Positions 1-33,075 of a stretch of DNA of 33,075 nt are shown piece by piece; positions within the stretch are counted from its first letter, which is position 1, and each line of letters opens with the position of its first letter. The stretch is from a virus, in the IMG/VR virus record IMGVR_UViG_3300026319_000014, positions 1 to 33,075 of that record, one strand, 5' to 3'. Under the pieces are notes generated by a model. The model saw nothing but the letters and a program-made list of their open reading frames with translations. It was not told the DNA's origin and made no database searches. Position numbers and translations under genes: made by a program.

Positions 1-210
1 GAGATAGTTGGTATAGACTGTCTCCGTACCACCACCGGTGTCGCTCGGGGTCGCCGTAAAAAGGCCGAGATAATAGCTGGCCTGAACAGCTAGCGCGGCC
101 CCATTAAACCGCGCAGTGAGCAGAAGGTTCGCTTCGGTTTGACCGATACCATAGGCAAAGCAGATCATCCCTGCTGCCGCCATAAACCGCAAAAACCATT
201 TCCTGATCAT
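1..210 (-). CDS. Tail-fibre-like protein, N-terminal part (cut by window edge)
   Basis: Open for 70 codons from an ATG at 210 to the left edge with no stop. The first 20 or so residues (MIRKWFLRFMAAAGMICFAYG) are basic then hydrophobic, like a signal peptide or membrane anchor. Residues from about 40 read AALAVQASYYLGLFTATPSD followed by a TGGGTE stretch. This matches the 'LGLFT..P.D.GGGTEV' pattern that I know from the start of many short phage tail-fibre/tip proteins. The ATG overlaps the stop of the upstream gene as ATGA, which supports the start and places it last in the late operon. A signal-like N-terminus is odd for a virion protein, and the assignment rests on the motif and position only. 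Confidence 0.6.
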   Translation of the reverse strand, partial: MIRKWFLRFMAAAGMICFAYGIGQTEANLLLTARFNGAALAVQASYYLGLFTATPSDTGGGTETVYTNYL

Positions 211-755
211 TTCTTTGGATACTCCGGGTGATGAACTGAATTGCCGTGATTACATTTAGAAACGTGAAACGCCACGTCGCCAACAGCCTGACGGTGATGC
301 TCGATTGATGGATGAGCGCCGCCCGCACGCCGATTGCATTCCTCGATATCTCGAGTGATCGCTGCCGGCCAATCGTCCAAGCTTTTGTCGCCCCATTGCC
401 CCACCGTCACATCAGCGGGTTTAAGAAGTTCTTCCGCTTCTTTAGCCCATTCGATGAGTTGTGCCGGGTCAAAAAAGAGATCGGTTCCCGAGAGCTTGTA
501 TTTCTTGCCAACGAGCCGGAATGCGTGACCGACTAGCCAGTTCGGTCCGTGCTCTAATGTGTGAATGATCTCGCGTGAGAACCCGAGCATATGGGTGGCA
601 TCGGTCGCCCAGGTGCCATCGTGAAACTTGTACAGGCTAGTGTGTTTGCCGTCCCATCCGGGAACAAGTGAATTATCAATCCAGGTGAAATGGCCACCAA
701 AAATCTCTTTTGGAAGCTTCGCGTAATCAGGGATCCAGGTTACAACTTGCGGCAT
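207..755 (-). CDS. Hypothetical protein, 182 aa, tail-end region
   Basis: I do not recognise this protein. It is soluble-looking, rich in Trp and His (for example GTWATDATHMLGF and EHGPNWLVGHAFRL), with an acidic helical stretch around residues 95-115 (LIEWAKEAEELLKP) and a His-rich C-terminus. No signal peptide or membrane segment is visible. It lies downstream of the fibre genes and overlaps the next gene as ATGA, so it belongs to the same late transcript. No good Shine-Dalgarno precedes the ATG, so the start could be further in. A role in fibre assembly or host takeover would be a guess. Confidence 0.65.
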   Translation of the reverse strand: MPQVVTWIPDYAKLPKEIFGGHFTWIDNSLVPGWDGKHTSLYKFHDGTWATDATHMLGFSREIIHTLEHGPNWLVGHAFRLVGKKYKLSGTDLFFDPAQLIEWAKEAEELLKPADVTVGQWGDKSLDDWPAAITRDIEECNRRAGGAHPSIEHHRQAVGDVAFHVSKCNHGNSVHHPEYPKK

Positions 756-772
756 ATTGTGGCTTGACTTTA

Positions 773-812
773 CGCGAAGTTCTCGTTCGCGTCATTAAGA
801 ATCTTAAGATTC
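773..812. other. Two short palindromes between fibre genes
   Basis: A 6-bp stem with 7-nt loop (CGCGAA/TTCGCG, 773-791) lies next to a perfect 14-bp palindrome GAATCTTAAGATTC (799-812) that covers the end of the upstream gene. Neither is followed by a U-run on the minus strand, so this is not a clear intrinsic terminator. It is one of the few real gaps between minus-strand genes and could be a processing, pausing or regulatory site. Confidence 0.35.
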
Positions 813-2007
813 ATATATTTGGACCTGTGAGCAAGGGGCCTGGATATGAATCCAGCACGATCGCGCGGGTTAGACCTACCGCAATCGACATTCCGGTAGT
901 CACCATATTGACTCCGTTCCCCGTAAGGATTGAATACGCTATTCCACCAGGCGTAGTTGCAGCCAGCTTTAGACCGACAGCGGTTGTTCCCGATGTGTTC
1001 GTGAGCGAGAACCGAAGGCTAGCACCAATTCGTAAATTGCTAAATGTGATAGTGATCGGATTCACTCCGTTGCATGACACATTGTAAGCAACGGACATTG
1101 CTCCATTGCAATTGACGGTTGTGTTTCCTGCTATCGCACCTGGCGACAATGAAAGAGGATTCTCCGGAACCCAGGTGCGCACGTCGTAGATATTGCTGGC
1201 CACGACAGTTAATTGACCGAAGGTTAGTAGAACTAGCGCGATCGGTATGCGCGTAAGAGAGTCCGGAAGCAATGGCGTAGGCGATATACCTGTTGCTCCG
1301 TAGATCACCCCCGGAGCAGATGTCGTAAGGTCCCAGTAGATCGTTGCGAAATAGCTATTCGAACCGGGTGCAACCAGAGCGACCGTGATTGGAGTAGCAC
1401 CAGAATTGAGCAGAAATGGTGATCCGACTCCGATCTGAGGAAGGTTGAACGCCGGATTTACTAGCACGCTAAGTGCTGCCGGAGTATTGGGATAAACAAG
1501 CAGCGGTCCACTCACATTACCGGACGACGCAGTCGATACTCCTTCGGATAACCAACTTCGAATGTCATAGATGCTGCTAGCCGTAACGGTTGCTTGCCCT
1601 GTGGTTAGCAGCACGAGCGCTAGCGCTATCCGATATGATTGAGTTGGCAAAACCGGTACTGGCGAGACTGCGGATGCGCCGTAGATTACGCCGGCCGTAT
1701 TGGTGGTCAAATCCCAGTAAATCGTAGCGTAATAGCTATTGCTGCCAGGCGCTACCAAAGTGACCAATATTGGCGAGGCTCCGCCGTTAAGAAGGAATGG
1801 AGATGGCTGGTTTATCTGCGGAAGATTGAATCCTGGATCGACTAATACGCCTAGCGATGCCGGGCTATTCGGGTAAACGTACAAGCTTCCCGATGGACCG
1901 CCAGCGATTGAGCTAATAGCATCGATCTTTCCTTTGTAAGTGCTTCCGAGATCTCCGGCGAAATTGGTGGCTATCCAGGCTGCAAGTGATTGTGGTCCGA
2001 GTGGCAT
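811..2007 (-). CDS. Fibre/structural protein with two tandem ~111-aa domains
   Basis: A 398-residue protein in the receptor-binding region. Residues 42-152 and 169-279 are a clear internal duplication. Both copies carry VYPN[ST]PA.L.VLV, F.LPQI, SPFLLN.GA, LVAPGSNSY.ATIYWDLTT, GVIYGA and IYD[IV]R[ST]W in the same order. The C-terminal part (about 290-398) is a separate Thr/Asn/Gly-rich beta segment. The N-terminal 40 residues begin MPLGPQSLAAWIATNFAGDL, compatible with a particle-attachment segment. The beta-rich, Gly/Ser/Thr-rich composition and location after the tailspike suggest a fibre or decoration protein. The family is not recognised. The ATG has no strong Shine-Dalgarno. Confidence 0.75.
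   Translation of the reverse strand: MPLGPQSLAAWIATNFAGDLGSTYKGKIDAISSIAGGPSGSLYVYPNSPASLGVLVDPGFNLPQINQPSPFLLNGGASPILVTLVAPGSNSYYATIYWDLTTNTAGVIYGASAVSPVPVLPTQSYRIALALVLLTTGQATVTASSIYDIRSWLSEGVSTASSGNVSGPLLVYPNTPAALSVLVNPAFNLPQIGVGSPFLLNSGATPITVALVAPGSNSYFATIYWDLTTSAPGVIYGATGISPTPLLPDSLTRIPIALVLLTFGQLTVVASNIYDVRTWVPENPLSLSPGAIAGNTTVNCNGAMSVAYNVSCNGVNPITITFSNLRIGASLRFSLTNTSGTTAVGLKLAATTPGGIAYSILTGNGVNMVTTGMSIAVGLTRAIVLDSYPGPLLTGPNI
1171..1884 (-). repeat. Tandem domain duplication inside the fibre gene
   Basis: Two coding units, 1552-1884 and 1171-1503, encode the duplicated ~111-residue domain and are separated by about 48 bp coding for a Ser/Gly linker. Similarity is obvious in protein and still visible in DNA (for example the segments encoding APGSNSY and TIYWDLTT). 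This points to a fairly old duplication with divergence, not a recent slip. Confidence 0.75.
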
Positions 2008-2034
2008 TTGATGATTTCTATTTTTTAGTAAGTT

Positions 2035-2403
2035 TTAAGGAGCACGAGCAATATTAGGATCGATCACGAGAACGGAGTCTCCGACTGTATCTAGGTTCCC
2101 TGTAGAATCAGTGACTAACGCATCACAATAAAAAGTAGTGCGCACCAGAATGTTTTTAGTGTCAGCCTCGAGAAGCTTGAACTGGAATATGTACGCCGCA
2201 TGTGGTGGGACCGCGGCCGGAACGGTAATTTGCCCGCCGCTCTTAGATTTGGTGATAGACGCTTGGCTATTAGGCAAAAGTTGATCTGTCTTAGCCAAGA
2301 AAAGAATATCCTGAACGCTAGACAGATCGCATTCCGAACCATCAGGGTTGTATACCTGAAATGCGACGGTAGGCGTGTTGTCTCGTTTAATTTTGAGTGT
2401 CAT
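2035..2403 (-). CDS. Small BppU-like/Ig-like structural protein
   Basis: 122 residues, beginning MTLKIKRDNTPTVAFQVYNP, then DGSECDLSSVQDILFLAK and ending with TGNLDTVGDSVLVID. This resembles the small N-terminal domain of phage baseplate/fibre proteins of the BppU type, which place a 'K.GD..p...f.v.d.dG...dLs' beta-sandwich beside receptor-binding proteins. No signal peptide. The start is well supported: AGGAG lies 8 nt upstream of ATG, and the stop codon (TAG) of the preceding tailspike gene is part of that site. Its place directly after the tailspike suggests a partner or adaptor of it. The family link is by eye. Confidence 0.7.
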   Translation of the reverse strand: MTLKIKRDNTPTVAFQVYNPDGSECDLSSVQDILFLAKTDQLLPNSQASITKSKSGGQITVPAAVPPHAAYIFQFKLLEADTKNILVRTTFYCDALVTDSTGNLDTVGDSVLVIDPNIARAP

Positions 2404-2414
2404 ATTATATACTC

Positions 2415-3725
2415 CTAAATATTGTTCGCGATCACGACAGTAGCGCTCACTGCTGGAGTACCAGTCATCTCTCCTGCCGTGTTCCCTCTCAGGTCATTAC
2501 CTGTGACCACGCAATCGTTGTTAGCGCCCCCGAAAACAATACCCCACCCACCGTTGCCCACGAATGAAAATCCGTTTCCTATCCGGTTGCCGCTAATAGC
2601 GAATTGTACCAGTCCGTTCGCTAAATTAATTCCGTGATTAGTATTTCCGCAAAGCGCGGAATCAAATATCCTGACATTACTGATTGCTGTAGTAGCAATC
2701 GTTACCCCGTCGCTCCCGTTTTGGTGCATTTCGCAATTAACGAATGTTACTCCGTCAATACCTCCAGCACCCCCTGTTTGCATTAATACTCCTCGTACAG
2801 TGTGAGAAGAAAACCAGCATCCAGTAAACTTGCATCTGACGATTGAGCCAGGGTTGGCGTTAAATACCGCTCCATTAACACTATGATCAAAATCACAGTG
2901 AACCACGGTTAGATCGGCTACAACTTGACCGGTTCCCGGCGACAGATTTAGCGCGTTACCGCAAAAACTGATGTCGCAATCAGACATGAAGCATCCGCCG
3001 ACATTGAATTGTATTCCCGCGGCAATCTGTGAGCCGTTGCTCATGACTAAACCGTGAAAAATAGATGATCCTGAACCATCAACAACAATCCCTACGCCGG
3101 TTCCGGCTACGCCATTGATGAAAAATCCGTCTCGAATCACGCTAGCTACTGCATTCATGTGAATGCCCCAGAAAAACTGAGTCAGGAAAAACTCAGATAT
3201 GTATATATTGGCGATGCCCGCCCCCATATTAATGTAATAACCAGCGGTTCTGGTCACGCTGGCTTGTATCTGCATTCCTTTGAAAACTATGCCTGAGGTG
3301 TTAAATAAAAACACATCGGCTGTGGCACTACTGGTTACTATCGTAACGCTGGTTGGTCCATCTCCAAGATATGTTCCCGGCTTGCTGATAGTGATTGTGC
3401 TCGACACCTTGTAAGTCCCTGCCGGGAAATAGAGAGTCCCGCCAGCAGAGGGCATCGCTGCAATTGCGTTGTTAATCGCGGTCGTAGAGTCTGATACTCC
3501 GGTGGGATCGGCCCCATACTTTAGGACAGAAGTGAACGGAACAACAGGAAGTGCGTTGTAACCCAACACCCCGACAGCATTAGTACCGTAGTACTTGCTG
3601 TTACCTGGCGCAGCGGAATCATTGACCAACTTAAGATTTCCATTGGCTACATCGATCGCAATTGAATCCTCTACCGTAACACCAACAGAAGCACCCGTAC
3701 CGAATGATTGATTGCCACCTGGCAT
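2415..3725 (-). CDS. Tailspike, pectate-lyase-3-type right-handed beta-helix
   Basis: A 436-residue receptor-binding or polysaccharide-degrading tailspike candidate. Residues about 65-110 carry the Pectate_lyase_3 signature: SVLKYGADPTGVSDSTTAIN, then GGTLYFPAGTYKVSSTITI. About 290 residues of beta-helix rungs follow (repeated Asn/Gly, 'GV.I..G', 'NGSDGVTI', 'NTNHGINL'). The N-terminal segment contains NSKYYGTNAVGVLGYNALP, a linker common in tail proteins that anchor to the particle. No catalytic residues can be assigned by eye. The start lies just after the TAA of the upstream gene, with GAGG upstream. It sits in the fibre cluster after the tip protein. Confidence 0.85.
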   Translation of the reverse strand: MPGGNQSFGTGASVGVTVEDSIAIDVANGNLKLVNDSAAPGNSKYYGTNAVGVLGYNALPVVPFTSVLKYGADPTGVSDSTTAINNAIAAMPSAGGTLYFPAGTYKVSSTITISKPGTYLGDGPTSVTIVTSSATADVFLFNTSGIVFKGMQIQASVTRTAGYYINMGAGIANIYISEFFLTQFFWGIHMNAVASVIRDGFFINGVAGTGVGIVVDGSGSSIFHGLVMSNGSQIAAGIQFNVGGCFMSDCDISFCGNALNLSPGTGQVVADLTVVHCDFDHSVNGAVFNANPGSIVRCKFTGCWFSSHTVRGVLMQTGGAGGIDGVTFVNCEMHQNGSDGVTIATTAISNVRIFDSALCGNTNHGINLANGLVQFAISGNRIGNGFSFVGNGGWGIVFGGANNDCVVTGNDLRGNTAGEMTGTPAVSATVVIANNI

Positions 3726-3726
3726 A

Positions 3727-4041
3727 TTATGTAGCCTCGTAAATCTTGATCCGCACCCTCGCGGCTACCCGTTCTTCGGGTAATTCGACTAGTCCAGATC
3801 TAGGAATCCGAACATCATTGCCATCTACGTCTTTCAAAGTTTCGACCCAAGCCATCTCTTTGTTTGGTGGCTTGAACCAGACCGATAGATAAAAACCAGT
3901 CATGCTGCTGTCACTGATCATGACTCTGTTCGGCGCGTCCGTGTCTGCGTGAATCGTATGTGACAACTTGTATTTACCTTTTTCTAAATCCACACGTAAC
4001 CCATTAACGGGCACGTCTACTTCAAATTCTTCAATTTCCAT
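3727..4041 (-). CDS. Hypothetical small tail-region protein, 104 aa
   Basis: Not recognised. Mixed beta/charged protein (MEIEEFEVDVPVNGLRVDL, later WFKPPNKEMAWVE and ARVRIKIYEA) without membrane or signal segments. It lies in a tight run between the tip protein (4 nt downstream of that gene's stop) and the tailspike (1 nt gap), so it is probably co-translated with both. A chaperone or adaptor role would fit the location but is inference. TAGGAAC upstream of the ATG is a weak ribosome site. Confidence 0.7.
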   Translation of the reverse strand: MEIEEFEVDVPVNGLRVDLEKGKYKLSHTIHADTDAPNRVMISDSSMTGFYLSVWFKPPNKEMAWVETLKDVDGNDVRIPRSGLVELPEERVAARVRIKIYEAT

Positions 4042-4045
4042 GTTT

Positions 4046-7000
4046 TTAAGTTCCTACAGAGCTCCAATCTACTATTCCAGCAACTGATACACTTAGAGCA
4101 TTTTTTAACACTACCGTATACCCGCTCTTGCTTTGAACTGTAATTATTGCAGTTAGCGTTGAATCTTGTGGCACGACCGTAATTAATGGGATTCCCTGCA
4201 CGTAAGGTCTGCTAAATACAATGCTAAGTCCAGCTAACGGAACAGTAACATTGTTCCCTCCATCGATATTCTGGGGAGTATCAATAAATAGCCACAATGA
4301 TTCTACGCTGAAAGGAATACTAGTCGGCGGGTTCGGATTCCAACTGAACATAAATTTAGAATACCGGCTCGCTGTAAACTGCGAAGCCAGGTTCTTCCAC
4401 CCTGACCATGTTATGTTGTCTACGGAAGTATTCATTTGTTCAGGAATCGGAACAAAATAGACTGAAGGCGCAATCAAGGTATCCGTAGCGAATGAAGCAA
4501 TGGACGCAATTCCTACCGTGTTATCTAGCGTCACCGTGAACCTGGCGTACCTATCGAACGTTGAACCCTTGATCGTTCCATCAATTCCAATGGACACTGT
4601 AAACCAATGAACATTATCTACTGAGTGCTCGATCAAACTGGTGAGCTTGTATGGTGGCGAACCAGCAGATTGTTTGACCGAAGAAACGAGAGTCAAATCC
4701 GATGGATAAACTGCAGCACTATCATCTGTCCATTTCACGACAGTGCTAGCAACTGGCAAATAAACCACGTTATCAAATACATCGAATCCTGTAGTCGAGT
4801 TAGCTAGTGCCGTGGACTGAGGAGTTATTGTGTAACCTGTCGGATGAATAATTCCACCCGTTATAGAAAGACTCGGCGTGTTCCATCCCGGCGCAAACAC
4901 GTGTTTCAAATCTAGGCCACTAGGAGGAATTCCTTCTAGTCCATAGAAATATTCGAAAAGAGATGAACTGCATCGGATCGTCTGATTGCTAACCAAAGCG
5001 TCAATCACTCGTGAAGTGAACGAACATTGAGTCGGAAACCCTTGACAGAATTTCTCAAACAACTCGTACCCAGTCGTACCAAAACTAGCTAACTGCGTAT
5101 CACTCGGAACCAATACGTAAGCCGTGGGATGAACTTGGCAACCCACTAAGATTGAACCGTTGTTTTGATCCCAGTCCAAAACCTGAAGCGTTCCAGGATC
5201 AACCGTACGTTCAATCGGGCCGTAGTTGATCTCGACCAGTTGGAACATGATCGGTACAGTGAAATTGACAGACGCTATCTCAAAAGAGAAAAGGCCATTC
5301 GCATCAAAACTAGCTACATAAATCGTCCATGTTCCCGGAGGAATAATACACTTGGCGTGTTGCGAATCCTGAGCATTCGCGTCAGCTATTTTTGCTGTTT
5401 GCCAATTCCCCCCCACCACCCCATACCTTACCTGATACCCGCGCGTTACCGGCGAAGGGTCAGGGGTCCAAGTGAATACAGTGAAGTTACCGTTCATCCC
5501 AACCGTAAGATTCGTTGGACCGAATAGCGATATCGGATTGTAACCTACAACGAACGAAAAACTGTTAGCCGTAGTAAGCGGCAGCAGATTAAAATGGTTG
5601 AGGGTCTGGAACTTGGCGTAAAAGAGTAACCCGAAATTGAACGGAGGCCACGAGACCGGTGTTAGATCGGAAGCAGCAATAAACCAAACGTCTGTTCCGA
5701 CCGGATGAATTACCGGCACAGATCCGTATAGACCTCGAACCATCGTGATGTTGTAAGATCCGCCCCCGACAGCCGTAACGATTCCTAGAGAGCATATTTC
5801 ATCGTTAATAAAAACGAGCCAAGTATTGTTGGCTGTTTGCGTGGCCGTTTGAGAAACAACACGCGCTGTATCTACTCCTGTCATCAGGACGGACATGGAA
5901 AGAGCCGATGAATTTAAGACGCTCTGTAGCGATCCTCGAATGGCGAAAAAGCAGAACTCGCTAGTTGAATCGAAGATCGAGTTATCCGAGCTGATCCACG
6001 GAATAAAACCGTAACTGAAACCCTCAGTTCGCTCAGCCAGAAATCCCATCTCAATAAGGTCGCCGGTACGCAGTTCTCCTGGAAGCGAAACTATCTTTGG
6101 TGAGTTACCAACAGGACCCACAAGAATCAAAGAGACATTGCTCTCCCGATCTGGTGGCGCCACATAAGTAGAATCGAATGTTCCGAGTTCTTGCTCGATT
6201 TCAATCGCAACCGAGTCTTTGGATTCATCGCCGTAATTCCATGTCTTGATTCTCCCTAGAAACGATGATCCGTAATCTCCTAACGAAACCGTCACAATAT
6301 CGGCCGGGTTATTGGTGAGCGCAGCCGATTTTAGAACCTCGATCTGGCCAGTGTTCTGCGGCTGAGACCGCATACGGTTGTAATCTTCACGGAATATGTA
6401 CGCGGTTAGCGGATGAGTAATATGTTCCCGTTGCAAATCAAGATTTCGAAATGCTCCAGTTTTATAGAACTGAGACGGGTTACCAACCCTGGACACCGTT
6501 GTAACGTACTGGTTCTGTGAGTTAGTCCATGTGATATGAATCTCGTTAGCTGTGCTAGAAAAAGACGGTGCCTTGATCCGTGGCTTCGAAACGATCTTAT
6601 CCATATCGAAGGTGGCAACCGGTGTATGCGCCGACTGGTGAGGCCAGAAACCTATCCTGATCAGTCCATTATTCGATCTGTAAATGTATCCATCAAAATA
6701 TTGCAACAGATCGTTAATGACCGATCGGATAGGTTGTTGACTCGTGTAAAGCGGAGATAGCCACATGCCCCATCCGTAAACCGCAGATAAATTTGTGATC
6801 TGTGTCTGAATAAAACTGGTGTCGAATTGGTTTGCCGGGATGCCAGCACCCCAGAATGTGTTAGTAAGAATCTCATAGATAATAGCGATAGGGTTAGCGC
6901 CATAATTGAAATTGATTAGCCTGCTATCGAGGTTTCCCATTCCTGGAAATACCGGCGTCTTTATGCACTCAAATTCAATTGTCGGCATTGATGTTTTACC

Positions 7001-7492
7001 GACACTGCCAAAATAGAATTGTTGAAATTCCACCCGTGCTTTTCCGCGCTGCGCTCCAAACGGAGCTAACCTTGACCAATTACAAAAGCTGGGAAAATTC
7101 TGCCAAGTGTTACCCCACGAAAACCGGCATTGACCATAATTACCAACCGCAAACTGGAAATACTCGGCACCAACGTTATTGTAGGCGTTTGGACCCGCTA
7201 CGATTACTCGATCGACCCAAACCGAACCAACAAACGTAATTGGACCGAGGGATAAGACAGCCATCGAATCGGCAAACCATTTGTACTGCGCTGTTCCACC
7301 TCCGCCACCCTTACTAGATCCCCCTCCCTGTTTTCTAGCAACAGCGTTCATTGCCGGCGTAATATATTGCAGTGACAACTTCCGCTTACCCCAGAACTGA
7401 GTAGTGAGAATACCTTCCTGCGATTGGGCCGTATCCTGCGGTTGAACACTAGCCTGTTCGAGTGGAGGGGTCTTATCAGTTTGCCCTTGCAT
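4046..7492 (-). CDS. Tail tip / host-specificity protein (gpJ-like)
   Basis: The 1148-residue protein is the largest of the tail genes and follows the NlpC/P60 gene, as lambda J follows K and I. The first ~80 residues are Gln/Gly-rich with GGGSSKGGGGG, as in many J-like proteins. Then comes a region with ANPIAIIYEILTNTFWGAGIP and QPIRSVINDLLQYFDGYIY, typical of the conserved J/tip core. The middle holds fibronectin-type beta segments (PSPVTRGYQVRYGVVGGNW and ASFDANGLFSFE), and the C-terminal part is beta-rich and likely receptor-facing. It overlaps the NlpC/P60 gene by 17 nt. Role: adsorption tip closing the tail tube. Confidence 0.85.
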   Translation of the reverse strand: MQGQTDKTPPLEQASVQPQDTAQSQEGILTTQFWGKRKLSLQYITPAMNAVARKQGGGSSKGGGGGTAQYKWFADSMAVLSLGPITFVGSVWVDRVIVAGPNAYNNVGAEYFQFAVGNYGQCRFSWGNTWQNFPSFCNWSRLAPFGAQRGKARVEFQQFYFGSVGKTSMPTIEFECIKTPVFPGMGNLDSRLINFNYGANPIAIIYEILTNTFWGAGIPANQFDTSFIQTQITNLSAVYGWGMWLSPLYTSQQPIRSVINDLLQYFDGYIYRSNNGLIRIGFWPHQSAHTPVATFDMDKIVSKPRIKAPSFSSTANEIHITWTNSQNQYVTTVSRVGNPSQFYKTGAFRNLDLQREHITHPLTAYIFREDYNRMRSQPQNTGQIEVLKSAALTNNPADIVTVSLGDYGSSFLGRIKTWNYGDESKDSVAIEIEQELGTFDSTYVAPPDRESNVSLILVGPVGNSPKIVSLPGELRTGDLIEMGFLAERTEGFSYGFIPWISSDNSIFDSTSEFCFFAIRGSLQSVLNSSALSMSVLMTGVDTARVVSQTATQTANNTWLVFINDEICSLGIVTAVGGGSYNITMVRGLYGSVPVIHPVGTDVWFIAASDLTPVSWPPFNFGLLFYAKFQTLNHFNLLPLTTANSFSFVVGYNPISLFGPTNLTVGMNGNFTVFTWTPDPSPVTRGYQVRYGVVGGNWQTAKIADANAQDSQHAKCIIPPGTWTIYVASFDANGLFSFEIASVNFTVPIMFQLVEINYGPIERTVDPGTLQVLDWDQNNGSILVGCQVHPTAYVLVPSDTQLASFGTTGYELFEKFCQGFPTQCSFTSRVIDALVSNQTIRCSSSLFEYFYGLEGIPPSGLDLKHVFAPGWNTPSLSITGGIIHPTGYTITPQSTALANSTTGFDVFDNVVYLPVASTVVKWTDDSAAVYPSDLTLVSSVKQSAGSPPYKLTSLIEHSVDNVHWFTVSIGIDGTIKGSTFDRYARFTVTLDNTVGIASIASFATDTLIAPSVYFVPIPEQMNTSVDNITWSGWKNLASQFTASRYSKFMFSWNPNPPTSIPFSVESLWLFIDTPQNIDGGNNVTVPLAGLSIVFSRPYVQGIPLITVVPQDSTLTAIITVQSKSGYTVVLKNALSVSVAGIVDWSSVGT

Positions 7493-7970
7493 ATAATGCT
7501 ACCGGTCTAAATATCAGATTCCCGCCCATCCTGAATTTTCGTTCCAGACCAACGTTGCCAACGAACTGCTCGCGCACCACACCCTCAGGCACGCGGCAGG
7601 AATACATGTGTAAAATGTCTTCGTCGATAATCCCGACATGATGAACAATCGCGCCTTCCATCATAGCCACGATGTCGCACGGTTGAAGTGACCCTATTCC
7701 ACCGAACACGGGTTTAACGGATCCGTGATGGCGATCTAGCCATTCCTTAACGTAGCTTTTGTTTCCGCGTTGCAGGCAATAAACTCCCGGAACATTCTCT
7801 ATAAAGAAATCGGAAAAATCGCCCAAACCGGCATTACAGAAAACCGAGAGCGCAAACCGCGAACAATCAACGCCACCATTCGGACCCTTAGCCGCAGAAC
7901 CACCATCGCGCCACGGAGTGCCTAGCCATGAACGGCATTCAGCGATGATTCGGGTTTGTATCTCGTTCAT
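7476..7970 (-). CDS. NlpC/P60-type peptidase of the tail tip (gpK-like)
   Basis: 164 residues. The catalytic Cys36 sits in GGVDCSRFA. His111 in IVHHVGIID and His121 in ILHMYSCRV complete a plausible Cys-His-His triad of the NlpC/P60 fold. The N-terminal helix has 'C.SWLGTPW..GG', and QPCDIVAMM matches the 'GDiv.f' strand before the catalytic His. In lambdoid phages this protein lies between tail genes L and J, helps tip assembly and may cut peptidoglycan during DNA entry. Here it lies between the DUF2163-like gene and the tip gene. The ATG overlaps the upstream TGA (ATGA). Confidence 0.88.
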   Translation of the reverse strand: MNEIQTRIIAECRSWLGTPWRDGGSAAKGPNGGVDCSRFALSVFCNAGLGDFSDFFIENVPGVYCLQRGNKSYVKEWLDRHHGSVKPVFGGIGSLQPCDIVAMMEGAIVHHVGIIDEDILHMYSCRVPEGVVREQFVGNVGLERKFRMGGNLIFRPVALYARAN

Positions 7971-10060
7971 TTCTTTGCACTGGTCCCATCGTTAGATTGG
8001 ACGGCTACAACTGACGGATTCGAGGCGGGAACGTTCGCTTCTCCACCGAAATTGATCAGATTATTAAACAGGTCACGACATGTCGTATTGATCCCGTCAC
8101 ACCCGAAATAACAGTAAACTGTTACCCCGACTACACTACCATTGAGAGGAGCATCTAGAGCAACGAACGGCGTAGCTCCTGGTCCCATGGACGTGATAAG
8201 TCTGCTTTGAAACACCTGCCCCCCGCCGGGAGGGATTAGAAGTACTCCATCATTAAAAAACTGAGATTGCGGCGTAAACCCGAACGCTATCGTGATGTAC
8301 TGAGGGGGTACCACCGAAGCGATCGTTCCAACAATTCCGTGTTGACTCATGATCGCACCGCACGCTGGCGAATACACAACGAACGGGCATTCGTTTGCGA
8401 TCATGTGCCTATGAAATTGTTGATCGTAAATACTGCCGAACCCTTTACACGTTACTGTGAACTTTGCTCCTTCAGTAAGAAGTTCATCGCATGTACCGAC
8501 AAAAAGAAGATTGTGCGTGCCGCTATCCCGGTTAACCTCGTAAATCGCTACCTGGAGTTCGGCTTCGATGATAAACGGGAAAAGTCGCTGGAGTGGGTTC
8601 CCGGTAAAAATAAAGCTTTCTATTGTGGCTTCGTCACTACCCATGTCAGTACCGCGCTGGCATTTAGTGAACTGAAAATAGCCCGGCGTGAATGTGCCAA
8701 GACCAGATACGACTAGCGTCGATTCGAAACTGGTATAATACCATGACGTGGTTGCCATGGGATTCGCTTCTGTGAATACATAGCAATACGCAACGTTCTG
8801 CTGCGTCGGCGTATAGAGATATTCCTCGGTCATCTCGAGAAATTTGATTGAGACATCAGCGCATCCATCCGCCTCGTATGTCCATTCGATCATTGGGTTC
8901 TGAAACCGGCAAAGAATCAGTGCCGACACCTTTGGGAACGGATCGAAATTATAGGGAGATGTCACTCCGAAGTTGAAATTGAGAACGTCGTAAGTTCCGC
9001 CCGTAGTGACCGTGTTCGCCTGAAACGGAAGAATGTGCCCTGAATTATCGTTGAGCAAATAGAATCCGTAACCTGCTCCAATGAAGTTCGAATCAAGATA
9101 ACGGCTGTTAGCGCTTACCGTTACACCAGGAGCGCCTATTACCGGAGGCGCGAATACTTGCCAATCAGCTCGCCAGGTAGGAACCCATAAATTGTTCAGC
9201 CTTCCTTTTCGATCTAAAAATATTCCTTCGATCTTCGCTATCTCTAGTCGAGTCATCGCCTCGAAATCGAGCTGGGTCACGCGCCTCGGTCCTTGCGGAT
9301 AAGCGAAGTCGGCTTCAGCTCGTCCGAACCCAATTTGCTCGTAATCAACATCAACCTCCGTCGTATCAACCTCTTGCTGACTGTAGGTGCACGGTATATC
9401 CCACAACCGTTCGCTTGCGCGTCCGAGATTCCCGCCAGTCGATACCAAGGTCTGAACAAACGGATTCATAACCTGAGTCACATCGCCCCATTCGGTAAAC
9501 GTCAGATCAATCGTGAAAATGCTTTCAGTGAGTTTCTTGAATTGGCCGCGTTTGCTGAACCGTCCGAACGCTACCGGCATCAAAATAGAATTGATCAGCC
9601 ATGCGCTCGTAGTACCAACCGAGAAAGTTATCGTGCTACCGACGATAGAGCTAACCTGTTTGAGCTCGTAGTTGAACGTCACGGGATTAACGAAGATGAA
9701 CCAGCTCCCGTATCTGGATGGAGGTTTGGCACTGTTGAACTGGCAAGTTGTCGCGCCAATCCCGATCCCGGCCGTTATCGCGACTTGATCAGTCCACATT
9801 GGGAGCGCTACCTGATCAGCTTTAAGTCGCTGGAATCCTAATCTGAGGTCTCCCGAACCATCCGAATCCCACACGAGATAACTGGCGTCAACTTCCCATT
9901 TCCCGTAATTGGAGAATGATCTAGCGCTCGTCTTATTGCTCTGGCTTTGCGCCTGGCCATCTTTGACAATCAAACGGACCTTAGGTTTAGTCGAGAAATC
10001 CGGAGGCATAAGAAACAAAACCACTGGTTTCGCGCCGACCGTTATCCACTCCATTCTCAT
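7967..10060 (-). CDS. Fused distal-tail and DUF2163/BR0599-like protein
   Basis: 697 residues that look like two tail proteins in one chain. The first ~415 residues are beta-rich, with GRFSKRGQFKKLTESIFTID and IEWTYEADGCADVSIKFLEM, as in distal tail/minor tail proteins. The second part (from about NVAYCYVF) matches the phage BR0599/DUF2163 pattern: CPFVVYSPACGAI, later CDGINTTCRDLFNNLINFGG, with the paired Cys of that family. In other phages these are often separate genes upstream of NlpC/P60, so this may be a fusion. Role: tail-tip ring below the tape measure. Bounded by ATGA overlaps at both ends. Confidence 0.78.
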   Translation of the reverse strand: MRMEWITVGAKPVVLFLMPPDFSTKPKVRLIVKDGQAQSQSNKTSARSFSNYGKWEVDASYLVWDSDGSGDLRLGFQRLKADQVALPMWTDQVAITAGIGIGATTCQFNSAKPPSRYGSWFIFVNPVTFNYELKQVSSIVGSTITFSVGTTSAWLINSILMPVAFGRFSKRGQFKKLTESIFTIDLTFTEWGDVTQVMNPFVQTLVSTGGNLGRASERLWDIPCTYSQQEVDTTEVDVDYEQIGFGRAEADFAYPQGPRRVTQLDFEAMTRLEIAKIEGIFLDRKGRLNNLWVPTWRADWQVFAPPVIGAPGVTVSANSRYLDSNFIGAGYGFYLLNDNSGHILPFQANTVTTGGTYDVLNFNFGVTSPYNFDPFPKVSALILCRFQNPMIEWTYEADGCADVSIKFLEMTEEYLYTPTQQNVAYCYVFTEANPMATTSWYYTSFESTLVVSGLGTFTPGYFQFTKCQRGTDMGSDEATIESFIFTGNPLQRLFPFIIEAELQVAIYEVNRDSGTHNLLFVGTCDELLTEGAKFTVTCKGFGSIYDQQFHRHMIANECPFVVYSPACGAIMSQHGIVGTIASVVPPQYITIAFGFTPQSQFFNDGVLLIPPGGGQVFQSRLITSMGPGATPFVALDAPLNGSVVGVTVYCYFGCDGINTTCRDLFNNLINFGGEANVPASNPSVVAVQSNDGTSAKK

Positions 10061-12630
10061 ACTTTGATCGAGTACCGATTCTTTCGAACCGTTTCTATGA
10101 TATGATGATCGGAATCAGGATGATTCAAAACAAAAGAACGCATCGTGGCCTCGTCAGTCCAATTGTGAATATGAACGTCGCGACCAGATCCTCCCGAACC
10201 ACTAGCACGCGAAGACGAACTGCTCCCGAGTGAGCTTCCAACCATTCCACCGAATTGATACTTCGGGACAAACGATAGCGAGTTGATCGCGTGAACGCTC
10301 GATTCTCCACCAATATGCGCAACACCTTCCGGCGTGATAACGCCTTCACCACTTCTCACCATTGCCACGCGATTGTCTGTCCCGCTGTAACCACCAGGAA
10401 CGATACCGCCTTGCGCGAATGCCAGAGCGGCTGCATACACGGCCGCCGCGGCAATTGGCGCCAGAATCCAACCGATGTAAGGAATATCGGCTGCGCTCTT
10501 TGCTGCTGCTGCGGCCGCTGCTGATGCGGACGAAAGCTTGTCTCCCTGGTTCGCTGTCCGAAGCACGGTCGAAGCGAGTAGCTGCTGCAACATGAGTTTA
10601 ATCAAGCTTTGAACAATCGATTCTGCGGCGCTCACAAACGCTTGCTGCCAATTCTTGGCTCCGAAAATTAGGCCAGTTAACCCCTGGCTTACTCCATCGA
10701 TACCGGTCTGCATCGTTTGCCCGAAGAACTGAGAAGCTTTCGTTCCAGTTATTGTGAACTCATCACCGAGTTTAACTAATCCTTGCTGAAACTGGCCCAT
10801 CCATGTGTTACTGCTCTGAGCCAATTGCATCTTGGCGTTCATCAAGTCGAGCTTGTCGATCGCCTTCTGCAGGTTATTGATCTGGGTATTCTCCTTATCG
10901 TTCAAACCTCCTTGCGCTTCTCCGACTGCCTTGATCTGATTCTGCATATCGACCAGCTTCGCTTTTGAAGTGTCGATTCCAGCAATCATCTGAGTCGCGA
11001 GCTGATAGTTTTTCGCGTTCTCTTGATCGAGCGATTCAAGCCCTAGCTTGTGATTGACGTTATTTCTTTCAACGCCGGCATTGTACGCAGCCTGTTTCTC
11101 GTTGATCTCGGACATTATCTCGGAGATCTTCTGCTGATCTAAGGCATCCTGACTCGGCCCTTTCTTGCCGCCTCCTTTTTCTTTAGGGAAACCGCCAGGA
11201 GGTGCGCTCAATCCCGGTTTGGCTGTAACTACTTGCTCATCGAGAATCGTCGTTTGCGCTTCCTCTCTGGCCTTGCTCTGCAAAGCCTCTTGTCCCGCTA
11301 GACGATTAGAGAGTGCCGAAGCTTCCGCACCCGAGAGACCGGGAGGTGGAGCGAACCCGGTTTCATTGGCCTGAGAAACCATTTGAGCGGACTGCACCAT
11401 GAAGTTACTAGCAGCCGACAGAGCGGCGACAATCGCCTTTCCTACCTCTTGCATGGCCGAAATCACTGGGCCCGCTGCTGCAATGATCGCATTGAAAGCA
11501 GCGAGGATTGCCGCAACACCAGCTTGAACATCCGGACCATTCATTGTCGCTGCCAGATCCTGAAGCGCCTTGGTAACAGGCTGCACCGTGTCTTTAGTCG
11601 CGCTTGCCGCTAAATTCTCGAAGCTGGCTTGGACCTTCTGCTGAGCTCGCTCGATCGTATCACCACTCTCTTGGTGCGCTGCAGTGTACTCCTGAACCTT
11701 GGAAATCAGGAGATCTGTGATCGTCCCATTCTCGCGAGCCGTGAGAACCTGATCTTTCTCTAGCCCTAGCCGCTGCGCTAAAGCGTTCGTGTTTCGTGTC
11801 TGGCCGTTCAATAGAGCGTTCAGATCCGTAATCAGTTTATCTTGGGTGATATGGAGAGCGCCCGAATTCGCTGTCAACTGCGTCACAAGCTCGACCTGTT
11901 GCTTAATACTGGCGTTTGCCCGGGTAGCTGCCGGATTGATTGTATCGAATCCCTTAGCGAGCTCAGAGAGCGGAACCTCGGCTTTCTTGGCCGATTCTGT
12001 CAGCAAATCAACCGCCGCGGTGCCAGCTTGCTGCGCTTTACCGCCGCCGAACCTCGATGAATCTGTGCTAAGCGTTCCTTCGACGCCTTCCTTGACGTTT
12101 TGAAGCGTTTTCTGTAGCTCTATCCCTTTCGTGATGATACCAGCGAGCGCGGCCGTAAACGCAAGTGCGCCGGCGATCCCTGCACCAACCATCACCGTCT
12201 GGAGTAACCCAATCTCGTTCGCTGTGCCAACCGCGCCACGTCCTAGCAAGTTTATCTCGCTCCCTAGCGCACCAGTTCCAGGAATCATCCGCGTCATCCC
12301 GGCCGTAAGTAGAACGGTGTTGCGTTCCATTGCCGCCATGTTTATTCCTGCGGCTTCAGCTTTCTTTCCGGTATCAGCGAGCGCCTCTCCAGCTCCTTTT
12401 ACGGTTTGGCCGGCTATAAGAGAATTAGCGGCCAATGCCGCAAAACCTGGATTTAACGCCATGAATGAGGCGCTAGGTTTTTGCGCAGCGGCGGCTAGCT
12501 CAGCCATCGATATAGCAGCGTTGCCCGTGGTCCTTTTAAGACCTTCCATCTCCGCGCTGACAGCGGCCAACTCTGCCTTATTGGCTTTTACATCGAGGAG
12601 GATCTCAACAGTTCTGGTGGAATCAGGCAT
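10057..12630 (-). CDS. Tail tape measure protein
   Basis: 857 residues, Ala-rich and largely helical, immediately after the G/GT chaperone genes, as expected for tape measure genes. Hydrophobic segments lie near residues 145-170 (VMVGAGIAGALAFTAALAG) and near the C-terminus (YIGWILAPIAAAAVYAAALA). The latter is followed by the typical tape-measure tail FAQGGIVPGGYSGTDNRVAM, then RSGEGVITPEG. It spans the tail lumen, sets tail length and probably forms part of the DNA-entry channel. The ATG directly follows the TAG of the frameshifted chaperone (TAGATG). Full size for a medium-length siphovirus tail. Confidence 0.93.
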   Translation of the reverse strand: MPDSTRTVEILLDVKANKAELAAVSAEMEGLKRTTGNAAISMAELAAAAQKPSASFMALNPGFAALAANSLIAGQTVKGAGEALADTGKKAEAAGINMAAMERNTVLLTAGMTRMIPGTGALGSEINLLGRGAVGTANEIGLLQTVMVGAGIAGALAFTAALAGIITKGIELQKTLQNVKEGVEGTLSTDSSRFGGGKAQQAGTAAVDLLTESAKKAEVPLSELAKGFDTINPAATRANASIKQQVELVTQLTANSGALHITQDKLITDLNALLNGQTRNTNALAQRLGLEKDQVLTARENGTITDLLISKVQEYTAAHQESGDTIERAQQKVQASFENLAASATKDTVQPVTKALQDLAATMNGPDVQAGVAAILAAFNAIIAAAGPVISAMQEVGKAIVAALSAASNFMVQSAQMVSQANETGFAPPPGLSGAEASALSNRLAGQEALQSKAREEAQTTILDEQVVTAKPGLSAPPGGFPKEKGGGKKGPSQDALDQQKISEIMSEINEKQAAYNAGVERNNVNHKLGLESLDQENAKNYQLATQMIAGIDTSKAKLVDMQNQIKAVGEAQGGLNDKENTQINNLQKAIDKLDLMNAKMQLAQSSNTWMGQFQQGLVKLGDEFTITGTKASQFFGQTMQTGIDGVSQGLTGLIFGAKNWQQAFVSAAESIVQSLIKLMLQQLLASTVLRTANQGDKLSSASAAAAAAAKSAADIPYIGWILAPIAAAAVYAAALAFAQGGIVPGGYSGTDNRVAMVRSGEGVITPEGVAHIGGESSVHAINSLSFVPKYQFGGMVGSSLGSSSSSRASGSGGSGRDVHIHNWTDEATMRSFVLNHPDSDHHIIETVRKNRYSIKV

Positions 12631-13217
12631 CTATTCTAGCGTATTTAAAAGGTCGGTAAGGAGTTTGTTGTAAATCTTGTGCCCATCTTTCGCTTCGATT
12701 GCCGCGAATGCTGCATAAGTCGTGCTCATGTTACGCAATGAATCCATGACTCTCATCTCCATCCCGATCTGGTGAGACCGAACGATTCTGGCAATCGGCC
12801 AATGAATTACGTCGGCTGGGCTTTGTCCGGTGAGGATGGAGACTTCGAGTATGACGCGTCCAAAACTGAGGCTAGCTTCCTCTTTACCTCGACTTTTTCC
12901 GTGAGAACTTTTATCAGGAATTCCGTCATCTTCCCGTCTCTCTGGCTGAACCGGGTCAAGATAGGGTTGTTTATCTCGTGCCCTATATCGAGAATTTTTT
13001 CCACTTCCTCGTAAGGAAGATGTTCTACGAACTCTCTCTCTTTCGAAATAAAAAGCTCAACGACTTTGTCCTGCAGTCCGTACACTAAAGCGTAGGTTTG
13101 CAGTTCGTAGACGTTGAGCTTTTTGATCTTAACTTCGCAAGGAGAGCCGTCGTCAAGCGTGACTGTCACGGCTCTAAACCCTTGAATATTTTCTATCTCA
13201 GTTTTAGCATCTGTCAT
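12631..13217 (-). CDS. Tail assembly chaperone, -1 frameshift form (gpGT-like)
   Basis: Between the short form's TAA and the tape measure ATG there is no conventional gene, but the -1 frame is open from about 13054 to a TAG at 12631-12633. It has no upstream ATG in the right place and reads like protein: RVILEVSILTGQSPADVIHW, then PIARIVRSHQIGMEM and LRNMSTTYAAFAAIEAKDG. This is the lambda G/GT layout, where a -1 slip on the ribosome adds a T domain that binds the tail tube protein. Possible slip sites in the zero frame are G.GAA.AAA (12900-12894), G.GTA.AAG (12888-12882) and A.GTT.TTG (12867-12861). None is a perfect X.XXY.YYZ heptamer. A slip at the first site gives about 195 residues. Confidence 0.8.
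12807..13217 (-). CDS. Tail assembly chaperone, short form (gpG-like)
   Basis: 136-residue protein between the tail tube and tape measure genes. The first ~110 residues (VTVTLDDGSPCEVKIKKLNV, later VVELFISKEREFVEHLPYEE) have the acidic, helical look of G-type chaperones that hold the tape measure during tail assembly. The last ~25 residues (from LASVLDASYS to the stop) are Ser/Pro-rich. This is likely the unshifted ending, because the -1 frame across the same DNA stays open and continues to the tape measure gene (see the frameshift entry). Confidence 0.85.
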   Translation of the reverse strand: MTDAKTEIENIQGFRAVTVTLDDGSPCEVKIKKLNVYELQTYALVYGLQDKVVELFISKEREFVEHLPYEEVEKILDIGHEINNPILTRFSQRDGKMTEFLIKVLTEKVEVKRKLASVLDASYSKSPSSPDKAQPT

Positions 13218-13274
13218 TCATCTGCCTTGGCTTGAGGGTGGGCAGTGGCACCACTAAGGGTTAACTAACAACTA

Positions 13275-14042
13275 TCAGGTCTCAACGTGTTGCAGCGTAG
13301 CAGCACCCGAGAAACTAGCAAGAAGTTCAACGGATGCGAAATCATCCGGCTTATATACCGGTGCTTTGTCCGCAGATAAAAACACGTTCCCGAGTATCCG
13401 ATGATTGAACAGGTTCGAATACTGATCAGTAAACGTAATCTCAATCTTGCCGTACCGGTTCATCTGATTGAACATATCCGCTACCCAAATCTGAGGGAAT
13501 GTTCCAGCAGCTAACGCAGGCAAGTTGTACGTAATGATGATCGTCTGAGCACCCGTAATAAACGTTGAACCTGACCTAAACCGGATTGCGCTAGCCTTGG
13601 TCCCTGATCCAACCAAATCGTAATCGACACCTTGAACTAGGCTAGTTACACCCTGCTTCACTGAAACTATCGTCGGATTTTCTCCGGGTATTCTGGCCAC
13701 ATCGTAAGGTGCAGCATTCGTTATTGTTAGAGTGAGCGCAGTTGCAAGCGTCTGACTAAGAACACTTTTCGCCGTACCGCCGTACAAAGCGTACATCGTG
13801 TTGATCGTCATCTCGTTACACTGAATCGTGAACTGAGGTTCGACCTTGATCACCACATTTTTCGCTAGCTGCAAAATGCCGTTTACTGACCATTCCGCCT
13901 GCTTTCTCGTGACCCCGAGGTTGCCTGTCACCTGAACGACGTTACCGAAATCAATGTACCGATCCGTTATCCCCTGAATCTGGAAAAGCACTAAAGCCGA
14001 TACATTGACGATGTTATTAGCGTCACCGTAATTTCTGCTCAT
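13275..14042 (-). CDS. Major tail tube protein
   Basis: 255 residues, beta-rich, located just before the G/GT chaperone, the usual place of the tail tube gene. Seen: VIKVEPQFTIQCNEMTINTM, a mid insertion that reads like an Ig-type domain (VSVKQGVTSLVQGVDYDLVG then AIRFRSGSTFITGAQTIIIT), and the closing strand FADMFNQMNR-like segment followed by GKIEITFTDQ. The inserted domain with 'Y.LVG.GTKASAIRF' resembles the small beta domains that decorate tubes of many siphophages. Start by ATGA overlap with the upstream gene. The 57-nt gap after it contains only a weak AGTGG/CCACT stem. Confidence 0.78.
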   Translation of the reverse strand: MSRNYGDANNIVNVSALVLFQIQGITDRYIDFGNVVQVTGNLGVTRKQAEWSVNGILQLAKNVVIKVEPQFTIQCNEMTINTMYALYGGTAKSVLSQTLATALTLTITNAAPYDVARIPGENPTIVSVKQGVTSLVQGVDYDLVGSGTKASAIRFRSGSTFITGAQTIIITYNLPALAAGTFPQIWVADMFNQMNRYGKIEITFTDQYSNLFNHRILGNVFLSADKAPVYKPDDFASVELLASFSGAATLQHVET

Positions 14043-14545
14043 AAAGTTTTAATCACTAATCGTGTGTTGAATTTCATCAGATAAGTTATGTCTCGTGTCA
14101 TGGTTCCCGATTGTGTTGGGGTGATCTTTAATATCGCATCCTGGAATTCAAGTACCTGCATTCTCTGGTCGACGTTCGATACTGTGTTGTGACTCTTCCA
14201 GTGAAGCAGTTCACATATCCGGCACACCAAAACAGAAGCCGGAATTTGTGTTCCCTTCGATCCTTGGTTTACCATCACAAGTTCTGAAACCTGAATCATG
14301 AGAGTCACCCATGACGTAATGCTATTGACCTTCGAGTTTTCGTTTCTAAAAGGTGGGACCGTGATCACCACAGCTAACCCGATCTGCGCGATCTGCTGGT
14401 TTAGGTGCGCTACAATATCACCAATCTTTTCAGTAATGACCGGAACGGCTTTCCCGTTCGCTGAGTCCGTACCGTTGAAAGCATGGTCAATCGTCAGCAT
14501 CGCCGCTACAGCAGTCTGCAACTGAGCTAGAGTCGAGGTAATCAT
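14039..14545 (-). CDS. Tail terminator / tail completion-like protein
   Basis: 168 residues between the gp36-like connector and the tail tube gene, the place of tail terminator (lambda gpU-type) or neck proteins. Sequence shows ITEKIGDIVAHLNQQIAQIG, a central VVITVPPFRNENSKVNSITS strand region and a C-terminal DAILKITPTQSGTMTRDITY strand. This alpha/beta arrangement (helix, then strands of 'v.v.v.e...') is compatible with the gpU-type fold. The call is mainly positional. It joins its neighbours by TAATG upstream and ATGA downstream. Confidence 0.6.
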   Translation of the reverse strand: MITSTLAQLQTAVAAMLTIDHAFNGTDSANGKAVPVITEKIGDIVAHLNQQIAQIGLAVVITVPPFRNENSKVNSITSWVTLMIQVSELVMVNQGSKGTQIPASVLVCRICELLHWKSHNTVSNVDQRMQVLEFQDAILKITPTQSGTMTRDITYLMKFNTRLVIKTL

Positions 14546-15045
14546 TAATGCCAGAAACTGAAATCGAGATCCTGCTTGTACTTGTTTGGAGATACCACTC
14601 TTCCCGACGTAGTTGGATTAGCCTGGTAATCCTGGCTATTGAATGCGCTCGGAGACAAATCGAACTGAGCTGTTGGAGGTTGTTCAACGGCAATTAATCC
14701 TTTCGCAACATCGTCTAGCTGTTTGTTCGCATCCTTAAACGACGCAATCCGCGCTTCATCGATGAACACTCTCCCCGCCGGGAAACTGGTCAGAAGCTTG
14801 TACCGCGCGATCTCAATAGCTGCTCCGTACAGTTCCGGAGGAATGTTGGCTGATACCAGGTCCAACAAATTCCGGTTCTGCGCGTAAGCACCAACCCGGC
14901 CCCGAACCAAGGATGTCACCCATTGACAAATCGATGTGATCCTATCGGCTTGACCCGATTCCAGAGCGAACGTGTTGAACGCATCCTTTTCAGGCTGCGA
15001 CAACTCGTTCCTTACATCATCTTCATTGAGTGACACCCACGCCAT
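14545..15045 (-). CDS. Mu gp36-like head-tail connector (DUF1320-like)
   Basis: 166 residues. The helical region IPPELYGAAIEIARYKLLTS followed by the FKDANKQLDDVAKGLIAVEQ helix is the pattern of gp36/DUF1320 proteins ('...a...IAry.L...', then 'y..a...L..ia.G...'). It lies directly after the major capsid gene, where Mu gene 36 also lies. The C-terminal ~40 residues are polar and end in SFWH. Function in such phages: adaptor ring between portal vertex and tail. The stop shares bases with the next ATG (TAATG). Confidence 0.8.
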   Translation of the reverse strand: MAWVSLNEDDVRNELSQPEKDAFNTFALESGQADRITSICQWVTSLVRGRVGAYAQNRNLLDLVSANIPPELYGAAIEIARYKLLTSFPAGRVFIDEARIASFKDANKQLDDVAKGLIAVEQPPTAQFDLSPSAFNSQDYQANPTTSGRVVSPNKYKQDLDFSFWH

Positions 15046-15066
15046 AACTTATCTTCCGTTTAAAGC

Positions 15067-15966
15067 TTAGGTGACCGTGAACCTGACTACCAAAGACGGC
15101 CCCGTCACTAACCGGTTCTGCTGCCAATCGATGTAGTACACATCGGACCTGATTCGTTCCTCGCGATATTGCCGAAGTGCGTCGAACCGGTTCGCTGTAC
15201 GAACGAAAGTCTTGAACGCAGATGGGTCCATCTGACCCGGGTTATCCTGACCGTAAAAGATCCAGCAATTGCTTGCACTACCCGAAACGAATTGTGCGCC
15301 GCCGCCGATCATCCATTCAAGAGGGACCGCCGTTAACGCTTTGATCTGCTCAATTGTCGCGATAGCAAATTGGATGTACTGAACACGACCAAGAATCTTG
15401 GTATTGTTCTTCAATAATAACCATGCACCGAGATCAAGATAAATTCGGTTCGGAATAAGGCCGGTATTATCAGTGATAAATTTACATATCAGATCGATAT
15501 CAACGATCGGATCATTGGCACTACTCCCCCATACCCCTCCAGTGAACCCCGCAGGGGTTCCAGCAGGAGTGACAGCGACCGCACCATTCATAAACGCGAA
15601 CAACGCCTTCAAGTCATTATTCAGGATCGTCGTACTCAGATCCCTAATTTTGACCATCTGTAATTGATCGAACATCTCCACGTTCTGCCGTTTCTCGATA
15701 TCGTCAATCGTGGTTTCCATTGCGTTCTCAAAAAGAACACTTTGCGAGTCAGTTACCTGAAACGCGAGCCGTGCAGCACCACCACCAATCGCACGAGTCG
15801 TTTCCTGTATATTGAATTGGTTTCCGGTCCCGAAATTCTTGTAGAAGAATTTCTCGGCCATTACCGGCACCTCCGGTGCGAGGAATTTTGCGACTGGATG
15901 CTTGATAGCCCAGTCCGAATAAATGCCCTGACTGTAGGTCAGGAGCTGTTGTACATCGTAACCCAT
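15067..15966 (-). CDS. Major capsid protein
   Basis: 299 residues, following protease/scaffold and the DUF2190-like gene, as in Mu-type head clusters. Seen: PVMAEKFFYKNFGTGNQFNI near the N-terminus, a long helix ATTIDDIEK-type region followed by 'RQNVEMFDQLQMVKIRDLST', the central GLIPNRIYLDLGAWLLLKNN, and a C-terminal DVYYIDWQQNRLVTGPSLVV strand. This order (N-arm, spine helix, A-domain with 'P....l....w..l..n', late beta hinge) fits an HK97-fold capsid subunit without a delta domain. The upstream GAGGCGAGG gives a plausible ribosome site. Likely the most abundant protein of the operon. Confidence 0.88.
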   Translation of the reverse strand: MGYDVQQLLTYSQGIYSDWAIKHPVAKFLAPEVPVMAEKFFYKNFGTGNQFNIQETTRAIGGGAARLAFQVTDSQSVLFENAMETTIDDIEKRQNVEMFDQLQMVKIRDLSTTILNNDLKALFAFMNGAVAVTPAGTPAGFTGGVWGSSANDPIVDIDLICKFITDNTGLIPNRIYLDLGAWLLLKNNTKILGRVQYIQFAIATIEQIKALTAVPLEWMIGGGAQFVSGSASNCWIFYGQDNPGQMDPSAFKTFVRTANRFDALRQYREERIRSDVYYIDWQQNRLVTGPSLVVRFTVT

Positions 15967-15967
15967 A

Positions 15968-16333
15968 TTATTTGAGCCTCGCCTCCACCATTCCGTTTAA
16001 CCCAGCTTTGACAGCAATCCCGAACCCGGTCCCGGCAGTACCGGTAACCTGCGCCAGGCCACCCGCGATCCAGAAAAGTTCTTGACCGACAGTTGGCACA
16101 ACGCCCGCACCACACTTGATAAAGACCGTGTGGCCTTTTGCGACGTAGACCGGAAGCACTAACGCATCTAGGTCCGCGTCGCCAGTAGCCACGCCAAAAA
16201 GCGGGTTAGTTCCCGCCCAGGCAATGGCTACGCCGCCCGTAAACTCGATCAGCATCCCGTAAACCACGGTAGATGCTGCTGCGCAGGGATACTGAAGAAT
16301 CGGTATCTCTCGCGCTATTCCACCATATTTCAT
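15968..16333 (-). CDS. DUF2190-like capsid decoration protein
   Basis: 121 residues, Gly/Ala/Val-rich. VVYGMLIEFTGGVAIAWAGT, then LFGVATGDADLDALVLPVYV and a GAGVVPTVGQELFWIAGG segment match the 'G.lv...gg...ca......pfGVa......G..v.v...G' pattern of DUF2190 proteins. These accompany Mu-type capsid genes and sit on the outside of the capsid. It stands 1 nt from the capsid gene and 39 nt after the protease gene. Confidence 0.78.
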   Translation of the reverse strand: MKYGGIAREIPILQYPCAAASTVVYGMLIEFTGGVAIAWAGTNPLFGVATGDADLDALVLPVYVAKGHTVFIKCGAGVVPTVGQELFWIAGGLAQVTGTAGTGFGIAVKAGLNGMVEARLK

Positions 16334-16372
16334 ACTTTAGTTTTCTTTCTTGTTCTCTTGCCTAGCGCGGGA

Positions 16373-16888
16373 TTACACCGCTTGAAATAATTCAGGATCT
16401 TCGGTAGCAGCCACGTTCCAAGCGTCTTGAAAGCTCATGTTGGGGCTTCCCTTTTGAACCCTCTTTGCTGCCGCTTCACATTTCCTGGCGCGGTCGCGTC
16501 CATCGGTCTCGGTTTTAATTCGATCTTGATCGCTGGTAACTATGACAGCCTTTTCGAACGCCTTATTGACCGGAAGCGATTTAATCAGGTTCTCGGCCTC
16601 GACCTTATTCGCTAAATACAATTTCTTGATGCTGGCTTTCATAGTCTCATTCTTCGGTTCAATCCGATGTTCAGCGACAGCTCGTACGATCGCCGCGTCC
16701 GCCTCTTTGTTCGCTCCTTCAACCCTGACCTGTTGAAGCTCGGCGCGGAGTGCTTCGATCTCCGTGTTAAGCGAACCATCGCTCTCTTTCTTTGTCTTAG
16801 CCTGAATGGCTGCAACGATTTTACTCGTGTCCTTTGAATCCTCTTCGGTGATGAATCCGGCGGATACGAGTGCTTTTGCTAACTCCAT
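16373..16888 (-). CDS. Scaffold protein from an internal in-frame start (Mu gpZ / lambda Nu3-like)
   Basis: Met258 of the protease gene is preceded by AGGAGG with a 5-nt spacer (AAGAC), the best ribosome site seen in the whole late operon. The 171-residue product (MELAKALVSAGFITEEDSKD onward) is a highly charged helical protein with ALRAELQQVRVEGANKEADA and the C-terminal MSFQDAWNVAATEDPELF. Mu and lambda are known to make their scaffolds from nested in-frame starts in the protease gene. The same is inferred here, giving extra scaffold copies over protease. Confidence 0.78.
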   Translation of the reverse strand: MELAKALVSAGFITEEDSKDTSKIVAAIQAKTKKESDGSLNTEIEALRAELQQVRVEGANKEADAAIVRAVAEHRIEPKNETMKASIKKLYLANKVEAENLIKSLPVNKAFEKAVIVTSDQDRIKTETDGRDRARKCEAAAKRVQKGSPNMSFQDAWNVAATEDPELFQAV

Positions 16889-17659
16889 GTCTTCCTCCTC
16901 GTTTTGTTTGTTGTCCGGTTCATCACCGGGTTTAATTAAAACTTTCTTGGCTGAGATCCGTTCAATCGTTCTGAACGCTGGATCGTTGGTCAGCGCTCCG
17001 ATCGCGCCTTCCGGCGGCAGACCAACCGGACAACCTTCCGGATCCAGCAAAAACGTAGGACTGAAAAACGAATAGTCTTTTCCTTCCACTGCATACTTGC
17101 CGGCCCGCGTCCAATCGAGCTCAAGGAACACACCTTCGCCTTCAACCCATTCAAACCGTTTAGGGAGAGCAGCCGCGGCGCCTAGCTGATGATTAAAATC
17201 GATGATCGGTCGCACATTACCTTGCAGCCGTTGCTCTAAATCGTTCTGAAGCAGGAGCGCCGTCTCAGCATCGACTCTCACCTCGACCTCTTTCGCTTCT
17301 CCTCCGACACTAGCCGATATCTTTGAATCGCCGGCCGGAAAATACATGATCCGGTTAGGAGCAGATCCATTGAGGTCAACTGCGTACTCGGCCGTGACGT
17401 AGGTAGCTGAAACGTCGATCCCTAATCTCTTGGCCGCCGCGTGAATCTTTCCGCCTATCGTCTTTTGATCTTCAGCCGAATATTTTTCGCGATTCTTTGG
17501 CATTCCCCAATAACTGAGCGCGGCTCGAACATGTTCCTCAGTATCGATCGGGTATTTTTTATTTTTCTCATCGGCGTAGTTCACCTCGCCGTACTTCTTC
17601 TCACCTTCTTTCGGGTTTACGCCCGCTCGTTTCTCGATCGCTTTGACTAACCTATTCAT
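16373..17659 (-). CDS. Mu gpI-like head maturation protease with scaffold C-terminus
   Basis: 428 residues in three parts. Residues about 20-82 hold YADEKNKKYPIDTEEHVRAA and EKYSAEDQKTIGGKIHAAAK, a small helical domain (DUF6582-like) seen in several phage and bacterial proteins. Residues about 100-235 are the Mu gpI-type protease: IDFNHQLGAA (His157), then LELDWTRAGKYAVEGKDYSF, FSPTF (Ser200) and GALTNDPAF. Residues 258-428 are charged and helical, a scaffold. The protease processes capsid/scaffold proteins in the prohead. An internal start gives the scaffold alone. The ATG overlaps the upstream TGA. Confidence 0.88.
   Translation of the reverse strand: MNRLVKAIEKRAGVNPKEGEKKYGEVNYADEKNKKYPIDTEEHVRAALSYWGMPKNREKYSAEDQKTIGGKIHAAAKRLGIDVSATYVTAEYAVDLNGSAPNRIMYFPAGDSKISASVGGEAKEVEVRVDAETALLLQNDLEQRLQGNVRPIIDFNHQLGAAAALPKRFEWVEGEGVFLELDWTRAGKYAVEGKDYSFFSPTFLLDPEGCPVGLPPEGAIGALTNDPAFRTIERISAKKVLIKPGDEPDNKQNEEEDMELAKALVSAGFITEEDSKDTSKIVAAIQAKTKKESDGSLNTEIEALRAELQQVRVEGANKEADAAIVRAVAEHRIEPKNETMKASIKKLYLANKVEAENLIKSLPVNKAFEKAVIVTSDQDRIKTETDGRDRARKCEAAAKRVQKGSPNMSFQDAWNVAATEDPELFQAV
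16889..16899 (-). promoter_or_regulatory. Strong internal ribosome site for the scaffold
   Basis: Minus-strand AGGAGG at 16899-16894, then AAGAC and the in-frame ATG at 16888. It encodes Glu-Glu-Glu-Asp in the protease frame and decides the nested scaffold start. Most other starts in the operon rely on overlaps with weaker sites. Confidence 0.75.
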
Positions 17660-18273
17660 ACTGCTGCTCCCGCTAGTTCGCCCGAAGCTGCAGCGCTAAG
17701 AGCCGCATCGAGCTGAATCATAAAATTGGTTTTAAAAATATCTGCAATAGCCTCGTTCTCCGGTAACGCGCCTGGCCACGGCCCTTGACTAACTGACTGC
17801 ACAAGAGCGTAAACTGGCACGAATGGCCCCCCTTCACCTCCCATGGCCAAAACGCTCACCCCTTTAGGAATAAAGAGCGGCTCAGGGAATTCTCTCGCCG
17901 GAACACCTTTCGCTTCCGGAATAAGCGGAATAGTCAATGCAGCAGCGCTCACCGGCGCGATCGTGCCGCCTAAGACCTTATGCGCGAGGTGCGGATGCAT
18001 GTTCGAAATAGAAACGGCGCCTTCACCGACAAGCTGCGGTTCCTGCCATGCAACCGGTATTTCTCGCGCCCATTCGCCGGAATGCGGGCCAGCCATATAA
18101 TGGTCACCGCGCCATCGCTCTTCGAAATCAGTGTGATACTGAACCAAGAAATCTTTGACGCTTTTCCCGGCTGACAAAAGTGCTTCGCTCGTGTCGATGG
18201 AATCAAGCTGAGCTAGAACTGGCGTAAGATCATCCCGGTCTATCGCAATCGTGATCGTGAGTTCGTCGCTCAT
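17656..18273 (-). CDS. Virion morphogenesis protein, Mu gp31 (gpG) position
   Basis: 205 residues between the minor head protein and the protease, the place of Mu gp31. The centre reads HPHLAHKVLGGTIAPVSAAA, then LTIPLIPEAKGVPAREFPEP and LFIPKG. I recognise this as the 'H...GG.I.P....aL.iPl.peA.G..a..f' pattern of proteins annotated in Mu-like heads as morphogenesis/tail-completion-like. The N-terminal part is helical (LLSAGKSVKDFLVQYHTDFE). Both ends are ATGA overlaps. Exact function (head completion or head-tail joining) is inferred from position. Confidence 0.68.
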   Translation of the reverse strand: MSDELTITIAIDRDDLTPVLAQLDSIDTSEALLSAGKSVKDFLVQYHTDFEERWRGDHYMAGPHSGEWAREIPVAWQEPQLVGEGAVSISNMHPHLAHKVLGGTIAPVSAAALTIPLIPEAKGVPAREFPEPLFIPKGVSVLAMGGEGGPFVPVYALVQSVSQGPWPGALPENEAIADIFKTNFMIQLDAALSAAASGELAGAAV

Positions 18274-18524
18274 GACAAAGCCACCTTTTCCGGTTTATGA
18301 CGAATGAGCGGAGTCATCCGAGTTGGCGTATACCAGAAAACATCCGCGTCGTCGCAGTCCGACCATCTAAACCGATCACCCTGAGTAAACCTGTAATTGG
18401 TCGCCTCGACGTATAGAAAATATTGGTTTCCGGTATCGCACTCAATCAACATCAAAATGATGATGTTCTCATCAGAAGGAATGAATTTTCCTTTAAACGC
18501 TGCGTACAAAATTCCCGATCTCAT
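18270..18524 (-). CDS. Small head-region protein, 84 aa, unknown
   Basis: I start it at MRSGILYAAFKGKF because this ATG forms an ATGA overlap with the upstream gene, like its neighbours. A start 15 codons earlier would overlap that gene by 49 nt. The protein is beta-rich and aromatic (IIILMLIECDTGNQYFLYVE, then RFTQGDRFRWSDCDDADVFW). Not recognised. It ends in ATGA with the next gene, so it is translated with the head morphogenesis set. Confidence 0.65.
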   Translation of the reverse strand: MRSGILYAAFKGKFIPSDENIIILMLIECDTGNQYFLYVEATNYRFTQGDRFRWSDCDDADVFWYTPTRMTPLIRHKPEKVALS

Positions 18525-19204
18525 ACCGCCGTAACAGCTGCCTCCTGCCAGCGATAGGAAACCGAACATCGGCAGTTCGGATGATGCGGAGTATCTTCAG
18601 TGCCGCTGCCGCTGAACTGTTCGTTGATCGGTATCCATCCGTCCGCTTCATTCTCTTCGCACTCAGCACACACGTGGTCATCTCCAACCGTTTCCGAGAA
18701 CTTCTCGGTTGCACCGGTCATTGACGCTACGCGTCGGCTCGATTTGCCGTCTACGAACGAAAGAGCGTTCTGCGATAACTGTTTCGCGCGATCAGCTCCG
18801 AACCCGCTCAGATTCGTGATCTCTTGTTCGACTTGAGACTTAGACCAACCCTCTTCCTCAGCTTGAATAACGGCCTTCTCAATCTGGTCGAGCAGCGTCT
18901 GTGATAAACCCCATGTAACAGCTAAACCGCCCGAAGCTAAACCAGAGATTCTATCCCAGTGCAAGCCGAGAAGAGCCGCGGATTCCTCGTTCGCAATCTG
19001 GAAATTCTCTTTCGCGACTTGGTTTAGAAAATAGTCGCTAGGCTCCCTGTTTGATTCCGATAGAATCTCTCGAGAACTGTACACCGTCGCATCAAGCAAA
19101 ATTCGAGAAACCTCTTCAAAATACTGGTCCCAACCCTGCAGTAGAATCGTATCACCGTAATCCGGAAGGCCATCGATGCCGTACTCGGTAATGAACTCTA
19201 TCAA
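18521..19204 (-). CDS. Minor head protein, Mu gp30/SPP1 gp7-like
   Basis: The C-terminal region has the hallmark of the F/gp7 head morphogenesis family: VGDDHVCAECEENEADGW, then PHHPNCRCSVSYRW, with Cys pairs and HPNCRC probably binding metal. Upstream are helices with QAEEEGWSKSQVEQEITNLS. The protein sits inside the head near the portal. The first usable start is TTG at 19204, but the frame stays open upstream to 19309 and reads like authentic protein (ARDYKKVHKDPHPVLEREL, then AVLLLSALSEKQQKLIEFI) without any ATG, GTG or TTG. The true N-terminus is therefore unclear. The open stretch begins right at the tRNA-like element. Confidence 0.82.
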   Translation of the reverse strand: MIEFITEYGIDGLPDYGDTILLQGWDQYFEEVSRILLDATVYSSREILSESNREPSDYFLNQVAKENFQIANEESAALLGLHWDRISGLASGGLAVTWGLSQTLLDQIEKAVIQAEEEGWSKSQVEQEITNLSGFGADRAKQLSQNALSFVDGKSSRRVASMTGATEKFSETVGDDHVCAECEENEADGWIPINEQFSGSGTEDTPHHPNCRCSVSYRWQEAAVTAV

Positions 19205-19310
19205 TTTCTGCTGTTTCTCTGAAAGCGCCGAGAGAAGAAGAACCGCGAGTTCCCGTTCGAGAACGGGATGCGGATCTTTGTGAACCTTCTTATAATCTCT
19301 CGCCGTAAGG

Positions 19311-19379
19311 CGCTAATGCCGGGAGTCGAACCCGATGACTATCCTTGGTTAGGGGATTTTATCAGTACCTACCATTAGC
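19311..19379 (-). tRNA. tRNA-like element with reduced D arm (possible tRNA relic)
   Basis: On the minus strand GCTAATG (19379-19373) pairs perfectly with CATTAGC (19318-19312), a 7-bp acceptor stem with discriminator G. A T arm (TCGGG-TTCGACT-CCCGG, with the consensus TTCGA loop) precedes the 3' strand. A 5-nt variable region AGTCA precedes that. A 17-nt anticodon-like arm (ATCCC-CTAACCA-AGGAT) has one C-A mismatch, a U at position 33 and AAC as the apparent anticodon (Val-like, but C at 37 is unusual). Only about 15 nt remain for positions 8-26, with no D stem. No CCA is encoded. The 5' half overlaps the end of the 19349-19693 gene. Functional tRNA is doubtful; tRNA-derived origin is likely. 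Confidence 0.5.
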
Positions 19380-19693
19380 TTTTTCTTTTTCACTTGCTTA
19401 TCGAACTCATCTAAAACTTGCCGAGCTTCACTCCACCGGAACACCTGCAAAGTCACTCCATTAACCTCGAACTCAATCCCGGCATTGCGTTCCCGAGCCA
19501 TCGCGACCGCTTGATGGACAACGTCTTTGAGAGGCTGACCCTTGATAGCCACAACGCGGATCACCTCCGTTATAGCCGAGAAACGGTTTTCGCGCAACTC
19601 CCGCATACGAATTGCCTTCGAAACCACTAAAGATGTTTGTACGTCCACCACATCATTAATTCCAGCATTCCTCGATTCCGGGTCAGTACTCAT
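19349..19693 (-). CDS. Hypothetical protein after the portal gene, 114 aa
   Basis: Not recognised. Helical protein with RMRELRENRFSAITEVIRVV, a strand pair (AGIEFEVNGVTLQVFRW) and a Lys-rich end. It begins by ATGA overlap with the portal gene. Its last nine codons and stop lie inside the tRNA-like element. The minor head protein downstream is in the same reading frame, separated by two stops (TAA, TAG) that are both inside that element. The C-terminus after VKKKK may therefore be altered relative to an ancestral form. Confidence 0.7.
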   Translation of the reverse strand: MSTDPESRNAGINDVVDVQTSLVVSKAIRMRELRENRFSAITEVIRVVAIKGQPLKDVVHQAVAMARERNAGIEFEVNGVTLQVFRWSEARQVLDEFDKQVKKKKLMVGTDKIP

Positions 19694-21258
19694 TCTCTGA
19701 TCCTTCTCAGCCGATCACGAATAGACTTCACGGTTGCTCCGCCAGGGCTACTGCCGCCGGCATCGCTCTTGAACCCAGCCGTTCCTGCTGGAATTTGGCT
19801 TGGATCTTGCATAGGCAATGCGGGCGCTGCCGGCTCAAAGAGATCATCATCTTCGGACGGTTGCGGCACGGAGTGGCGATCGTACAGGAATTGTTTCGCT
19901 ACCGGCAACCGCATCTGGTCGAACAGGATTGCATCACGCTGCGCCAGCGCGAGTTCATCCATCGGTTCTTCCTGGCTGCCGCTCAAATTAGGAGGCTCGC
20001 TGGTTTCTCCAAAATTGAGCATCAATATCGCCGGAATAAGCTGTGTATTGACCACCTCAATCACAAATTCAGCTACCGCGTTGATTACCTTGCGCTCGGT
20101 CTCAGCGTGAATCTCGCCGAGTGCCCTATTTCCGCCGGCCCGGCCGCTCGTGCTAGTCAGCGTCTGACCAAGAATCAAAATGTCGCATTGCTGATCCGCA
20201 TCTTCTTGAAGCACGCGTTGAGGTATCATCATGCCACTTTGCGAACGTGCTTCAGATAGAGTTAGCTTGGTTCCTACCGGAAATACGGCCCACGCCGCTG
20301 ACCCCATTTGTTCAAGCATCGCGGATACTTGGTTAAATGTGACCTGGTCTCCGGCAGGTACTTCGGCCATCCGGAACGGCATACCGAAAAGCTGGCAATA
20401 AGTCATAAACCATTTGAGGCCGTACTTGCTCGCCAAAAACCACCCGGTAAGCGACCGAAGCATAGCGCAGATAGTAGGATGATCGTCGTGCGCCTCGAAT
20501 ATCCCAACTACAAACTTGTTCTGAAACTCACTAAAATCATTCAGATTAACTTGCGCGAAAGATAGAACACCGGTCGTGTTCAACATCAACCTGTCTTCCT
20601 CCATCGGCTGCATCGAGTACCCGTAATATCGCGGAGGGAGTTTCCGACTGCACCGCGGCATTGTCTCTAAACCGCCGGTCGGCCCGGGACGTTGTTCCCA
20701 GTAGATCTCAGATACTGAGATCGCACATGGTATTGCGTCTACCAGATCTTTAATGAACCCTGTCCAACTGCGCTCATGAAACACGATATCGCCCTTCATG
20801 CCAAATAACGCACGTTCTATTAGATCAGCTTTAGCTTGCGCTGTCGGAGTTGGGTCCGCGTTCTTCTCCGTGTATGGTTCAATCGACCACGGCAACCCAG
20901 CAACATCACGTTTTAAGCTCAGAAGGTTCTTTTGCAGACGCGGCCATTCGTCACACATCTTTTCGAATAGCCGCTTCTGATAAAGTAAGTTCCCAATAAC
21001 CGATTCACGCAGAATATGCATCAATCGCTCTGGACCAATCGGACCCCAGATCTGATTGATTAACCGGTCGTTGTTATTGACCTCAATTATGCCCGACTGC
21101 GGCACGTTTCCTGCCGCACCGATCAATTTGGCGCTGCCATTGAGTGGCAACGGCCCTTGTGAAAGGCTAGCAAGAGCCGCGCCGTTGCTGCCGGTCTGAG
21201 CAGTGTTCCCCCCAGAACCTTGTTTCTTTCCGGCAAATCTATTTCTTCGTTTCGCCAT
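19690..21258 (-). CDS. Portal protein, DUF935 / Mu gp29-like
   Basis: 522 residues. DUF935 features in order: an N-terminal PERLMHILRESVIGNLLYQK helix, a wing DVAGLPWSIEPY, SEIYWEQRPG, then KYGLKWFMTYCQLFGMPFRM and the signature DILILGQTLTSTSGRAGGNR followed by ALGEIHAETERKVINAVAEF. This is the dodecameric portal through which DNA is packaged. It follows the lysis block instead of following terL directly, unlike in Mu. The N-terminal ~55 residues are low-complexity (Gly/Ala/Asn), and the C-terminal ~90 are Pro/Ser-rich. TAATG overlap with the small upstream gene. Confidence 0.94.
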   Translation of the reverse strand: MAKRRNRFAGKKQGSGGNTAQTGSNGAALASLSQGPLPLNGSAKLIGAAGNVPQSGIIEVNNNDRLINQIWGPIGPERLMHILRESVIGNLLYQKRLFEKMCDEWPRLQKNLLSLKRDVAGLPWSIEPYTEKNADPTPTAQAKADLIERALFGMKGDIVFHERSWTGFIKDLVDAIPCAISVSEIYWEQRPGPTGGLETMPRCSRKLPPRYYGYSMQPMEEDRLMLNTTGVLSFAQVNLNDFSEFQNKFVVGIFEAHDDHPTICAMLRSLTGWFLASKYGLKWFMTYCQLFGMPFRMAEVPAGDQVTFNQVSAMLEQMGSAAWAVFPVGTKLTLSEARSQSGMMIPQRVLQEDADQQCDILILGQTLTSTSGRAGGNRALGEIHAETERKVINAVAEFVIEVVNTQLIPAILMLNFGETSEPPNLSGSQEEPMDELALAQRDAILFDQMRLPVAKQFLYDRHSVPQPSEDDDLFEPAAPALPMQDPSQIPAGTAGFKSDAGGSSPGGATVKSIRDRLRRIRE

Positions 21259-21488
21259 TACTCTGACACGTCGTCCGCTTTCTGCTTAAGCACTTGTTCT
21301 TCGGTAGCTAGTTCCTCTAACGACGGAGCCGGTCCCGGTGCCCATTGCCCCAACCTGTCAATGTGAACTTCTGGCGCACCGAATGCGCTGGGTCCATTGT
21401 GTGGTAACGGGTTAGGCGGCAACGGAATATCCGCCTGCTTTCCGGGTTCGGTCACCTTTATTACTGGGTCTTTCGTTTCGTCTGCCAT
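21258..21488 (-). CDS. Small Pro-rich protein before the portal, 76 aa
   Basis: Low-complexity, Pro-rich, probably disordered (ADIPLPPNPLPHNGPSAFGA), with an acidic helical end (LEELATEEQVLKQKADD). Not recognised. It shares TAATG with the portal start, and a gap of about 32 nt separates it from the lysis block. It may be a small head accessory protein; this is only from position. Confidence 0.6.
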   Translation of the reverse strand: MADETKDPVIKVTEPGKQADIPLPPNPLPHNGPSAFGAPEVHIDRLGQWAPGPAPSLEELATEEQVLKQKADDVSE

Positions 21489-21520
21489 AATTGTTTATTT
21501 AGGCGATTTCTGCCTGCTTG

Positions 21521-22408
21521 TCATGCCATTACGTGCCCTTCTTTACGGTCCCAGCCATCAATTTCCATAGGCTTGCCGTCCACACCGTTAATCCAATATG
21601 TAACGTCGCCGTCCTCGTGCTGAAGGAGGTGCGCAGCCAAATACGTAAGATCAGCCGCACGGCCAAGCCATTTGCCATCAAGTTTTGCGGAAGGCCCTAG
21701 GTCAACAATCCATGCGCGGGTTAAGTGTTTGCCGCTTACGTGGCTGACGATGTCAACCGTAATCTGGCGCGACTTGACTAAATGAATGTTTCGCACACCA
21801 ATCGTGTCATCGAAAACCTTGATCGGTATCGCAACTCCAATGATATCTTTCCGGTGCGTTACATCTCCGAACGCACCTAAGAGCGGATGCCCACGCTTGT
21901 CTTCGTCACCCTTATCGTCTTCGCCATCAGGCGGTTTACCATCTAAACGAACCTCTAACCCAAAGTGCGTTGCACGACCAGTTACCTTGAACCTGTCGTC
22001 GTCCGGTATAACGGAGGCCTCAACTGTATGCTTTAAGGTTGGACCTGCGATGCCGCTTCCTGGCGATTGGTCTTTGTTATCTGATTCGCGAACCGGTGTT
22101 GCAGCCTTTGATATTCCCCCGCTGACACCCACGTCGTGCCGTCCGGTGCTGTCCGAAAGCGCGGATCTGACGTCTGCTGCAAAGCCAGCGGCGTCTGCTT
22201 GATCGTCGAGGTACAAGCTGACAGCAGACAAATCATTATCATTTTTGGCAGCATCAATTTTAGCGAGAAGATCACGGCCTGCCGCTTTTTGTTGTTGGTC
22301 GATATCATAAACTAACTTTCTAGATTGGATCTGAGACAAAACCGTCTGCCACTTGAAGAACTCTATAAGCGCTTCAAGAGCAGCTTGAACTATGGCGAGA
22401 ATGCCCAC
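21521..22408 (-). CDS. Lysis-region protein with a C-terminal double-psi-barrel-like domain
   Basis: 295 residues. Residues 1-80 are helical (LEALIEFFKWQTVLSQIQSR). Residues ~85-140 are a polar linker. Residues ~143-275 resemble an RlpA-like double-psi beta-barrel: VTGRATHFG, then GAFGD, IIGVAIPIKVFDD, and WIVDLGPSAKLDGKW with ADLTYLAAHLL, comparable to the 'v.D.GPf...r.iDLs.aAA..L' end of that fold. RlpA-type domains act on or bind peptidoglycan, so a lysis or wall-remodelling role is inferred. The start is GTG directly after the TAA of the holin-like gene. A different frame of residues ~34-126 encodes a lipoprotein candidate. Confidence 0.65.
   Translation of the reverse strand: MGILAIVQAALEALIEFFKWQTVLSQIQSRKLVYDIDQQQKAAGRDLLAKIDAAKNDNDLSAVSLYLDDQADAAGFAADVRSALSDSTGRHDVGVSGGISKAATPVRESDNKDQSPGSGIAGPTLKHTVEASVIPDDDRFKVTGRATHFGLEVRLDGKPPDGEDDKGDEDKRGHPLLGAFGDVTHRKDIIGVAIPIKVFDDTIGVRNIHLVKSRQITVDIVSHVSGKHLTRAWIVDLGPSAKLDGKWLGRAADLTYLAAHLLQHEDGDVTYWINGVDGKPMEIDGWDRKEGHVMA
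22033..22308 (-). CDS. Nested lipoprotein, o-spanin (Rz1)-like candidate
   Basis: A 91-residue ORF in another frame, wholly inside the preceding entry. It has a basic N-terminus, a hydrophobic stretch and a lipobox MIMICLLSAC (Cys32), then a polar mature part with IKQTPLALQQT and DGTTWVSAGEYQRLQHRF. Nested lipoprotein genes in lysis regions are typical of o-spanins, which link the outer membrane to an inner-membrane spanin. The nested frame ends before the conserved barrel domain of the host frame, so it occupies only the linker region. The ribosome site is weak, and Met19 or Met23 could also be the start. Confidence 0.55.
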   Translation of the reverse strand: MISTNNKKRQAVIFSLKLMLPKMIMICLLSACTSTIKQTPLALQQTSDPRFRTAPDGTTWVSAGEYQRLQHRFANQITKTNRQEAASQVQP

Positions 22409-22804
22409 TTAAACTAGGTGCGGTGCAACGGGTGCGGTCGGCGTTTCTGCCGGAGACGACAACAGCGGTTGAGGTTCTGGCGCCTTGAGCAATGCTGCGT
22501 GTACCGCAACTACCTTTTCTACGGCAGCTACGTTAGCCGTCGATACAGCATGCAGTTTAATAAGGTCGTCCTTAGCGACCTGAACGGCGGACGCAATCTG
22601 CGGAGCTATCATGTTCTCGATAGTGGCGACTTTTTGCGCATCGGCCGCTTGCAGCAAGCCAGACTGAGCGAGAACGCCCAAGATTAGGGCAGCGACCGTC
22701 CCGACCGCTTCGACCGGCATTTTCATGAGCAGCATAGTAACACTGACGATCGTGACAGCAATACCGGCAACTATAACGTGCCAATTTGTGTTTGGTGACT
22801 TCAT
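22409..22804 (-). CDS. Two-TM holin-like protein
   Basis: 131 residues with two predicted membrane segments: about 9-28 (VIVAGIAVTIVSVTMLL) and about 33-51 (AVGTVAALILGVLAQSGLL). A helical, Ala-rich soluble tail with AVEKVVAVHAALLKAPEPQP follows, then a Pro-rich end. The layout (short N-terminus, two TM helices, charged or polar tail) fits a class II-type holin that opens the inner membrane for lysis. Overlaps the upstream mini-gene by ATGA. Confidence 0.7.
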   Translation of the reverse strand: MKSPNTNWHVIVAGIAVTIVSVTMLLMKMPVEAVGTVAALILGVLAQSGLLQAADAQKVATIENMIAPQIASAVQVAKDDLIKLHAVSTANVAAVEKVVAVHAALLKAPEPQPLLSSPAETPTAPVAPHLV

Positions 22805-22938
22805 TTTTCTTTCTTGATGATTTTAATCAGATTTTCTGTGTTTAGTTCGATTCGGTACAGTAGAAAAATAAGAATGCCAATGAGCCCAACCCAAAAAATT
22901 GAGTAGAGAATGTCGGAATGTTTAAGTGCGTCACTCAT
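22801..22938 (-). CDS. Single-TM mini-protein, 45 aa
   Basis: Encodes MSDALKHSDILYSIFWVGLI then GILIFLLYRIELNTENLIKI and a Lys-rich end: one strong membrane helix (residues ~13-28) and an amphipathic basic tail. The start and stop are both ATGA overlaps with the neighbours, which strongly supports it as a real gene. Likely an accessory lysis protein (holin partner or antiholin). This is inference from size, topology and neighbours. Confidence 0.72.
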   Translation of the reverse strand: MSDALKHSDILYSIFWVGLIGILIFLLYRIELNTENLIKIIKKEK

Positions 22939-23051
22939 GCTGATTTTGGAGAGAACCGACTCGGGCTCGAGCGCCGGGAATGGACGTAAGTGCGGCTTGA
23001 TGCTCGGCCCGAGCGGTCTTCTGTTCCCCCAAGAAAGTCTTTAAAATTCAT
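22935..23051 (-). CDS. Basic Ser/Arg-rich mini-protein, 38 aa
   Basis: Starts MNFKDFLGGTEDRSGRASSR and ends in an Arg/Ser/Pro-rich tail (SRRSSPSRFSPKSA). The ATG overlaps the upstream TGA and the stop overlaps the next ATG. GGAG lies 7 nt upstream of the start. It resembles no family I know. It could mainly serve to carry ribosomes across the gap, so the product may not matter. Confidence 0.55.
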   Translation of the reverse strand: MNFKDFLGGTEDRSGRASSRTYVHSRRSSPSRFSPKSA

Positions 23052-23353
23052 TCCATTTCTCCTTTGTCACCTTTCTCATATCGACGTTTCTGCTCCTCTA
23101 TGCCAGCTAATCGGCCAGCGGCCAAACTTTCGGTCCGAACGCTAGCGAGCAACTCGCTCAACCTAGAATTAATCTCGTGTTTAGTTTCGAGTTGCGCCGC
23201 CGTTCCTTCGTCCACCTTCCGGATAGCTTTATCGAGTTTGACCGAGTTTCTTTTACTCAAAAACCAAGTCAGAATCGAGCCGGCCAACTGGCCGACCACG
23301 ACGATGAGCGCCACCCAAACGTTGTTTCCGGTAAGCGCAGACTCAGCGATCAT
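23048..23353 (-). CDS. Single-TM coiled-coil lysis-region protein (holin or i-spanin-like)
   Basis: 101 residues: one N-terminal membrane segment (about 12-32, VWVALIVVVGQLAGSILTWF), then a long charged helix (SVKLDKAIRKVDEGTAAQLE and ETKHEINSRLSELLASVR). This topology (N-in anchor with periplasmic coiled coil) fits an inner-membrane spanin subunit or a DUF1515/holin-like protein. It would pair with the lipoprotein candidate 1 kb downstream if that is an o-spanin. Last codons form the GGAG site of the next mini-gene. Confidence 0.65.
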   Translation of the reverse strand: MIAESALTGNNVWVALIVVVGQLAGSILTWFLSKRNSVKLDKAIRKVDEGTAAQLETKHEINSRLSELLASVRTESLAAGRLAGIEEQKRRYEKGDKGEME

Positions 23354-23356
23354 ACT

Positions 23357-23503
23357 TCAATGTGGCTTTCCCTTGCTTACGATATTAGGATACTCTCCCT
23401 TTGGCGACGGTCTGGTGCTACGTGGCGCTTCCTTGATCTCACCGTGAATATGGTTGCACCACGGGTAATTGTTGCAACAGTCTGCAGCCTTTTTACGCTT
23501 CAT
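23357..23503 (-). CDS. Cys-rich mini-protein, 48 aa
   Basis: Encodes MKRKKAADCCNNYPWCNHIH followed by a polar Pro/Lys-rich tail ending KGKPH. Three Cys and two His close together (C9, C10, C16, H18, H20) could bind metal. The ATG overlaps the upstream TGA; GAGG lies 8 nt before it. Unknown function. It lies in a run of three small genes between the glycosidase and the holin-like block. Confidence 0.65.
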   Translation of the reverse strand: MKRKKAADCCNNYPWCNHIHGEIKEAPRSTRPSPKGEYPNIVSKGKPH

Positions 23504-23658
23504 TTGTGTGCCTCTACAAACTCTTGCAAAATCTGCCGCTTATCCTCGTTAGGAACTTCGGGAAACCGTTTTAGCGCGCCGCCTATCTCCGCTCTGAGCC
23601 AATCCAGGACTTTCCAGTAATCCTTGCCGCCTTTATGGAAATCATCGCCCCAGGCCAT
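23500..23658 (-). CDS. Small acidic/basic helical protein, 52 aa
   Basis: Encodes MAWGDDFHKGGKDYWKVLDW, then LRAEIGGALKRFPEVPNEDK and a helical end. No signal or membrane segment. The stop overlaps the next start as ATGA. Not recognised. Confidence 0.65.
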   Translation of the reverse strand: MAWGDDFHKGGKDYWKVLDWLRAEIGGALKRFPEVPNEDKRQILQEFVEAHK

Positions 23659-23664
23659 ATAGCT

Positions 23665-23835
23665 TCACTTTCTCAATAACCGCGCGAAACCACGCTGCAG
23701 TTCTCCGTCGCTTAAGCGCCTCACCGCCGCATGAATGGTGTGGGCTCGCTCTCGTGTAGCTCCGTCTAGTAGCCACTGTCGTAGATGGTGGTGCCGGATG
23801 TGCCCAATCAAACATTCGTAATTTGGTCGTCTCAT
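23665..23835 (-). CDS. Small basic helical protein, 56 aa
   Basis: Encodes MRRPNYECLIGHIRHHHLRQ and a second helix ending RRLSDGELQRGFARLLRK. His/Arg-rich. The 'LSD.EL' helix is a motif found in many short phage proteins of unknown role, and the partial gene at the right edge of the window carries a similar FSDDEL. Nothing firmer can be said. It lies 7 nt before the next gene. Confidence 0.6.
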   Translation of the reverse strand: MRRPNYECLIGHIRHHHLRQWLLDGATRERAHTIHAAVRRLSDGELQRGFARLLRK

Positions 23836-23894
23836 GTGTTTTGTGTTGGCATCGTCATAGATGGCCTAAACATAGAGGCCGCGGCCGATGGGAT

Positions 23895-26800
23895 TCATTT
23901 TTTCCAACACCGGACATAGCTGATCCCGAAATTATTGGACCACCCAGACTGACCGGTAGCGGGTAATCCTGTCCCGAATGAATTATCCAAATTGAGCTGC
24001 ATCGGGACATTCCACTCACTAGTGAGCCCGGTAAACTTGTGAGAGAGCACCCCATCAATGTAGATCGAGACGCTTCCAGGTTGGATCAGGCAACCCCAGA
24101 CATGCCAGCCTAGCGAAGGGACAGGCGGATTAAAGGTGTACGGGTTCCGGTTCGCGATTGACAGGTGCGTTGTCGGATCAACTAAATAGGAGTGCAGGTT
24201 TTGCTGGCATTGCGGAAACTCCAGTATATCGACTTCCCCGTAATTACCGGTTACCGGGTCAACTGAGGCGGTTGATCCGATCACCCAAGCGCTCATCCAA
24301 CGCTCAGAGCCAGCTGCCGGAACGAACGCTTTGACTTCCCAGTAGGCGAGAGCTCCCCAGAATCCAGGGATAACGGTTCCAGGCGGCACATTAAACGAAT
24401 GAGCGACGCTAGATATTAATCCTCCAGAAGGAGGCACCAGTGAACCGTTAGCGTAAATGGTCAGATAATGCTTGCCACTGGCATCGGTCGATGCGGTCGA
24501 GAACGGTGAGCCCTCCCCGTTAAATGTGGTGGTAAACCCGCCAGGTTGCCCTACGATCGCGTTCCAGATACTGCCGGTAGCTGGTCCATTCAAGGCAACG
24601 TTGGCCGGCACATTGAACGGCTGATATTTCGGGTCACTGAAATCCTGATTCCACTGCAACGTATAGCCAGACGGGAGCACCCCGGCAGGCAACACGGGAT
24701 TAATCCCTGTAATAGGCGTCGGTGTAGGAGTAGCCGGAGGCGTTGGGGTCGGGGTAGGAGTCGGTGTAGGGGTTGGAGGTGGCTTAGAGGAATACTCAGT
24801 CACCGTCATTGCCGGATTGGTTGTACTAACCCCGAAGGAAAACGCCACGCTGTTCCCTGACTCGGCTTTAATGTTGTTGGATGTCCACGTTCCAGTAGGA
24901 TTTTGGATGTAAGGCTCACTAAAGCTATCGGTGACAGTCACGCTTGCTGAGGGACTGACTGTCGCCACAATCCAGTCACCAGCGAGTTGTGGCTTAGCCA
25001 TGGTGATGCCATAAACGCCGATGAGCGATCCTCCGTAGTTAACCTTATATTGCTGTACAATATAAGCAGGTGTTGGTGTTGGTGTAGGTGTTGGTGTAGG
25101 TGTTGGTGTAGGTGTAGGTGTTGGCGTCGGTGTGGGTGTAGGTGTTGGCGTCGGTGTGGGTATGGGTGTAGGGGTTGGCGTCGGCGTAGGGGTCGGTGTG
25201 GGTGCCCCATCGGGCGTGATTGGATTAGTGCCAATCCATGTATCAATCGGACCAGAGAACCCAGGCCCATTAAAGAGCAGGTCTAGCTCGGTATTGAGTG
25301 TTGCGATCCACTGTGAATAGCTCGGTGGATTCAATCCGGCGTCCGGGAATATTGGATGAGTCCCAACCCAGACGGATGTCGGACCCGACATTCCAGGCCC
25401 ATTATTCAAGGTATCTTCCTCGTTGTATAACGACTTCAGCCACGTGTTGTATGTGATTGGCGTCGGAGTCGGAGTAGGAGCGGGGCTCGGTGTAGGCGTG
25501 GGAACAGGGGTTGGAGTAGGAGTAGGTAACGGTGTGGGAGTGGGTGTAGGCGTCGGTACCGGAGTCGGAGTCGGAACAGGAGTAGGAGTAGGCGTAGGGG
25601 TCGGAGTTGCACTTGGTGTTGGGGTTGGTGTGGGTAGCGGGGTTGGGCCAGTCGCGGGACTCAGCATGATCACGTCTGGTCCCATCGGTACGCCGGATAC
25701 AGTGACGCTAGATCCAGAGTTAGTGAAGGTCAGGCCGCTGACCGGTTCGCCGGTAGAAAGGTTAACGCCGCTGATCCCCAGAGGCACAGTCGGCACACTG
25801 AATGTGACGTCAGTCAAAGCCGGGATCACCCAAGTATGCGGGATAGTGCCCGCCATCCAGACATTGGCCGCGAAGTGTCCTGCTGCGTCAGAAAACATAG
25901 CGCCAGTAGCGTTGGCTGGTACAAAGCTTGGGTCTACGCTGGAGAAACTAAAGGCTGGAGTCGGTGCCGGTGTCATCCCGGCTATCCCTGCTTCCAGCCG
26001 GTTGATTGCCAACAGTTGTAGACGAGCTTGATGGTCGTAGGTGAAAAGTGATTGGCCGGAATCGCCACTAGAAAGCTGGTAAAAGAATGTGTGCTCAACC
26101 CCTAGTTGCTTGGTCAAGATAAGCCGGCGCGTCATCCATTCTGCCGCCATGATCTCGCCGCCACCTGGCCCGCATTCTGTCTCCCAGAACGGCAGCGCGG
26201 TCTTCGAGCGTAGCGTGCTCACCCAATTGGAATAATTAAAACCCCACGGGGCGTTGCCGCCTTCGTAAACCGATTCCGGGTTATTGAATGGGTAATTGGC
26301 GTCATAGGGATGGTACACAATCCCATCCAAGTGCGTAGGCGCGAGCGCCAGCATATCGAGTATCTGCTGGCCTTGTGCCCCTAGGCCGATCACCGGCACG
26401 TTGAGATTGAGAGCATGAATAGCGTCTGCCACGCTATTGGATAAGGTCACCAGCTGGCTTTCCCATGTCGTGCCTTCGACCGACTGGAAGCTGTTGTTCG
26501 GTTCGTTCTGAACTTCGATCGCAGCGATATGGACTCCGCGTGCTACCTCTTGCTGGACCCACCAGGTGATGAACGAGATAAACTGGGTGGTTGGAAACGG
26601 CGAGAGCGGATAGAAGAGCGGTGTATAATCGTGGGCGCCATCAAACCCTGGACAGAACACGATTGAGTAACCGGCTGCGCTCATAGCATCGATCCAGGCT
26701 TGCTCGGTCATATCGAGGGTGTAGACGCCTTGGGTCAGCTCGTACTTGCGCCAGTTGGGCGCGTCACCGTCGCGGATCATCGCGAGCGGCGTTCTTGCCA

Positions 26801-26954
26801 TCAGTGGAGGCAAAACCGTCTGGCCATAGTTCGGATTGCCGACCTGGTTTTCAAAGTGGACGGCTGCGCCAAGTTTCGAATCAGTGGCAGCCCGTGAATT
26901 CGACGGCATGACGAACCACGAGCAAATCACGCTTAGTATGAGAAAAAATTTCAT
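23895..26954 (-). CDS. Secreted two-domain glycosidase (clan GH-A-like plus GH16-like)
   Basis: 1019 residues from [20 protein letters not shown], a signal peptide cleaved near RAA/T. I chose this start because the 47 residues upstream are Arg-rich and read through the preceding gene. Residues ~27-330: clan GH-A-like barrel with the acid/base Glu151 in IEVQNEPNN and the nucleophile Glu260 (or 258) in PFWETECG. Residues ~435-500 are a PT-repeat linker. Two copies of a 40-residue 'W...L..E.D.L.NGPG.SGP...W.GT.PI.PD' unit, another PT linker, a beta domain and a third linker follow. The C-terminal ~235 residues carry the GH16 signature E-V-D-I-L-E (Glu907, Glu912). It probably cuts beta-glucan or galactan outside the cell. 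Confidence 0.85.
24712..25642 (-). repeat. GT-rich tandem repeats encoding PT linkers
   Basis: Three blocks of imperfect hexamer repeats (GGTGTA/GGTGTT/GGAGTA type on the plus strand) at about 24712-24780, 25068-25206 and 25452-25642. On the minus strand they encode (Pro-Thr)n. They produce long spurious plus-strand ORFs of Gly-Val repeats. Such arrays are slippage-prone and linker length probably varies between relatives. Confidence 0.9.
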
Positions 26955-26962
26955 GTTATAGC

Positions 26963-27133
26963 TCAGTATGGATAATACGGATAACGAGGCGCAGCGGTCG
27001 GACTTCCGTGCGGCGAAACCTTCTCTTGGAAGCCTTTGTCTGGGTAATGGCCGCGAATGCGATGCCCTGTCTTTTTGGTGTCGCCTGCGAAGCATGTAAC
27101 GCTTAAGCAGAATAGGATCGTCAATATTTTCAT
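26963..27133 (-). CDS. Small secreted Pro/Tyr-rich protein, 56 aa
   Basis: Starts [20 protein letters not shown]: a short signal peptide with cleavage likely around FA/GD. The mature part is basic, then ends in [12 protein letters not shown] lies 7 nt before this ATG, which also overlaps the upstream stop (ATGA). A start 11 codons earlier is therefore unlikely. It precedes the glycosidase by 8 nt and is probably co-translated. Function unknown; a partner of the secreted enzyme is possible. Confidence 0.68.
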
Positions 27134-27225
27134 TTCTTTGCTCCAGTTATAAATCCCCAAATCCAACCAAGTGCTGCACAGAAAAGTGCAAATGCGAACC
27201 AGTACAGATCATAATCATCGCTCAG
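27130..27225 (-). CDS. 31-aa membrane mini-protein with an apparent CTG start
   Basis: The frame reads (M/L)[18 protein letters not shown], then [12 protein letters not shown]: an acidic N-terminus, one aromatic membrane helix and a Lys-Lys end (positive-inside pattern reversed, so N-out if inserted). It has no ATG, GTG or TTG. CTG at 27225 stands 9 nt after a perfect AGGAGG and overlaps the endolysin stop as CTGA, the exact counterpart of the ATGA overlaps used elsewhere. Its own stop forms ATGA with the next gene. Placed after the endolysin, a pinholin/antiholin-type role is conceivable. Confidence 0.6.
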
Positions 27226-27953
27226 AGTGGATGACCTCCTGCTGTGTGTAGAACTGACGGACTCGTCCATCTAAGGTGATTATTAAGAACGTTTACGCCG
27301 GTTGACCCCGTGCCGTTAGGGATATGCTTGCTCGGCATCCATCCATTTGGCGCCGCGTCCGCTTCGGCGTAGTACTCGATATCAGAATCCGGAACCCACA
27401 TGATGCACACCTGATAATCTTGGTTCCCACCAAGGATACCAACGACGTGCAGGCCTTCCTTATTCACCTTACTGCCAACGTAGAAGGCGATGTGAGAATC
27501 CAGCATAGCAATGTCGCCAGGTCTCGGCTCAGGCACTCGATGTACAACGTACATCCAACCGAAATCTGTGTTGTTCGGACTGAACTTGTAACCAGCTTCC
27601 CGCATGATGAAGCTCACAAACGCGCTACACCATCCGTCATTGCTGTATACGTCGTCATTTTGAAACGTGTCCATGCAATAAGTCTTAACGCGCTGGTTAT
27701 CTGATCCGGGCACCTTAAATGTGCCGAGTTCATCTTCAGCCAGTTGTATGACTTTTTTACCATTGTAGGCCGCCATCTCGGCAGCACTCGCGACCGGAAC
27801 CGATTCTTTTGGTGGAACTATCGTATCAGGTTTAAACGGACTCTGGGCTTCGGTTCTGGATGTTACTAACGCTAACACAAGTCCGATCGCCAGAAATACG
27901 TAAGCCCAGAAAAGTGTTGGCCTGAAAAATATGAATGCTTTCAGTATTCTCAA
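27222..27953 (-). CDS. Endolysin-like CHAP/NlpC-type hydrolase with N-terminal anchor or signal
   Basis: 243 residues. An N-terminal hydrophobic helix (about 12-32, LFWAYVFLAIGLVLALV) followed by a polar linker looks like a signal-anchor or secretion signal. The catalytic domain is about 65-200: Cys109 in NDGWCSAFVSFIMREAG, His154 in GDIAMLDSHIAFYVG and Asn177 in GILGGNQDYQV fit the CHAP-type Cys-His-Asn triad of wall amidases/endopeptidases. The start is TTG with GGAGG 8 nt upstream. It lies just after terL in the lysis block. The signal-anchor form would allow export without a holin, releasing on membrane depolarisation. Confidence 0.82.
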   Translation of the reverse strand: MRILKAFIFFRPTLFWAYVFLAIGLVLALVTSRTEAQSPFKPDTIVPPKESVPVASAAEMAAYNGKKVIQLAEDELGTFKVPGSDNQRVKTYCMDTFQNDDVYSNDGWCSAFVSFIMREAGYKFSPNNTDFGWMYVVHRVPEPRPGDIAMLDSHIAFYVGSKVNKEGLHVVGILGGNQDYQVCIMWVPDSDIEYYAEADAAPNGWMPSKHIPNGTGSTGVNVLNNHLRWTSPSVLHTAGGHPL

Positions 27954-27972
27954 TTCTGTCGCCTCCGCTTGC

Positions 27973-29343
27973 CTACCAATTGACGTGCTCTGTGTGCCAT
28001 TCGTTTGTCTCCATCTTGACTTGTTTAACTAATGCGCCGCTCCATGTGGACGCTCCGCATTCCATCACCCCGAAAACTGCATCAGCACGATCTGGCGATA
28101 ACACACCGCGCCTGGCCATGTCGTCTTTCGATTCGATCGCTAACCGTCCTTTCGAATCACGTGCTCGCTTACGGTTGGTTGCTTGCGCGATGAAAGTTTG
28201 ATCGTCCGGCACGATCACTTCGCATCGCTCAATCTTGAGCGCTGCTTTGAACCACGCTTCAGCTCCAACATTGGCATAGTGCTCGCTATCGGTTGCTGGC
28301 GTCTGATTGAAAACCTCGTGCACGTGCCAACCGCCTAGCGTCTTGATATTCGAAATCATGACCTGGCCCATTCCGCCGGCATCCCCGTAAATGCAGCCAC
28401 CGCCTAACTTCAATCTCTTGAAATGTTCGACAAACTCGAAGCAGGCTTCGGTCGGGTTAGAATTTCGCCAGGCTGCGACTATCTCGACCTTGTTCCCGTC
28501 GCGTAACGCAATCACGTTCTCCGCACCGCCCGCCGCAAAATCGCAAAACGCAACCTGCAGCCCTGGCACATGCTCGATCGTACTCGCAAAGTTCTTTTCG
28601 AACATTCCGCGGTTGAGCGCACTATTCGAGCTGTCCTGGTCGAACTCGCTCATGTGCTTAGCCGCGAAGTCCGACGGATACATCAACTGGCGGTCACGTT
28701 CGCGCTGCTGCTCGGTGATATGCGGGCAATCGTATGAACTGACACGCCGTGTCCAAAACAGTTTCTTGTGCGTCGAGAACGAGTTATAGAACGAACCCGA
28801 TGCGTCACCAGCAGAACTGAACTGACCGTAGAACGATGGTGAACATTTGTTTATCGCAATAAACTTATCGTCTGTGATCGCCTTGGCTTCATCGACCAGC
28901 ATCATGCACGGAATAATCGGATCAACAGAGAAATCCTGATGCCAACCTTCAAGCCGCATCGCGTTGTCAGTCGACACGCCTTTAGCAAACCCACCGTTCG
29001 GCGTCAGAATTTCGCACTGATTAAACGTCCACCCATCGAAGTACGGCAATGACCGATGTCGCTCGATCGCAGGCCACACCATTGATTCAATCTGGTTCCA
29101 TGAACCGGACGTAACGCAACACCGTCCATTCGGCCAATTGTACAGGAACGCCAGGACCGCGGTCGCGAGGATCACGCTTGATTTGCCACCACCGTTGCAA
29201 ACTACTGCTGAGACCTGCTTGAGTTCCAGCGCAACGAGGATCTCCATTTGCCATTTGTAAAGCCTGATCCCGAGTGCACTAAGGGCAAAGAGCGCGAACC
29301 CTATTTTTGGAAGTGGCCTCCCGGTTTTGCCTAGGGGTTGCAT
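27973..29343 (-). CDS. Terminase large subunit
   Basis: 456 residues. ATPase: a Walker A-like VVCNGGGKSS (Lys54) after the adenine-motif region YKWQMEIL, and Walker B CMMLVDEAKA (Asp151, Glu152). Nuclease: first acid Asp268 in AFCDFAAGGAENV, second Asp321 in IYGDAGGMG, and a C-terminal SPDRADAVF (Asp418/Asp421). These are the expected motifs of the packaging motor that cuts and translocates phage DNA. The gene overlaps terS by 13 nt. Its product docks on the DUF935 portal encoded 6.7 kb further on, an unusual distance filled by the lysis block. Confidence 0.94.
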   Translation of the reverse strand: MQPLGKTGRPLPKIGFALFALSALGIRLYKWQMEILVALELKQVSAVVCNGGGKSSVILATAVLAFLYNWPNGRCCVTSGSWNQIESMVWPAIERHRSLPYFDGWTFNQCEILTPNGGFAKGVSTDNAMRLEGWHQDFSVDPIIPCMMLVDEAKAITDDKFIAINKCSPSFYGQFSSAGDASGSFYNSFSTHKKLFWTRRVSSYDCPHITEQQRERDRQLMYPSDFAAKHMSEFDQDSSNSALNRGMFEKNFASTIEHVPGLQVAFCDFAAGGAENVIALRDGNKVEIVAAWRNSNPTEACFEFVEHFKRLKLGGGCIYGDAGGMGQVMISNIKTLGGWHVHEVFNQTPATDSEHYANVGAEAWFKAALKIERCEVIVPDDQTFIAQATNRKRARDSKGRLAIESKDDMARRGVLSPDRADAVFGVMECGASTWSGALVKQVKMETNEWHTEHVNW

Positions 29344-29774
29344 ACCTCCGACTCGACTTCCCGTAGTGTGCCCGATAGCTCTTCGATCGCAGTGCGATCT
29401 ACCATTTGAAACTTATGCTCGACCGTACCGGAATGCTGGATCCGGTGAACTTCGGTTAACGCAAACTCATTCGGAAACGAACGTTCAAGAAACCAGGCGG
29501 CCGGCTGCCATTGCTTCTTCGAATGCCGAATGATCTGATCAAGCATTGGCGCACGCAACCGTGCTTTGAATTCTTCCCACTTGTCAGGGTTGCGCTGCTG
29601 CCATTCGTACATCGTCTGCTTGCTGAACCCAAGCTGCCTGGCAGCTCGCTCAGCAGTCATCCCCGCGGCTCGGCCACGTAGATAAACATCATAATCCTCA
29701 TCGGTGACATGACGTGAACCAGAGATCGAAGAGTCAACTTCGTCGGAAGAACCTTTTTGCGAAGCAGCTGACAT
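29331..29774 (-). CDS. Terminase small subunit
   Basis: 147 residues. The N-terminal half is a homeodomain-like helix-turn-helix: MTAERAARQLGFSKQTMYEW then QQRNPDKWEEFKARLRAPML. The second half has QPAAWFLERSFPNEFALTEV, common in terS of this class. It selects phage DNA for packaging. It is the first gene of the minus-strand late operon, and its start region faces the plus-strand cassette. The ribosome site is poor (AAGG directly before ATG). Confidence 0.88.
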   Translation of the reverse strand: MSAASQKGSSDEVDSSISGSRHVTDEDYDVYLRGRAAGMTAERAARQLGFSKQTMYEWQQRNPDKWEEFKARLRAPMLDQIIRHSKKQWQPAAWFLERSFPNEFALTEVHRIQHSGTVEHKFQMVDRTAIEELSGTLREVESEVCNP

Positions 29775-29887
29775 GCCTTGACTGGCTGCTTAACGCTAAG
29801 AAAGCGGGAAAGCAATATAAATCTTCAGAAGGCATATAAATCGTAAGAAAACACTTGCGTATTAAGTCTTACGCGTTATCTTACTTT
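29775..29887. promoter_or_regulatory. Divergent intergenic region with direct and inverted repeats
   Basis: Separates terS (minus) from the plus-strand cassette. Holds two direct copies of ATATAAATC (29815-29823 and 29834-29842, about two helical turns apart) and an inverted repeat CGTAAGA/TCTTACG (29842-29848 and 29867-29873), with a third TCTTAC at 29879-29884. AT-rich segments fit promoters in both directions, for example TTGCGT then TTATCT for the plus strand, but no clean -35/-10 pair is seen. A binding site for a late-gene activator or repressor is a reasonable inference. Confidence 0.5.
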
Positions 29888-30055
29888 ATGACAAAGAAAT
29901 ACAATGTTTCCGCTCTCGATATGACTAAGCCAGCGCATGATTTGAGCGCTTATGTGTTCTGCTCTTTCGATACCGAGAAGGATGCCAAAGCTCGCATTGT
30001 ACGCTTACTGAAAGCCGGTATCTATTCCCAGGTCTCGGTCGAGGAGTCCAAATGA
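29888..30055 (+). CDS. Small early-cassette protein, 55 aa
   Basis: Encodes MTKKYNVSALDMTKPAHDLS then AYVFCSFDTEKDAKARIVRL and a helical end. I use the ATG at 29888; an in-frame TTG 33 nt upstream is possible. It looks like a small alpha/beta protein of unknown family (strand 'AYVFCSFDT' then helix). First gene of the plus-strand cassette, close behind the repeat region, so it may have a very short leader. Ends as ATGA with the next gene. Confidence 0.68.
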   Translation: MTKKYNVSALDMTKPAHDLSAYVFCSFDTEKDAKARIVRLLKAGIYSQVSVEESK

Positions 30056-30156
30056 ATACAGACGATTGGCAAATGTGGCCGGCTCAGACTCTCTCTGTGC
30101 CGCGCGGCTGGACCGAGGTTGAAGCGGACGAAGACGAGGAGCTTGGTTGCGAATGA
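30052..30156 (+). CDS. Acidic mini-protein, 34 aa
   Basis: Encodes MNTDDWQMWPAQTLSVPRGW, then an acidic tail (EVEADEDEELGCE). GAGG lies about 8 nt upstream, and ATGA overlaps join it to both neighbours, which is the main reason to call it. Function unknown. Confidence 0.6.
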   Translation: MNTDDWQMWPAQTLSVPRGWTEVEADEDEELGCE

Positions 30157-30284
30157 AAAAGAATACTCACGCAACGAAGGTCAAACTGAACTGTCAAGAA
30201 TGCGGAAAAACATTCAGTGTGAGTCCAAATGCGGCTGACCCTCATTGCCCCAAATGCGGAAGCGTAGACTGGGAGGTCGTATAA
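30153..30284 (+). CDS. Zinc-ribbon mini-protein, 43 aa
   Basis: Two CxxC knuckles, Cys14/Cys17 in LNCQECGKTF and Cys32/Cys35 in PHCPKCGSVDW, form a classical zinc ribbon. The rest is a short basic N-terminus. Such small proteins may bind DNA, RNA or RNA polymerase. GAGGAG lies upstream of the start, which overlaps the previous stop (ATGA). Its own stop forms TAATG with the next gene. Confidence 0.75.
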   Translation: MKKNTHATKVKLNCQECGKTFSVSPNAADPHCPKCGSVDWEVV

Positions 30285-30526
30285 TGAAAATCACTGTAAC
30301 GCAAAACGACATCGATTCAGGTTACCAGTACAGCTGTGAATGTTGCCCTGTGGCGCTCGCTATCAGACGTGACACGGGACGCAAGGCAATTGTGGGCAAT
30401 TTCCGTGTCTCTTTCGAGGACGGGAGTGGTTTCTATGACCTGCCTTTTGATGTCAGTGAATCCATCCAGCATTTCGATAATGGCGCACAAATCGACCCAT
30501 TTGAATTTGAAATGAGGCCGATATGA
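30284..30526 (+). CDS. Hypothetical protein with CECCP motif, 80 aa
   Basis: MKITVTQNDIDSGYQYSCEC continues into CPVALAIRRDTGRKAIVGNF and ends in EFEMRPI. The 'CxCCP.ALA..R' element is seen in small phage proteins of unknown role. The start follows GGAGG at 8 nt and shares TAATG with the zinc-ribbon gene, so an earlier in-frame start is not needed. Predicted mixed alpha/beta, cytoplasmic. Confidence 0.75.
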   Translation: MKITVTQNDIDSGYQYSCECCPVALAIRRDTGRKAIVGNFRVSFEDGSGFYDLPFDVSESIQHFDNGAQIDPFEFEMRPI

Positions 30527-30720
30527 GCACTACACAATCGAGTGTGAAAGCGGCGACAGAGTTGGTACGGTTCACTCATTGGGCCAAAGAACAAGCTAGG
30601 GTCGACCTGAACTTTCTGAAGCTCGCGTTGCAAGCTACTGAAGCCCGGATTGACACGTTGGAGGCTGACCTCGCGTTTACCAATCGAAAGATTACTGAAA
30701 TCGAGAATAAGCGCGGTTAA
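30523..30720 (+). CDS. Coiled-coil protein, 65 aa
   Basis: Mostly one helix: ARVDLNFLKLALQATEARID then TLEADLAFTNRKITEIENKR, with heptad-like Leu/Ile spacing. Starts as ATGA. Its last 29 nt overlap the 3' end of the integrase gene on the other strand, so the two transcripts converge. Likely a small dimeric accessory protein; family not known. Confidence 0.7.
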   Translation: MSTTQSSVKAATELVRFTHWAKEQARVDLNFLKLALQATEARIDTLEADLAFTNRKITEIENKRG

Positions 30721-31549
30721 CATCGGAATCATACGGCGCAAGATGCGCATAGTGCAGCGTGACCACCTCAACACCGTCGCCTAACCAACTGGCTATTTTG
30801 TAAAGGCTGGTTCCAGATTGAGCGTGCAGACTGGCGAAAGTTCTTCGTAGATCGTGAAAGGTGATATTGACGCCTTTGTTTCTTACGTAACTTTCGAACC
30901 GATACGAAAAATCATATCGGTATCGCCACTTCGTTTTAGCGAGTTTATGGGTGCCGATCATGAATGGATCTGGTAATCCGTAATCGTCAAGATAATCGCT
31001 GAATTGATCAGTAATTGGGATATCACGATCAGCGTGATCTTTGGTATCCCATCGGTCGGAGCGGATAATGGAGAGGACGCGAGCATTGAGGTTGAACCAT
31101 TGCGGCCGACTCATCACGACTTCGCCAAATCGAAGGCCAGCGTGAAGCCCGCAATACAGAGCATATTTCAGTTCCCTGTCTTCGCATTTCTCGATCAACA
31201 TTTCTGCGACCGGCGCCGAAACAAAATTGCGACGCAACGATTTATTGAACCTCGGCAACGAGACAGCGGTTGCCGGGTTTTCCGAGATAATGTTTCGGTC
31301 CTTGGCCCAGTCGAGAAACTGGTGAATCTGGAACATGTAAGCAGCGACCGTGGCCGGCTTGACTGTGGATAACTTCTGGTCCGCCCATGTTTGCAACTTG
31401 GCGACGGAAAGCTGGGCAATGTCATCTACAGAAATGGTTTTGAGCCAGTGTTCAAGTGTCCACGTCGTATCGTGGAGATAATTTTCTGAGATGGAATAAG
31501 AGCGTGAAGCGAGGTAAAGCTTCAAAATTTCGGGTAAGTGGGGGTACAT
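30692..31549 (-). CDS. int: Tyrosine integrase
   Basis: 285 residues from MYPHLPEILKLYLASRSYSI. I prefer this start to one 39 codons upstream, whose extra residues are Cys-rich and unlike an integrase and would run through a palindrome. An N-terminal SAM-like core-binding domain is followed by the catalytic domain: Arg140 (GLHAGLRFGE), Lys170 (WDTKDHADRDIPI), His232/Arg235 (HDLRRTFASLH) and Tyr267 (VVTLHYAHL). The usual 'LGH' is LGD (Asp258), so the second His/Trp of the active site is replaced. It would insert the phage genome into the host. Minus strand, convergent with the small cassette. Confidence 0.9.
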   Translation of the reverse strand: MYPHLPEILKLYLASRSYSISENYLHDTTWTLEHWLKTISVDDIAQLSVAKLQTWADQKLSTVKPATVAAYMFQIHQFLDWAKDRNIISENPATAVSLPRFNKSLRRNFVSAPVAEMLIEKCEDRELKYALYCGLHAGLRFGEVVMSRPQWFNLNARVLSIIRSDRWDTKDHADRDIPITDQFSDYLDDYGLPDPFMIGTHKLAKTKWRYRYDFSYRFESYVRNKGVNITFHDLRRTFASLHAQSGTSLYKIASWLGDGVEVVTLHYAHLAPYDSDVNRAYSRFQ

Positions 31550-31592
31550 GGAACCAATGAGGGTACAAAATTCAGTGAAAAAGGATTGCAAA

Positions 31593-31690
31593 ATGCAAGT
31601 TGGTGCTTGCTTGCATGTCACAGATTTGACGCAGAATCTTTGCCTAAATTCAATATTTATCGTCACTCCCCATAAGATGGTTTCATGGGG
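31593..31690. promoter_or_regulatory. Two dyads upstream of the integrase (operator-like)
   Basis: ATGCAAG (31593-31599) and CTTGCAT (31610-31616) form a perfect 7-bp inverted repeat with a 10-nt gap. CCCCAT (31668-31673) and ATGGGG (31685-31690) form a perfect 6-bp repeat with an 11-nt gap. Both have half-site centres 17 bp apart, the spacing common for dimeric repressors. The region lies between int and the small regulator-like gene, so control of int or an arm-type integrase site is plausible. The att core is not identifiable here. Confidence 0.5.
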
Positions 31691-31732
31691 TAAGCCAAGA
31701 CCAAAAAGCGGCGCATCGCCGGAAAGCGGTTT

Positions 31733-31945
31733 TTACGCCTCTTGCAAACTCGGATCGAGCAGCAAGAGAGGGTTTTTAAGTGCGGCCTGTCGTCCGATCC
31801 TGAAACTACGTCGAACGTAATCGGTTGGTTTCATGGTGAACTTCCTGGCCTCGGCTTCTATTCTCCGGACTTCCTCGAGCTCCTCAGGAGCGAAGTGCAT
31901 CGCGAGAGTATAACCCTTCGGTTTCGGTTTTATTTTTTGTGCCAT
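31733..31945 (-). CDS. Small ribbon-helix-helix-like protein, 70 aa
   Basis: After a basic start (MAQKIKPKPKGYTLAMHFAP) comes a strand then helices (EELEEVRRIEAEARKFTMKP, TDYVRRSFRIGRQA). This 'f.peel..v..ia......s..dyVR.sfr' order resembles Arc/CopG/MetJ-type ribbon-helix-helix repressors. AGGA lies about 5 nt before ATG. It is the only regulator-like gene in the window, lies next to int, and faces the palindrome cluster, so it could be the factor that binds it. Function inferred. Confidence 0.6.
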   Translation of the reverse strand: MAQKIKPKPKGYTLAMHFAPEELEEVRRIEAEARKFTMKPTDYVRRSFRIGRQAALKNPLLLLDPSLQEA

Positions 31946-32297
31946 AGGTCCTTTCTGTATATCGGACGGTCGCGCATTAATCTTAAGTGTTCAAGTAAAT
32001 ATTTTTACTGCGTCTCTCTTATGAGAAATCTTGCAACTTTCACGGTTGCTTAGGTCTGGTCCGGAAAGTCTCGCGGAGCGAGACTGACTTTCCGGTCAGG
32101 CTGGTGGTGAGGAAGGTCGGTTCGGAAATATACCCTAAACCTTACGAAGTAAGGGTATTTCCGGACCGACTTTCCGAACCAAAGCAACTCGTGGTTCGGA
32201 AACACAATTAAAGTCCTTTTTTCTATATCAATACCGATCCGAACTAAAAACAATTATTTTCTTGCTATTTCTTTAAAAAGAATATACTTTATACGAA
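31946..32297. promoter_or_regulatory. Divergent ~350-bp control region
   Basis: No credible gene here. Left part (31946-32050) is AT-rich with segments that could be promoters for the minus-strand regulator/int side. Middle part (32058-32202) is the palindrome cluster. Right part (32213-32297) is very AT-rich (runs of T and A, TATACTTTATAC) and should contain the plus-strand promoter. A replication origin is also possible. Confidence 0.55.
32058..32202. repeat. Six-copy GGTYCGGAAA iteron/palindrome cluster
   Basis: Copies: GGTCCGGAAA (32058-32067), TTTCCGG+TCA (32089-32098, partial match), GGTTCGGAAA (32119-32128), TTTCCGGACC (32158-32167), TTTCCGAACC (32171-32180) and GGTTCGGAAA (32193-32202). 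They pair into three hairpins. A: CCGGAAAGTC/GACTTTCCGG, 10 bp. B: 15-bp arms with one G-T pair (32116-32130 with 32156-32170) and an inner CCTTAC-GAA-GTAAGG stem. C: 10-bp perfect arms with a 12-nt loop. Inside A an 8-bp stem AGTCTCGC/GCGAGACT also exists. No T-run follows directly, so terminators are unlikely. This is a multi-site operator or origin. Confidence 0.85.
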
Positions 32298-32510
32298 GTG
32301 GAAGAATCGCAATTTGAGTATGATATTCCTGTTCCTCCTAAAGGTGAGGATTGGAACGCGTTATCGAAACTACGAATTGGAGGTTCTTTCGTGATTAGTG
32401 CAAAACAAGAACAACTGGTTCGCATAGCGGCTAAAAAGCGAGGTATAAAAGTAATGATGCGCAGTACAAAAGACGGAACTGGCCGATTCCGGGTGTGGAG
32501 AATAAAATGA
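32298..32510 (+). CDS. Small early phage protein, 70 aa
   Basis: Begins at GTG (residues EESQFEYDIPVPPKGEDWNA), then LRIGGSFVISAKQEQLVRIA and ends GTGRFRVWRIK. The 'G.SF.v......v...a.k.g.k...R.t.dG..RvWRi' pattern is known to me from small early phage proteins of unknown function next to replication genes. The ribosome site is weak and no in-frame ATG is near. The stop overlaps the next ATG (ATGA). Confidence 0.7.
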   Translation: MEESQFEYDIPVPPKGEDWNALSKLRIGGSFVISAKQEQLVRIAAKKRGIKVMMRSTKDGTGRFRVWRIK

Positions 32511-32875
32511 AAAAACTTCTGTTTATCGTGTTCCTGCTGGCTTTAGGGGCGACGGCGAGAGCTGAGAATTTGACTGGCTACGCTATCATTGAGACCGGCG
32601 AACCCTTGATCGAAGGGTTATCCCATTGGACGTGGCAGAACCAAACGAATAAGACTCTTTTTGTTGAAAGAGTTCAGTTCGTCACAACCAACGGCTGCTT
32701 TGGCGCGAGCTGGATCTTGCGGCGCTCGGACGGTGACTTAGTACTGATCACGGCGGAACAAGGCGGAGGAAACAGTGATTTTGGGACAGATTACATGGAA
32801 GTCAGAGCGGGCGATTACCTTGATCTCTTTATGCAAGCCCCAACCGGTGCGGTTTTTATTTGGAGTATACAATAA
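32507..32875 (+). CDS. Secreted protein of unknown function, 122 aa
   Basis: Clear signal peptide MKKLLFIVFLLALGATARA, then a beta-rich mature part (WTWQNQTNKTLFVERVQF, LRRSDGDLVLITAEQGGGN, a GDYLDLFMQAPTGAVFIWSI end). GGAG is 7 nt upstream of the ATG, which overlaps the previous stop. An exported early-region protein in a temperate phage may change the host surface (for example superinfection exclusion or lysogenic conversion). No family recognised. Confidence 0.72.
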   Translation: MKKLLFIVFLLALGATARAENLTGYAIIETGEPLIEGLSHWTWQNQTNKTLFVERVQFVTTNGCFGASWILRRSDGDLVLITAEQGGGNSDFGTDYMEVRAGDYLDLFMQAPTGAVFIWSIQ

Positions 32876-32884
32876 AGGTTTCAA

Positions 32885-33075
32885 ATGAGTAAAACGCAAG
32901 ATCCGCTGAGCGATGAAGCGTCCCACACATGGTTAAAGCGTTTCGAATTTCAAATTCCGCCTGGCGGCCACGTCCAGACATGGCAAGAATGCCGTCAACG
33001 TGCACGCGCCAACCGATGGGCGGCTTTTAGCGATGATGAGTTGGGATATTTGCATTTCGTATTTAAGTGGCATCG
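32885..33075 (+). CDS. Hypothetical protein, N-terminal part (cut by window edge)
   Basis: Open from ATG at 32885 to the right edge, 63 codons: MSKTQDPLSDEASHTWLKRF, then EFQIPPGGHVQTWQECRQRA and RANRWAAFSDDELGYLHFVF. AAAGG lies 5 nt before the start. Helical and aromatic; family unknown. The FSDDEL helix resembles the LSDGEL of the small gene at 23665-23835. Confidence 0.6.
   Translation, partial: MSKTQDPLSDEASHTWLKRFEFQIPPGGHVQTWQECRQRARANRWAAFSDDELGYLHFVFKWH

Follow-up and report, generated by a model that had tools for sequence, protein, structure and literature searches.

The window analysed here, the whole stretch of viral DNA of 33,075 bases, contains a Mu-type head module on its minus strand, in which the genes are arranged in the order terminase, portal, a small ORF, MuF, a 99-aa ORF, a virion morphogenesis-like gene, a Mu-like protease and the major capsid protein. 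The Mu-type portal gene spans 19,690–21,258 (minus strand; PF06074, E 2.6e-62). It is followed by a small ORF of 114 aa (19,349–19,693, minus strand) with a codon-usage score of +25, for which no homologue was found and which had no match in phages. The MuF minor head gene (18,521–19,306, minus strand; PF04233) comes next, and the 99-aa ORF (18,270–18,569, minus strand) is placed between MuF and the virion morphogenesis-like gene (17,656–18,273, minus strand). The latter is kept in relatives and shows 49% identity to its counterpart in the relative L227, where an ORF similar to the 99-aa ORF was also recognised by eye at the equivalent place. Near the head module, the region spanning 23,895–27,095 contains a 1066-aa ORF with long threonine-proline repeats between two apparent sugar-cleaving domains.

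A tRNA-like element without a D arm, comprising 68 nt and a discriminator G, is located at the boundary of the portal and MuF genes (19,311–19,379). The strand, which was not stated in the first-pass annotation, is the minus strand, in sense with the head operon. Read from 19,379 to 19,311, the element is GCTAATG-GTAGGTACTGATAAA-ATCCCCTAACCAAGGAT-AGTCA-TCGGGTTCGACTCCCGG-CATTAGC-G, and all its parts are given here on the minus strand. The 5′ acceptor strand GCTAATG (19,373–19,379) forms 7/7 Watson-Crick pairs with the 3′ acceptor strand CATTAGC (19,312–19,318), which is followed by G and CCT, and CCA is not encoded. The region corresponding to tRNA positions 8–26 (19,358–19,372) is exactly 15 nt long and forms no D stem. 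The anticodon-like arm (19,341–19,357) consists of ATCCC and AGGAT, paired at four of the five positions with a C-A mismatch at 31–39, around the 7-nt loop CTAACCA. Although U33 is present in this loop, position 37 is C, so the full 5-bp stem and the purine 37 of a tRNA are both lacking. The MFE fold offers an alternative to this arm, a 4-bp stem with a 9-nt loop, extended by TGAT/GTCA. The variable region AGTCA is 5 nt long, and the T arm (19,319–19,335) has a stem of TCGGG and CCCGG with 5/5 pairs, one of them G-U, and a loop, TTCGACT, that fits TTCRANY. Thus, as in a tRNA, the 7-bp acceptor stem runs directly into a T stem of 5 bp, whose loop fits TTCRANY. The anatomy proposed at first pass, which included a perfect 7-bp acceptor stem, a TTCGA T loop, a 5-nt variable region, a near-perfect anticodon arm and about 15 nt where positions 8–26 should be, was borne out in each of these parts, and so was the overlap with a coding gene's 3′ end, as the TAA stop of the 114-aa ORF falls in the anticodon loop.

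Comparison with chance and with tRNA genes

The likelihood of such a structure arising by chance was estimated with two descriptors. The first required complete pairing of the acceptor stem, a T stem of 5 bp and a loop fitting TTCRANY; it matched once in the window and 4 times in 148.8 Mb of first-order Markov sequence. The second, in which an anticodon arm at tRNA spacing was added and the D region was left free between 5 and 30 nt, gave 1 match in 1.13 Gb of composition-matched random sequence, corresponding to ~3e-5 expected per 33-kb window. When the second descriptor was applied to 3.1 Mb of real loci, a set that includes loci fetched because tRNAs were present in them, it found 57 tRNAs and the D region was 18–22 nt in all 57. 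The 15-nt D region of the window element was the sole exception, being shorter by 3–7 nt. Because the element matches this descriptor far above chance and the same descriptor finds 57 tRNAs, we conclude that the element is tRNA-derived, with a D region short by at least 3 nt.

The folding energy alone was unremarkable (z = -1.19). ARAGORN predicted no tRNA gene at the element, and it was missed by Rfam at gathering thresholds. The first-pass annotation had proposed a tRNA covariance model as a check, and the Rfam tRNA model (RF00005) gave no match even at E ≤ 10. The nearest Rfam family was mascRNA-menRNA (RF01684), with 25.2 bits against a cut-off of 42.5.

The MuF start region

The homologous start position of MuF reads ACG (19,304–19,306, minus strand), 4 nt past the discriminator base of the element. 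In L227, which shows 44% identity over MuF residues 1–259, the codon aligned ungapped to this ACG is ATG. No ATG, GTG or TTG was found between the in-frame TAG at the element end and the first TTG of MuF, and no Shine-Dalgarno sequence precedes the ACG while one is present at several other genes of the window. By codon usage, MuF is coding up to the element, with the 105 nt before the first TTG scoring +9.8. The reference values were 11.0 ± 4.8 for in-frame stretches and -21 ± 11 for off-frame stretches, of which 0/270 reached +9.8. The ACG could be a weak start codon, a site that is mixed in the population, or an error of assembly. It is surrounded by a small inverted repeat, CGCC-TTAC-GGCG.

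Relatives and the portal-MuF junction

When MuF, the small upstream ORF and portal were each used alone to search viral_contigs, no relatives were found; these were recovered with alignment queries instead of single-sequence queries. An exact 22-mer of the element was absent from viral_contigs, and a search of 388 Verrucomicrobiota genomes gave no match to MuF. Upstream of MuF, L227 has an unrelated proline/threonine-rich gene and no tRNA. In the nearer portal relatives (L007, L185, L010 and others), no MuF homologue was found by tblastn, and a morphogenesis-like gene comes soon after portal. Since the gene content between portal and MuF differs among relatives, the junction seems, from these sequence comparisons, to be a place of accessory DNA turnover.

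Intact tRNA genes were found at similar sites in other phages. In L148, a Mu-like prophage, a tRNA with a Met CAT anticodon (9,871–9,941) stands in sense in the gap that separates the capsid gene from the gene after it, and CAT-anticodon tRNAs also occur near Mu-like head genes in L166 (5,913–5,985) and L069 (203–273). These intact genes provide a precedent for a tRNA gene at a head-gene site. The L148 tRNA resembles the window element in its sense orientation, in being squeezed between head genes of a late operon and in its acceptor and T-arm architecture, but it has a full D arm and is clear of both ORFs, whereas the window element has no D arm and overlaps an ORF. The L148 tRNA carries a mismatch at C1-A72, a trait of bacterial initiator tRNAs. 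In L167, another Mu-like prophage, an ARAGORN-negative tRNA (5,695–5,765; RF00005, 36.7 bits) lies antisense to the MuF 3′ end and overlaps it.

Origin of the element

With moderate confidence, we favour, as the most economical account, the explanation that the element is a degenerate, non-decoding phage tRNA gene, kept as accessory DNA in the late operon. A phage-borne tRNA gene would have settled as accessory DNA between portal and MuF and would then have decayed, losing the D arm and acquiring the anticodon-stem mismatch and the pyrimidine at 37, while the acceptor and T arm stayed intact. Its ability to decode would have been lost. The element would presumably be transcribed together with the head genes; the upstream ORF would now end inside it, and it would abut a MuF gene whose start region had lost its AUG and Shine-Dalgarno sequence. 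As the D arm is missing, C31-A39 is mismatched and position 37 is C, the element is unlikely to decode; it probably descends from a complete tRNA gene and probably has no present function. A structure far above chance and yet rejected by tRNA finders also argues for decay. On the other side, the acceptor and T stems keep all 12 of their pairs, a pattern that selection for recognition by RNase P and RNase Z would also leave, no intact ancestor or sister copy of the element was found in our searches, the folding energy is not exceptional, and the evidence comes from a single contig. Furthermore, decay leaves unexplained how the intact MuF ORF is translated without an AUG. The element itself is ordinary in kind, and the odd detail is the adjacent loss of a start codon. 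If it is a relic, it adds another case of phage tRNA gain and loss, unusual by its site in a head operon and its invisibility to standard tRNA finders.

A functional tRNA mimic, also suggested at first pass, in which RNase P would cut at 19,379 and RNase Z near 19,311 and thereby split the portal mRNA from the MuF mRNA, appears unlikely, although several features speak for it. The features read by RNase P are intact, namely the acceptor/T minihelix, the T loop and G73-C-C (RCC), and parallels exist in mitochondrial tRNA punctuation and in the release of mascRNA from MALAT1. D-armless mitochondrial tRNAs, which decode using adapted mitochondrial factors, resemble the element in having lost the D arm while keeping the acceptor, anticodon-like and T arms; the anticodon arm of the window element is, in contrast, imperfect and its setting is a phage. 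The best Rfam match points to the same mechanism, as mascRNA is a D-reduced tRNA mimic that is still cleaved by RNase P and Z (PMC11693755). The likeness to mascRNA/menRNA lies in the acceptor and T arm and the reduced D part; those RNAs are, however, eukaryotic and their processing is demonstrated, whereas the window element would be a phage-borne candidate scoring under the family cut-off. In addition, no elbow guanosines can be assigned in the element, although mascRNA has them in its reduced D loop, cleavage at 19,379 would strip the upstream ORF of its stop codon, and the element is not conserved in relatives. Ribosomes reading the upstream ORF would pass through the 5′ half of the element before they reached the stop in the anticodon loop. 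Such translation would compete with the folding of the element and unfold it, which speaks for decay and against a processing signal.

An attachment site is improbable, and so is a scar that site-specific recombination with a host tRNA gene left behind. The window encodes a tyrosine integrase (30,692–31,666), tRNA-like attP genes are known (PMC8707807) and tRNA fragments remaining after integration are widespread (PMC9897764). In halovirus HF2, the tRNA-like gene HrrHF2_450, which has relatives shortened to 57 nt, lies beside the integrase and was read as attP; like the window element, it is virus-borne, low-scoring and non-conventional (PMC8707807). The window element differs in being 11 kb from the integrase gene and in having no host-gene match: its 28-nt 3′ half, with ≤3 mismatches allowed, was absent from the 388 Verrucomicrobiota genomes, the host phylum being inferred from similarity to Akkermansia phages alone. 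There is no repeat of the element >11 nt elsewhere in the window, near the integrase included. Moreover, both acceptor strands are kept, not the 3′ part alone, and integration at the element would split the head operon. With no matching 3′ half in these genomes and no second copy close to the integrase, neither a recent exchange with the host nor an attachment site is supported. Thus, the displaced attachment site suggested at first pass is not supported, and of the suggested relic of recombination with a host tRNA gene, the tRNA derivation and probably the relic nature stand while the recombination with a host gene lacks support.

It is very improbable that the D-armless structure aids MuF initiation at the ACG, either as a cis-acting tRNA mimic or through 3′ processing that would create the 5′ end of the MuF mRNA. 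Were the element processed or involved in translation, bacterial viruses would have an equivalent of tRNA punctuation or of initiation by a tRNA mimic, and the missing MuF start codon makes such a reading directly testable.

A fusion gene with a 69-nt insert was attractive at first. Under this explanation, the non-coding element interrupts one frame that the upstream ORF has in common with MuF, and its removal or skipping would yield a fusion protein. The two ORFs do share a frame and both are coding by codon usage, while the element is non-coding with TAA and TAG. The shared frame is expected in 1 of 3 cases by chance, however, and the MuF of L227 has its own ATG at the codon equivalent to the window ACG, with a stop 4 codons earlier and no fusion, so that this explanation was rejected as barely credible. 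Chance resemblance, in keeping with the folding energy and the lack of any score from tRNA models, is strongly disfavoured and scarcely conceivable at the ~3e-5 matches expected per window.

Other tRNA-like stretches in phages

Phage tRNAs with a GCTAATG acceptor (L167–L184) were mostly canonical and shared nothing with the element beyond the letters searched. On a Myxococcales contig (L124), a tRNA-like stretch of 68 nt with no clear D arm was found at 10,262–10,329 within a Mu-like head region, in a 300-nt intergenic gap downstream of the Mu-type capsid region. It was rejected as support, since it passes the weaker descriptor only, for which ~0.04 chance matches are expected in the 1.6 Mb searched. 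In phages R24.2, HRTV-25 and Twister, the sequences closest to the T half by BLAST are ARAGORN-negative tRNA-like stretches; having been selected by T-arm similarity and failing the full descriptor, they were kept as leads only. In Lacticaseibacillus phage R24.2 (L307), two or three odd ARAGORN-negative tRNA-like stretches, one of 63 nt, one like a long-armed tRNA and one of 57 nt, occur at ~1,090–1,530 in ~1 kb without annotated genes.
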